DNA from: Ariolimax columbianus
Lineage: Eukaryota > Mollusca > Gastropoda > Stylommatophora > Arionidae
DNA length: 64,000 bases
Assembly: GCA_036924085.1 (NCBI GenBank)
Contig: JAVGWX010000001.1
Span: 5,002,200 to 5,066,199, forward strand
Direction of reading: 5' to 3'
Shown: in pieces, positions 1 through 64,000 of the stretch
Numbering within the stretch: position 1 is the first letter of the stretch
Layout of the letters: each line of letters opens with the position of its first letter
Notes under the pieces: generated by a model
Told to the model about the DNA's origin: nothing
What the model saw: the letters and a program-made list of their open reading frames with translations, nothing else
Databases searched by the model: none
Translations under genes and position numbers: made by a program

Positions 1-405
1 TGCAAGCGCCGCTATTGTCTGTGCTATTCTCGCCAACACCTCACACTTTGATCCTTCATCACTGACAATCGACCCAAGATATTTAAAACGGTCAACCACT
101 TCGAGTTCCTGACCATTAGCTTTTATCCTGCTGTTGAAGCCTGTGGCGTTGTTGGTCATTAATTTTGTCTTTCCAGCGTCTATCTCCATACAATAGTCAA
201 GAGCTGTTTCATCGAGCCTTCTGACCCATTCCTAGAGTTCTGCTTCTGAACCCGCCAACCCGTAGATGTCCTTTGCAAAACGAAGGTTGGTAATCGTTCG
301 ACCCCCTATCTTGACAGTACCAACGTGACATCCAAGTGCCTCTCTCATAATTCCCTCAAGGAACATATTAAAAAGAGTTGGAGAGAGTGTACAACCCTGT
401 CTCGC
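1..405 (-). pseudogene. RTE-like reverse transcriptase fragment
   Basis: Read on the minus strand, this encodes the end of an RT domain and the start of its thumb: a degraded active-site box FAKD instead of FADD, then blocks such as KTKLMTNNATGF and NGQELEVVDRFKYLGS. The same blocks occur, better preserved, in the long RT frame at 35563-38034, so this is a diverged relative. At least one in-frame stop lies just after the FAKD box. The fragment runs off the left edge of the window, and homology ends near 405, shortly before a 47-bp array. It is dead. The RTE-like label rests on resemblance to the 35.5-38.5 kb element. Confidence 0.8.
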
Positions 406-490
406 ACATCAGTTGGACGGTAGAGACACCGAGAAAACATATGCCAAACAAGAGGCAAAGACTTAACACCATCTAATCAGTGTGCGAGTC

Positions 491-1190
491 ATCATTGGTA
501 TTACATGGAGAGACAAAGTGACAAATGCAGAGGTGTCATCATTGGTATTACATGGAGAGACAAAGTGACAAATGCAGAGGTGTCATCCTTGGTATTACAT
601 GGAGAGACAAAGTGACAAATGCAGAGGTGTCATCATTGGTATTACATGGAGAGACAAAGTGACAAGTGCAGAGGTGTCATCATTGGTATTACATGGAGAG
701 ACAAAGTGACAAGTGCAGAGGTGTCATCATTGGTTTTACATGGAGAGACAAAGTGACAAGTGCAGAGGTGTCATCATTGTTATTACATGGAGAGACAAAG
801 TGACAAGTGCAGAGGTGTCATCATTGGTATTACATGAGAGACAAAGTGACAAGTGCAGAGGTGTCATCATTGGTATTACATGGAGAGACAAAGTAACAAG
901 TGCAGAGGTGTCATCATTGTTATTACATGGAGAGACAAAGTGACAAGTGCAGAGGTGTCATCATTGGTATTACATGAGAGACAAAGTGACAAGTGTAGAG
1001 GTGTCATCATTGGTATTACATGGAGAGACAAAGTGACAAGTGCAGAGGTGTCATCATTGGTATTACATGGAGAGACAAAGCGACATATGCAGAGGTGTCA
1101 TCATTGGTATTACATGGAGAGACAAAGTGACAAGTGTAGAGGTGTCATCATTGGTATTACCTGAGAGACAAAGTGACAAATGCATAGGTG
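491..1190. repeat. 47-bp minisatellite, about 15 copies
   Basis: Units of 47 bp (some 46 bp, having lost one G after 'acat') carry 'atggagagacaaagtgac' and 'aggtgtcatcattggtatt'. Because 47 is not a multiple of three, every forward frame stays open and shows shifted copies of the same peptide. One frame reads GITWRDKVTNAEV, which resembles the conserved block after the RT thumb of RTE-like elements (compare NVTYKDRVTNVEI in the 35.5-38.5 kb element). The unit may therefore derive from retrotransposon coding sequence. No host gene is implied. Confidence 0.92.
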
Positions 1191-2220
1191 TGTTCTCGCA
1201 ACTGTCTTCCAAGCTTGTACATTAACCTTAGGCAGCGAAGATATCGTTTTTAGTAGCGGAGTTAGTTAACTCACACAACAGTAGACTGTGTCTGGACGGG
1301 CTAGTATTACATTCATCACATAATCAGACTCTTTGAATAATTACTGTTGGTCTCAGACAAGGGTTGGCAGTAGTTGTAATCAGATTAAGTTATAAGTTAA
1401 CCATAGTTCAGTAATCTACCGTGAGGATCATTGTCAGGTACTGACATATGTATCGAGAGTTGACTTAGAAATTTTATGTTGGTTATGTGACCATAATATG
1501 CTTTAAAGTTTTGTTCTGCTTATTTTTATATATTTACAGGTCCTCCAACAAATACTACACATATGTCGTGAGATTTGAAGGGTTGGAGACTGAGCAAGGC
1601 TGCCCATAAAGATGAATGGTTTGAGTGGAGTAATATTTTGAAGGTGTTTATTTTAAAGACTTATTGTTGTTTATACCCAAACATATGTTACGGTAGTGTC
1701 TTTCAGGTTGGGCTTAGTTGCTAAGAAAAATGAATAATTTTAGTGTCAATATCGCTCTTTAATATTGATGATCGCATATGTTGACAATTTCTCTGTGTTG
1801 TAACAAATGTTAGTTTTTTTTATGATAGGAGGTAGGGAGAAGGAGCTAGCTTGCTCGGAGTGAGGGTGTGTTCACTACATCGACTAGGAGAAAGGGGTTA
1901 GTGGATAGGTGTCAAGAGAGACGCCTGTTAACTAGGTCGTAGGAAAACTACTTCATTTCGTGGCTCAACAGGGCTTAGTATTTAACGGAGACGTCTGCCA
2001 GGAGACGTTTACAGATGGGAAGGCACATAACAGCATTCCAATATGGATACACAACAATTAGTTGTAATGAGAGGCGTGTTAGTGATACGGCCGACAGGAA
2101 GAGGCCCTAGGGAAATTGGCCTGAACAGTTCGGGGTAAAACTAAAGGTCATGTCATTGGAGGAATGCACGGGATCCGGGGCCGAATATGTTATCTCAATG
2201 GTTGAGGGAAATTCTTGAGG
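1191..2220. other. No recognisable gene
   Basis: Unique-looking sequence with short ORFs only. I see no domain, array or RNA gene here. Confidence 0.5.
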
Positions 2221-2224
2221 GGAG

Positions 2225-2280
2225 TGTTTGTAACAGAGTTACAGGGGTACAACGAGCCAAAGCCAGGGAAGCCCTGAAAA
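2225..2280 (+). repeat. Short dispersed repeat, second copy near 55.7 kb
   Basis: A stretch around 'acgagccaaagccaggga' resembles 55700-55755 ('acgagccagggccaggaa') over roughly 50 bases, including the preceding 'gtaaca-agttaca'. The parent element is not recognised. Confidence 0.35.
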
Positions 2281-3040
2281 TACCGTTCGTGGTACCCAAA
2301 CATAACTTGAGAACCCGGCCCGAGAGTTTCAGTTCATTGAACGATGCATGGTCCACAACTATCAAACAATGCAAGTTTGGGGCTGGCCGACCAATGTAGG
2401 TCGGCCTTCTGTTCTCACGGTTTGAACTGGGAATCCCCGTCAACAAGCGGTCAGTCAGTGTTTGGAAGATAATGCAGCCTTTCTTTGGGACACGCGAGTT
2501 CAAATAAAGTTGGTGGGAAATGAACTCAAGAAAGTGTATTCATTACTTTAAGCGGGAAAAACTTAGCTTATAAACTGGAGTGAGACAGTATAGTAGAAAG
2601 ATCAGAAGCAGCAGGGAAGGGTGTCCTACCAGACAGTGTAGTGAGTAGCACTTAGTCTAGAACAAGTAGATAGTTAAAAGCTACAGAAACTTAGCCAGTG
2701 AGTGACAATAGTAGAGTCATAGAGTTAGAAGCCACTGAAGCTGACCAACACGGAAAGGCAACAAGAGACCACACACATGTAAGAATCTGTCTGTGTGTGA
2801 TGTTCGGTTCAAGTCGTCGCTAACATCTTGCTCGAGTGACCTGACTTCATTCTCGTCAGACGGAGACGTGTTGCTGCAACACGAAGTTGTCGTACTAAGA
2901 CGACCGTTGTGATTTGTGGGTTTCCTCGTCCTGACAACCACAGTAACACAACCACTGTCGTCTGTCATAGACACGAGCACAGCCGCAGACACGAGCACAA
3001 CTGCAGACAGAGCACAGATGCAGTCACCGACTGCCTGGTG

Positions 3041-3188
3041 TAGAGACGATGTAAGAGGTCCAGTAGACATCCGCCTTACGTGAGACGAGGCAAGAGGCCC
3101 AGTAGACATTTGCCTTACGTGAGACGATACAAGAGGTCCAGTAGACATCTGCCTTACGTGAGACGAGACAGGAGGTCTAGTAGACATC
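3041..3188 (-). repeat. 39-bp tandem repeat, about 4 copies
   Basis: Units contain 'aagaggtccagtagacat' and 'gccttacgtgagacga'. At 39 bp each unit is 13 codons, and the minus strand stays open from 3187 to 2717 with a repeated peptide MSTGPLVSSHVRQ followed by unique sequence with no known domain. I do not call this a gene: there is no supporting context, and in-frame repeats keep ORFs open by chance. Confidence 0.75.
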
Positions 3189-3540
3189 CATTTTTAGTGA
3201 GCTGAGAGGACAGATAGATGATGACTGAGAAATTGTAGATAGACATCCTTTATATCAACGCACAGAGAAAGACAGTGAACAGAACAATTGCTAGATTCCG
3301 ACCACGTGATGAGAACCCTGGGTAAAGTTTAGTACTAGAGTAAGATCTGTGCTACTTGCACGAACCTTTAGAAGTAATCTTAGTCAGTTAGAGAAGTGAT
3401 CATAACCAACCATTTGAGAGACATTAGAATTCATTAATAATTGATGAACAGTATAATGTGATCAATGAGCCTAGTGATTTGATTTGATGTGCATATTGTT
3501 TTACTTGTGTAAAAGAATTGTTGGTATTTAATTTAGAGAG

Positions 3541-3735
3541 TTAAGGAAGATAGTGGTAAGGAAGATAGTGGTAAGGAAGATAGAGGTAAGGAAGATAGAG
3601 GTAAGGAAGATAGAGGTAAGGAAGATAGAGGTAAGGAAGATAGAGGTAAGGAAGATAGTGGTAAGGAAGATAGTGGTAAGGAAGATAGAGGTAAGGAAGA
3701 TAGGGGTAAGGAAGATAGTGGTAAGGAAGATAGAA
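3541..3735. repeat. 15-bp minisatellite, 13 copies
   Basis: Near-perfect 'gtaaggaagatagag' units varying at 'agag/agtg/aggg'. The open forward frame (VRKIE repeats) is a by-product of the 15-bp period. Confidence 0.95.
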
Positions 3736-3840
3736 TAGAGAATACGTTAACCCTGTTATATATTATATTAACTGATACCGTGATATAGTATATAAAATTA
3801 TTGTTAGGATGAAAAGTAACATATAGACCTGCTACAATTG

Positions 3841-4095
3841 TTCAGTGCCACCCTGAGAGTGGGAGAGCGGTACGATTATGGGTATACGGTTCAGTGCCAC
3901 CCTGAGAGTGGGAGAGCGGTATGACGATGTACACCTGGGCCAATGCCTCTTTGAGAGGGTCGGGTATTCAAACAATGGGCACATGGTTCAGTACCACATT
4001 GAGATGGACAGCGTAGAAAGAAAATGGTCACATGGCTCAGTGCCACATTGAGATGGACAGCGTAGAAAGAAAATGGGCACATGACAATGGACAAT
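3841..4095. repeat. Degenerate tandem repeat of about 48-51 bp
   Basis: Two units around 'ttcagtgccaccctgaga' and two around 'tcagtgccacattgagat' recur at about 50-bp spacing, with a diverged unit between. The surrounding 3189-4890 has no recognisable gene. Confidence 0.7.
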
Positions 4096-4099
4096 TGCT

Positions 4100-4890
4100 G
4101 ACATTCTGAGACCAGGAACGTCCAAATGAGGCCAGATCTGAGACATAGTTTGCGAACGTCGTTGATGCTAACTGCCGTGTTGTACTACTAAAACTATTAT
4201 TTATTTTATTGCCACAATTCAGAAGAACTACTCGCAGATATGCAGAGATAACTTATCTAAACCTTGCCTACATAAAGTTTGTGACAAATCCATTCCAATT
4301 AAATGGTTTAACACAAAACGCTTTACATTTGAATACAGTTCCTTCCAGAATATGCCTCTTTTTTTTCTTTTTCGTCCTTCGTCTGGAATAGAAAGGATGT
4401 GACGTTGTGCTGGTGTTTACAGCGAGGCAGCGATATCTTTACTTTTTGCCCTGAGGCTGTCGGTTTAGGCGCATCATATTTGAGACCAGATTTGCTTTCC
4501 CTCTGTCATCCATATTGTCTTAGCCAGTCTGCATGTTAGCAGTCTGTTTCGAAGGTCTCCACCTGCTGACAGAACGGGGTCTTGGTCAGCTTTGATAAGT
4601 CGCTGACCCTGACGCAAGCAGCCAGCTGTAAGTCGCTGACTGCTGTCAATTCATTCACTGTTACGTCTTCATCCCCTTTTAGCCAATTGAATAACAAGAA
4701 TGAGTTAGTTAAGGTCACGGTTATCCCTATGTGCCGGTGAACGTCGTGTAGAGCGGAAGAAGTCTATCCTGGGCCTGGTTGGCTGCGTCTATTGTTGTAA
4801 GGCCATTTCATTTGCAGAATTACTCGCATGTCAGATATTTGCTTGCCATGCTGCTTTCTTCATGCCCTATAGCCAGATCATCATGTGCTG
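4100..4890. other. No recognisable gene
   Basis: Short ORFs only. A T-rich run near 4360 is the only notable composition feature. Confidence 0.5.
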
Positions 4891-4899
4891 TAAGTAAAT

Positions 4900-5790
4900 A
4901 GAATGCATTGATCAGGCCTTATTCTAAATGAGATGACCGAACCATTTTATTTTCTGTCTACAAGTGCACTAAAAACAAAAGCACTACAATGCTTCTAATT
5001 TCCTCATTTGATCTCTTCAAGGAGGATACGCATGACCTTTTTCAGACATTTCTTTTCACGTTCACATTTTCATCTCCTACGTCTTTGATAGGGGTCACGT
5101 GTGGCAGAACAGAGTTGGTATAAATATGATGTTTATCAGTTGTTGTTTAGTAGACAAGCTGATGTTCTGCTGCTTAAGTTTGAACGACAATTTATATATT
5201 TATCTGGCAAGCCTTCTATAAGCCGTACAATATTCTTGCCAGATATGTGTTGACGCTTAAACCCCGAAGTTCTGATAATCCTTATACATCTGTCTTTGAT
5301 GTGATAATATTCAAATTATATCTCTTACAGACTGTACAAAACGTATTAGCCTGATATCGTAGTCTATCTTTATATTCGTACATTAGACTGTGGTCGCCAG
5401 CAAAGACCACTTCATGAATTAAGTTAGTCTCCATTACTAGAGTTACAATGTGTCTGCCTCTGTTGTTATTTGGTCCACGTCAATGTTGAAAAGTGATGGT
5501 GTACTTATTTTAAAATTATCTGTGACGCTATCACGGGTTCTTTTTACATTTTATCCACATAGTACAGCGCTATCACATTATGTATTAGTTGTCCTTGTAT
5601 TTCGTAGTCTCTAAATATTGCCCCAAGTTTAGTCCTATTTACTAGACCAAAAATATTCTCCTGATCAATAACAATAATATTGAAATGTTTCCAACATTCC
5701 AATGTACTCATGCTTAATTGGATTACGGTTAATAAGGCTATCAATGCAGGAAATACCCTGACGGAATCAAAATTGAGATGAACTATGCTG
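4900..5790 (-). pseudogene. RTE-like reverse transcriptase pseudogene
   Basis: On the minus strand several RT blocks appear in order across frameshifts and stops. Near 5745-5560: HFNIIVIDQEN and VNRTKLGAIFRDYEIQGQL, the motif A region with its first Asp intact. Near 5400-5290: VFAGD (active-site FADD with the first Asp changed to Gly), then YQANTF, VCKRYNLNI and TSKTDV. Nearer 5060: RCLKKVMRI, a C-terminal block. The part at 4990-5180 is homologous to 31300-31470. Premature stops and the lost catalytic Asp show it is dead. Confidence 0.8.
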
Positions 5791-6214
5791 AAGCTTTACC
5801 ATAGGTCTTAATCGTTGTTGGAGTATCTCATTTAAATATAAAATGGATATACTAAATATATGAATAACTGTTAATAAACTTGTATTCGTTCGTGGATATT
5901 CTCGTTTTCAATAAGTTATGGCTTTGCTTTTAAATATCAATATAAACGAGAATTGACGAACTATTTACTTTTGTCCACAAATGAAAGATGGTGCACCCCC
6001 CCCCCCCTCTCCTCCCCTCCAGAAAGTGGATGTATACAGAACCTACATGGAAAGTCAGCTAGTAGGTCACAAACGGATATCGGCTAGCTGAAAAATGTAG
6101 TTGGTAGTTCTAAAGGTGTTATTTGGTGGCAGCAACGTCCAGCTTTGTGAATACAGTAGGTAGCAGACGTTAGGCATTGCATCTAAAATACAAAATGAAT
6201 TCCATGCTCACATA

Positions 6215-7510
6215 TCCATACAGTCAAAGAACAACATTCTATTGCCCGCTGTGGGGTGATGGGCAGGTGGATGAATTTCTGCAAAGAATACCTACAAGGA
6301 AATGCTTCTTGTTTACGGTTAGAAGAATTTCCTTTAGAGCTGTGCATAACTGGGTCGATACATTTTCTCAAGGACGCTCAAAACTGTTGATGGTCCGACC
6401 TGGTTGTCATGTTCAGATTACAACGGAAGCATCTGCGCGTAATGGGGAATCTGGGTTGACGGGCGATATACAGTTTAGCAACTGCAATGGGATGTTTGCA
6501 TGGTTTTTAGCCTACAGCATAATGCATAATCGATTTAATTTTAGGAAGGTGTGCTCACTGTGGTTACCCTGGCAACTGACGCGAACACAAAATCAACCGA
6601 ATGGTTCTTGTCCTGGCAGCATTGATTTTTTGTTGATACACAGAGGAAAGAGAAGACATGCGGAACAGAAGATACACAGAGGAAAGAGAAGACATTCTGA
6701 ACAGAAGATACACAGAGGAAAGAGAAGACATGCGGAACAGAAGATACACAGAGGAAAGAGAAGACATGCGGAACAGAAGATACACAGAGGAAAGAGAAGA
6801 CATGCGGAACAGAAGATACACAGAGGAAAGAGAAGACATGCGGAACAGAAGATACACAGAGGAAAGAGAAGACATGCGGAACAGAAGATACACAGAGGAA
6901 AGAGAAGACATTCAGAACAGAAGATACACAGAGGAAAGAGAAGACATGCGGAACAGAAGATACACAGAGAAGACATGCGGAACAGAAGATACACAGAGGA
7001 AAGAGAAGACATGCGGAACAGAAGATACACAGAGGAAAGAGAAGACATTCAGAACAGAAGATACACAGAGGAAAGAGAAGACATGCGGAACAGAAGATAC
7101 ACAGAGGAAAGAAAAGACATGCGGAACAGAAGATACACAGAGAAGACATGCGGAACAGAAGAATTGTTACTGGGGACGAATCACAGGTGCATCTCTGCCA
7201 ACCAGAATCAATTGGGCTTCAATGCAATGAAAACATACTTCTCCGTCTTCTGTAAAGAAATTGAAGGTCATGCCATCAACAGCGAAGGTTACTCTTACCG
7301 TGTTTTAGGATTGTCACGGAGTGCTGTTAACCAATTTCCAGAAGACAGGTGACAATCTGAATGCTATATCGTATTGTGAAGTTCTATTGATGCCTGGGAA
7401 CATGCGCATGCCTGCTGACTAGTGCAGTACTGCTTCATCCTCACAAGACCAGGCCACATACAGCTCGATCAACTCTGGAAACTATTGACCAACTAGGGTG
7501 GTAAGTGTAA
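6215..7510 (+). pseudogene. Mariner-like (SETMAR-type) transposase pseudogene
   Basis: Blocks characteristic of mariner transposases occur in order on the plus strand, spread over frames. The leader RTTFYCPLWGDGQVDE is followed by VHNWVDTFSQGRSK and VRPGCHVQITTEAS. Then come GLAYSIMH-like FLAYSIMHNRFNFRKVC and a +1-frame HKINRMVLVLAAL. After a long tandem array the frame resumes with RIVTGDESQVHLCQPES, which carries the first catalytic Asp region, and then, after stops, RPHTARSTLETIDQLGW. The usual HHDNARPH of the second catalytic motif is HPHKTRPH here, so that Asp is lost. Stops and frameshifts make it inactive. I could not delimit terminal inverted repeats. A continuous forward frame of 391 codons exists only because the array is in frame. 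Confidence 0.85.
6635..7163 (+). repeat. 36-bp minisatellite inside the mariner transposase
   Basis: About 14 units of 36 bp built from 'gatacacagaggaaagagaa' and 'gacatgcggaacagaa'. Two units (near 6959 and 7134) are only 29 bp, lacking 7 bases, so the frame shifts after each. In the transposase frame a unit encodes YTEEREDMRNRR, exactly what is expected between the LQHLLRY-like block and the IVTGDES block of mariner proteins. The array is therefore an amplification of 12 transposase codons. Confidence 0.95.
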
Positions 7511-8221
7511 ACATGGCTGAGACGGCAGACCAAAACCTTCTATGCTGCAAGTTTCGGTTCATTGATCAATTTAGGGAAAAGTTTACAAAGTTTTGGAAAG
7601 TTATGTTGAAAAATAAGGGACAATGTAAGTACAATGATAAATGGTTTTCAAATTTGTTTTTCATTTAGTTTTTGTTTAGAAAATAGGTATGTGTGAACGA
7701 TTAAGTCACTTGCCTTCGTCAATTGATTAACTGAGAACCGAACGTAGATGGATGGATACAGGAGGCAGATTGGTGAGCAAAGAACAGAAAGTAAAAGACT
7801 GCATGCATGCGATAGATTAATGAGCTCAAAAAAAAGGAGATGGATGTTTACATGAGATAGATTGGTGAGCTAATAACAGAAAGTGTATGCTAGCAAACAA
7901 AAGATGCACTAACGAGCTTTCAACAGAAAGAGAACAATACCGCTGACAGGAAAACCTGATGTGTCCCATGAAAGACTTTAGGATGTTTCACTTAGATGTT
8001 TCACTGGAGAACACTTTCGAGAGAGACGGTAAGTGAGAGCAGGCGGCGGAGAGAATAGACTTGACTTCAGAGACAGAGAGAGAACACTTCACAGAGCATT
8101 ACGAGAGAACCACAGAGAGAGAACATTTCACTTCAGGGACAGAGGTACCTTGGAAAGAGACGATCAGTGGAGGGCAGGCGACGGAGATTTATGTAGTTGA
8201 GGCAGATTTGAGTTGAGATTT
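7511..8221. other. No recognisable gene; possible 5' leader of the next element
   Basis: Purine-rich sequence with scattered 'agagagagaaca' motifs. The part from about 8030 may belong to the 5' untranslated region of the non-LTR element that follows, since 'gcaggcgacggag' also begins the 333-bp repeat. Confidence 0.45.
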
Positions 8222-8887
8222 AGGCGACGGAGAAACACACAGCAAGCAAGATCATTAGCTTATAGAAGCAATCTTTCAGTCATCCCATTTATCATATTGA
8301 CGCAGTCCAACTGATCACGTCGACATCACCTTGATCAGGTAAATGTAAGTCGTCGGTCGCAGCTAGACGCAGTTGTCCAATGATCCCATGGATCATATTT
8401 CATGCAGGCTATCCTGACCACGATGAAACCACTTTGATCTACCGCCGACAAAGAGGAACTAGTCCACGGACGTCAAACTTGGGTTCAGAAACTACGAGCT
8501 TCACCATCAGCGGCAAGTTGTTAGAGAGTTAATAGTTGGCAGTGTAGCTTGAACAGGCGACGGAGAAACACACAGCAAGCAAGATCATTAGCTTATAGAA
8601 GCAATCTTTCAGTCATCCCATTTATCATATTGACGCAGTCCAACTGATCACGTCGACATCACCTTGATCAGGTAAATGTAAGTCGTCGGTCGCAGCTAGA
8701 CGCAGTTGTCCAATGATCCCATGGATCATATTTCATGCAGGCTATCCTGACCACGATGAAACCACTTTGATCTACCGCCGACAAAGAGGAACTAGTCCAC
8801 GGACGTCAAACTTGGGTTCAGAAACTACGAGCTTCACCATCAGCGGCAAGTTGTTAGAGAGTTAATAGTTGGCAGTGTAGCTTGAAC
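8222..8887 (+). repeat. Perfect 333-bp tandem duplication
   Basis: Positions 8222-8554 and 8555-8887 are identical by eye over 333 bases, followed by three more bases of a third unit. The duplication lies immediately upstream of the endonuclease ORF beginning at 9067, on the same strand, in the position of a retrotransposon 5' untranslated region. It may be a pair of promoter monomers or a recent segmental duplication. Confidence 0.92.
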
Positions 8888-9355
8888 AGGATTGGTCGGA
8901 TTTCACTGTTACCCGTACGCTAATGTGACACCACAACGAAAAGGCGGATACAACCGACCACAAACCGAGTAGAGGAGACTCGTTAACCCCGCAGGCAACT
9001 CTTTTACGAGAAGGAAAACTCTGATGACAAACCACACATAAGACTCATCGCGAGAGCTACTGGAGAATGTGCTCTGGCGTAGATGTCTCCAGTAAATGGC
9101 GCAAAGGAAGGTGGATGCAGAAGGAGAGGAAGGGAAGACAAAAGGAGAGAGAGAGAAAGAAAAGAGCCAGAAAGAGGAAAATTCGAAGAAAGTCAGATAG
9201 ACTTGGGTTAAAAAATGTACGAATAGGCTACTGGAATTGCCGTAGCGCCACCAAACGCGAAGTCATTCTAAAAATATTGGTGAAAGATTTCGACATCTTC
9301 AAGATCCAGGAGACCTGTTTGGAGGAGAATGTTACTATCAAGTGTCCAGGATACA

Positions 9356-9442
9356 GGTGCTACAGTAATCCATACGGGCCACCAGGTGCTACAGTAATCC
9401 ATACGGGCCACCATGTGCTACAGTAATCCATACGGGCCCGGG
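9356..9442 (+). repeat. 29-bp unit present three times, disrupting the endonuclease
   Basis: Units of 29 bp with 'gtgctacagtaatccata' start at 9356, 9385 and 9414. Two extra units add 58 bases, shifting the endonuclease frame by one just after CYSNPYGP. Confidence 0.92.
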
Positions 9443-9659
9443 AAGCGGGGACTGGCGATGTATGTGAAGCAAGAACTTCCCCATACATAGATAGAAACCA
9501 GCGACAGTAACAATCAACCATCAAGAATGGAGAATCTACAACATATACTTTCACGTAGATCACCTCTTCGATAACGTAAAGTGGGAGTTTCTGTCGGACT
9601 TGTCAGAATCGCAGAACAAAAAATGTCTCATTGCAGGTGACTTTAATGCTAGGTCAAAA

Positions 9660-9697
9660 AAGGGTGGGGGCGGTGGGGGTGGGGGTGGGTGGGGGTA
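9660..9697 (+). other. G-run tract, G-quadruplex candidate
   Basis: Many runs of three to five G separated by T or C interrupt the endonuclease region just after the GDFNARS block, where such a tract is not expected in coding sequence. Confidence 0.7.
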
Positions 9698-10729
9698 AAA
9701 TGCCACTGAAAATAGGCAAGGGGTCGACTTGAGCCAGGCATTAGTCCACACAAACCTCACTGTCGTGAATGATGGACGTTCAACTAGAATAGCATCTCGA
9801 CGGGTGATACGGACGGGGCATCGACCTGGCTCTTATATCCAGTGATGTTGCTCCATCCGGACGCTGGGACCTATTAGTGGCACAAGAGAGCAACCATCTG
9901 CCATGTGTCGTTCTTATACTCAGAGGAAAACACACACAACACCGGAAGGCCAAACATGTGTTCAGATACACGTATGAACAGGATAATGTAGTGAACAAGC
10001 TGCGCCAGACGATCGGACGCAGGACCACTAGATCCCCTTTTCCCCAACCACCCTGGTGGAAAAGTTGTTGATACAGCCTGAAGAGAAAAGGAGGCGGCAA
10101 CAAAAGAATGGCGTAAAGCCAGAAAGAGAGCTGTGTTGTTCAACATCTTCACAGTAAAAGTGGGCAATATTCAACCCACAGGGACAGGGCGAATGTTGAC
10201 ATTTGCCGATGACATCCTAACGTACAGGACTGGATCAGACAGGCAAGAGTTAGTCAAAGACATCCAGGAGACATTGCAAGCAATCTCACAGTGGTGCGGC
10301 GACTCAAGCTCCAAGATCAATGCGAACAAGGCCTGCATGATGTGGTGCTCTTTGAATAATTCCATAGTAAAGGCTGAACTCACGAGCATCACATTTGATG
10401 GTTGCACCATCGACAGGTGTGACAGGTTGAAATACCTCCGAGTGACATTTGAAGGCAGTCTTTCCTATATTTGCCATGTTGACCACATCGTACACAGATG
10501 TAAAATAGGGTTAGGAACACTCAAGACCATGGCTGCTGCCGACTTGGAACAACGCCTCCTGTTCATCCTATTTCGTCAGGTCGTGTTTTCTGTCATCGAT
10601 TACGGACTAGGCATCATCACACTATCAAGAACACAGTGTGTAAGGTTGGACTGCATCCGGAATGAAGGTGTGCGACTGGTTCTGGGCTGCACTAGAGGAA
10701 TAGGGAAGCTAATTTTAGCTGAACAGTAA

Positions 10730-12130
10730 GCAAACAAATAAGAAAGACATTTCGTCAGAGAGTTCAGACAAAGGTAAGGTAATTTGGACATTTTTAATAA
10801 AGCCGACCTGGATTTTGATTCTCTAACAATCGGGTCATTGGAAAGTTAAATGTGCAGAATTTACTATCGCTATCATCAAGTTATTGTCGAAAGTTTAGGT
10901 TGTTAGTTTAACATGTGACTATCACATGTTAAATCTGGGAATCGTTTCTAAGCCTTCAAGTTAGATTAATAGTTTCTCTGGTGCGGGTTTAGAACCGCCA
11001 ATGCTGTACTGGTTAGATGATACAGGAAGATTGATAGACGTAGAGTTGCCTATAATTTGAAGGCAGAAGATATAAAATAAAAGTTGGCAAAGGCTCCAGA
11101 AATGGGGAACTCAACATATTGACAGACAGTACACGCCAAACAATGACACGAGCTACGAGCTGGTCAACCGAGTGATGACAGAAGTACCACGTGACTGGCA
11201 GCCATGTTGGATAAGCGGAGCTTGGTGAAGAGCAAAAAGAAGCGATAACGCCTGAAACACAAGTTATTCCAGCCAGAACTGGCAGAGTGGTTCGACTGTG
11301 AGTTTTATAAGAATTGAATCTCATTGCGTGCACAATGAAAGGAACAGTAGACTGACCCCAGTGAACGAGAGAGTTCGGGACATCAGGTTTAACTGTGGAT
11401 TCCATAGACTTGCTGGAAATGACAGTAAACTGATCCCATAGCTAGAGAGGGAGAACGGACAGGAGTGGTATGAGTTCGCAGTATAAACTTTAGCAGTGGT
11501 AACTTCGGTCTGGCTAAACACATAAATACTGTGTGTAGGAGTGCAGCAAGCTCATGTGTGTACACTAGCCACCCTAGGAGGAAGCTGTACTCTGGGTTCC
11601 AGTAAATATAAAACCGTCCATGTCAAGAGTACCTAAGGTTGCAAGAGAAACACCAGGGACCACGTCCCAAGAGTACGAGGGGTGTAGCCTAAAACCCAAG
11701 GGAGCACGTTTCCAAAACACGAATACGAAATCTCTGGTTCACAGGTAAGAATAGATGGAGGAAACTGTCAGTCTGTCAGGGGCTAGCCACACTACCAGCG
11801 ACGAGGACCACAATCTGAAGATGTCAGTTTAGTTTATTAGTTGCTTTTGTTAGAGAGAATGGGGACAATGGACTTGGACACGACCTGCGTATTATATCCG
11901 GAGATTCCATCAATTTAATTACTGAAAGCCTAGAAGAAGAGAATTTAGTCATAGTTAATTATAATTTAAATTATGTCTTTGACTAGATTATGCAATCGTG
12001 TTTTTATTATGAAAGAATCAGTTTTTAGGTTTCATTTGGTTTCACTTGAAAAGGGAAATAATTAAGTTAAGGGGAAAAGTTGGATGTACAGCGCGGGTAT
12101 CGTTAAATGGTCCCAGTGACCAGTGATGTC
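10730..12130. other. No recognisable gene; one perfect hairpin
   Basis: No domain found. At 10907-10933 the 12 bases 'tttaacatgtga' are followed by 'cta' and their exact reverse complement. The minus-strand open frame at 11405-11013 has no recognisable motif. Confidence 0.5.
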
Positions 12131-12136
12131 TCGATA

Positions 12137-12590
12137 ATCTATTATATAGAGTCTGTTACACTATTGTATAGGGTATGTTACACTATTGTATAGAGTATGT
12201 TACACTATTGTATAGAATCTGTTACACTAATGTATAGGGTATGTCACACTATTGTACTGGTTCTGTTACACTATTGTACTGGGTCTGTTACACTATTGTA
12301 AGAGATCGATTATACTATTGTATAAGGTCTGTTACATGATTGTAAAAGGTCTGTTACACTATTGTACTAGGCATGGTACACGATTGTATAAGGTCTGTTA
12401 CACTATATTACAAGGCATGGTACACGATTGTATAAGGTATGTTACACTATATTACAAGGCATGGTACACGATTGTATAAGGTCTGTTACACTATATTACA
12501 AGGCATGGTACACGATTGTATAAGGTCTGTTACACTATATTACAAGGCATGGTACACGATTGTATAAGGTCTGTTACACTATCACTAAAT
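12137..12590. repeat. 22-bp minisatellite with 44-bp higher-order unit
   Basis: Early units are about 22 bp ('gtatgttacactattgtata'). From about 12360 two diverged 22-mers alternate ('ctgttacactatattacaa' and 'catggtacacgattgtata') and amplify as a 44-bp unit. Confidence 0.9.
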
Positions 12591-12845
12591 GAAAAGTATA
12601 AAATACATACTTAATTAAAATGTGTGTGGTTCAAGTAATATTTATAGGCTTAGAGATAACTGGTGCAAAACTGAATAAAAATCGTCTTTTTTAAAAGCAG
12701 ATGTTCGTATGGAATGAAGTGTTATAAGTCTTCTATATGCTGTCTTCAGTTGGACAAGACCGTGTCCACTGGTAGTCTATCTCTCAAATACACGTGTGTG
12801 TTGACATGTACAGACAATGTGAAAGAAAGAAAGGGAGGTAGGGAG

Positions 12846-12850
<5 letters not shown>

Positions 12851-12893
<43 letters not shown>
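12851..12893. repeat. (GA)n microsatellite
   Basis: Uninterrupted GA dinucleotides. Confidence 0.95.
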
Positions 12894-12897
<4 letters not shown>

Positions 12898-12899
12898 GT

Positions 12900-13829
12900 T
12901 TAAGGCGTAGAGGTAGATGACATACACACTTTAACATGGAGAGACACAGATCAATAATTTATTTCAAATTCTGAACAAAAAGCTAATTCACTTTCAAAAC
13001 TATTTATTACAAATGATACTGTAGGAACACATAGAGTCAAAGTATGTCGAACAGACATAAATGATGGGCAAGACGTGGGTTCAAACACACCTCTTTCTGC
13101 AATGGATATTCAAGATGGATGGGTGAATTGATGGATGATATATAGATGGATAGACAGATGGATAGACAGATGGATAGATAGATTTGTGGATGAATTGGTG
13201 TTTGAATGTATCAGAGGATTGGAGGCAAATGTTTGATTTTGAGAATAGTAAAAAAAACTTAATTCGACATTAAATGAACATTTATAATATTACAAAAATA
13301 ACATGTAAAAGGTTATATAGACATTACATAGAGGATTATGGTTCATGGCAAACATCAAGCTGGCAGTTGTCAAGTAGTACAGTTATATTGACATTGGCTG
13401 AAACGTATCAACAACACTCACTGAAGTGAACAACTACACTGTTTTGCATGTATGTAATTATGTGGATACAAAACCACAACACTGACAAGAAACAGAGATC
13501 CGATGAATACATTTTGATACTGTGATGCACAGCTAAGCTATACAGTCTAGTGAAGGAGTGACACATAGTGTTCATTTACAGTTAATCATATGAATTGTGG
13601 GACTAGTGACTCATTTTAAATAACATTAGCTCTGCACTTGATGATGGTAGTTACTTTCAGAATAAAAACCATCATTAAGTGAAACAATTTCAGGACTGGT
13701 ACCTAGGGTTAGACAAATTAGACCATTGTTTACTTCAAGCATGTCATAATAGGTGACTGAAGAAAGATGTGTATGTTGCTAGCTATTTTGTCATGTAAAA
13801 CTATTGCTACATACACTGCTACTAAAGGA
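12900..13829. other. No recognisable gene
   Basis: AT-rich sequence. A short 'gatggatagaca' repeat lies at 13133-13185. Confidence 0.5.
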
Positions 13830-14350
13830 AGTGATAGTTAAACTGAATAAAAGATTAGTTAGACCTAGATTGGAGTACTGTGTACAGGTGTGGAGTCCTT
13901 ATCGTAGAGGAGATATATGCTAGAATATACATGCTAGAGAAGATACAAAGATGATAGTGAAACTGATAGTGAGATTTGGGAATTATAGTTATGATAGAAA
14001 ACTGGCTTACAGTGTCTAGAAAAGAGAAGAATTTGTTGTGATTTAATACAGGTTTATAAGATAATCAGCGGAAAGGATAAATTAGACTATCACAAGTTTT
14101 TAAAAAAAAAATCAAGCCGCCTACAATAACAAAAAGGCCCATCCACAAATTAATTAAAGAAAAGTCCAGATTAGATACCAGGAAACATTTTTTTATTTAG
14201 AGAGTTGTGAATGCTCAGAATTCATTGCCACAGGAAATAGTGGAGGCCGGGACAATTAATGCATTCAAGAATAGATTGGATGCACATAATTAATGATATA
14301 TCGATTGCATGCAAAAGAAACTAGTTGTATACAGACTCTGCAGAGTCTTA
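13830..14350 (+). pseudogene. CR1-like retrotransposon 3' end
   Basis: Forward-strand blocks in broken frames: RLEYCVQVWSPY, then VYKIISGKDKLDY, then NAWNSLPQEIVEAGTIN and AFKNRLDAH. These are C-terminal landmarks of CR1/Jockey-group RT proteins and match the copy at 38476-38770. The terminal sequence 'cagactctgcagagtctt', which contains a palindrome, is shared with 58155-58425 on the other strand and marks the family's 3' end. The upstream RT core is absent, consistent with 5' truncation. Confidence 0.8.
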
Positions 14351-14479
14351 TAAACCAGTATAAAGATTTAAAGTTAAGTTAAAAGTGTGCGGGATACAGG
14401 ATTCTGTTAAAATGTCATATGTAGTTCTGGCCTGATTATTCATATAGAATGGATAAATAATTACAATGCGTTTGATGCC

Positions 14480-14700
14480 AATAATGTCAGTGTGTGATGT
14501 AATTATTGTCAGTATGTGATTTCAGTATTGTCAGTGTGTAATGTCAGTATTGATTGTGAGTGATGTCAGTATTGTCAGTGTGTGATGTCCTTATTGTCAG
14601 TGTGTAATGTCATTATTGTCATTGTATGATGTCATTTTTGACTGTGTAATGTCAGTATTGATTGTGTGTTTGATATCAATTTTTACTGTGTTTGAATTCA
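14480..14700. repeat. Degenerate minisatellite of about 20-22 bp
   Basis: Diverged copies of 'gtcagtgtgtgatgtcagta'. Confidence 0.75.
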
Positions 14701-14704
14701 ATAA

Positions 14705-15545
14705 TGGATGTATGTCAAATATTAAACTGGTTTTAAGTGCCCAAGAATAGGACATGTTCTACCTTGGAGACATTGTTCCCTTCAATCAAGTAACTTTGTT
14801 GAGTAAACAAGATAAACATGTGATATCATATATTTATATATGATATACAAAGATGGCGTCATAACTGTCTGCGGGTGTACATTGCTCTACTGTTTTGGTC
14901 ATTATTGATGCCGCCAGACCACAGATTTGCCTGGAATTCACACTAGTTGACAACTTACACTTGTGTTCATGGAAATGTGGTGTTGTTTTCCATTTGGACT
15001 GGTTAATTCGTTAGTTTTTTGTGATTTCTTCCGTCCGATTATCTTGGTCTGGACATCGGCTATATGAATAGCACTACGCTTAAGCCTGTGTCGTATTTCA
15101 TGGCCTAGTTCATATGGCTGAACTTCATGAAATTGACGTCTGAGAAATCTAGACACTACTATAATGAAATGAACACAGCCGGGGAGAGATGCCAAACTTA
15201 TTCACTCGCTGAATGATGTCCCTATGACCTCTAGTGGTTATGGAAAAGGCACGACACACAACCTTAGATGTCATTCCCACCTTTGCTACCTTGCAGGATA
15301 CCTGTTTACGGAAAAGGCTTCGGGAGTAAACCCTGAGGAAAAATCTGCATCTTATGCTATCTCCAGTCGTCTCGATAAATATCTTGTCACTGGTCAAAGG
15401 TAGCTCAGGACCAGAGAGTAAGGCTGACAAAAGGCGCAGTTTCTTCCTCACTTTGATCCAAATATATATATATATATATATGTCCTTTTGAAAAGTTATC
15501 TAACTTTGCAGAATCATTATGTGACTTTTAGAATCTTCTTCTTTC
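14705..15545. other. No recognisable gene; AT-rich hairpin
   Basis: An 11-base inverted repeat with a 2-base loop lies at 14823-14846. Two overlapping minus-strand open frames at 15451-14938 carry no motif I recognise. A short (TA)n run is near 15465. Confidence 0.45.
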
Positions 15546-15546
15546 T

Positions 15547-15725
15547 TAGATTCATGGTCAATAATTGACAGGCAATCCCACGCTGGTCAGTAAACATCCT
15601 TCAATCTTGGTCAGCCACTGACAGGTAATCCGTGACTGTTTCACTGGTCAGTGGACATCCTTCATCCTTGGTTAACGACTGACAAGTGATCAATGACTGT
15701 CACAGTGGTCAGTGGCCATCTTTCA
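15547..15725. repeat. About 60-bp tandem repeat, three copies
   Basis: Diverged units around 'ggtcagtggacatccttc' and 'actgacaggtaatc'. Confidence 0.75.
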
Positions 15726-15729
15726 TATA

Positions 15730-17030
15730 CTGTGTCCCAGTTCTGGTTCATAACTTGCTTTTCCATTTCAATGGTTATTTAGATCAACCTATATTTCCCC
15801 TCTCTCTAAGATCAATAGCATGACAGTTCTGGTGATGACTTGAGGCTCTCTACTGAGAACATCACCAATCCAATTCCAGCGTTGACCAGCTGCGGTGCTT
15901 ACCCTAACTTCCTGATTGCTCCAAATAAGCAGTTCTTGGTTGATGAATGAATTCAGCCCGAAAATTCTATGAATCTTTCTTAACCACAGGTTGTCTAGAA
16001 AGATAACAGTTTGAACATTTCCTTCTCAATTACTCTGCAGTACTCTATGCCATTCAGAAACACAATTTTTAAAAACATTTTATGTGTTTGCCTCACTAGT
16101 TTCTACTGGCAGAAGCGCGCCTATCCCACCCCAGACCGTAGTCAATTGGGTGATATTGAGACGCATAAAGCAGTGCTTGCATGTATGTGTGCATCTGTAT
16201 ATATCTATACTATGTGTGTGCACTCTCAGATGCCAGTCCAACCAAAGTGTAATGGAAGGATCTTACCCTGAGGGTGCGTGTGAAAGTTGTGCAAGAGTGT
16301 GATTATTAGACAAAGTCAAATGAAATAGAATGAGGTAAGAAGAGAGAGTGAGAGGTCAAAGAGTTACTTGGTATTTTCCCGTGCCAGGTAAGTATGAAAC
16401 ACAGAAACTATGCAACTCTTATATATTTCTCAACTTGATGTTTGGGCTGTGAAGTCTTAGATTAATGATTCATATTTTAATCTAAAATTGTCACAACAAT
16501 GTCTGCTTTCTGATACGAGGAATGGTTTTCTGCTTTGGCTGTGTTCAAAACATTCTGTTCCACTGGTATTTGGATGGACTGTTTCTCTTGTTTCATATTA
16601 GTCATCAATTTGCACGACCGTAGTCAATGAAATATTTACCCTTTAGTTTAACATATATATCTCGATGTGCTATATATTTAATTGCAGAATAAGCTACATT
16701 TATAAATGAATTAAAGTGGAAACACTGGGAACATGAAATGTGACAAAGCGGTTTTCAAAATTGTATCTGCAACAGTAATATATCTAGAAAAACGTGGACA
16801 CATACATTACTCACTTGGTGTATCAAGATTACATTGAGCACTAGAATAGTGACAATAAGCACAAATTATCCTTGTTTGCAAATACAAAAACTATTTATAG
16901 AATGTGCCATACACAAACATAACACTATCTGCTGTATTAAGGAACATATGTGTGACATTCATGGGTGACTATCATATCAAAACATGTTTTACATGAATAA
17001 CTACCCTTTAATATACATTTTCTGAAATAC
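15730..17030. other. No recognisable gene
   Basis: Short ORFs without domains. No array found. Confidence 0.5.
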
Positions 17031-17034
17031 TTGG

Positions 17035-17235
17035 CAATCTATTTAGTGTAATGAACTTGCTTGTCAGTGCAAAGATATGGAGTTCCACTCCTGTAACTGG
17101 CACACTCAAGTCAATCCAGCTGTAAATGCATACCTGACTTACTGTCATGAAAGAAAAAACAGCAAAGAAGAGAACTGGCCATCCCATCTCAGACCATGCA
17201 TGACTTAGTATACTGAAGTCTCTAACACTTCGTTC
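17035..17235 (+). repeat. tRNA-derived SINE-like element
   Basis: A B-box-like 'ggagttccactcc' is followed by the core 'cagctgtaaatgcatacctg' and then 'actggccatcccatctcaga'. The same core order recurs at 38830-39110 and, in part, at 30310-30360. The family is assigned from internal comparison only. Confidence 0.6.
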
Positions 17236-17282
17236 CTGACCAGTCGTTAAGTCTGCTATGTGATTCCAAGTTACACCTAATT

Positions 17283-17460
17283 GGCACCATTTATAAACAT
17301 TTGTTCATACACTGAGTATCACCATTTATAAACATTTGTTCATACACTGAGCATCACCATTTATAAACAGTTGTTCATACACTGAGTATCACCATTTATA
17401 AACATTTGTTCATACACTGAGTATCACCATTTATAAACATTTTCTTTTACACTTGATGTC
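17283..17460. repeat. 35-bp minisatellite, 5 copies
   Basis: Units of 'caccatttataaacattt' plus 'gttcatacactgagtat' begin at 17285, 17320, 17355, 17390 and 17425. The last unit is diverged. Confidence 0.93.
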
Positions 17461-17469
17461 ATCACTTAT

Positions 17470-17940
17470 AATCACATAGCCAAACAATAAAGGACAAGCT
17501 TCATGAACTGATGCAATACTCAGATTATCCTATTATTGATAACTTATGTTTATTGAATGCTTATCATCATAAACTGAAACACACACCCATTCTAAGAAAG
17601 ATAGCCCACTTTAAGGAAATGTTTATGTCAGTAGAAACAGGTTATATCAAAGTAATGTACATAAAAAATAAAATCATTTTAAACATATATTCATGAAAAG
17701 TGAGGTAATCCATTTCAAACACGTGTTCATAAAAAGAAAAGTAGTCCATTTGAAGCTAGTCTTAGCAATAACTAGCCAATATGTCTACAAAGAGGGCCCA
17801 CCCATCGACATTAACCTTCATATTTTAAGTATATCAATATTCAAATAAAGAAAAAGTTGTGTTGTTTCTAATGTCAATATGTAGCTGTCTCACATCTATC
17901 ACACATACAAAGATTCTATTTAATTGAATTTGTGATTATC
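17470..17940. other. No recognisable gene
   Basis: AT-rich sequence with nothing identifiable. Confidence 0.5.
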
Positions 17941-17945
17941 AAACA

Positions 17946-18668
17946 CTCCCACCACTTCTGCAAGAATATATATTCCCACCACTTCTACAAGTATACATTC
18001 CCACCACTTCTACAAGTATACATTACCACCACTTCTACAAGTATACATTCCCACCACTTCTACAAGTATACATTCCCACCACTTCTACAAGTATACATTC
18101 CCACCACTTCTACAAGTATACATTCCCACCACTTCTGCAAGCATATATTCCCACCCCTTCTACAAGTATACATTCCCACCACTTCTGCAAGCATACATTC
18201 CCACCACTTCTGCAAGAATATATATTCCCACCACTTCTGCAAGTATACATTCCCACCACTTCTGCAAGTATACATTCCCACCACTTCTGCAAGAATATAT
18301 ATATTCCCACCACTTCTGCAAGTATACATTTCCACCACTTCTGCAAGTATACATTCCCACCACTTCTGCAAGAATATATATTCCCACCACTTCTGCAAGA
18401 ATACATTCCCACCACTTCTGCAAGTATACATTCCCACCACTTCTGCAAGAATATATATTCCCACCACTTCTGCAAGCATACATTCCTACCACTTCTACAA
18501 GAATATATATTCCCACCACTTCTACAAGCATACATTCCTACCACTTCTGCAAGAATATATATTCCCACCACTTCTGCAAGCATACATTCCTACCACTTCT
18601 ACAAGAATATATATTCCCACCACTTCTGCAAGAATATATATTCCCACCACTTCTGCAAGTATACATTC
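17946..18668. repeat. 25/27-bp minisatellite, nearly 30 copies
   Basis: Two unit types alternate irregularly: 25 bp with 'aagtatacatt' and 27 bp with 'aagaatatatatt', both carrying 'cccaccacttctgc' or 'cccaccacttctac'. Long open frames on both strands are by-products. Confidence 0.95.
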
Positions 18669-18779
18669 ATCATAATCACCATTATATCCAACAGATTGTC
18701 AATAGCAGAGGTTGAATGAATGTGGCATGACCTAACAACCAGTAAGCACATTATTATTTGGTTCATCAAAATAAATGGG

Positions 18780-19140
18780 ATCAAGATGTTGAGATGTTCA
18801 TGAGCTGCAGTGGTCAACGACCCATAGCTGACTGCTGGCGTCAGGGCCAGCTAACCAGTACTGCCAAGACTCTTCTACACCTCCATGCGGTGATCCTGGA
18901 TAACAGGCTGCAACAAAGCAGACTGGCTAAGAATAAAAGATCAAAGAGGTAAGGCTAACCTGGTGCTAAAAAATGCTTCCTGAAGTCGGATGTCTTGGAC
19001 CGAAAGGTGCAAATGTCGCAGTCAAGCTGTAAACTACAACACAGCGCAATCCATTCTCCGGACAACATCCTGCTACTTGCAAAGTCCTTTTCAGGGCTTG
19101 GTAGCAGGAGATTGAAAACATACAAAGAATAAGAAGAAGC
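18780..19140 (+). repeat. Dispersed repeat family A, copy 1
   Basis: Shares ordered blocks with 25390-25640, 40060-40425 and 44756-45105: 'gagctgcagtggtca', 'aggctgca', 'accgaaaggtgcaaat', 'gctgtaaactacaacaca' and 'cagggcttggtagcagga'. Ends in an 'aagaagaag'-type tail. It behaves like a short retroposon with a simple-sequence 3' tail. No coding potential recognised. Confidence 0.75.
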
Positions 19141-19144
19141 TCAT

Positions 19145-20015
19145 AATAAGTGTATTTCTTATCATAAAATATACCTACAACTTTATTTATAAGTATCATA
19201 CATATTTTCAATGTGAGAACATTTAGTTGACTCTTTGAAAACAGTTTATCATTAACGAGCTAATGCACTAAACATAATTAAATAACACTGCTCACATGAT
19301 TATAATTACATGTAACCCCAATTTTTTTTTTCCATTTTCAAAGAACCTCCCCTCATCCCCATCTCCTCCCAATGGTTTCACCCCCCCCCCCCCCCCCCCA
19401 ATATAGTATGAAATTATATTTGCTGACACAAAATATGTTCAGAAATGATGAACACACTTTAAATAAATCAAATGTGTCCAAATGTCTGAATTCAGCCAGC
19501 ACTTCCATAGCCTTTTTTCAATCATCACTGATAGGTGAACATGTTCACAGATCAATATATTACACACAATCCCAATCGTGTGTGTTTAATGTCAACTGAT
19601 AACATACACCATTCAAACGCATGTATTTTAACAAATACCTGCCAAACACATACCTTTCAACAGACACAAGTGGGAGTAACATCAGGTTTACGTGAAACAG
19701 ACTGATCAAGACCAAGCCTAACTTCCTTCTATGGCCATTGAAAAAAATAGACTGGCCAATGATGGGGGATTGACACTATAATCCTCATATTGATGAGCTT
19801 TCTGAGGAGCCTCACATTGCACTACAGCCAGTAGTACCGGGTCCACCTTCTCAAGTACACTTCAAGATGTAAGTAGAGCCACTGTAACCTTCCACCAAAG
19901 AAATATAAAGAGTAAAATTTACTCAGTACCAGTGACTTCCAGCTACAGTGACAATGGACACTAGTCAAATAAATGGGTTAGATTTTGCTAAATGTTTTAA
20001 GGTACAAACATTAAT
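19145..20015. other. No recognisable gene; poly-C tract
   Basis: A run of about 20 C lies at 19380-19399. Otherwise AT-rich sequence without motifs. Confidence 0.5.
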
Positions 20016-20019
20016 TCAG

Positions 20020-20815
20020 TTGTTTTTAAATTGCCATCAGACTTAAAAATACAGAAAGAAGATACGAAAAAGATCTCCAAGCAGATATATCAGTATTAAA
20101 GCAGTTAGATATTAAATAGAATTATCTTGTGGAAGTCAAAAATAAATATGAGAAAACATGAAACAATGCAAAAGTGAAAGCCTAGAAAAGACTAAGATCT
20201 ATTTGGGGCTTTCTAAAAACAAGCATACAAGCAGCAAATAAAAGAGTTTAAGAAAGGTCAAGTATAGAGGACAGACAACATATTAAGCAAAATGAAAGAA
20301 GAAAAGATAGCAAAAAACAATCCAGAATACAGGATACTGGACACAGTGATACATTCGTTATAGCGACATGCAAAAGAACAGTAGATAATTAAAGACATGG
20401 GGGGAAAAACGCAGCACGAGAATAATGTATGCTGAAATAAGCAGTCGTAGAATAGAACTGATGCCTTGGAAATATAAATTTATTTTTAAAATATCATGCC
20501 TCATGGAACATAACGACAATAAATACAGAAGTCTTTGACAAGATTGGAGTAAAAATAGAACAAATTGATGAACAAATCAGAGTCAGTTTGATATTTTGGT
20601 CACATAAAAGACATGGCATCTTGCTGAAAACAATACTGGACGGACAAGTGAAGGGTAAACATGCCAGAAGTAAATAATGCTATAAGTTAGAGGATAACAT
20701 AAAAAATTTAGAACAGAGAACAGCCTGGCAAGTTGCTTCATCAAGGCACAAGACAAAGAACATTGGAAATCCATTACAGCTGATCTTTGATGTGTAGATG
20801 GCACTTAAGCTGAAT
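20020..20815 (+). pseudogene. RTE-like element remnant (linker and C-terminus)
   Basis: Forward-strand fragments include LKQLDIK and LVEVKNKYE, typical of the linker between endonuclease and RT. After a large gap come the C-terminal blocks HKRHGILLKTILDGQVKG, LEDNIKNLEQ and AQDKEHWKSI. The RT core is missing and stops are frequent. Likely an internally deleted relic. Confidence 0.65.
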
Positions 20816-21059
20816 AGACGTGCAAACACATATGTTTTAACAGAACATTAGCCCATACTAATTCATGTTCATTTTCTATATCTACAACAAGATGTTAGGA
20901 AGAATTATTCCAAACAGTCATGAAAAACCAATAATCTATTTTTAAATGGGCAGACTTAGATGAATGTTAAGGTGTAAAAGTCAATTCTTATATAATATTG
21001 GGCAATATTTTCTGCCTGTTCGGGAAGGCTAGGATATTGGACATTCCATCATCACAAAT

Positions 21060-21324
21060 TTGATCTCATTGTTTGTCCAGTCTAGATGTTGTCTAGTATG
21101 TGAAGGATTTCATACGATCGTAAACAAACGATGGAACACTCTCAGGTTTAGATGGATGCTGGTTTATTTGTGGAAGGTCTCATTCATTCATGAAATACAC
21201 TTTCTTGTTGCAGGACTAGACTAGGATGTTGTTTACTATGAGGGAAGATTCATTCAATCATGAACAACATGCTTTCAGGTTGTATGACCAGATTATGATG
21301 TTGAAGGTGTCACACAATCACAAA

Positions 21325-21376
<52 letters not shown>

Positions 21377-21389
21377 TTCTCTCTCTCTC

Positions 21390-21428
<39 letters not shown>

Positions 21429-21740
21429 ATTCAATCATGAGCAAATGAGACTCTGATAGATGCTAATGTGTATTTTGCAGGTCTCATGCGATCATGAACA
21501 AGTGGAACTTTAATGAATATTTGTTTTTGTGTGCGGATGTTTCATACAAACATGAACAAGTGAGACTTTCAAAGATGCTGACTTGTATGTGTGATGTTTC
21601 AAACAATCATGAACGAGTGAGACTTAAATGAATATTTGTTTTTGTGTTTGATGTCTCTTACAATCATGAACAAGTGAGACTTTAATAATCAATTTTTGTT
21701 TTTGTGTGGGATCTTTCATACAAACATGAACAAGTGAGAA
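21060..21740. repeat. Degenerate array of about 60-bp units with a (CT)n tract
   Basis: Repeated 'caatcatgaacaagtgaga' and 'tttgtttttgtgtgggat' blocks. A (CT)n microsatellite lies at 21318-21422. The array ends at the stop codon of the FGFRL-like gene, so part of it is probably transcribed as 3' untranslated sequence. Confidence 0.8.
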
Positions 21741-22384
21741 TTAAATAGATGTTGGCTTGTAGACACTGCTGTCATCCTTCTTACAGCACAAAGTAAGAGT
21801 AATGGCTAAAAGCCCAATAAGTAGAACAACACCTCCAATTGCCCCAACAATTGTGTAAATAGTCCAAGAGCTAATACTACCTTTGATACTTTCATTTCCT
21901 GCAGACATTGTACTATCTGTATTGTCTACGTCTGCCATCTCATCTGTTTTAACTGGGTTGTATCGACTGTCACCAAAGTCATCTGACTTTTGACTGCCTT
22001 TAAACTGCCAGATTTCAGGAAAAGTAGTTGTGAAAATGACCTCTGTTGTTGTTGCTGGTGAGGTGTTCAACGAGGTAAATGCAGAACTACTAGTTAAATC
22101 TTCTTCAACACGATTTTTTGGCTTATCTTTTCTTTCCTTTTTCAATCCATTTTTCTTGCGTTTGTTCCCAGTATTTTTTGGTTGCTTGGTTGTAGTAAAG
22201 TCTGGGTCTAAATCATCATATTCGGATGGATTCATCCCATCAGAGTCGATGCTCCCAACAATATCATCTTCTTTCACATCAGTTAGAACATTAGGGTCTA
22301 AACTCCCAGAAGGCTCTGACTGTATGACGTTGTTGTTGTTAATAGTGTTTCCATAATTCTTATCCATCTCAGACAAGTGGGGAG
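21741..22384 (-). CDS. FGFRL-like exon 6: linker, transmembrane helix, short tail
   Basis: The acceptor 'atatttacag' at 22385-22394 opens a phase-1 exon coding residues 231-444. It starts SPHLSEMDKNYG, then carries an acidic stretch (VKEDDIVGSIDSD) and a strongly basic stretch (NKRKKNGLKKERKDKPKNR). A Thr/Ser-rich stem TSPATTTEVIFTTTF follows. The membrane helix begins WTIYTIVGAIGG and ends at CC, followed by KKDDSSVYKPTSI and TAA. An NES glycosylation sequon lies in the stem. The linker is far longer than the few residues between Ig3 and membrane in typical FGF receptors. Confidence 0.88.
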
Positions 22385-25300
22385 CTGTAAATATTGAAAA
22401 TGGAAACTGAAATGATGCTATGGTTACAGTAAATACAATTAAATACAATATTTATCATACTACTGCACTGCACTGTTTAACTACATGAAATCTTTGTAGC
22501 TTGGGAGTTAAATTTCTTACTAATTTGTTGAAATAAAATTTAAAAATACAATTTAAAATAAGGTAAGGTAGCAGTCATATTGTGGATAAAAAAAGGTGTA
22601 TAGAAATATACATGGATAGTAATGGCTTAGATACTGTGCTATAATATATACATGGATAGGAATGGATCAGATACTGTGTTGGAATGTAAACATGGATAGG
22701 AATGGATCAGATACTGTGTTGGAATGTAAATATGGATTAGAATGGGTCAGGTATTGTGTTGGAATGTAAATATGGATTAGAATGGGTCAGGTATTGTGTT
22801 GGAATGTAAATATGGATTAGAATGGGTCAGGTATTGTGTTGGAATGTAAATATGGATTAGAATGGGTCAGGTATTGTGTTGGAATGTAAATATGGATTAG
22901 AATGGGTCAGGTATTGTGTTGGAATGTAAATATGGATTAGAATGGGTCAGATATTGTGTTGGAATGTAAATATGGATTAGAATGGGTCAGGTATTGTGTT
23001 GGAATGTAAATATGGATTAGAATGGGTCAGGTATTGTGTTGGAATGTAAATATGGATTAGAATGGGTCAGGTATTGTGTTGGAATGTAAATATGGATTAG
23101 AATGGGTCAGGTATTGTGTTGGAATGTAAATATGGATTAGAATGGGTCAGGTATTGTGTTGGAATGTAAATATGGATTAGAATGGTTGAGACTGTCATGA
23201 GGGAGAACAAACAATACACATATGAATCAACACATTATGGAAGAAGAGACAAGCACATCAAAAAAAGATATGAACAAAAACAAAATATAAGAAGGAAAAT
23301 TAACTGGATAAACCATATTGATGAGCCGGCCTTTGAATTAGTGAAATGGCAGTCCAGGAAAGTCCACAAAGTGAGAGAAACAGGAAGAGAAAAAGGCTGG
23401 ATAGACCAATAGAGACCAAATAAGCTAGATAAAACAATAGAGGACTAATAAGCTAGATAAAACAATACATGCCAAACAATCTGGATAAAACAATAGAGGC
23501 CAAACAATCCGGATAAAACAATCGAGGACTAATAAACTAGATAAACCAATAGAGGACTAATAAACTGGATAAAACAATAGAGGACTAATTAACTGGATAA
23601 AAAATAGAGGCCAAACAATGTGGATAATGTTGGAATGAATTGATATGACAGTGATCAGTTTGAGAGTTTAAGACCAGGTTGGAATGAATTGATGTGACAG
23701 TGATCAGTTTGAGAGTTTAAGACCAGGCTGGAATGAATTGATATGACAGTGATCAGTTTGAAAGTTTAAGACCAGGTTGGAATGAATTGATATGACAGTG
23801 ATCAGTTTGAGAGTTTAAGACCAGGTTGGAATGAATTGATATGACAGTGATCAGTTAAGACCTGGTTGTTTCTTTCATATCCTTTTACTGTAGTTTTGCT
23901 TCTATGATGTATAAATTAGTTTAAGATCATCTACTGTTTAGCACAAACAAGTTTACAGTTCATAGATGTCTTAACTAAGAGACTTACATTGAGCCACAGT
24001 GATAGTATCAATCACTGTCAGCCAAGCACTACTGTAATTGAGACCAAAGACATTCCCAGCCATGCAGCGGTATTCGCCCTCATCTTCTGTCTGAATGTTG
24101 TTCAGTGTGAGAATGTGTGGGTCCTCACTGCCAGGCAGAAACTGACAATAGATACAATTAAAGACAATGTAATCAGCAACAAAACGTTAATTTAAAGCCG
24201 TGAACATGAATCTCATGCTCTGAGATCTCTACTTCAATTGAAATATCTATTCAACACTGAAAGCCACATGAAGACAATTTTATTTAAAAAAGATGTCATA
24301 TTCTTAATAGCAAAAAGAAGTCATCATATCTCAGGTAGTTTACAGCCTAAGTCTCTAAATATATCAAATGTGCTGTTGTAATCTGGTAAAATGTTTTCTT
24401 ACGAGGGTAAGAATGTAGGTCATACACTTCTGTGGTATCATGTAGTGTCTCAGTAGTAGCCATAAAATGTGTGTATAAGAATGAATTCCACTCTATTGTT
24501 TGTTCCACTATGGTGTGCAAGGTGGCGATATAATCTGTTCATTATCTCTCATGATGAAATCCCACTTGATCTTCTCAGAACTTCTTGTCTACTCCCTCTT
24601 TTAGACTGTCTAAGATCATTCTATTGAATATTTTTTTACTGATAACAATGTGATTCCTCTAAAGCTGGTGGTCTGACAAGTCTCATTTCTTGATCAGTTT
24701 AATCTTCTTTCCTCCTCCAATTACATTTTCTATTCTTCCCAAATCCTTTTGAATAATTGATATAGTTCATCTGTGACCTTCTCTGTATATCTGTATATGA
24801 TATATCAAAACATACAAATTACCCTAACAGCAAAGATGGGACTTTGGATGATCCAGGAGTCGTGCTCTCTGGCTGTCATCAAGCAAAATCCTTGTTTAAA
24901 AAATAGCTAAGAGGAAAGTTCATACAATGATGAAAATGAAGAAGTTGTAAAGCATCAAAATAGAGATGAGAAAGTTGAAAATAAATATACTTGGATTGAG
25001 TGAGACATGATGGAGAGAAAAGGGTGAATATCAGAGTAAAAAACATCATGTGGTATACTGAGGAAGCATCAGGGGACAAGGAGGAGAAGCCCTATTATTA
25101 GATAAACAGTCAACAACTGCATAGAGAGAGATGAATATACACAATCAGCAATAAATGACATTATGAATGACTTCACATCAGCAAATACTAAAGATAGTAA
25201 AGGCCATAGATAATGTCATGATTATTGGAGATTAGAATGTAATTGTTGGCATGGGCTCTAAAGCGAGACCTAGATGGCAAAAATGGCCTGGGTACTAGGA

Positions 25301-28300
25301 ATGAAAGAGGGTAAAGGCTAGTAGACTTTTGCCATCATGAAAACTACAAAATAGCAAACATCTGGCTGTTGAAGACTACAACATAGCAAACATCTGGCTG
25401 TCGAAGATAGATGTGTCAGACCAGAAAGTGCAAATATCGCAGTCAAGCTGTAAACTAGCGACACAACGCATTCCGTTTTCTGGTCTACATTCTGCTACTT
25501 GTAAAGCCCTGTTCAGGGCTTGGTAGCGGCAGATTCAGAACATTCAGGGCTTAGTAGCAGGAGATTGAGAACGTTCAGGGCTTGGTAGCGGGAGATTGAG
25601 AACGAACAGCAGAAGAAGAAGAAGAAGCAAACTCCTAGACTTAAGTCTCAAATAAACGAAAATAAACATGGAGTGCTGGAAATCTAGGGAGATATCAAAT
25701 TGATTTTACTTCATGGAGAAAACAAGATATAGAAACACCATTTTAAAAAACTGATTGTTTACCCTGATGCAGAAGCTGATACTGAACATAATTTGCCTAT
25801 TATGAAATGTCAGCTATGATTTTAAAAATCTGGGAAATCATAAAAGCTAGCAAAGTAAAATTTAATTGCTTTGAGTGAGTTAGAGAGTTTCTAAGTATAA
25901 GAGTATCAAGAATGAATTAGGTCAAGAATGTAAGATGGTACGAGAAAAATGTTGGAGAGACCGATGCAACAAAATTATAGACCTTGTTAAAAGATATTGG
26001 CAATTTCAACAAATACATAAGAAAGTAAAACAATCCTTCAGTAAAAGTAAGTCCATACAATCATGAACGATTAATGATAAGTATAGGAAACCAATAACAG
26101 ACCCAGAGAACAGAAAGAGATAAGGAGAGAATATGTTAAGGAACTGTATGAAGATGGGGGTCTGTATCAAGATAACACACCACTAATTGACATGCTTTTG
26201 ATAGAAGAGAGATTACCTGTAACCAGAGAAGAATTTAATAAAGCATTTTCCTCAATCCTGAACAACAAAGAGCCATGGAAAGGTGAGTCACCTATCTAGA
26301 TACTCAAAATATCTGGAGAGATTTCACAAAATTTACTTTTTAAATATGTTAATGACATTTACAACAATGGAATATGGCCAAACAATCACATAACTTCAAT
26401 TACAATTCCTTTGCCAAAAAATGAAATGCAACAGAATGCAACCAATTCTAATTGATAAGCTTAATAACACATGCATCTAAAATTCTTTTGAAGATAATTA
26501 GGAAGAGAATTTATGGCAAGATAGAGGAGGTGCTGAAAGGTAACCATTTTGAATTTCACAAAGCCAGAAGTACGCAGCATGCCATTGGATCATTGCGGCT
26601 TCTAGCAGAAAGAATTATTGATCAAGAGCGACCACTATATATCTGATTTCTTGACTATGAGAAAACTTTTGATTGACTCCATTGGATCCAAAACTTTATC
26701 TAGAAGCAAAGGATAGAGTATAGTATTAGGTTCATGCAAACTTTTGGCTGTGCTATAGATTTGTTTCAAGCAACAGGTTTGACAAGGTTGTTTCTGATTC
26801 TTCCACTATGGCTGTGTCACCTGCAAATTTGATGGCATTAACTTTCATACCATTGACTTTGACACCCCTATTGAAACTCTGAACAACATATTCTGTCAAA
26901 GTCAATGGTATGAAAGTTAATGCCATCAAATTTGCAGGTGACCAAGCCATAGTGGAAGAATCAGAAACAACATTGTAAATGTTGCTTGAACAAATTAATA
27001 GCACAGCCAAAAAGTTTGGCATGAAAATAAACACATTGAAGATAAAGATTTTGGTAATAGCCAAACATCAATATAATCATCAACAGAGAAATAATTGATC
27101 AAGTACAACATTTTACATATTTAAGGCAAACCAAAACAGAAGATGCCCGCAATGAGACATATATTAAAACAAAGATTGCAACGGCCAAAAAGTGTGTCAG
27201 AGAAAAATTGAAATTGCTAACCTAAAAGAATATGACAACAGAACTTAGGAAAAGAATAATTCTCATTCATATATGGACAATTGTACTATATGGGGCTAAA
27301 GCATGGACTTTAGCAAAAAAGGATGAAACAAGCTTGGAAGCGTTTGAAATATAGTACTAATGTAGAATGAAAAGGGTGAGTTGGACAGAGTGAAGATAAA
27401 TGACAAGGCCTTCACTGAAGTAGGCACTCAAAGACAAATATTTCAAAATAATACAAAACTGACAACTGAGTTGTCTAGGCTACACTATGAGACATGATTG
27501 CCTTCTACAGAAGATACTAGAGGGCAAGATTCAGGGAAAAAGATGGAGGGTTGACCAAGACTCACATTTGCATCTAAGTCCTGCAGAGACATTTAATTAC
27601 AAACCTATGTACAGTGCAGCAAAGGATAGGATCAAATGAAGAGACACACTCAGACAACCTTACAGACAGACTCAAGACTGATCAACCAGAGGATAGGGTC
27701 AAATGAAGAGACATACTTAGACAACCTTACAGACAGACTCAAGACTGATCAACCAGAGGATAGGGTCAAATGAAGAGACATACTCAGACAACCTTACAGA
27801 CAGACTCAAGACTGATCAACCAGAGGATAGGGTCAAATGAAGAGACATACTCAGACAACCTTACAGACAGACTCAAGACTGATCAACCAGAGGATAGAGT
27901 CAAATGAAGAGACATACTCAGACAACCTTACAGACAGACTCAAGACTGATCAACCATAAGATGATGATGATGACAATAGGTAAAGATCCTGATTTCAGGT
28001 CTGTGTGACATATTGGGTATATGGTGTTAGGCTCATATTTTTCTTGACCAACATCGCAACTGCCGCCTTTACTTTCCCAGATTATGCTGGTACCAATTTT
28101 TTAGGCTGGGTGAACCCTGTGGGCCATTATACAATCTGGAAAAGTCACACACCAACTGGCGACTGAGACGCAACTAATCAGATAGGAAGTCAGTGGACTA
28201 GCCACTGTGCCACCTCAGGTCTCTCTATTTATATGTAGTGTGTGTCTCACTCACCTCAGGTCTCTCTCTATATATGTAGTGTGTGTGTGTGTGTCTCACT

Positions 28301-28955
28301 CACCTCAGGTCTCTCTGTATATATGTAGTGTGTGTGTGTGTGTATCTCACTTACGTCAGGTCTCTCTCTCTATATATGTAGTGTGTGTGTGTGTGTCTCA
28401 CTCACCTCATGTCTCTCTCTCTATATATGTAGTGTGTGTGTGTGTGTGTCTACCTCATCTCAGGTCTCTCTCTCTATATATGTAGTGTGTGTGTGTGTCA
28501 CACTCACCTCAGGTCTCTATCTCTATATATGTAGTGTGTGTGTGTGTGTGTGTCTCACTCACCTCAGGTCTCTATCTCTATATATGTAGTGTGTGTGTGT
28601 GTGTGTGTGTGTGTGTCTCACTCACCTCAGGTCTCTCTCTCTCTCTATGTAGTGTGTGTGTGTGTGTGTGTGTGTCTCACTCACCTCAGGTCTCTCTCTC
28701 TCTCTATGTAGTGTGTGTGTGTGTGTGTGTGTCTCACTCACCTCAGGTCTCTCTCTCTCTCTATGTAGTGTGTGTGTGTGTGTGTGTGTGTGTCCCACTC
28801 ACCTCAGGTTTCTCTCTCTATATATATGTAGTGTGTGTGTGTTTGTCTCACTCACCTCAGGTCTCTCTCTATATATGTATTGTGTGTGTGTTTCTCACTC
28901 ACCTCAGGTCTCTCTCTCTATATATATAATGTTTGTTTGTCTCACTCACCTCAGG

Positions 28956-28987
<32 letters not shown>

Positions 28988-31900
28988 ATGTGTGTGTCTC
29001 ACTCACCTCAGGTCTCTCTCTCTATATATGTAGTGTGTGTGTGTTTGTCTCACTCACCTCAGGTCTCTCTCTCTATATATGTAATGTGTGTGTGTCTCAC
29101 TCACCTCAGGTCTCTCTCTCTATATATGTAGTGTGTGTGTGTTTGTCTCACTCACCTCAGGTCTCTCTCTCTATATATGTAGTGTGTGTGTGTTTGTCTC
29201 ACTCACCTCAGGTCTCTCTCTCTATATATGTAATGTGTGTGTGTCTCACTCACCTCAGGTCTCTCTCTCTATATATGTAGTGTGTGTGTGTTTGTCTCAC
29301 TCACCTCAGGTCTCTCTCTCTATATATGTAGTGTGTGTGTGTTTGTCTCACTCACCTCAGGTCTCTCTCTCTCTATATATATATAATGTGTGTGTGTGTT
29401 TATGTCACTCACCTCAGGTCTTTGTCTCTATATGTGTGTGTGTTTATCTCACTCACCTCAGGTCTCTCTCTCTATATGTGTGTGTGTTTGTCTCACTCAC
29501 CTCAGGTCTCTCTCTCTATATGTGTGTGTGTTTGTATCACTCACCTCAGGTCTCTCTCTCTATATGTGTGTGTGTTTATCTCACTCACCTCAGGTCTCTC
29601 TCTCTATATATGTGTGTGTTTATCTCACTCACCTCAGGTCTCTCTCTCTATATATGTGTGTGTGTTTATCTCACTCACCTCAGGTCTCTCTCTCTATATA
29701 TGTGTGTGTTTGTCTCACTCACCTCAGGTCTCTCTCTCTATATGTGTATGTGTTTGTTTCACTCACCTCAGGTCTCTCTCTTTATATGTGTGTGTTTGTC
29801 TCACTCACCTCAGGTCTCTCTCTCTATATGTGTGTGTGTTTGTCTCCCTCACCTCAGGTCTCTCTCTCTATATGTGTGTGTGTTTGTCTCACTCACCTCA
29901 GGTCTCTCTCTCTGTGTGTTTATGTCACTCACCTCAGGTCTCTCTCTCTATGTGTTTATGTCACTCACCTCAGGTCTCTCTCTCTATGTGTTTATGTCAC
30001 TCACCTCAGGTTGTAGAACATTGTCATCCATGTTCTTCTTGCTGCTTGTTTTCATCCATCTAATTGTGGCACGTTGGTCATTTAGAACCTGGCATCTGAA
30101 AGTGACAGTGGAGCCCCGTACCTGGGTCATATTGCGGGGACCATCAATAATCAGTGGTGATATTTTCTCTAGAATATAAAAAGTCAGTTTTCATGCCAGT
30201 TATAATAAGGCTCTGAGTGACAAACACATTATATTTATTGATTATCTTTATTTATTGATTATCTTTATTTATTGATTATCCTAACAAATGGACCGGCTTT
30301 ATTGCCAATCTTGTCAATCTAGTGTCTACCTAGCTGTAAATGTGTACCTGACTTACAAAGGCCCTGTGATGAGAAAGGGAACAGGTCACTTCACCTCAGA
30401 CAAAACTAAGACCTTGTACAGAAAGGGAATGGCTCACTTCACTTTAGACAAAACTGAGACCTGGTACAGAAAGGGAATGGGTCACTTCACATCAGACAAA
30501 ACTAAGACCTTGTACAGAAAGGGAATGGCTCACTTCACCTTAGACAAAACTGAGATCTGGTACAGAAAGGGAAGAGGTCACTTCACCTCAGACAAAACTG
30601 AGACCTGCTACAAAAAAGGGAATGGGTCACTTCACCTTAGACAAAACTGAGACCTGGTACAGAAAGGGAATGGAGCCACAACATCAGACAAAACTGAGAC
30701 CTGGTACAGAAAGGGAATGGAGCCACAACATCAGACAAAACTGAGACCTGGTACAGAAAGGGAATGGAGCCACAACATCAGACAAAACTGAGACTTGGTA
30801 CAACAACATTTCTAACAGTAAATCCCCAACTTCAGTGCCTTTTATATGTCATACTTTTATGTTTTGTTGTGAAGCTTCTGTTTTGTACACTATTATATGG
30901 GTCAGTATGGAACCAGGACACAAGTGTTGAAAGGTAAATAGATCATATTCTGTGTATGCTGACAAGATAATTTTATATCCTTCTTGTTATTTAACATGAA
31001 TTTAGTTAGTTAGTTTTCTTTCCACATGTACATTAAGTGACGTTGGGAGCTTAAGTCATCTGTCTTGCACCAGGTGTCTTGCCCCAGTCAATGTGAGCCA
31101 GTGTCGCTGCACAATCACTCTAATGTCATCTATCCACCTGCCTCGCGGCTGCCCCATTACCTGTAGCCCCACCTGCATGCATTGCAAGCCATCGGTGGAA
31201 GTTGATGAAAATGCACTCTCATGAGATGACCATACCGACGCTTCTTGTGCGAGGAAATGTATTCTGCACAAGACGTAGTGCTGACCATACTACGAATGTC
31301 ATTTCACATTCTGTCTTTCCTGGTAACACCGATGACCTTCCTCAAACACTTCATTTTACATGTCAAAATTATGCACTCATGCACCTTGGACAGAGGTCAT
31401 GTTTTGCACTGGTAGCACATGGTCGGCATAAATATACTGTTTATCAGCTGTTGCTTTATTGCTAAACTAATACTTGGGTGTCTAAGCAGTGGTAACAGCT
31501 GATAAGTTACCGCAGATGCTTTCTGACACCTAGTCTCGATTCAGCTTAGTAGGAAAATGGAAGTCGTTAATTTAACACCTTCTTCTACATAATCTTGATG
31601 TTAGGCATGGCTTTGGGTGGAGCCCACATGAGAAATAAAGAGAAAGAAGATGAAAGGAAACCTTGAGAACAATGGTAGGTTGGGAAGTCAAGACAGTTGT
31701 AATCTCATGTGTGCTGCGAAACATAAACAGCGTGTAGTAGTAATTGGTGGTGACGTCTTATACTTAGCTTTTCAACATTTTTATTCTGGTTTAGAAGACT
31801 GCAGAGTCTGTAAACAACCAGTTTCTTGTCTCTTTAATTGTTCCTGCCTCAACTACTTCCTGCAGCAATGCATTCCAAGCATTCACCACTCTCTGAATAA

Positions 31901-34900
31901 CAAAATATTTCCTAATATCTAGTCTGAACCTTTCTTTAGTTAATTTATAGCTATGCACTCTTGTTCTTATAGGTAGTTGTATTTTAAAAAAACTTGTTTT
32001 AGTCTAATTTATCCATTCCTTTAGTCATCTTATAAACCTGTATTGTCACCTCAAGTTCTTCTCTTTTCTAGACACTGTAGGCCTGTTTTTCTTAGTCTTT
32101 CCTCATAACTGGAATTCCACTATCAGCTTTGTTGCTCTTGTTTGTATTTTTTCCGGCATATTTATATTCCCTCTACAATAAGGAATCCACACATGTACAC
32201 AGTACTCCACTCTAGGTCTAACTAATGCTTTATACAGTTTGACAATCACTTTCTTGCTCCTATGTTTAATATTTCTTTTTATTATACCTAACTTTCCATT
32301 TGCCTTTCTCACTGCTACCTGAACTTGCTCATTCACTTTACCTGTATGATCTATTATAACCTTAGGTCCCCTTCCTTTCCTATCATTCTAATATTGTTCT
32401 CGCCCATTCTGTAATTATGTTCCATATTGGATCTACCCTTGTGGATGACTGTACATTTATCAACATTAAACTCCATTTACCATCTTGCAGACCATTATAA
32501 AATGTTATCTAAATCCGACCTCAATATATGCACTTCTGCTTTAGATGAGACACTACTGCATAATTTTGTGTCATAAGTGAATTTTGCTATCATGGATCCC
32601 ACATCAATGTCCAAATCATTTATACAATTGGTCCCAAGACTGAGCTATGTGGCACTCCACTCTTTACTTCACAACACTAAGAATTCCTTATTTATGCCCA
32701 CTCTCTACCTTCTTCTGGTTAACCAATTTTCAGTCTATTTGGCAACTTCCCACCTATTCTATATGATTTTAGCTTTCTAAATAATCGTTGATGAGGTACT
32801 CTATGAAAGGCAAAATCAAGATAAATAACATCCACTTGCTTCCCTTTATGTATCATTTTAGTAACCTCCTCCATAAATTCTAATAGATTTGTTAAGCATG
32901 ATCTCCCTCTAGTAAACCCATGCTGACTATTGTTGATTACATTAAACTTGTCTAAATGCTTTCCAATGTTTTCTTTGATTATTGACTCTAACAATAATAA
33001 TTTGCTGAGTCAGATTTGTTGCTATTTTTGAATAAGGGGATCACTCCTGCATCTTTCCAATTCCGTGGAACAATCCCTTTTGCAGTTGATTGAGAACATA
33101 ATTTAGCAAATGGTTTTGTTAGTTGGTCTCTAATTTCATACAGCAATTTTGAATGAATAGCATCTTGCCATACACATTTATCCACTTTCAACCCCTCCAA
33201 TTTTTTCAAAACCATTTCCTCTGTAATATAGATTGATCTTAATCCCTCTGTATCAATGTCTCTTTTGAAAATATCTATAGATTCTGGGATCTTGGAGCTG
33301 TCTTCTATTGGGCAGACTGTGTTAAGGTACTGAGTGATTAGATTAGCTGCCTCCCTATTCTCACATTATTTTCCCTGTACTGTCTATGAGAGCGCCTACT
33401 TTGTCTTTTGTTCTTTGTTTATTTCTAACATAAAAAAGAAGCTTTTACTCTCAGTTTTGATCCTACAAGCAAGTTTTTTTTCAGTCTATTTTTGCTGCTT
33501 TATTCCCTTTCTGAGCTATGCTTTGCTTCTCCAAATATTTTACATATGTTTCTTTTGATTTACCTGTCTCTATATATTTTTTACATGCTTAATTTTAGCT
33601 CTTTTACATTTAACTACAAATCTAGTTATAAACTTTTTGCGCTTGGGGTTTACTGCCCTAACATGAAACACATTCCTCTTTTAGCTTTTCAAGAACTGTT
33701 TTGAAACTCTCCCACTCTTGTTCAACGTCTGTTCCTTCAACAATATTTATCTAGATTTTGTGGCTAGCTGCCTCTTACAGCTTCTTAACATCTGACTTAG
33801 AGTAGTCGTATGTACGCATGCTATGTTTACTTCCTTCACTGCTATAATGGATGATTTGATGGTCACTTGAGCCAAACAGTTCCACAGTTTTCAATCATAT
33901 TTTCCTGTGTAGTAAAAACTAGGTCGAGCATGTTTTTGCCTCTTGTAGCTGCTTCTACATGTTAAATCAAAAAAATTGCCAGTTAAGCTCTTAATAAAAG
34001 GTTTTAACTCTGCTAGTGCTTCTGCCATATCTAATTTTATTTCTGGAAAGTTGAAATCTTCCATTAATAATAATTTCCCTGTACTTGCCTTTGCTATGCT
34101 ACTAATCAGCTCATCTTCTTCTTTTTGACTTGATGAAAATCTGTAGCATACTCCAACCACTGCCTCCCCCCCCCCCACCCACCCCCCCTACCCCCCACCC
34201 CCATACAACCCACTTTCTATTTCTCCCCATACACTTTCATTTTCATTGCTAGGTGATAAATGATCTTTGATAGTTAAATTAACTGAATTTGTACAGTATA
34301 ATAAAACGCCACCTCCCTTAGCCTTTTCTCCATCTACCCTTTCTTTCCTTAAAATTGTATATCCTCTATTTCATGTTCCATATCTGCAATGTCCTCATAT
34401 GTCAATGATTCTGTTAATCCTATTATATCTGGTTTTACGCTTTAAGGGAAACAAACAAATCAACATTGAAGGTAACTACATGAAATATAGGGCAAGAAAT
34501 CAGATCCAGCAAATTAAAGACAGGTGATTTTAACGAGCATAGTCTGTAAATTGTTAGAGTTAATAATCAAAGAAAACATGTTAATGCATTTAGACAAATG
34601 TGATCTAATCAGAAATAGTCACCATGGGTTTACTAGAGAGAGATCGTGCTTAACAAATCTATTATAATTCATTGAGAAAGTTACTAAAATGATAGATAAA
34701 GGGGAGGCAGTGGATGTTATTTATCTAGATTTTTGCAAACGCCTTTGATAAAGTACCTCATCAAAGATTATTTTGAAAGTTAAAATCACATGAAATAAGT
34801 GGAGAAGTTGCCAAATGGATTGCAAATTGGTTAACCAGGAGAAGGCAGAGAGTGGGCATAAATCAGGAGTACTCCGAGTGGTGTGAAGTAAAAACTGGTG

Positions 34901-37900
34901 TGCCCCAGTGCTTGATTCTGGGACCAAATTTGTTCTTGATAGATATAAACGATTTGGACATTGATATCAGATATATGATTACAAAATTTACTGATGACAC
35001 AAAACTATGCAGTAGTGTCTCATCTAAAGCAGAAGTGGATGTATTGAGATCGGATTTAGATAAAATTTGATAATCGTCTGTGAGCTGGCAAATGGAGTTT
35101 AAGATAGATAATGTACAGTCATTCACATGGGTAGATCCAATATGGAACTAAATTACAAAATAAGCGAGAACAACATTAGAATGATAGGAAAGGAAAGGGA
35201 CCTAGGGTTATTATAGATCATACAGGTAAAGTGAGTGAGCAAGTTAAGGTAGCAGTGAAAAAGGCAAATACAATTTTAGGTATTATAAAAATAAATATTA
35301 AAAATAGGAGCAAGGAAGTGATAGTCAAACTGAATAAAGCATTAGTTAGACTTAGATTGGAGTACTCTGTACAGGTGTGAAGTCCTTATCAGAGAGGGGA
35401 TATAGACGTGCTGGAAAGAATACAAAAAAGAGCGACAAAGCTGATAGTGGGTTTCTAGAATTACAGTTATGAGGAAAGACTCCGAAAAACCGACCACAGT
35501 GTCTAGAAATGAGAAGAAGTTGAGGGGACTCAAAACAGGTTTATAAGATAACTAAGTTCAGTTCAGTTCAGTTCATCTCGTAACCCATTAGGTCGTTGGG
35601 GCACACATGAAGAGACTCCCAAAATCCCACGCCATCCCTCTCTATCTGTCGCCGCCTGACATATTTCACCGGGACGAAGGCCTGACCACTCAGTGATGTT
35701 GTCCACCCATCTCTTCCTTGGACGTCCTCGCCCTATCTGTTCCGGTACGGAACCAAAGCGTATCGAGTTGGTAAATCCGTTGGACCTCGCGACGTGCCCG
35801 CACCAGGCCATCTTTCGTCTTTTGATAGCTGTGAACAGATCTTCAAAAAGATCAATAGCGTCTTCAACTCTCTGACGGATTTCTACGTTCGTGACACGAT
35901 CTTTATATGTAACATTTAGGAGTTTTCTATAGCACCTCATTTCCATTGCATGTATCCTGCCCTGGATATCTGCTGTAATGGTCCAGGTCTCGCAGGCATA
36001 CAGAAATATTGATAGCACCAAAGAGCGCAGTAGTCTAACTTTTATGCCGAGGGCGAGCCGCTTGTCTTGCCAAATAGGTTTCAGCCGAGTCAGCGCCGCT
36101 GTTGTTTGTGCTATTCTTGCAATTACCTCTGGCTTCGATCCCTCTTCGCTGATCAATGATCCCAGATATTTGAAACGTTTTACCACCTCAAGTTCCTGCC
36201 CATTTGCCTCTATTACAGATTTAAACCCTGCTAAATTATTGGTCATGAGCTTTGTTTTATCTGCATTTATTTCCATACCAAAACTCAGGGCCGTTCTATC
36301 CAATCTACCAATCAACTCCTGGAGTTCCCTCTCTGTGCCTGCCAATACATCAATATCATCAGCAAATCGGAAGTTTGTGATAGGCCTGTCACCTATTTTA
36401 ACCGTGCCAACATGTCCTTTTAAGGTCGTCTCCATTATTCTCTCCAAGAATATATTGAAGAGTGTGGGGGAGAGTATACATCCCTGTCTTACACCCACTG
36501 TCGTACGGAACCAATCGCCTAGCGTTCCCTCTACCGAGATTGGGCTTGTCGCCTGCTCATAAAGGTTTGCAATTACCCTCACAATATCCCTGTTGAACTT
36601 ATAATGCCTCATTGTTGACCATAGTGCCGCATGCCACACTCTGTCAAACGCCTTTCTAAAGTCAATGAAGGCCTGGTAGAGTTGTTGTTGATACTCTGAG
36701 TACTTCTCATTCATTAGCTGAAGGTTAAATATCTGCTCGATGGTACTCCTTCCCGCTCGAAAGCCCGCTTGTTCTTCGGCAATGATATTCTCTGCCTGTG
36801 GTTTCAGTCTGTTTAGTATTATTCTCAAGAGAACTTTGCTTGGATGACTTATCAGACTGATTGTTCGATAGTTCTGACACATATTTAGGTTTTCTGATTT
36901 AGGTAGTGGTATAATGACTGATTTTGTCCAGCTGGTGGGCCACTCTCCTGTCTGCCAAATTCTATTGCAGATGTATGTCAGGGTATCAATTGTTGCCTCA
37001 CCTCCCACTTGTAGGAGCTCTGCTGGGATATTATCCACACCTACAGCCTTCCCTCTCTTCAGCATTTTCACGGCTTCATATACTTCTTCCCTTGTTATCG
37101 TTTGATTTTCCTCAATCAGACTCACTTCAGGAGACATTGCATTTCTTGGGTCACCTCGACCTTCATGCTTATATAGTTCCGAACAGTACTCTGTCCATCG
37201 CTCACGAATGTCTTGAGCTTCTGTGAGATATTTCCCACTCTTGTCCTGAATCGTTGTATTTCGAATTTGTACAGGCCTTACTAAGTCCTTGACTAATTTA
37301 TATGCCCCCTTGGCATCATTTCTTCCTAGATTTTGTTCGATATCTGCGCACTGAGTCGTTATCCCTTCCACCTTGGCCTGTTTCATCTTGGCCTTTATGT
37401 TTCCATTTATCTCTCTATATTGCTTAATCCCATCTAGTGTTTTCTTCGCTTTCTTCATTTGTCGTCTCTTGTCACATAAATCCAGTATTTCACTCGTGAT
37501 CCATGCTTTCTTCTTAATCCTGCACCTACCTAGAACCTCAGATGCCGTGGAGATTAATGTCGAATTCAAGGCTTCAGTCATCCTCTCAACATCTGCCTCC
37601 TCGTTTAGAACCAAGAGAGGTGCGAATCTTCCCACCATTACCGATCCAAAGGTCTCCACTATATCCGGGTACTTCAACTTCTCCAAGTCAAATCTTAGTC
37701 TAGATATTTCTCTTTTCAGAACTTGCTTTAGTCTGAGATGTATGGTCATCAACACTAAGTCGTGGTCGCTCCCTATATCGGCCCCTGTGAAACTTCTTGT
37801 CCGGGCGCTATTGACACTAGATCTGAATCTCCTTTGGACCAAAATATAGTCAATTTGACTATGAAGCGTACTATTTGGGCTGTGCCACGTCCACCGTCTA

Positions 37901-40900
37901 GACATTTTATGTGGTCCCAGCGTATTCGCTACTATTAGCTTATTGTAATACGCAAATTCCAAGAGTCTCAGTCCTCTATCGTTCGTGGTCACATTTCCAT
38001 ATGTTCTACATGTGCCTTTCCAGTCACGTACCATGTCTTCGCCAATTTTGGCATTTTAATCTCTCTGTACCACCAGTATATCCTCCTTCGGTACCTGGTT
38101 CACCAAAGCCTGTCCTTCCTCGTAGAAGCTCTCAACCTCGCTGTCCTCGTAATCTGAGGTAGGTGCATAGCATTGTATCACCGTGACATTGAAGGGCTTT
38201 GCATTTAGTCGTATACTGAGCAATCGGCTTGATACTGGTCGGCAACCCAATACACAACATGCCGTGTCTTTGTGCACCAGCATTCCGACATCATGAAGGT
38301 GTTTGTCAGATCTTCCACTGTAATAAAACTTGTGACCTTCTTCTGTGATTTGTTCTCCGAAATTTTTCCAACGTGCTTCGCATATGCCAAGCACATTCCA
38401 GTGGTATCTATCCATCTCATGGGTCAGTTTTTTAATTTTCCCACTTGCACTTAGAGTTGTAAAATAGATAACTAAAGGAATGAATAAATTGGACTATAAC
38501 AAGTTTTTCAAAACACAACCACCCACAAGAACAAGAGGGCATAGCTACAAATTAACTAAAGGAAGGTCCAGACTAGATTTGAAGAAATATTTTTTTAGTC
38601 AGAGAGTGGTTAATGCTTGGAATGCATTGCCACATGAAGTAGATGAAGCAGGAACAATGAATGCATTTAAGAATAGATTGTATGCGCATAGCTTTTAGAG
38701 CATTGCGATTATGTATGAAACTGCTGTATACAGACACTTGCAGTCTTCTAAACCAGTGTAAAGATGTTAAGTTAGTATGAAGAAAGCATGAAATAATGTG
38801 TTTTAATGTGTATGAGGGATATCTCAGTTCATAGCGAGCAATTCGCCATTTTCTGTGGTAACAGCATTCCTTAGTTCGAATTGCGTTCGGAGACTAACAA
38901 AATTCAGGTCGTGCTTTTAATCGCTGACCGCTTTTCCAGTTAACCTACCTGTAAATGGGTACCTAATGCATGAGTTATTGCAAGTAAAAGCAGCAAGGAA
39001 GGATACTGGCCACCCCACCTTTTATAGGCTGCAGCTTAGTACAATGGAATTTTCAAAAACTCCATTTCCTACCTGGGGTTAATTCTGCTGAATTTCCACT
39101 TTACTTTACTTTAATGTGTATGATGATTGCATAATATAATGAGTTTCATTGTGTACATGGATTACATGAAATCCACATGTTTTAACTGTCTCCTCTCCAT
39201 AGGAAAGCCACATGTTTTAGCTGTCTCCTCTCAATAAAAAGTCACATGTTTTAGCTGTCTCCTCTCAATAGGAAAGCCACATGTTTTAGCTGTCTCCTCT
39301 CAATAAAAAGTCACATGTTTTAGCTGTCTCCTCTCAATAAAAAGTCACATGTTTTAGCTGTCTCCTCTCAATAAAAAGTCACATGTTTTAGCTGTCTCCT
39401 CTCAATAAAAAGTCACATGTTTTAGCTGTCTCCTCTCGATAGGAAAGCCACATGTTTTAGCTGTCTCCTCTCAATAAAAAGTCACATGTTTTAGCTGTCT
39501 CCTCTCAATAAAAAGTCACATGTTTTAGCTGTCTCCTCTCAATAAAAAGTCACATGTTTTAGCTGTCTCCTCTCGATAGGAAAGCCACATGTTTTAGCTG
39601 TCTCCTCTCAATAAAAAGTCACATGTTTTAGCTGTCTCCTCTCGATAGGAAAGCCACATGTTTTAACTGTCTCCTCTCAATAAAAAGTCACATGTTTTAG
39701 CTGTCTCCTCTCAATAAAAAGTCACATGTTTTAGCTGTCTCCTCTCAATAAAAAGTCACATGTTTTAGCTGTCTCCTCTCAATAAAAAGTCACATGTTTT
39801 AACTGTCTCCTCTCAATAAAAAGCCACATGTTTTAGCTGTCTCCTCTCAATAAAAAGTCACATGTTTTAGCTGTCTCCTCTCAATATAAAGCCACACGTT
39901 TCAACTGTCTCCTCTCAATAGGAAATCCACATGTTTTAGCTGTCTTATCTAAATATGGAACTAATCATTTGTAACTATCTCCTCTCAAAATAAAAGCCAC
40001 TTGTTTTAGCTGTCTCCTTGCAATTGGCTCATGTATTTTGTCCGGGATCAAGATGCGAGGCAGCACATGAGCTGCAGTGGTCAGCGACTCATAGCTGACT
40101 GCTAGCGTCAGGGTCAGCAACCCAAAAGCTGCCAAGACCGTTCTACACCTCCACAGATAACAGGCTGCAGCAGGGCAGACTGTCTAAGGAAAAGGGATCG
40201 AAGAGGGAATGCTAACCCGGTACTCAAAAAATGGTTGGTGAAGTAGGATGTGTTGGACCAAAAGGTGCAAATATCGCAGTGAAGCTGTAAACTACAACAC
40301 AACACATTCTGTTCTCTGGACTACATTCTGCTACTTGAGCCCCTTAAGGGCTTGGTAGCGGGAGATTGAGAACGAACGAAGTCAAGCCAATCCAAGCCAA
40401 GTCCAAGCCAAGCCAAGCCATCTAGTTTGTCCTATGAAAAGGAAATTAGACTGTTCAACACTAATGTAAAATTGGTCCAATTAAATGGCTGATAAACTAG
40501 ACATGTAACCCAAAGTACCACATCCAGAATTGAGAACTAGAACATCTCTCAATTGCACATTAATATCCAAAAGTAAAAATAAAAACAAACGAGTGGGAGA
40601 CAACATGACAGGACATACAGCTGGAGATGGCAAAGAAGAAACATCAGATGGATGATACACACTCTCAGGAAACAGTATAACCAAACATGAGCTGGATTGA
40701 AGCATAAAGAGGATAGAGTAGACATTTGGGAAGACTAGGAACACAATTAAGTGTTGACCAGAATAAGCAAATATTTGTTTTGTTAAAAGACTGTTTTTCC
40801 ATACAAGCTTTTATTTATACTTGTACTTCTTTTCTTTTGTTTTGTTTTGGAGACTAAGAAGTGTATTTGTTTTTAAAACTTGTCATGTTTCTTTGGTCAA

Positions 40901-43900
40901 TTTGTGTTTTTGGTAAGTCATTTGTGTTTTTGGTAGGTCATTTGTGTTTTTGGTAGGTCATTTGTGTTTTTGGTAGGTCATTTGTGTTTTTGGTAGGTCA
41001 TTTGTGTTTTTGGTAGGTCATTTGTGTTTTTGGTAGGTCATTTGTGTTTTTGGTAGGTCATTTGTGTTTTTGGTAAGTCATTTGTGTTTTTGGTAGGTCA
41101 TTTGTGTTTTTGGTAGGTCATTTGAAGAAAATTTGATAATTGAACAGGTCGAACTAATAGAGACAATGCAGAAAATGTAATCTCTCAAGGTTATGGGGTA
41201 GTTGGTTAAAATAGAAGTACAAGTCTGCGCAAAAGCAAACGGTTATATCAAGTTAAACAAAAGCTTGTAAAAAAAGAGGTTGTTAAGACGGCCCAAAACA
41301 GCAATCATTGGCATGAATATATATTAATCATCTGTTCTGAATGACAAACAAATGGTAAAAGTAGTCCTTTTCCAAATGGATTAACTGTTCAAAATTGGAG
41401 GATTAAATATTGACAACGAAGACCAAGCTCTAATAAACCAATTGACTAGCAACGCACATACACTATGAGTTGGCAGCGAAATAGTTCATTTTAAGCATAT
41501 AAAAGAAGGAATCAAGCCTAGATGCATTCTATCACCTCATCGCCTCTCGCTGTGCTATGACGACATGTAGTGATCCACGAGGAAAGGAGTCTGGATATAG
41601 TAGGTGATGGACAAGTAAATAACTTTCGATAATTTCAATTTGTCACAATTTTTAAAAGCAGACTTAGCAAACAAACAAAAACAAAACAACAACAACACAC
41701 AAGAGAGAAGCAGAAAATGGTATCATCAACAATAGTTTGAACATGAATAGATTGTGTTTGACAAGCAAGACAACATGTTTTTGTTTGCACGGGGCAGGTC
41801 TAGTACCCTCTGACCTGGAACACTGAGATGGAAAGTCCAATCTATCTGACCATGCTTGTTGCTGACCACACATGTGTAATTGCCAGTCATATTCGTTGTC
41901 AGGGCTTTTAGGACCAGGTTAAACTTCTTGATCTGAAATGTAGGACAAGGAATTAAACTTCTCGCTCTCGGCTCCAATGAAATGACAGACCAAGTATGAC
42001 ATGTATGTGGCTAGGGGAATGGGAGAGGGGTACACATATAAATGTAAATGTAAATGGTACACAACCTCACACCAATGGTACACACCCTCACACCAATGGT
42101 ACACACACCCTCACATCTATGGTACACACCCTCACACCAATGGTACACACCTTCGCACAAATGGTACACACACTCACACCAGTGGTACACACTCTCACAT
42201 CAATGGTACACACTCTCACACCAATGGTATACACCCTCACACCAATGGTACACACCCTCACACCAATGGTACATACCCTCCCACCAATGGTACATACCCT
42301 AACACCAATGGTACATATCCTCAGACCATTTGTTTTGTTGTTTAGGTTGTGTTTGCCTTCTGTCTCTATTCCCCAAGGTGGTGTGCGGTCCACTATGTTT
42401 TTATTTTACGCCAGTCGGCCCAATGCATTCTACTTCGGCATGCAGTTTATGTAAAAATCTGCTTCCTCCTGCATTTTCTAAGGGTTTGCTTTCCCAAGGT
42501 AACGGCTGGTGCTGTGATTGGGGAGCGAACCCATCACCTTCGGGTTGTGTGCTGTGTCACTTAACCACTAGGCCACGACGTCCCCTGTACACATTTTCAA
42601 ACCAGTGGTTCACACTCTCAAATCGTCCACCTTCAAACCGCCCACCCCTCAAACCGCCCACTCTCAAACCAATGGTTCACACTCTCAAATCGTCCACCTT
42701 CAAACCGCCCACCCCTCAAACCGCCCACCCTCAAACCAATGGTTCACACTCACAAATCGTCCACCTTCAAACCGCCCACCCCTCAAACCGCCCACCCTCA
42801 AACCAATGGTTCACACTCTCAAATCGTCCACCTTCAAACCGCCCACCCCTCAAACCGCCCACCCTCAAACCAATGGTTCACACTCTCAAATCGTCCACCT
42901 TCAAACCGCCCACCCCTCAAACCGCCCACCCCTCAAACCGCCCACCCTCAAACCAATGGTTCACACTCTCAAATCGTCCACCTTCAAACCGCCCACCCCT
43001 CAAACCACCCACCCTCAAACCAATGGTTCACACTCTCAAATCGTCCACCTTCAAACCGCCCACCCCTCAAACCGCCCACCCTCAAACCAATGGTTCACAC
43101 TCTCAAATCGTCCACCTTCAAACCGCCCACCCCTCAAACCGCCCACCCTCAAACCAGTGGTTCACACTCTCAAATCGTCCACCTTCAAACCACCCACCCC
43201 TCAAACCGCCCACCCTCAAACCAGTGGTTCACACTCTCAAATCGTCCACCTTCAAACCGCCCACCCCTCAAACCACCCACCCTCAAACCAGTGGTTCACA
43301 CTCTCAAATCGTCCACCTTCAAACCGCCCACCCCTCAAACCGCCCACCCCTCAAACCACCCACCCTCAAACCAGTGGTTCACACTCTCAAATCGTCCACC
43401 TCCAAACTGCCCACCCCTCAAACCACCCACCCTCAAACCAATGGTTCACACTCTCAAATCGTCCACCTTCAAACCGCCCACCCCTCAAACCGCCCACCCC
43501 TCAAACCACCCACCCTCAAACCAGTGGTTCACACTCTCAAATCGTCCACCTCCAAACTGCCCACCCCTCAAACCATCCACCCTCAAACCAATGGTTCACA
43601 CTCTCAAATCGTCCACCTTCAAACCGCCCACCCCTCAAACCACCCACCCTCAAACCAATGGTATCCTTAAACCAGTTCCAAGTCATATGAACTTCTCACT
43701 CCGCTTAGATATTTGAACACATTGTTGTTATGTTGTCCAGATGCCACCCCCTCCCCTCGTACTCTATAGTCTTCGAGAATTTTCTATAATTTGTTACTGT
43801 TGACTCAATGAACATCATTTTCCTTCTAAAACAAATGACAATTTTCTGTTGATCACTTATTTCAATGGTTTGTTCACAAATTGATCGCAAAAAAACAAAA

Positions 43901-44034
43901 TGTTGAGCAAACGATTTTAAAATATTGGACATTCCTAGCATAAATATGCCAATCAATATTTTTTTTTAAATTAGTCGTTTCAGCATTTATTTTTCTATAA
44001 TTCTATTTCAGTGTGATAGTAACGTCATTCATCT

Positions 44035-44080
<46 letters not shown>

Positions 44081-44198
44081 TGTGATTGGGAAAGAGTCAG
44101 TATGAAAATGAGAAAAGCATACACATACACACACACACACGCGCATACTGGCGCGCGCGCATACACACACACACACGTGCGCTCATACTGGCACGCGC

Positions 44199-44254
<56 letters not shown>

Positions 44255-46917
44255 ACGGTGCAACAAATGTACCTGCATATTGTTATTGTTCTTGATTTCC
44301 ACTCCGTCCTTGAGCCACTTGATACTGGGTTTGGGACTAGCTTGGGCCTTGCAGTCCAGATTGATTGCTTTCCCTTCTATGATCAGCTCTGTCTTTTTGT
44401 TCATGGCAGGCATTGAGGATGACTTCCACTGTGGACCTGCCTCTAGTATCATAATAAAAACAGGCGTGTTATCTCTGACACTCACGTGCCACCCAAATAT
44501 GGCATCAACCGCTAATAACATTGTCACGTGCATGCCATGTCACAAGCAGCACATATGATTAACGGGGACAGGACTGGCGATCCCAACTCCCAGAGACTGT
44601 AACCTAGAAGAAATTAAAAGTGGCGTCTACACCACACGGTAGAAGGAAGAGGAGGGGCATTCAGCTTTTCAAGTTTCGTTAATATCTCTGAAAAGTGTTG
44701 CCATACTTTTGTCTATAACCCTCATTTGCAGACAAACAAATGACGTCTTAAATATACAGGTGAGATGGCCCATGATGCAGCACAGCGAATGAGCTGACGA
44801 TAGCCAGTGACCCATTGCTGGTTGCCTGCATCAAGCAGAGCAGCCAACCATAGTCGACCAAAGCCCTGGTCCATCTCCAAGTTTGCGGTCATAGAAACAG
44901 GCTGCACTACTCTAGTCTGGTTCAGAGAATAGAGGTCACAGAGGGGAAGTAAACCTGGTCCCTAAGACCAGATTTGTCGGGCCGAAAAAGTGCAGATATT
45001 GTAGTCTCTCTGTACACTATGATACACCGTCCATTTCTGAAGGTACACCGAAGAAGAAGAAGAAGAAGAGGATGAAGAAGAAGAAAAAGAAGAAGAAGAA
45101 TACATGACATCCACGTGAGACATACAACAGACCATCAGCTATCTGATTAATCCCACTAGCCTACAAATGAAAGCGTTGTACACGTTCAAAGATGACGAGG
45201 GAATGCGCTACGGTAAAGCTGTCTTTATTAAGCATAACCAGCTGATCCAGTCAGTCTTACGAGAGCATCACAGAGAACGATTGACTATTACCCAGAAGAA
45301 TGGGTACATGTCTATTCTGATGAGTTTGCTTTTTAAGGCCACCCTTAAAACGAGATATGGAGTCTACAAAATTTATTCAGACAGAACAAAATAAGCTGTT
45401 TAATGCATGTGGGGAGATATATGTAATCTATGAGGCAGAAATAACAGCACTGGAAGTAGCCCTGTACCACTTAAGAACTGTATTTGATGCTTTCCCATCA
45501 AACGCGCAAAGCATGGTAATCTTTACAGACTCATTCTCTGCCTTTTAAGCTCTGAAAGATGGTGGCCATTGTAAGCCCGAACTTATCCCTACCTATCTCA
45601 ACTTCTCACAACCTATGAATGTAGAATAGCTGGTAACTCAAATACACATGGCAATGACAAGACAATCAGACGGGTTAAGAGGGATCAAGTAAACAAACAA
45701 CAATAACCACAAACAACTCTACAGACAAGTCAACCAACTACTGAATACTACGAACAAAAAAGGCTTGGCTGAATAGACAGGCAGTGAGGAATACTGGGAG
45801 AGAAATCTACAAGCATATGGCCATCCCAAACACAACAATCTACCTTCTGAAAAGGAAAGATCAACACACAAGTTTCCGACTTCGTACTCAACACATATAA
45901 TTTAACAGCTACTTGAACATAATCCAACCAGAACATACTGCAGAGTGCCGGCTGTGCACATATCCATATGAAACTGTTGAGCACCATCTTTTTGAATGCA
46001 CAGCGCTTGCCGGTGTTAGGAAAGAGATTCTTTATCAGAGACCTGACAAATGGAACATCGTTGTACGGAACTAAACAACAGCTCACAAATACTTGCAGAT
46101 ACCACTATATGGCATTGAGCCAAAGAGCAGACGCCCACGCGTCGCTGGATCAATAACCAACCAACCAACCGAACCAACCAACCAACAATTCAACCAACCA
46201 ACCAACCATCTCCACGTCACTTAGTCACTCCTCTGCTACCACTAGAATGAGGTAGGGTGTGGTGTTGAGGAATATTTGTAAATACTAGAAATCAGGTGTG
46301 CATACAAACAGGTGATTGTGTTTCTGCTGTGTTTCCTATTTATCATCAACCGAAAGTTGTTTGAGGTCAGGTCGCTGAACATTGTCAGGTCCTGTGGGTC
46401 GTGAGACCGTGTTTAGCTCAGGCCTAATTCAGGGCCTGTTCGCCAGATATTCCATGTGCATTCCACTTCCTAAACTATCTTCGATTAGGTATTCTATCAA
46501 AGGACTTTGCAAAATCTAGATAAATAACATCCACTGGCTCTCCTTTATCTATCATTTTGGTAACCTCCTCCATGAAACATATCTAGTTATCCACTTTTTT
46601 CGATTGGAGTAACGTCCTGCACGGAACAAATACGCCTTTTAGATATACATACTATTTAATAGAATTGTTTTAAAACTCTCTCACGCTTTTTTAACAGTTG
46701 TTCTACTGTCAGTATATTTCCACATTATGTAGCTCTCTGCTTCTGTCATCTTCTTCACATATGTTGTTCTTCTCTTGCAAATGTTGGAATAATTATACGA
46801 TTTTACAGTTTTAATAACTCATTGGTGACGGCTGGTTGATTATCTTCCAGGTTGAGTTACAACCGCGTGCGTGCAATATCTCCTCTTTATTTCTCCTCTC
46901 GTTCCTCCTCCTTCTCG

Positions 46918-46952
<35 letters not shown>

Positions 46953-49900
46953 TCTCTTTTTAAACTCAAGTTTGCGGGACATTTATATATTTTAGAATGC
47001 CAAGGAGTTAATCCATTTCTACGATCAGATTATCCTTTGTTGCAATGCTCTGTGTGAAGTTACATATTAGTGTTATACACTGGTTAACCAATTTATCTGT
47101 TTAATTCTATTTATAAATCTGCAAAAAAATAAACACATGTGTCAAGAATGTTTCGTCCGAAAGGTTTAGCAAGATTGAAAAAACTTTCTGGCAGGTATGC
47201 TTAGAAATCCAAAGTCAATATTAGATCGAACAATTTCTGCTCTCGTCTCCATCCGCTCATCATTAACGCCCAATCACTTAAGCCCCATTTAATTACAATC
47301 TATATCCGTTTTGTAATTAGCAGCTTCTTTAGTGACACATTGACATGGAGAAGGGAGAGTTGTGGAGTGTATAGATGACTTCCGTCTTGTAACATTGACA
47401 AGGCACAGCTCAAACTCCATAGCACCCATATTAACGTCACAAAATCCGTGTCTATTATCCATGGAGACAAGTGATGGAGTTTATAATTTGATACATGAAT
47501 TTGTATTTGCCGTTTGGCACTTCTGTGCTCGATAGTTATCACTTGGCTGCTGATATTACAACATGCTCTGCTTCAGAGGTCCAAGTATCAACTACTTTGT
47601 GTTGTATATATGTTTCTGTCCGTGTTGTCATTCAATACAACTTTGGAATATACATGGCTGGTGATATTATTGTCACTCTCGCGATGGTCAGCGGTATTCA
47701 CTTCATATTTGTTTTTTTAGGGGATTCACATTTTGATTTTTCGTTTGATCTTTTCAAATGAATTTCGATTATTTCTTCATTTCACCATTTATTTAGTATG
47801 AGTGCATTCCCACTATACATACTTGTCCTGCGTCTCAAATGTAGTAACCATTTCTGCGTCCCTAATGTAGTAGCAATTCCTGGGTCACTAATGTAGTAAC
47901 CATTCCTGCGTCACAAATGAAGTAACAATTTCTGCGTCCCTAATGTAGTAGCAATTCCTGGGTCACTAATGTAGTAACCATTCCTGCGTCACGAATGTAG
48001 TAGCCATTCATGCGTCACAAAGGAAGTAATCATTTCTGCGTCCCTAATGTAGTTACCAGTTAGTCAATACTGTAGCCAGGGTTATGCCACCTCCATTTAA
48101 TCGAAGTGTTCGTGTGGCCAAATATGAGTGTGGTAACGAGACTAGAACAAAAGTAACAGTTATCTAGATTATAAAATAACTGGAACATATGCAGCGAATT
48201 GGACCGTAGTTTCCAAGATGTTCAGTATCTCCCTTTTTTGTGATTAGAACAGTCTTTGAGAACTTCAACTGGTCAGGAATTTGTACTGAATAGAGGCATT
48301 TGTTGTACAGTTTTGATAGATGAAAGGTTAGAGTTTCTCCGCCTGCCTTAAGAAGTCTCTAGACGGCGAACAGCAGTTAGGTATTCTAATACTCCAAGAG
48401 AGGAAAAATACCACAACAAGAGCTCACACTTTCAATTACATGCTCATTCCAGCAATGATATACGGATGCCAAGTGTGGAACTTGCGTAAAACAAATACTG
48501 ACAAATCAGTACCTCTGAGATCAATGAAGCGGTTCGTACTAAAAATTTCGATTCAGGATAAAATCCGAAACCAAAATATTCGACCTCAAACCTTATTTTC
48601 GGGACGTTGTGGAAGCAGCGGTATCACGCAACAGATGGAACCTCGGAACAACGTTTTGGTGGCCCGATGCCTGGCAACAAATGGGCGCGTAGAGCAACGT
48701 TTTGGTGGCCCTATGCCTGGCAACAAATGGGCGCGTAGAGCAACGTTTTGGTGGCCCTATGCCTGGCAACATTTGGACTCGTAGAACAACGTTTTGGTGG
48801 CCCTGTGACTGACAACAGATGGACTCGTAGAACAACGTTTTTGTGGTCCTATGACTAGCAACAGATGGATACGTAGAATGTTTTGGTGGCCCTGTGACTG
48901 GCAACAGATGGACTCGTAGAACAACGTTTTGGTGGTCCTATGACTGGCAACAGATGGATACGTAGAACAACGTTTTGGTGAGCCTATGCCTGGCAACAGA
49001 TGGATACGTAGAACAACGTTTTGGTGGTCCTATGCCTGGCAAAAAATGGGCGCGTAGAACAACGTTTTGGTGGCCCTGTGACTGGCAACAGATGGACATG
49101 TAGAAAAACGATTTGGTGGCCCTATGCCTGGCAACATATGGACTCGTAGAACAACGTTTTGGTGGCCCTGTGACTGACAACAGATGGACTCGTAGAACAA
49201 CGTTTTGGTGGTCCTATGACTAGCAACAGATGGATACGTAGAATGTTTTGGTGGCCCTGTGACTGGCAACAGATGGACTCGTAGAACAACGTTTTGGTGA
49301 GCCTATGCCTGGGAACAGATGGGCACGGAGAACAACGTTTTGGTGGTCATATGCTTATACACGTCCACGGAGTCACCCACCTATGCGATGGTGAGATGGA
49401 CTAACCAGAGACGGGGCCTGTATTGGTACAACGTTACAAAAGATCGAATCGCATACAGAAAATGATTGACTTTCTGGTATACGGCACATCTGCCGGACTG
49501 ACCCAGAGGATAACATGAATGTGTTATGTAATCAGTTAGCACGTCATTATTGAAAGAAATAACTACACACTTTAGCGACTACAAGCCAGATATACTGTAA
49601 CAGTTCCCGCCGGAGCAGAGAGTTTAGGACAGGGGTGATGTGGTTGCTGATAACAAAGGTACCTGAACATGTTAAAGCTTAAAGCTACCTGAATGCGTGT
49701 CAAGGTCACTCACCGTCTCAACAAAGAAAAACAGAGTTAGGGCAAAGAATGTGGACAGGTGGGAGCTGACCACTGGCGTTCCGATTTGGGTAGGGGGAGA
49801 ATGAGTGAATAGCAGAGCTTGCTGCTATAGATGAGTGACAGGTGTGCAAAGTATTTAGTTCCAATGGCGACTGAGGAGAGCCATCCCCCTAGATCGATTG

Positions 49901-50973
49901 GTCAGCTCTGATTCTCCTTGAGTGTATATAACTCGAGACAAAATTTAGCTGAATGTAGATAGGAGTCTGGCTTAGCTCACCGACTTAGATAGAGAAGCGA
50001 TTGATAGACTGTCGTCAAATGTTAGTGATAGAACAGGATCGCTCAAATAGTTGTGTGAGTTTTGAATGAATAGATAATCTGAACGTGTGTTGTAAGCAGG
50101 TATGTCCAGATCGCCCGCCTGAGGGGATTTGAGTGAGGAAGTTTTTGATAAGGTGTGTTGAGGATGCAGTTAAATAGATGTATCTGTGCTGTGTGTGGCA
50201 ATAGAACCAGGTTTTAGATAGTTGGAAATTCCGTCAATAGCTAATGCTTAAAATTTCCGGTTTAGTTAATATGTATTTTAACATATATACATAATATAGG
50301 AATATTTAGTCAAGATGATATGTATTGTATTATGTTTGTAATTTCACTACTCATTTGTCTGGTATGAGTATTATATAATAAATATGTCATCTGCTGTGTG
50401 CTATATTATTAGCAGTGTGTGGTCATGACGATGTGGATGAGTGGGGTAATGTTCTGAGTTAGAATAACCCTAGGGCAAACAGTGGGATCTGCCACTAAAC
50501 TTTCTCACGACATTACTTCTTTCTGCTTATTCTTCTTTCACCAACAAAAATGTGTTTCCCGTAAGGAAAGCTACTATTATCTTGGACAACTAGACACTCA
50601 AAGACGAAGATGATATGAAAAGATCACTGTCACTTGATAGGAAAAGTGATCGAGCTTTTACAATGATGACGTAGTGAAATAAGGAGGGGGGGGGGGGGGG
50701 GTGAAGAAGAAAGTGGTAAAGGTGAGGGGGCATCTAAAAATGACTTGTAGCAACAAGAGACGAAGTCAGGTAAAAGCAATCTGGGACAGGAAAGTATTTG
50801 GAGCTCATAGATGTCATCTCGTGTGTACTTACACTAGATGATGATGACTTATTGTACATGTCAAACTGATAGTTAAACGTCTACTTACTGCGATCTTTCT
50901 TTGGCTTCTTAGCAGCATGTGCCATCAGCACCATCACAAGCAAAGTCAACCACCATTTTATTTCAGTCTTCAT
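21741..50973 (-). CDS. FGFRL1/nou-darake-like kinase-less FGF receptor (six spliced exons)
   Basis: Joining 50889-50973, 44273-44442, 41815-41932, 30005-30168, 23988-24141 and 21741-22384 gives 1335 nt, a 444-residue protein plus stop. Every intron is GT-AG and all phases agree (1,0,1,0,1). Seen: signal peptide (1-20), Ig domain with Cys59, Trp71, Cys106, Ig domain with Cys150, Trp162, Cys205, transmembrane helix about 405-429, and a 13-residue cytoplasmic tail. GNYTCVVSNKHG and GEYRCMAGNVFGLNYSSAWL match FGF receptor Ig2 and Ig3. Known of the family: FGFRL1 and planarian nou-darake bind FGF/heparin at the cell surface and lack a kinase. Inferred: this is their homologue. The last exon ends in a stop after the membrane segment, and no kinase exon is seen below it. 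Odd: no Ig1 or acid box, a linker of about 170 residues before the membrane, and a TSI end that could bind a PDZ domain. The alternative, a truncated FGFR paralogue, is less likely. Confidence 0.88.
22600..23185. repeat. 40-bp minisatellite in intron 5
   Basis: About 14 units of exactly 40 bp, with 'atggattagaatgggtcagg' and 'tattgtgttggaatgtaaat'. The central units are almost identical, which suggests recent homogenisation. Confidence 0.95.
23190..23628. repeat. Tandem repeat of about 27-30 bp next to a possible RT C-terminus
   Basis: Units around 'gataaaacaatagaggacta' follow a forward open frame (23182-23412) ending in KVRETGREKGWIDQ. That end resembles the GRPKKRWID block of RTE-like proteins, and 'ctggatagaccaatagaga', which encodes WIDQ, resembles the array unit. 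The RT origin is tentative. Confidence 0.55.
23629..23862. repeat. 49-bp minisatellite, 5 copies, in intron 5
   Basis: Units of 'ttggaatgaattgatatgac' plus 'agtgatcagtttgagagttt' at 49-bp spacing. The array ends about 120 bases from the exon 5 donor. Confidence 0.93.
23988..24141 (-). CDS. FGFRL-like exon 5: second half of Ig3
   Basis: Acceptor 'ctattgtcag' (24142-24151) opens a phase-0 exon. The donor 'gtaagt' at 23982-23987 closes it in phase 1. It encodes residues 180-230, including PHILTLNNIQTEDEGEYRCMA with the second Ig cysteine (205), then GNVFGLNYSSAWLTVI. This matches the half of FGF receptor Ig3 that is alternatively spliced in vertebrates. Only one version of this half-domain is seen here. 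Confidence 0.9.
24440..24790 (-). pseudogene. RT fragment in intron 4
   Basis: On the minus strand: RGITLLSV-type sequence, then IFNRMILDSLKEGVDKKF, QVGFHHER and YIATLHTIVEQTIEW. These correspond to RT motifs before the active site (SLLSVxxK, LNRL, QAGFRxGRS). Stops and frame changes mark it as dead. The clade is not resolved. Confidence 0.7.
25385..25640 (+). repeat. Dispersed repeat family A, copy 2, inserted in the RTE-like element
   Basis: Contains 'aaagtgcaaatatcgcagtc' and 'gctgtaaacta', then three tandem copies of 'cagggcttggtagcgggaga' plus 'ttgagaacgtt', and a (GAA)n tail. The host element's endonuclease is interrupted at IANIWL. The bases 'catagcaaacatctggctgt' recur just before the insert, apparently a local duplication. 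Confidence 0.75.
26760..26999. repeat. Inverted duplication (snapback) at the RT active-site box
   Basis: Left arm 26781-26864 and right arm 26894-26977 are reverse complements over 84 bases with only about four mismatches. Weaker pairing extends outward to about 26760 and 26999, and a 29-base spacer separates the arms. Both arms encode the same RT segment VNGMKVNAIKFAGD, one on each strand. Confidence 0.93.
27625..27958 (+). repeat. 67-bp minisatellite at the element's 3' end, 5 copies
   Basis: Units of 'gatagggtcaaatgaagaga' plus 'catactcagacaacctta' start at 27625, 27692, 27759, 27826 and 27893. The first unit is continuous with the RT C-terminus (KDRIK-RDTLRQ). A related 66-bp array ends the sister copy at 54713-54976. 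Confidence 0.95.
28025..28215 (-). repeat. tRNA-derived SINE, minus strand, abutting the donor array
   Basis: Read on the minus strand: 'ggtggcacagtggctagtcc' (A box), 'gattagttgcgtctc' (degenerate B box), then 'gggttcacccagcct' and 'attggtaccagc', the body common to molluscan-type SINEs. Its 5' end is fused directly to the first unit of the splice-donor array. Confidence 0.7.
28216..30004. repeat. Minisatellite repeating the exon 4 splice donor (more than 30 units)
   Basis: Variable units of about 35-60 bp. On the gene's strand each carries 'acctgaggtgagtgag' or 'acctgaggtgagtgacata' followed by (CA)n and (GA)n tracts. The last unit at the gene-proximal end is the real exon 4 end and donor (CCTGAG|gtgagt at 30005). 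Each unit therefore includes seven exon bases and a near-consensus 5' splice site. Unit length varies mainly through the dinucleotide tracts. Long open frames on the plus strand are artefacts. Confidence 0.95.
30005..30168 (-). CDS. FGFRL-like exon 4: first half of Ig3
   Basis: Acceptor 'tattctag' (30169-30176) opens the exon in phase 1, and the donor 'gtgagt' at 29999-30004 closes it in phase 0. It encodes residues 125-179: EKISPLIIDGPRNMTQV, then GSTVTFRCQVLND with the first Ig cysteine (150), then TIRWMKTSSKKN with the core tryptophan (162). An NMT glycosylation sequon is present. The split in the middle of the Ig fold matches the FGF receptor exon structure. Confidence 0.9.
30185..30365 (+). 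repeat. Short direct repeats and a SINE-core fragment
   Basis: Three copies of 'tttattgattatc' lie at 30231-30281. The bases 'tagctgtaaatgtgtacctg' with 'acttac' at 30332-30357 match the SINE core seen at 17035-17235. Confidence 0.55.
30366..30810. repeat. 47-48-bp minisatellite, about 9 copies
   Basis: Units of 'agaaagggaatgg', 'cacttcacctcagaca' and 'aaactgagacctggtac'. The last three have a different middle ('agccacaacatcagaca'). Confidence 0.93.
31040..31470 (-). pseudogene. RTE-like RT C-terminal fragment
   Basis: On the minus strand: CLRKVIGVTRKDRM, then HKKRRYGHLMR, then RKWIDDIRVIVQ and GARHLVQDR, the standard C-terminal order of RTE-like proteins, in broken frames. The 31300-31470 part is homologous to 4990-5180. 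30815-31040 and 31475-31770 hold nothing I recognise. Confidence 0.72.
31775..34440 (-). pseudogene. CR1-like retrotransposon, decayed, minus strand in intron 3
   Basis: Minus-strand blocks in element order: endonuclease (GYTILRKERVDGEKAKGGGV, HLSPSNENESVWGEIES, VGVCYR, KLLLMEDFNFPEI with the GDFN Asp preceded by Glu), linker, then RT. The RT shows GIVPRNWKDAGVIPLFK, HGFTRGRSCLTNLLEF, and VDVIYLDFAFHRVPHQRLF (motif A). The C-terminus reads VKLYKALVRPRVEYCVHVW and ends near 31775 at the family's conserved 3' terminus. Frames are broken by stops and indels. It is sense-oriented relative to the FGFRL-like gene and lies head to head with another copy starting at about 34441. Confidence 0.82.
34160..34203 (-). 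other. G-run tract in the CR1-like endonuclease, G-quadruplex candidate
   Basis: On the minus strand many runs of three or more G interrupt the endonuclease between the WGEIES and VGVCYR blocks. Other sequence around it is AT-rich. Confidence 0.7.
34441..35555 (+). pseudogene. CR1-like retrotransposon, part 1 of a split copy
   Basis: Forward-strand RT blocks: HGFTRERSCLTNLL, AVDVIYLDF and FDKVPHQRL (motif A region), LTRRRQRVGINQEYSEW and VPQCLILGPNLFLI. The active-site box is TKFTDDTKL (Ala to Thr, both Asp kept), followed by VVIDHTGKVSEQV-like sequence and LRLEYSVQV. The copy stops at the 10-bp target-site duplication at 35546-35555, where a younger element interrupts it. It resumes at 38476. 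No endonuclease is present, so it is 5' truncated. Confidence 0.8.
35546..35555 (+). other. Target-site duplication, left copy
   Basis: 'agataactaa' occurs here and again at 38466-38475, flanking the inserted RTE-like element. Confidence 0.85.
35556..38465 (-). mobile_element. Young RTE-like non-LTR retrotransposon inserted in a CR1-like element
   Basis: A 2910-bp insert between two 'agataactaa' copies. Read on the minus strand it begins inside the endonuclease coding region (TTLSASGKIKKLTHEMDRYH), so the 5' end is truncated, as usual for target-primed reverse transcription. It ends in a short tandem tail of 'tgaac' units (35556-35575), typical of RTE-group 3' ends. The reading frame is almost intact (next entry). 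Confidence 0.88.
35563..38453 (-). pseudogene. Endonuclease-reverse transcriptase, one in-frame stop
   Basis: A single minus-strand frame carries TTLSASGKIKK (about 38450) to the stop at 35563, broken only by a TAA at 38053-38055. The upstream part has the endonuclease blocks LGICEARWKNFGE, YYSGRSDKHLHDVG, VIQCYAPTSDYEDSE and VVQRD-NAKIG, where related proteins have a Trp at the stop and Gly before the Asp. The downstream open frame of 823 codons has DYILVQRRF (62-70), SDHDLV (89-94), NYRTISLISHPSK (388-400) and QAGFRAGRST (422-431). Motif A is AFIDFRKAFD (455-464), followed by VRQGCILSPTLFNIF (515-529) and FADD (557-560). The thumb and C-terminus follow, with RGRPRKRWVDNITEW (769-783). Catalytic RT residues are intact. 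It is antisense-independent of the host gene and lies in its intron 3. Confidence 0.92.
38466..38475 (+). other. Target-site duplication, right copy
   Basis: 'agataactaa', matching 35546-35555. Removing one copy and the insert restores a continuous CR1-like sequence. Confidence 0.85.
38476..38770 (+). pseudogene. CR1-like retrotransposon, part 2 of the split copy
   Basis: Continues the C-terminus interrupted at 35555: NKLDYNKFFKTQPPTRTRG, KGRSRLDLKKYFFSQRVV, NAWNALPHEVDEAGTMN and AFKNRLYAHSF with a stop at 38696-38698. The conserved 3' terminal 'tatacagacacttgcagtc' then follows. Best-preserved C-terminus of this family in the window. Confidence 0.85.
38830..39110 (+). repeat. tRNA-derived SINE-like element
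   Basis: B-box-like 'ttagttcgaattgc', then 'ccagttaacctacctgtaaa' and 'tgggtacctaatgca', then 'ggatactggccaccccacct'. Same order of blocks as 17035-17235. Confidence 0.65.
39165..40020. repeat. 34-bp minisatellite in intron 3
   Basis: About two dozen units of 'cacatgttttagctgtctcc' plus 'tctcaataaaaagt'. Variants 'ataggaaagc' and 'taactg' are interspersed, and the last units are diverged. Confidence 0.95.
40060..40425 (+). repeat. Dispersed repeat family A, copy 3, with a (CCAAG)n-like tail
   Basis: Blocks 'gagctgcagtggtcagcgac', 'caggctgcagcagggcagac', 'aaaaggtgcaaatatcgcag' and 'ggcttggtagcgggagattg' in the same order as copy 1. The 3' tail is 'ccaagccaagtccaagccaa', unlike the (GAA)n tails of other copies. 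40430-40890 has no recognisable gene. Confidence 0.8.
40893..41125. repeat. 20-bp minisatellite, about 11 copies
   Basis: Nearly perfect 'catttgtgtttttggtaggt'. Confidence 0.95.
41130..41814. other. Intron 3 sequence, nothing recognised
   Basis: No array, RT motif or exon found here apart from the donor of exon 3 at its upper edge. Confidence 0.5.
41815..41932 (-). CDS. FGFRL-like exon 3: second half of Ig2
   Basis: Acceptor 'acatttcag' (41933-41941) opens the exon in phase 0. The donor 'gtcagagg' (41807-41814, a weak donor) closes it in phase 1. It encodes residues 86-124: IKKFNLVLKALTTNMTGNYT, then CVVSNKHGQIDWTFHLSVP, with the second Ig2 cysteine (106). GNYTCVV followed by a Gly-rich turn and a final HLxV strand is the FGF receptor Ig2 signature. 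NMT and NYT are potential glycosylation sites. Confidence 0.9.
42050..42325. repeat. 21-bp minisatellite in intron 2
   Basis: About 13 units of 'ctcacaccaatggtacacac' plus one base, with interspersed variants. Confidence 0.93.
42335..42590 (-). repeat. tRNA-derived SINE between two arrays
   Basis: On the minus strand it begins 'ggggacgtcgtggcctagtg', continues 'gttaagtgacacagc', and has a B box in 'gatgggttcgctcccca', a clear tRNA-like head. It separates the 21-bp array from the 67-bp array, both of which contain 'accaatggt'. Confidence 0.75.
42591..43675. repeat. 67-bp composite minisatellite with a 17-bp sub-unit
   Basis: About 15 units of 'aaaccaatggttcacactct', 'caaatcgtccaccttc' and 'aaaccgcccacccctc'. 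Some units carry one extra copy of the last 17-bp block. Strongly C-rich and G-poor on the plus strand. Open frames of several hundred codons are artefacts. Confidence 0.95.
43680..44040. other. Intron 2 sequence, nothing recognised
   Basis: AT-rich sequence without motifs. Confidence 0.5.
44043..44260. repeat. (GA)n and (CA)n microsatellites beside exon 2
   Basis: (GA)n at 44043-44078. (CA)n interrupted by CG-rich 'gcgcgcgc' pieces at 44120-44257. The CA tract ends about a dozen bases from the exon 2 donor (44267-44272). Confidence 0.95.
44273..44442 (-). CDS. FGFRL-like exon 2: first half of Ig2
   Basis: Acceptor 'atgatactag' (44443-44452) opens in phase 1, and the donor 'gtacat' (44267-44272) closes in phase 0. 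It encodes residues 29-85: KAGPQWKSSSMPAMNKK, then TELIIEGKAINLDCKAQ with the first Ig2 cysteine (59), then PKPSIKWLKDGVEI with the core tryptophan (71). The PxW...M.K start, upstream of the first cysteine, matches the beginning of FGF receptor Ig2, where heparin binds. Confidence 0.9.
44756..45105 (+). repeat. Dispersed repeat family A, copy 4
   Basis: More diverged. Shared blocks include 'aacaggctgcactac', 'gggccgaaaaagtgcagata' and a (GAA)n tail at 45050-45105. Confidence 0.65.
45130..46160 (+). pseudogene. RNase H domain and C-terminus of a non-LTR retrotransposon
   Basis: Forward blocks across two or three frames: VYKIYSDRTK, then YEAEITALEVALYHLRTVF and SMVIFTDSFSAFQ-like sequence. These correspond to RNase H residues around the catalytic Asp, Glu and second Asp. 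Later come HAECRLCTYPYETVEHHLFE-type sequence, with a Cys-x2-Cys...His...Cys knuckle, and CTALAGVRKEIL. This is the C-terminal order of I-group elements. It may be the missing end of the family at 9067-10729, but overlap cannot be shown. Stops make it dead. Confidence 0.75.
46155..46210 (+). repeat. (AACC)n tail
   Basis: Tandem 'aaccaacc' directly follows the retroelement C-terminus, suggesting a simple-sequence 3' tail. Confidence 0.8.
46460..46830 (-). pseudogene. CR1-like fragment with internal deletion
   Basis: On the minus strand, MEEVTKMIDKGEPVDVIYLD followed by FAKSFDRIPNRR gives RT motif A. Upstream of it (46600-46830) is sequence similar to the linker region of the 31.8-34.4 kb copy ('gttttaaaactctctcac'). 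The region between is deleted. Confidence 0.72.
46915..46958. repeat. (CT)n microsatellite
   Basis: CT dinucleotides with one 'ta' interruption. Confidence 0.93.
46960..47820. other. Intron 1 sequence, nothing recognised
   Basis: AT-rich. No exon, array or RT motif found. Confidence 0.5.
47826..48060. repeat. 26-bp minisatellite, about 9 copies
   Basis: Units of 'taatgtagtaaccattcctg' plus 'cgtcac', alternating two variants. 48065-48400 has nothing recognised. Confidence 0.9.
48420..49500 (+). pseudogene. RTE-like RT C-terminus expanded by an internal array
   Basis: Forward blocks before the array: LIPAMIYGCQVWNLRKTNTD, ISIQDKIRNQNIR and FRDVVEAAVSRNRWN, which is the thumb and C-terminal region. 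After the array the protein resumes with TFWWSYAYTRPRSHPPMRW and GLTRDGACIGTTLQKIESHT, the normal C-terminal continuation. The array thus lies inside the coding sequence. Frameshifts and stops make it dead. Confidence 0.78.
48632..49345 (+). repeat. 46-bp minisatellite inside the RT C-terminus
   Basis: About 15 units of 'caacgttttggtggccctat' plus 'gcctggcaacagatgg' and 'actcgtagaa'; a few are shorter. One frame reads RTTFWWPYAWQQMD, corresponding to the block between the RW-aGH motif and the RPRG block of RTE-like proteins. Confidence 0.94.
49510..50880. other. Intron 1, nothing recognised; poly-G run
   Basis: A run of about 15 G ends near 50701. The region 49560-50530 has no coding motif. 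An untypable LTR-like or SINE-like element cannot be excluded. Confidence 0.45.
50889..50973 (-). CDS. FGFRL-like exon 1: start codon and signal peptide
   Basis: ATG at 50971-50973. It encodes MKTEIKWWLTLL, a hydrophobic core VMVLMAHA, then AKKPKKDR. Cleavage is likely after HA at residue 20. The donor 'gtaagt' (50883-50888) closes in phase 1, matching exon 2. The mature N-terminus is basic and short, so no Ig1 or acid box lies in these exons. Confidence 0.85.
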
Positions 50974-51030
50974 CGTCTGTCAGTGCTACTACACAAGTTA
51001 GTCAGTCCTATCTGGCACACTTGTTGGTCT
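50974..51030 (-). promoter_or_regulatory. 5' untranslated part of exon 1 and upstream acceptor
   Basis: On the minus strand 'tgtttgtttattttcag' ends at 51029, giving a good acceptor directly before 'accaacaag'. The exon would then carry 55 bases of 5' untranslated sequence, and an untranslated exon and the promoter would lie at higher coordinates. Not proven. Confidence 0.5.
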
Positions 51031-51059
51031 GAAAATAAACAAACATCAGAACTGTAATG

Positions 51060-51605
51060 TCCATCTTCTTGAATGTGCAGACGAGGGTGGCAACGCCAGG
51101 ATACAAATGGCAACAGTGAAGAACATCTGGAACTCCATCAGAAAGCACGAAACTAGAGATCTTCGATTTCAATGTGAAGTTAGTTCTTTTATTTGGAGAG
51201 GGAACATGACCGATGACTAAACTCAATATTAAAAGTCTGCATGGCGTTGTCAATCAATCCATGAAAAATGATTCTGGACCTGTGGTGGTTCGACATGGTT
51301 ACAAATAAAAGCTTATGAAAGAAAAGACACGGGCAGGTGGACACGACTCTTGAGAAGAAGATGGCGCCGGATAGGTCATAGATTGGCAAAGCCCCAGGTC
51401 AGTATCCCCATACAATCCCTGGCATGAAACCCATTGAGAAAGCGTAGCAAAGGAAGGTCACAGAACACACTGATAAAAGACCTAGAGTCTGAGACAAGAG
51501 AACAGAGAGGAGCTGGGCAGAACTAGAGAAATAAAAGGCACAGAACAGGTGTCTGCTTGGAGAGAATTGGTTGATGACCTATGCACCCCAATGTGGTAAG
51601 GGAAA
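51060..51605 (+). pseudogene. Non-LTR RT C-terminal fragment
   Basis: Forward blocks: NARIQMATVKNIWNSIR, then RTGQVDTTLEKK-type sequence, then W-RIGHRLAKPQ, NPLRKRSKGRSQNTLIKD and a final ENWLMTYAPQCGK-like stretch. This is the thumb and C-terminal order of an RTE-like element (RWIGHTLRKP...GKRxRGRPxxTWRRD). Stops and frameshifts throughout. It lies just upstream of the signal-peptide exon, on the opposite strand. Confidence 0.72.
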
Positions 51606-51609
51606 TACA

Positions 51610-51970
51610 GAATGAGAAGATAAGCTAATTACGTCAAGGTCACTCATTTAACAATAGTCCATCAGAGCACAAACAGAAACGATTATCGTCTTTAGCAGAG
51701 ATTTATTCTTGTGGCTATGTTCATTACCAAACCCTGGCTCATCTACCTTGCAAGCAGTGATGCGATTTAATAACTGAAAAACAGAAACGCGCATCAAGTT
51801 GACTTGGTCACATCTTACCAGCAATAAATCATATCAGACAAAGTGATAGCACACGATAACAGGGGCAGGTAGTCTTGAGCCTTCTCAGAAACAGACATAA
51901 TTGTTGAAGATGAAGGGAAATAACCAAGTGTGAGGATACAGGAGAATGTAATATCGTTGTGTTAAAAAAG
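51610..51970. other. No recognisable gene
   Basis: Nothing identifiable. Confidence 0.5.
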
Positions 51971-51975
51971 GTTAG

Positions 51976-52140
51976 CATCAGCATCGACAAACAGCTCTCT
52001 GGTCATTGCCTTTTCGTGATTCGTGATTGACATCAGCATCGACAAACAGCTCTCTGGTCATTGCCTTTTCGTGATTCGTGATTGACAGCAGCATCGACAA
52101 ACAGCTCTGTGGTCAGCGCATTTTCGAGATTCGTGATTGC
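51976..52140. repeat. 55-bp tandem repeat, three copies
   Basis: Units with 'catcgacaaacagctctctg' start near 51976, 52031 and 52086. The third is diverged. Confidence 0.92.
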
Positions 52141-52309
52141 ACAAGCCAGTCGACATGAGACCTGATAACTAGAACAGGAAAGCATCGAACTCCCAATAAA
52201 AAATATAGACAAGACATTATACCACACATAATATTACACCTCTTTCATAATGATGAACACGTGTAAAACACAGCAATAATAGCTAGCAAGAGGTAGACGT
52301 ATCAACACT

Positions 52310-53115
52310 TTGAACATAGTACACAACACAACGAAACACAACACGACACAACACAAATATCACAACACAAAATATCATAACACATCACAACACAAGATTT
52401 CACATTCCAACATTACACAATATAATGTTTCACAACACATTTCACATCACAATATTATACAACACAACATATTACAACACAACACGTCACACCACAACAT
52501 ATTACAACACAACCTATCACAACACAACATATCACAACACAACATATCACAACATATCGCAACACAACATACAGCAACACAACATATCACAACACAACAT
52601 ATTACAACACAACACATCACAATATATCACAACACACCATATCACAACATAACATATCACAACACAACATATCACAACACACCATATCACAACACAACAT
52701 ACAGCAACACAACATATCACTTTACAACACGTCACAACATATCACAACACGCCATATCACATATATCCAATACAACATATCACAACACAACACAAGATAT
52801 CACAAGACAACATCACAACACACCATTTCACACAACAACATTTCACACAACAACATTTCACATCACAACATCACAACACAACATATCAAACACAAAATAT
52901 CACAACACAACCTTTCACAACTCACCATATCACAAGACAACATATCACCACACAACATATCACAACACAACATATCACACCACAATATATCACTTATCAA
53001 CATATCATAACATAACATCCCAATACAACATCACAACACAATATAACACATCTCTACATATCGCAACACAACATATTTAACACAACATATCACAACATAT
53101 TTAACACAACATATC
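52310..53115. repeat. A/C/T-only satellite-like tract
   Basis: Irregular repeats of 'acaacacaacatatcac'. G is nearly absent from the plus strand for about 800 bases. Open frames rich in HNTTYHN are artefacts. Confidence 0.93.
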
Positions 53116-53119
53116 ACAA

Positions 53120-53384
53120 GATCGGAATGGACAGATGGAAACAAAGTGAGGAAGTATTGTCGGCAGAGAGAATGATGAATGGGAGAAAGTATCAAGACGA
53201 GACATCTGCACCCCAGCAGCCAAACACAAAAACAGGAAATCATCGTTGTAAGAACGATACAGATCAGTTGCTATTGAAGGAAACACGGAGCAGACTGCTA
53301 ATCACTTTGGCAGCAGCCTGTGCCGGAGAAAAACAAAGGATGGATCAGAAGTGGATCAAAACCTGCGTTGGAGACAAACAAAGG
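53120..53384. other. No recognisable gene
   Basis: A short forward open frame (53127-53441) runs into the following array and has no domain. Confidence 0.5.
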
Positions 53385-53720
53385 ATGAAGAAGCAGAGAA
53401 GAAGTAGATTAAAGTCTGTGTTGGAGACAAACAATGGATGAAGAAGCAGAGAAGAAGTAGATTAAAGTCTGTGTTGAAGACAAACAAAGGATGAAGAAGC
53501 AGAGAAGAAGTAGATTAGTCTGTGTTGGAGACAAACAATGGATGAAGAAGCATAGAAGAAGTAGATTAAAGTCTGTGTTGGAGACAAACAATGGATGAAG
53601 AAGCAGAGAAGAAGTAGATCGAAGTCTGTATTGGAGACAAAAAAAGGATGAAGAAGCAGAGAAGAAGTAGATCAAAGCCTGTGTTGGAGACAAACAAAGG
53701 ATGAAGCAGAAGTAGATCAA
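53385..53720. repeat. 53-bp minisatellite, about 6 copies
   Basis: Units of 'gaagcagagaagaagtagat', 'taaagtctgtgttgga' and 'gacaaacaatggat'. Some are shorter. Confidence 0.93.
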
Positions 53721-53989
53721 CAATGTACTGGAAGTCAAAAGTAGTTTTTCTTTCTGAGAGACCAGACCTCTAGTTTATTTCACACCCGGTGGCGGCCAGT
53801 TCATTACGTACTGATATTAAAGTTGATGAGCTAGGGAGAATACGCAGTAATATTAATGAGGGCTTGCAGGGACAAGTTACGGACTACCATTTACGGAACA
53901 TTAAACATCACAAGTTATTTTAATGGAAAGTTAGACGCTCTAATGAAAGCTATGAAGAAAATGTAAGTGAATATCGTGCACTTACATGG

Positions 53990-55015
53990 AGTCATTAATT
54001 AGGATACAGAAATGCTGTACAAATTTGCTGATGATCAAGACATAGTGGGAGAATATAGAGTAACGTTGCAAATACTGTTTGAAAAAATTAAGGTTTGGCA
54101 TGAAAATAAATACATTGAAGGCAAAAGACTATGCAACTAAGTCAAGCAACTTGGATAAATAAATATAGTCATCAATAGAGAAATAACCGAGCAAGTACAG
54201 AAGTTTACATTTTTAGAGCAAACAATAACAGAAGATGCAATCAATGAGACAGAAATTAGGACAAGGATTGCATTGGCAAAAAAGCCCTTTAAAAAAACTT
54301 CAGTTGCTAACCTCAAAGAATATCAGTATTGAGATAAGGGAAAGAATGATCCCCAACATGTAGGGAAAATTGCGCTGTATGAGAATGAAACATGGACTCT
54401 AGCAAAGAAGGATGAAAAAAGCTTGGAAGCGTTTGAGATGTGGTGGGCCATAAATTTGAAAGAGAGAGTTGGACAGATAGATGATCCAATGACAATGTCC
54501 TCACTTGGCTAGACGTACAAAGACAAATGTTGAAAATGATACAAAAACGAAAATTTCGTTGGCTGGGACAAAATCTGCGACATGAATGCCTTCTATCTAC
54601 AGGAGATACTAAAGGGGAAAATCTAAGCGAAAAGCGGAAGAGCAACTTTACATCTCAGTCATGCAGAAACATTAGAGTTTGAACCAATGCTGAGATTACG
54701 AGAGCTGCAGAAGATAGTGTCAAACCGAGAGACATGCTCAGACAATCTTACAACAGTATCAGGACCAACCAACCAGAGGATAGGGTTAATTGGAGAAACA
54801 TACTTAGACAACCTTACAACTAGTCTCAGACCGACCAACCTGAGGATAGGGTTAAATGGAGAGACATACTCAGACAGCCTTACAACTAGTCTCAGACAGA
54901 CCAACCAGAGGATAGGGTTAAATGGAGAGACACACTTAGACAGCCTTACAACTAGTCTCAGACCGACCAACCAGAGGATGTTAATGACATGCGGTTCTAC
55001 AAACATGGGATCTAT
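53990..55015 (+). pseudogene. RTE-like element 3' half, sister of the 25-28 kb copy
   Basis: Forward blocks: KFADDQDIVGEYR (active-site box intact), INREITEQVQKFTFLEQTIT, EDAINETEIRTRIALAKK, NETWTLAKKDEKSLEAFE, and a C-terminus ending in a 66-bp array. The same blocks occur at 26930-27960. 5' truncated, with stops. 53725-53990 has nothing recognised. Confidence 0.8.
54713..54976 (+). repeat. 66-bp minisatellite at the element's 3' end, 4 copies
   Basis: Units start at 54713, 54779, 54845 and 54911, with 'gatagggttaaatggagaga' and 'catactcagacagcctta'. The fifth is truncated. Homologous to the 67-bp array at 27625-27958. Confidence 0.95.
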
Positions 55016-55019
55016 GTTG

Positions 55020-55870
55020 AAGTGGGATGCAATATGGAAATAGGACCAAACGCTCAATATGAAAGGATTGAAATTTATCTCAGAAGAAATTACTTGTCTT
55101 ATCCTGAAAGAAGACAGAATTAGGGTCAACCTTTTTATTGTGTTTTGACCAATTAACGATGAAGAAAAAAACATAATTGATTTTGCCATAGTGAGGAACG
55201 TTCATTTTAGTATGCTGATAGCGTTCAAGTTAAGGGAGGACCAACATTCGGTAGCGACCTTTAGTTTTAGACAATAAAGAAAACAACGAAAACAGCAAAG
55301 CAACAACCAGTATACCAGAAAAGACAAACATCAGAGAAGGGGAAAAGAGAATTGAGGCCTACAAGCAAGGAGATGTAGAATGATATATAAGAGACTTAAA
55401 GCGACATAATTGTGTAGAGGAACCAATAGAGTAGGATCTATAAACTTTCTAGTTAAATTCAAAGCCATCTTGCGGCAGAGACTGCTGTAGACGTCAGAAC
55501 AGGGATGAACAGAAAGAGGAATTATGTGTTAACAACGTATAAATATTTTAAATGGTGACACGACAAAAGAGAAACGAGTGAGTGTCATTTAATTTCCTAG
55601 ATGCACGGCAGTACAAAAAGATAAATACCAAGAACATGTAACGCTCAATACTGAACTTTAGAAGAAGAAAAAAGGCAAAAACTCAAGTTGGGAAAAACAT
55701 TTACAATTGTAACAAAGTTACAAAAGGCCCCACGAGCCAGGGCCAGGAAAGTCATGAATCAACAATGCTTGTTTAAGACTGTCCCGCTAAATTGGTTCCT
55801 ACTGGAAAATTCCACAACCTTTTAGGTCAATATAAAATAACCTTTCTTTAGTAGAGGATAGTTTATGAAA
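55020..55870. other. No recognisable gene
   Basis: Contains only the short dispersed repeat (55700-55755) shared with 2225-2280. Confidence 0.45.
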
Positions 55871-55873
55871 AGT

Positions 55874-56133
55874 TGATGCTCCAAAACTAGACAAAGATTG
55901 ACTACATGGAACCTTACGGTCGTGCCAGAACTAGACATAAATTGACTTTATGCACCCTAACGACGGGCCAGAACTAGACAAAGATTGACTTCATGGACCC
56001 ACACGACGGGCCAGAACTAGACAAAGATTGACTTCATGGACCCACACGACGGGCCAGAACTAGACAAAGATTGACTTCATGGAGCCACACGATGGGCCAA
56101 AACTAAACAAAGATTGACTTCATGGACCCACAT
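55874..56133. repeat. 43-bp minisatellite abutting an RT active site
   Basis: About six units of 'agaactagacaaagattgac' plus 'ttcatggacccacacgacgg'. The last unit runs straight into the RT frame of the next entry. Confidence 0.92.
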
Positions 56134-57005
56134 GAAACATGCGCCCTAATGAGCAACTCAGAACTGAACATGCAGGTTGGAATGGACCAGTTCTCTGCCG
56201 CATGCGAAAATTTTGGCCTGACCATAAATGCCAAAAAAACAGAGGTCATGTACCAACCAGCACCAGGCAAGCCGTACACAAAACCAGAGACTACAGTCAG
56301 CGGGCAGACGTTGAATGCCGTAGACAAATTCACATATCTGGGTAGCACGCTGTCGAGATCTGTCAACCTAGACGATGAGGTGGCAAGCAGAATAGCAAAG
56401 GCCAGCATATCCTTTGGTAGAATGCGCTCGATGGTCTGGGCACATCGTGGCATCAGCGTCAAGACCAAACTCAAAGTCTACCGTGCAACCATCATTCCAA
56501 CACTACTATACGCTTGCAAAAGCTGGACTGTATACTCTGGACATGCAAGACTAGGATGGGCCGGACACCTCGTCCGTATGTCAGACGAGCGGCTCCCAAA
56601 GCAGCTTCTCTACGGCGAGCTGAGAGAGGGATGGCGCGAGAGATGGCGCCCAAAGAAACGTTTTAAAGACGGTCTGAAGGACTCACTAAAAACTTGTCAG
56701 ATAGACATCGACACCTGGGAATGTCTTGCGCAAAACAGATCTGACTGGGGAAGCGCAGTCAAATTGGGTGTAGCTGCCGGTGAAGATGACCGTGTTGTGA
56801 AAGCCCAGAACAGACGCGAGACGCGGAAATCCCGAGCAGCCGGAACACCATCCCCTTCTACAAACCTCGTGTGCACGATATGTAGCAGATGTTTTCGTGC
56901 TCGCATTGGCCTGTTCAGCCACATGCGCACCCACACCCAACAGGGAAATCTGTGACAAGGATGATGTCGGCGGTCCTCATCGACAACGATGGACAGCTAT
57001 TATTA
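56122..57005 (+). pseudogene. RT C-terminal half ending in a C2H2 zinc finger
   Basis: An open frame of 277 codons (56122-56955) starts just after the RT active-site box: HETCALMS stands where FADDCALMA-type sequence is expected, so catalytic residues are lost. It continues FGLTINAKKTEVMYQP and FTYLGSTLSRSVNLDDEV, then IPTLLYACKSWTVYS. A deletion then joins directly to RLGWAGHLVRM. The C-terminus is basic and ends in CTICSRCFRARIGLFSHMRTH (about residues 247-267), a canonical C-x2-C-x12-H-x3-H finger. The 3' tail 'gatggacagctattatt' follows the stop. The same end is found at 63459-63796. Mobile-element origin is certain, but the clade is not resolved. Confidence 0.85.
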
Positions 57006-57009
57006 TTAG

Positions 57010-57284
57010 GATCTCTGTGAATGCTGCGTAGGGAAGAGAATTCCAGTGCACTTCATTTATATCATTCATAGCTTCGATAAGACTTGCAGAAACTACGTAA
57101 GGGCAACAAACAACAAGTCATGAGAGATCTCGACAACGATGACGTACTACTGGACGATATTCCATTGTCTTATTTACGTTACCCCTCATGTATGAAATCA
57201 TAGATGTGTATGATGTCGTGAAATCAATAAACACACATTACACAGCCAAGTGCCTGAACGTAAACTCCGTTCAAATTTTCGAAG
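57010..57284. other. No recognisable gene
   Basis: Nothing identifiable. Confidence 0.5.
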
Positions 57285-57550
57285 ACGTTTACTAATGACG
57301 TGGTCCTGATAACTAAATTAGAGACAAGTCTCTAGTTGATGTTTGTTAATGACATGGTTCTGATAACTAATATAGAGACAAGTCTCTAGTTGACGTTTGT
57401 TAATGACATGGTTCTGATAACTAAATTAGAGACACGTCTCTAGTTGAGGTTTGTTAATGACATGGTTCTGATAACTAAATTAGAGACACGTCTCTAGTTG
57501 ACGTTTGTTAATGACGTGGTTCTGATATCTAAATTAGAGACAAGTCTCCA
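57285..57550 (+). repeat. 54-bp minisatellite built from an RT active-site segment
   Basis: Five units of 'tttgttaatgacatggttct' plus 'gataactaaattagagaca' at 54-bp spacing. In frame each reads FVNDMVLITKLETSL then a stop, the expected sequence around an RT FADD box with one changed residue. Confidence 0.93.
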
Positions 57551-57665
57551 GATCGATCTGCAAGCCTGGGTGGAAGAGTCGGAGAAGAGCTTATTGATCA
57601 TCACTATCTCCCAAACAAAGCCCACTGTCGTCTTGAGAGAGTAGAAGATGTGTCATATTACAGTG
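57500..57665 (+). pseudogene. RT fragment following the 54-bp array
   Basis: The frame of the last array unit continues LETSLQIDLQAWVEESEKS and then LLIITISQTKPTVVL, the normal sequence after an RT active site (amphipathic helix, then the KTK block). Confidence 0.65.
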
Positions 57666-57746
57666 GAAAAATAGTTCCTGAAATGTGTAGAGCAAATCAA
57701 ATAACAATGAACTAACAAGTCAGAATGGAGGCTTCCACGAACATAT

Positions 57747-58072
57747 GGTCAGTTGAAGAGCAGTCACTATTGATCAGTTGAAGAGCAGCAACTATTGGTC
57801 AGTTGAAGAGCAGCAACTATTGGTCAGTTGAAGAGCAGCAACTATTGGTCAGTTGAAGAGCAGCAACTATTGGTCAGTTGAAGAGCAGTAACTATTGGTC
57901 AGTTGAAGAGCATCAACTATTGGTCAGTTGAAGAGCAGTAACTAATGGTCAGTTGAAGAGCAGCAACTATTGGTCAGTTGAAGAGCAGTAACTATTGGTC
58001 AGTGGAAGAGCATCAACTATTGGTCAGTTGAAGAGTAGTAACTATTGGTCAGTTGAAGAGCAGTAACTATTA
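57747..58072. repeat. 25-bp minisatellite, about 13 copies
   Basis: Near-perfect 'ggtcagttgaagagcagcaa' plus 'ctatt'. Confidence 0.95.
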
Positions 58073-58149
58073 GACTTTTCCCAATTATTAATAAAGGATT
58101 CTCTGTAAAAGAAAATTAGCCAAGAAATAAAAGATGGATGTTTATCGCT

Positions 58150-58425
58150 CCACTTTGTACTCAACTTAACTTAAATTAACGTCTTTATTACTGGTTTAGA
58201 GGACTCTGCAGAGTCCGTATGCAACCAGTTTTATTTACATTTTTTTGCTCTTAAAGTATAAAAATTCAATCTATTCTTGAATGCGTTAATTCTCCCTGCC
58301 TCCACTGCTTCATGTAGCAATAAATTCCAAGCATTCATCACTCTCTTGGCTAATAAACAAAATATATTTCCCTTTACATTATTAGACATCGTGGGGAGGC
58401 GTGACCTCCATTGTTTCATATTTTT
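58150..58425 (-). pseudogene. CR1-like retrotransposon 3' end
   Basis: On the minus strand: RVMNAWNLLLHEAVEAGRIN and AFKNRLNFYTL, then the family's 3' terminus with 'actctgcagagt'. Same end as 13830-14350 and 38476-38770, 5' truncated. Confidence 0.82.
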
Positions 58426-58429
58426 TGGC

Positions 58430-58810
58430 AGGTGAAAATCCGATGGTGACTTGCTAGGTCAATCCCATCATCTGGTGGAAGCGAAAATTAGATCAAGGTA
58501 GATCCGCTGCCTGTCAGACGCCATCTATGCCGCTTCGCTAACGACATAACCAAGACGTGATGATATAGCCACACAGTGCCCTTTTTGTGACATATTCTCT
58601 GTGGGGTGAGAAAACCTAGAATAATTTGAGTAGATTTTTAACTTGAATATTGCCAGAGCAGTAGCAGCTAAGCCTACTCTTGTCAATTTTCAACTGCTAA
58701 GGGAGTTCTAGTGTGCGCGCCACTGACCACGGGTGTTTGATCTCACTACTCATAACATTTTTACTAGATGATCCACGTGATTTGAGCCCGTCTGTACATT
58801 CCTTTTATAT
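58430..58810. other. No recognisable gene
   Basis: Nothing identifiable. Confidence 0.5.
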
Positions 58811-58813
58811 TGG

Positions 58814-59206
58814 TACATCAGCTTCGTTCAGATACACAAGACTATAACTGTACTGTTTCTGTTGGTACATCAACTTTGTTCAGATACACAAGTCTATAAC
58901 TGTACTGTTTCTGTTGGTACATCAACTTTGTTCAGATACACAAGACTATAACTGTACTGTTTCTGTTGGTACGTCAACTTTGTTCAGATACACAAGTCTA
59001 TAACTGTACTATTTCTGTTGGTACATCAACTTTGTTTAGATACGCAAGACAATAACTGTACTGTTTCTCTTGGTACATCAACTTTGTTCAGATACACAAG
59101 TCTATAACTGTACTATTTCTGTTGGTACATCAACTTTGTTCAGATACACAAGACTATAACTGTACTGTTTCTGTTGGTACATCAACTTTGTTCAGATACA
59201 CATACT
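58814..59206. repeat. 52-bp minisatellite, about 7.5 copies
   Basis: Units of 'tacatcaactttgttcagat' plus 'acacaagactataactgta' starting every 52 bases from 58814. Confidence 0.94.
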
Positions 59207-59209
59207 CGT

Positions 59210-60315
59210 CTTGAATGACAAATGCTAGTCACAGACATTGTCCACAAACTAGAACATCCACCTTCAAACATCCAATATCACATGGTGCTAGTAACAAGAT
59301 GGGACATTATTCGCAACCAGACAATACACCACGATCTCGAAACTCAGCCATTTTTGACTTAATTGAAACAGTTTCAGCGAAGATGGTTTGAAGGTTAGGC
59401 GATACTTACAGCATGAAAGAATACTGACTACAATGCAGATCTTTGGAAGCATAGTATGGATCCAGATCTACAGAACGACACATGTCCGCTGAGTTAACAA
59501 CAAAAGGCAGTCTCTGAGAGACTATGCACAAGATTTGAACGAAGCCAAGTATCAGAGATACAGTAGGCAGACCTATAGCAGACCACTACACCGAAGAGGA
59601 GCTGCTCTGTGATAAAACCTCTCCAAGAAGTCTCTCAGCGCCATGCCCTACACATTCTCTCCTTTCTCCCCGATAGCATCACACAAGTGCACTGAAAGCC
59701 CACACTTCGCCTTTTGTCCTGGTTAATCCGAAGTGATCACGAGAGCCCTACCACACACAAATAACAAATTCATTTTTAAAACACATTTTTCTCAGAACGG
59801 TGACGTATTAGGGTTGGGTGTAATACGCGTAAGTGCACAGTTTACGTCGACGGAGATATTGTCGTCTGTCCCTACGGTAACTAGCACGGCGTCGACTTGC
59901 GATTTAGTGCCAATAAATCGACAATATTTTTCATATTCATTTTCATTTTGACAATGAAGGATTTGTATTTAGAGCAAATATTTAAAAAAAAAATCAAGTA
60001 CATCGTAATGACATTTTAGCACAATATGGACATAAAACATTTAGTTTCACAATAACTGTATAAACTTTGTTCATGTCAACAATAACGGAGAATTGGACCA
60101 ACATAAAGACACGTTGATATTTTAGCGCCACTGGTTTCGTTGGGAATCCTCGGAACCCACTAGCGTCACCAAGAAGTATCTGCAGTGTTTGCCAAGTGTA
60201 TATCTTGTCGTACAGGCTTACACCCCCCCCCCCCCCTCCCTACTTGACTGTTAGAAGTTTCTTGGCAAGTGTTCAATACGGTAGGGTGACATTTCTTTCC
60301 GTACGAGCAGGAGCG
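59210..60315. other. No recognisable gene; poly-C tract
   Basis: A C run lies at 60223-60237. No domain in the short ORFs. Confidence 0.5.
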
Positions 60316-60319
60316 AAAA

Positions 60320-60415
60320 AAAAACAATGTCTGCCAAACTAGACACGAGCGTGATGCGAACTGGGTGCGTTGGGTTTGTGAACCGGACGGTTCACCCCTA
60401 GGCCACGCAGTCTAC
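60320..60415 (-). repeat. tRNA-like SINE head
   Basis: On the minus strand 'gactgcgtggcctaggggtg' (A box) is followed at a tRNA-like distance by 'ccagttcgcatca' (B box). No complete cloverleaf was demonstrated. Confidence 0.6.
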
Positions 60416-60534
60416 GTGAAGCTTATCCAACATCATCTCATTTGCAGGATGCTGTTTCGGAATATTCTCCATTGCTTATAAACTTAAAGGTAGTTTCAAA
60501 GAAAAGGTTGCCAGTTTTTTCTCGCTGTCTCTCC

Positions 60535-60655
60535 TTCAGTTATGCCAAACTAAGTACTCATTTAAATCTAGGTCAACTCCAGCAAGCCGGCAACTGATGT
60601 CGAACCCCTTATGTTTACCGTGACAGCGAGTGCTCTAACGAAATACTAATTGCGT
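60535..60655 (-). repeat. tRNA-derived SINE, short copy
   Basis: On the minus strand: 'gttagagcactcgctgtcac' (A box), 'aaggggttcgacatc' (B box), then 'ggagttgacctagatttaaa' and 'tgagtacttagt', the same body as the other SINE-like copies. Confidence 0.7.
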
Positions 60656-60729
60656 TTTTCTTTAATTCCTGCTGTTTTTGGAGGTTGACAGAAAACGTTC
60701 TCACAAGTCCACGACATCTACATTTTATA

Positions 60730-61170
60730 ACAATATAGTCGTTGCTGCAAAACTCTTTCACACTGCAGTCAGGACTGGGAAACAAACATGCCGATCACAA
60801 CCGTCAAAGTCTCACACTGCATTCACGAGACACGTCAGCCACAACTGTGAAACTCTGACACTGCCGCCCGGATTGTCAAACTGACATGTCATTCACAACT
60901 GTTTCTCACACTGCCGCTATAAATCTCAAACTGACATGTCGATCGGAAACGGTCAAACTCTGACACTGCAGCCAGGCCTGTCAAACTGACATGTCATTCA
61001 CAACAGTCAAACTCTGATACTGCAGTCAGGCCTGTCAAACTGACATGTCGATTAGAACTGTCAAACTCTGACACTGCAGCCAGGAGACATGCCAATCACA
61101 ACCGTCAAACTCTCACGCTGCCGCCATGAATGTCAGACTGACATATCGATCGGAACCATCAAACTCTGAC
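60730..61170. repeat. Degenerate array of about 55-60-bp units
   Basis: Recurring 'gtcaaactgacatgtc', 'tcacaac-gtcaaactc' and 'gacactgcagccagg' in the same order. Confidence 0.8.
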
Positions 61171-61174
61171 TAGC

Positions 61175-62180
61175 ATATCTTACCTTTCTCCAGAGTTGTA
61201 GCAACTAACAACAATAATGAGCGGTTCCTAGCAAATCTTCTCATTCTAAAAACGACGGCCAGCACTGAGAATCAGTGATGTTAATCTGTCGCTAAAGAAC
61301 AAACTGCACGAGCTGTAAGAGCATGCATATTTATCTCAACGAAGGTAATTTTGCGCTCGCTAGATAATTTTCTACTCTGCAGCCGACACTGTAGGTGGGA
61401 AATTACGACAGTCACGCTTGAAGTTCATTCTCAGTCATGCACGACCTGGCTGGGCGATCATCTTGGCAGGAGACGTGGAAAGGTAAGAGAAAGTACCCAG
61501 AATACCCCTCCCCTCGACCCTGAGTCCCACAGCTATTTGGTCTCTTTTTGTTATTATAAATGATTGCTCTGTAATACTTATTTTCAGTGACATTTGGCCT
61601 GTTACTCAATAACATTGATGTCCAATTCATTTCGAGAAGTTACAATTTACGGTGCTGATTTTTTAAATCAATAATTCTGAATTAGCAGTTATAGGCAGAT
61701 TTTCGACTGGGGGTTTTCAGGCTCCAATATGATTGTGACATTTCTAAAAATAGACGCAAAATAATGCATCAACACAGCACTTAGCATGAGTGAATTTATT
61801 CCTCCCTTCCCTCATTCTTCCAGAAATAAACAAAAGTATGAAGGGAGATCGCCCGTTCAAGTGAAATTGCTTCAGTCAGACGACAGACAAAGCAGGCAAA
61901 TACCTGCTGATTTAAACCTAGCTAATCACCAAATCCAGATTTTCTAGCCAGAATGGCCAAAATCAATGGGAGGAAAATAAAATAAATGGGAAAATAAGAC
62001 ATTTCTTTTAGCGACATTTAAACGAAATTCATTTAAATTTCAAGCTGTGCAAAGGGGCTTTACAGACTTTTAGAAATACCGAAGGAACCAGAATATAGAC
62101 AGACAATAAATGTGAATTATTTCTGATGTCATGGTCGATTATAAAGGCTATTTGGCAAGACACTGTCATGGTCGCATAAA
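61175..62180. other. No recognisable gene
   Basis: Nothing identifiable. Confidence 0.5.
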
Positions 62181-62189
62181 GAAGTTGTC

Positions 62190-63075
62190 ATTAGATTCCA
62201 GTTCCTAGAAATTCTCGCTGGAACACTTTTAATTAGAAATCGCTTTAATTGGATTTCAGTTCTTAAGCGTTCTGACAGAGGCCCTTTCCCTTTAAAAGTG
62301 TGTTAACTGGATTTCAATTCCTAGGCATTTATTATCGCTGGGACCCTTTCCATTAAAAAACGTTTTGATTGGCGTTTAGTTCTTAGATATTATGGCCGAG
62401 GCCTTTTTCGTTTAAAAAAACCCAAAACAAACACAATTCAATTGGATTTAATTTTTTAGACATTCTTGCTGGTGTTGTTTCAATTAAATATCGGTGCAAT
62501 AGGGTTTCATTTCTTAGACATTATCGCTGGGGCCTTTTCATTGAAAAAAAGCGTTTTAATTGGATTTCAGTTCTTAGATATTCTCGCTAAGGCCTTGTCC
62601 TTAAAATAAAAACAACGTTTTAATTGGATTTCAGTTCTTAGATATTCTCGCTAAGGCCTTTTCCTTAAAATAAAAACAACGTTTTAATTGGATTTCAGTT
62701 CTTAGATATTCTCGCTAAGGCCTTGTCCTTAAAATAAAAACAACGTTTTAATTGGATTTCAGTTCTTAGATATTCTCGCTAAGGCCTTTTCCTTAGAATA
62801 CAAACAACGTTTTAATTGGATTTCAGTTCATAGGCATTCGGACAAGGGCCTTTTCCATTAAAAAAAAACACTTTTAATTGGTTTGAGTTATTAGACATTC
62901 TCGCAAAGGCCTTTTCCATTAAAACAAATCCCGTTGTAATTGGATTTCAGTTGTTAGATATTCTTGCTGGTATTGTTTCCATTAAATATCGGTGTAATAG
63001 GATTTACATTCTTAGATATTATTTCTGGGGCCTTCCCTTAAAAAAATGTTGTAATTAGATTTCTATAAAGTCATT
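62190..63075. repeat. 64-bp satellite-like array, diverged at the edges
   Basis: Central units (62554, 62618 and onward) are almost identical: 'ttttaattggatttcagttc', 'ttagatattctcgctaagg', 'ccttaaaataaaaacaacg'. Flanking units are progressively more diverged. Confidence 0.92.
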
Positions 63076-63084
63076 GATAAACGT

Positions 63085-63458
63085 TGTGCTTGGATTTCAG
63101 TTCTCAGAAAATGCATCCGCGGCACTTTCCACTATAAGACGTTGAAGTATGATTTCAGTTCTCAGAAAATGCATCCGCGGCACTTTCCACTATAAGACGT
63201 TGCAGTATGATTTCAGTTCTCAGAAAATGCATCCGCGGCACTTTCCACTAAAAGACGTTGCAGTATGATTTCAGTTCTCAGAAAATGCATCCGCGGCACT
63301 TTCCACTAAAAGACGTTGCAGTATGATTTCAGTCCTTGGAAAATGAATCCGTTGCACTTTCCATTACAAAACGTTGCAGTATGATTTCAGTCCTTAGAAA
63401 ATGCACCCGTGGCACTTTCCATTAGAAGATGTGTCTTATTGCCTTATTATTTCATTTC
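63085..63458. repeat. 58-bp array related to the 64-bp array
   Basis: Units of 'atgatttcagttctcagaaa', 'atgcatccgcggcacttt' and 'ccactataagacgttgcagt'. They share 'atttcagttct' with the 64-bp units. Confidence 0.92.
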
Positions 63459-63796
63459 GTTTTAAAGACAGTCTGAAGGACTCACTAAACAGTTGCCAGA
63501 TAGACATCGACACCTGGGAATGTCTTGCGCAAAACAGATCTGACTGGAGAAGCGCAGTCAAATCGGGCGTAGCTGCCGGTGAAGATGACCGTGTTGTGAA
63601 AGCCCAGAACAGACGAGAGACGCGGAAATCCCGCGCAGCGGGAACACCATCCCCTTCTACAAACCTCGTGTGCCCGATATGTAGCAGATATTTTCGTGCT
63701 CGCATTGGCCTGTTCAGCCACATGCGCACCCACACCCAACAGGGAAATCTGTGACAAGGATGATGTCGGCGGTCCTCATCGACAACGATGGACAGC
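63459..63796 (+). mobile_element. 5'-truncated retrocopy of the C2H2-tailed RT element
   Basis: Encodes FKDSLKDSLNSCQIDIDTWE, the basic region, and the finger CPICSRYFRARIGLFSHMRTH, then a stop and the tail 'gatggacagct'. It is nearly identical to 56670-57000. The copy is flanked by 'tattatttcatttc' at 63445-63458 and again at 63797-63810, a 14-bp target-site duplication. It therefore inserted into a pre-existing satellite array by target-primed reverse transcription. Confidence 0.9.
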
Positions 63797-64000
63797 TATT
63801 ATTTCATTTCCTGAAAAATGCATCGTGGCACTTTTCATTACACAACGTTGCAGTATGATTTCAGTTGTTAGACATACTCGCTGGAGTAATTTTCCTTTAA
63901 AAATCGATCGCAATTGGATTCCATTTTATTTACACTCTCAGCAAAGCATTTCTATTTTTTTTAAAGTTGTAATTTAATTTCAGTTCTCAGACATTATAAG
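63797..64000. repeat. Satellite array continuing after the insertion
   Basis: 'ctgaaaaatgcatcgtggca' and 'gttgcagtatgatttcagtt' resume the 58-bp pattern, then diverge towards the window edge. Confidence 0.85.

Follow-up and report, generated by a model that had tools for sequence, protein, structure and literature searches.

A minisatellite in the genome of the gastropod Ariolimax columbianus starts inside a coding exon of a putative FGFR-like receptor gene and continues into the following intron, so that the exon's own 5' splice site is the first donor of a long series of near-identical copies. The array occupies positions 28211-30011 on the minus strand of the window, by which we mean the whole stretch of 64,000 nucleotides that was analysed (contig JAVGWX010000001.1, positions 5,002,200 to 5,066,199). 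Both the repeat structure and the place of the exon's own donor in the first unit can be read off directly. We consider it likely that the array is a minisatellite of the type described as a 'mirage', which grew from the 3' edge of this exon (exon D in the following) and is close to neutral. The features on which the argument draws are as follows.

44273..44436, minus strand: exon B, first half of the first Ig domain, first mapped exon (relatives' alignment, frame)
41815..41932, minus strand: exon C, second half of the first Ig domain (relatives' alignment, frame)
30005..30168, minus strand: exon D, 164 nt, first half of the second Ig domain, phase 0 end at QPE
30003..30004, minus strand: authentic 5' splice site GT, the array's first donor (QPE joined to FLP without VSDINT, as in 10 of 10 aligned relatives)
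28211..30011, minus strand: border-spanning minisatellite, 37 units and a truncated 38th core, 35 strong donors (repeat splitting, TRF, donor scoring)
23988..24141, minus strand: exon E, 154 nt, second half of the second Ig domain (frame, alignment, domain search)
21741..22384, minus strand: exon F, coding for a linker, a putative transmembrane segment (hydrophobic), a short tail and the stop (frame, hydropathy)

The five mapped exons, all on the minus strand, form a frame of 414 residues that ends in a stop codon. The start of the gene lies upstream, and because exons beyond 44436 are outside the mapped model, the number given to the border exon in an earlier note on this DNA, exon 4, is not established; that exon is the third of the five mapped here. 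It is bordered by an acceptor ending in TTCTAG and by the donor GTGAGTGACA, its frame is continuous with that of the other mapped exons, and it aligns with gastropod relatives. Searches with the model protein returned 23 matches at E <=0.001, namely 10 named gastropod entries (two from Candidula and one each from Bradybaena, Aplysia, Lymnaea, Batillaria, Biomphalaria, Bulinus, Plakobranchus and Pomacea), three unnamed near ones and 10 weaker ones. The gastropod entries cover 99-100% of the query in eight of ten cases (Batillaria 51%, Pomacea 47%) and are 39-55% identical to it in the alignment, the best relatives reaching 55%; one of them carries the name FGFR 1-A. FGFR1 itself is matched over residues 2-197 in one stretch, with E-values of 8.8e-37 and below, and is outscored by titin and Roundabout-2 chains. 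Pfam recognizes two Ig stretches in the model, and Kyte-Doolittle hydropathy peaks at 2.68 over 19 residues at model residue 379, near the C-terminus, in a stretch that we take as a putative transmembrane segment. The gene appears to encode a gastropod-type FGFR-like receptor, in which two Ig domains are accompanied by a single hydrophobic segment. In FGFRL1, three Ig domains are combined with a long intracellular tail whose end is rich in histidine. The mollusc gene, as mapped up to 44436, does not match FGFRL1 in this: it has two Ig stretches and a short tail ending in YKPTSI, and those relatives which reach a start methionine also have two Ig stretches. The junction between exons D and E interrupts the second Ig domain, with an invariant cysteine on either side of it (C120 and C175). 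Aligned with FGFR, it is placed close to where the IIIa half of D3 ends, near the human exon border at which IIIa is joined to IIIb or IIIc.

On the minus strand, exon D ends in CAA CCT GAG at 30005 and the intron begins with GTGAGTGAC at 30004, as the earlier note had read it. Splitting the array at its core yields 37 units of 36-63 bp each and a 38th, truncated core at 28220, in agreement with that note's estimate of more than 30 repeats over 1.8 kb; TRF likewise calls the stretch as a tandem repeat with units of minisatellite size. With the exon-intron border taken from the gene model, the authentic border falls within the repeat unit, which comprises seven exon bases and the donor, followed by CA, TA and GA runs. 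The exon bases, ACCTGAG, are kept exactly in 35 of the 37 later cores. The CA runs measure up to 28 nt per unit and become longer toward the distal end. Between units 1 and 2 there is no difference, unit 3 departs from them at a single base, and mean unit identity declines from 0.90 between neighbours to 0.69-0.78 at lags 30-36. A window-wide scan with the 15-mer ACCTGAGGTGAGTGA found 31 exact matches and 36 at up to two mismatches, all inside 28247-30011, compared with a mean of 0.22 and a maximum of 2 when the window was shuffled 100 times. When ten exon ends were tested for recurrence within the window, that of exon D alone recurred (35 matches at up to two mismatches, its own included); the junction sequence is thus private to the array, within the window.

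Donors were scored with a donor matrix, sites of at least 6 bits being counted as strong. By this measure, 35 of the 38 cores, the authentic one included, hold a strong donor on the minus strand, which bears out the earlier statement that the units carry a near-consensus donor together with the seven exon bases. The three cores that do not (33, 35 and 38) are all at the distal end. The plus strand of the same stretch has no site of 6 bits or more, and 200 first-order Markov sequences modelled on it have a mean of 0.375 strong donors and a maximum of 2. The first array donor, that of exon D itself, scores 7.5 bits, against 1.5, 3.0 and 4.9 at the other mapped donors of the gene, and 34 of the 35 array donors are identical 9-mers. 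As their local strength is near-equal, the donor itself does not explain why the first should be picked, and this near-equality of all 35 counts against a neutral mirage. In the window outside the array, the gene's strand holds five sites of at least 6 bits and the plus strand 17, a scarcity that could mean that decoys are usually selected against and that likewise counts against neutrality. Selection on the array donors is not supported, there being no sign of it when units are compared: changes affect 5 of 333 cells at donor positions -3 to +6 and 1 of 148 in the adjoining copied ACCT, so that the donor bases have no excess conservation over adjoining copied exon bases, in a test that homogenisation makes weak.

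Tandem repeats make up 25.9% of the window; in the gene span their share is 28.7%. When 18 blocks were placed at random over the gene span, a block edge lay over one of the eight splice junctions in 17.5% of 20000 trials, so a single border-spanning event in such a repeat-rich genome is unsurprising. Donor-rich arrays are not a general feature of the window: among 48 merged repeat blocks with a period of at least 10, just two besides the array have three or more donors of at least 4.5 bits on one strand. They are 3537-3734 and 8222-8890, the latter a repeat of two copies, and in each case the donors are on the plus strand. A search for other elements in Rfam gave no family at the gathering threshold in 20000-46000. 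ARAGORN finds no tRNA gene in the window and the flank at 28000-28215 has no second copy there, so we do not claim the tRNA-derived element that was suspected by eye at the distal end of the array. In a search for retrotransposon proteins, the closest match was 61% identical, among the best 120 of 737 proteins.

The direction of copying can be approached through the relatives' proteins. The residue aligned to the last one of exon D is acidic in nine of ten relatives (E in five, D in four, A in one), a proline precedes it in three of ten, and VSDINT is absent from all ten. The exon bases of the unit thus fit inherited coding sequence, and the repeats therefore look copied outward from the exon, a direction that we infer from the proteins of these relatives rather than from their exon borders. 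On our preferred reading, a segment that lay across the 3' end of exon D and held seven exon and about 29 intron bases would have given rise to tandem copies within the intron. Slippage or unequal exchange would then have enlarged and homogenised the series to some 37 units, the copying presumably proceeding outward from the exon. The authentic first donor would take nearly all splicing, and occasional use of a later donor would lead to VSDINT and a stop, and hence to mRNA decay. The array would be close to neutral, with splicing probably changed little.

What use of a later donor would entail follows from the sequence. As claimed before, an extension from any downstream array donor is in phase 0 and reads QPE-VSDINT-stop, always at the same in-frame TAG. 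With donors 2, 3 and 4, the new junction follows this stop after 15, 51 and 87 nt, and the E-F junction after 169, 205 and 241 nt, distances that by arithmetic are greater for later donors. If the usual exon-junction rule for nonsense-mediated decay holds in gastropods, a stop at least 169 nt before E-F, the last mapped junction, means that such mRNAs are expected to be decayed. Any product would retain C120 of the second Ig domain without C175 and would end mid-domain. The secreted form that the earlier note derived from decoy donors is not supported in view of both predictions, and its description as Ig2 and half of Ig3 needs correction: with two Ig domains in the model, the truncated product would be Ig1 and half of Ig2. 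The wording 'D2 and half of D3' is valid in FGFR numbering only. Skipping of exon E would have a different outcome, since joining D to F shifts the frame, and 28 new residues are then followed by a stop that lies 87 nt inside exon F, where the mapped model ends; this mRNA is expected to escape decay and to encode a soluble product of Ig1 and half of Ig2. If the array acts at all, exon E skipping would therefore be the better candidate route to a soluble product than decoy donors. If exon D is skipped, the frame is likewise lost.

CA runs are bound by hnRNP L and influence splicing. A run of U1-binding donors together with such CA runs at the start of the intron might weaken recognition of exon E, so that skipping depends on array length. 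We regard this as improbable. The frame and the position of the stop agree with it, as do CA runs of up to 28 nt per unit that lengthen distally, and the passages cited for human ABCA7 report that a longer VNTR raises skipping of the next exon (PMC5954066). Against it stand amphioxus mirages, reported in the parts cited without splicing disturbance (PMC3087553, PMC3902484), and the soluble product itself, which would still have a broken second Ig domain. The extension of this idea, in which an array of varying length, with its U1 sites and CA runs at an exon border within an Ig domain, sets exon E inclusion and with it the ratio of membrane-bound to soluble receptor between individuals, seems slightly more doubtful again; if true, the ABCA7 effect would have an independent parallel in an invertebrate, close to where FGFRs choose between IIIb and IIIc. 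The proposal of the earlier note, that some transcripts use array donors to make a secreted protein tuned by array length, appears very unlikely to us. It draws on 35 strong donors in phase with one common stop and on IFI6, where according to the cited passages two downstream repeat units are used as donors (PMC4526556), a use that also counts against a neutral mirage. It has to contend with a stop that precedes the E-F junction by at least 169 nt, a half domain with an unpaired cysteine, donor bases without extra conservation, and unit retention in ABCA7 that is given as 2 +/- 1% irrespective of length (PMC5954066).

That a dispersed satellite came to abut exon D by chance is highly unlikely, even in a window rich in arrays: all 36 core matches of the window are inside the array, the best 30 blastn rows from the rest of the window fall on CA runs at 44203-44256, and the unit's exon bases fit the relatives' protein. 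U1 sites protect introns from premature polyadenylation, and more than 30 donor-like U1 sites at its start might guard the 5.9-kb intron D-E in this way. We find this scarcely credible, as that intron has one AATAAA and four ATTAAA, whereas the array-less 11.6-kb intron C-D has 14 and seven. The mirage-type minisatellite that is close to neutral remains our preferred explanation. Its interest is that border-spanning minisatellites, known from lancelets and two human genes, are carried to a mollusc with about 35 near-identical donors, which makes the array a natural test of how the spliceosome chooses the authentic donor among copies of equal local strength, and of the effect of array length on skipping of the next exon.

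The array is a further case of a kind that has already been described. Amphioxus 'mirages' are minisatellites over exon-intron borders, found in Adh3, globins and troponin C, and the passages cited take data on Adh3 and RT-PCR of globins to suggest undisturbed regular splicing, and report length instability (PMC3087553, PMC3902484). The likeness lies in the minisatellite-like tandem duplication of an exon-intron border, in units that bear splice signals and are short (10-72 bp in Adh3), and in homogenisation that extends to neighbours and less to the array edges. They differ in their host, a lancelet rather than a mollusc, and in having three to six units in globin BflGb6 against about 37 here; moreover, normal splicing and length instability were reported there, whereas the mollusc array is known from the sequence of one haplotype. 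The VNTR in intron 18 of ABCA7 begins with the GT of the exon 18 donor and has 25-bp units in 23.7 reference copies; as described in the parts cited, retention of one unit in cell lines amounts to 2 +/- 1% at any length, and it is exon 19 skipping that rises with VNTR length (PMC5954066). There, too, the array opens with the donor GT that belongs to the exon itself, and use of the next unit's donor leads to a premature stop. Gene and unit sequence are different, the cited description has the array start at the GT and does not mention exon bases, and effects on splicing and of length were measured in ABCA7, while the mollusc array has been read as DNA alone. The minisatellite of human IFI6 (6-16) measures 26 x 12 bp. 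It resembles ours as a series of repeat units that can act as donors beside an exon and differs in that downstream units are in use, two of them serving as donors and giving further isoforms according to the passages cited (PMC4526556). Finally, soluble splice forms have been reported for vertebrate FGFRs, both from Ig III splicing (PMC3238399) and as FGFR3IIIS (PMC2394287), and the D-E junction, as noted, aligns near the end of the IIIa half of D3; unlike these receptors, the mollusc gene has one second-half exon found and no kinase, with no IIIb/IIIc-like choice shown.

Tandem repeats, merged into 53 blocks, occupy 25.9% of the window (1-64000). Outside the array that takes in exon D's own donor and runs into the following intron, strong donor-like sites (at least 6 bits with a donor matrix) number 17 on the plus strand versus 5 on the minus strand, which carries the receptor gene. 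Five further features were recorded:

3537-3734, array with the 15-bp unit AGAGGTAAGGAAGAT
21325-21746, 3' UTR repeat block extending across the exon F stop codon
30372-30802, second minisatellite a short way upstream of exon D, nine copies of ~48-bp units
35566-38055, uninterrupted open frame of ~830 residues within intron C-D
45431-45544, minus strand, short frame MLCAFDGKASNTVLKWYRA upstream of exon B, the first mapped exon

The 15-bp array holds six plus-strand GAG|GTAAGG donor-like sites, and no exon adjoining it was identified. In the second minisatellite, the units resemble an acceptor, with its pyrimidine run and CAG, and behind it a weak donor, CTGAG|GTGAAG; the motif [CT]AG|GTCT occurs five times and GAG|GTGAAG twice. 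The 3' UTR block, whose edge lies 5 nt from the end of exon F at 21741, overlaps the stop codon and is therefore a further array starting at a coding edge.

The short frame upstream of exon B shows similarity to half an Ig domain and may be either a relic or an unmapped exon. Lastly, the intronic frame resembles the reverse transcriptase of a non-LTR retrotransposon, with PF00078 present in its relatives and identities of up to 61% among the best 120 of 737 proteins.
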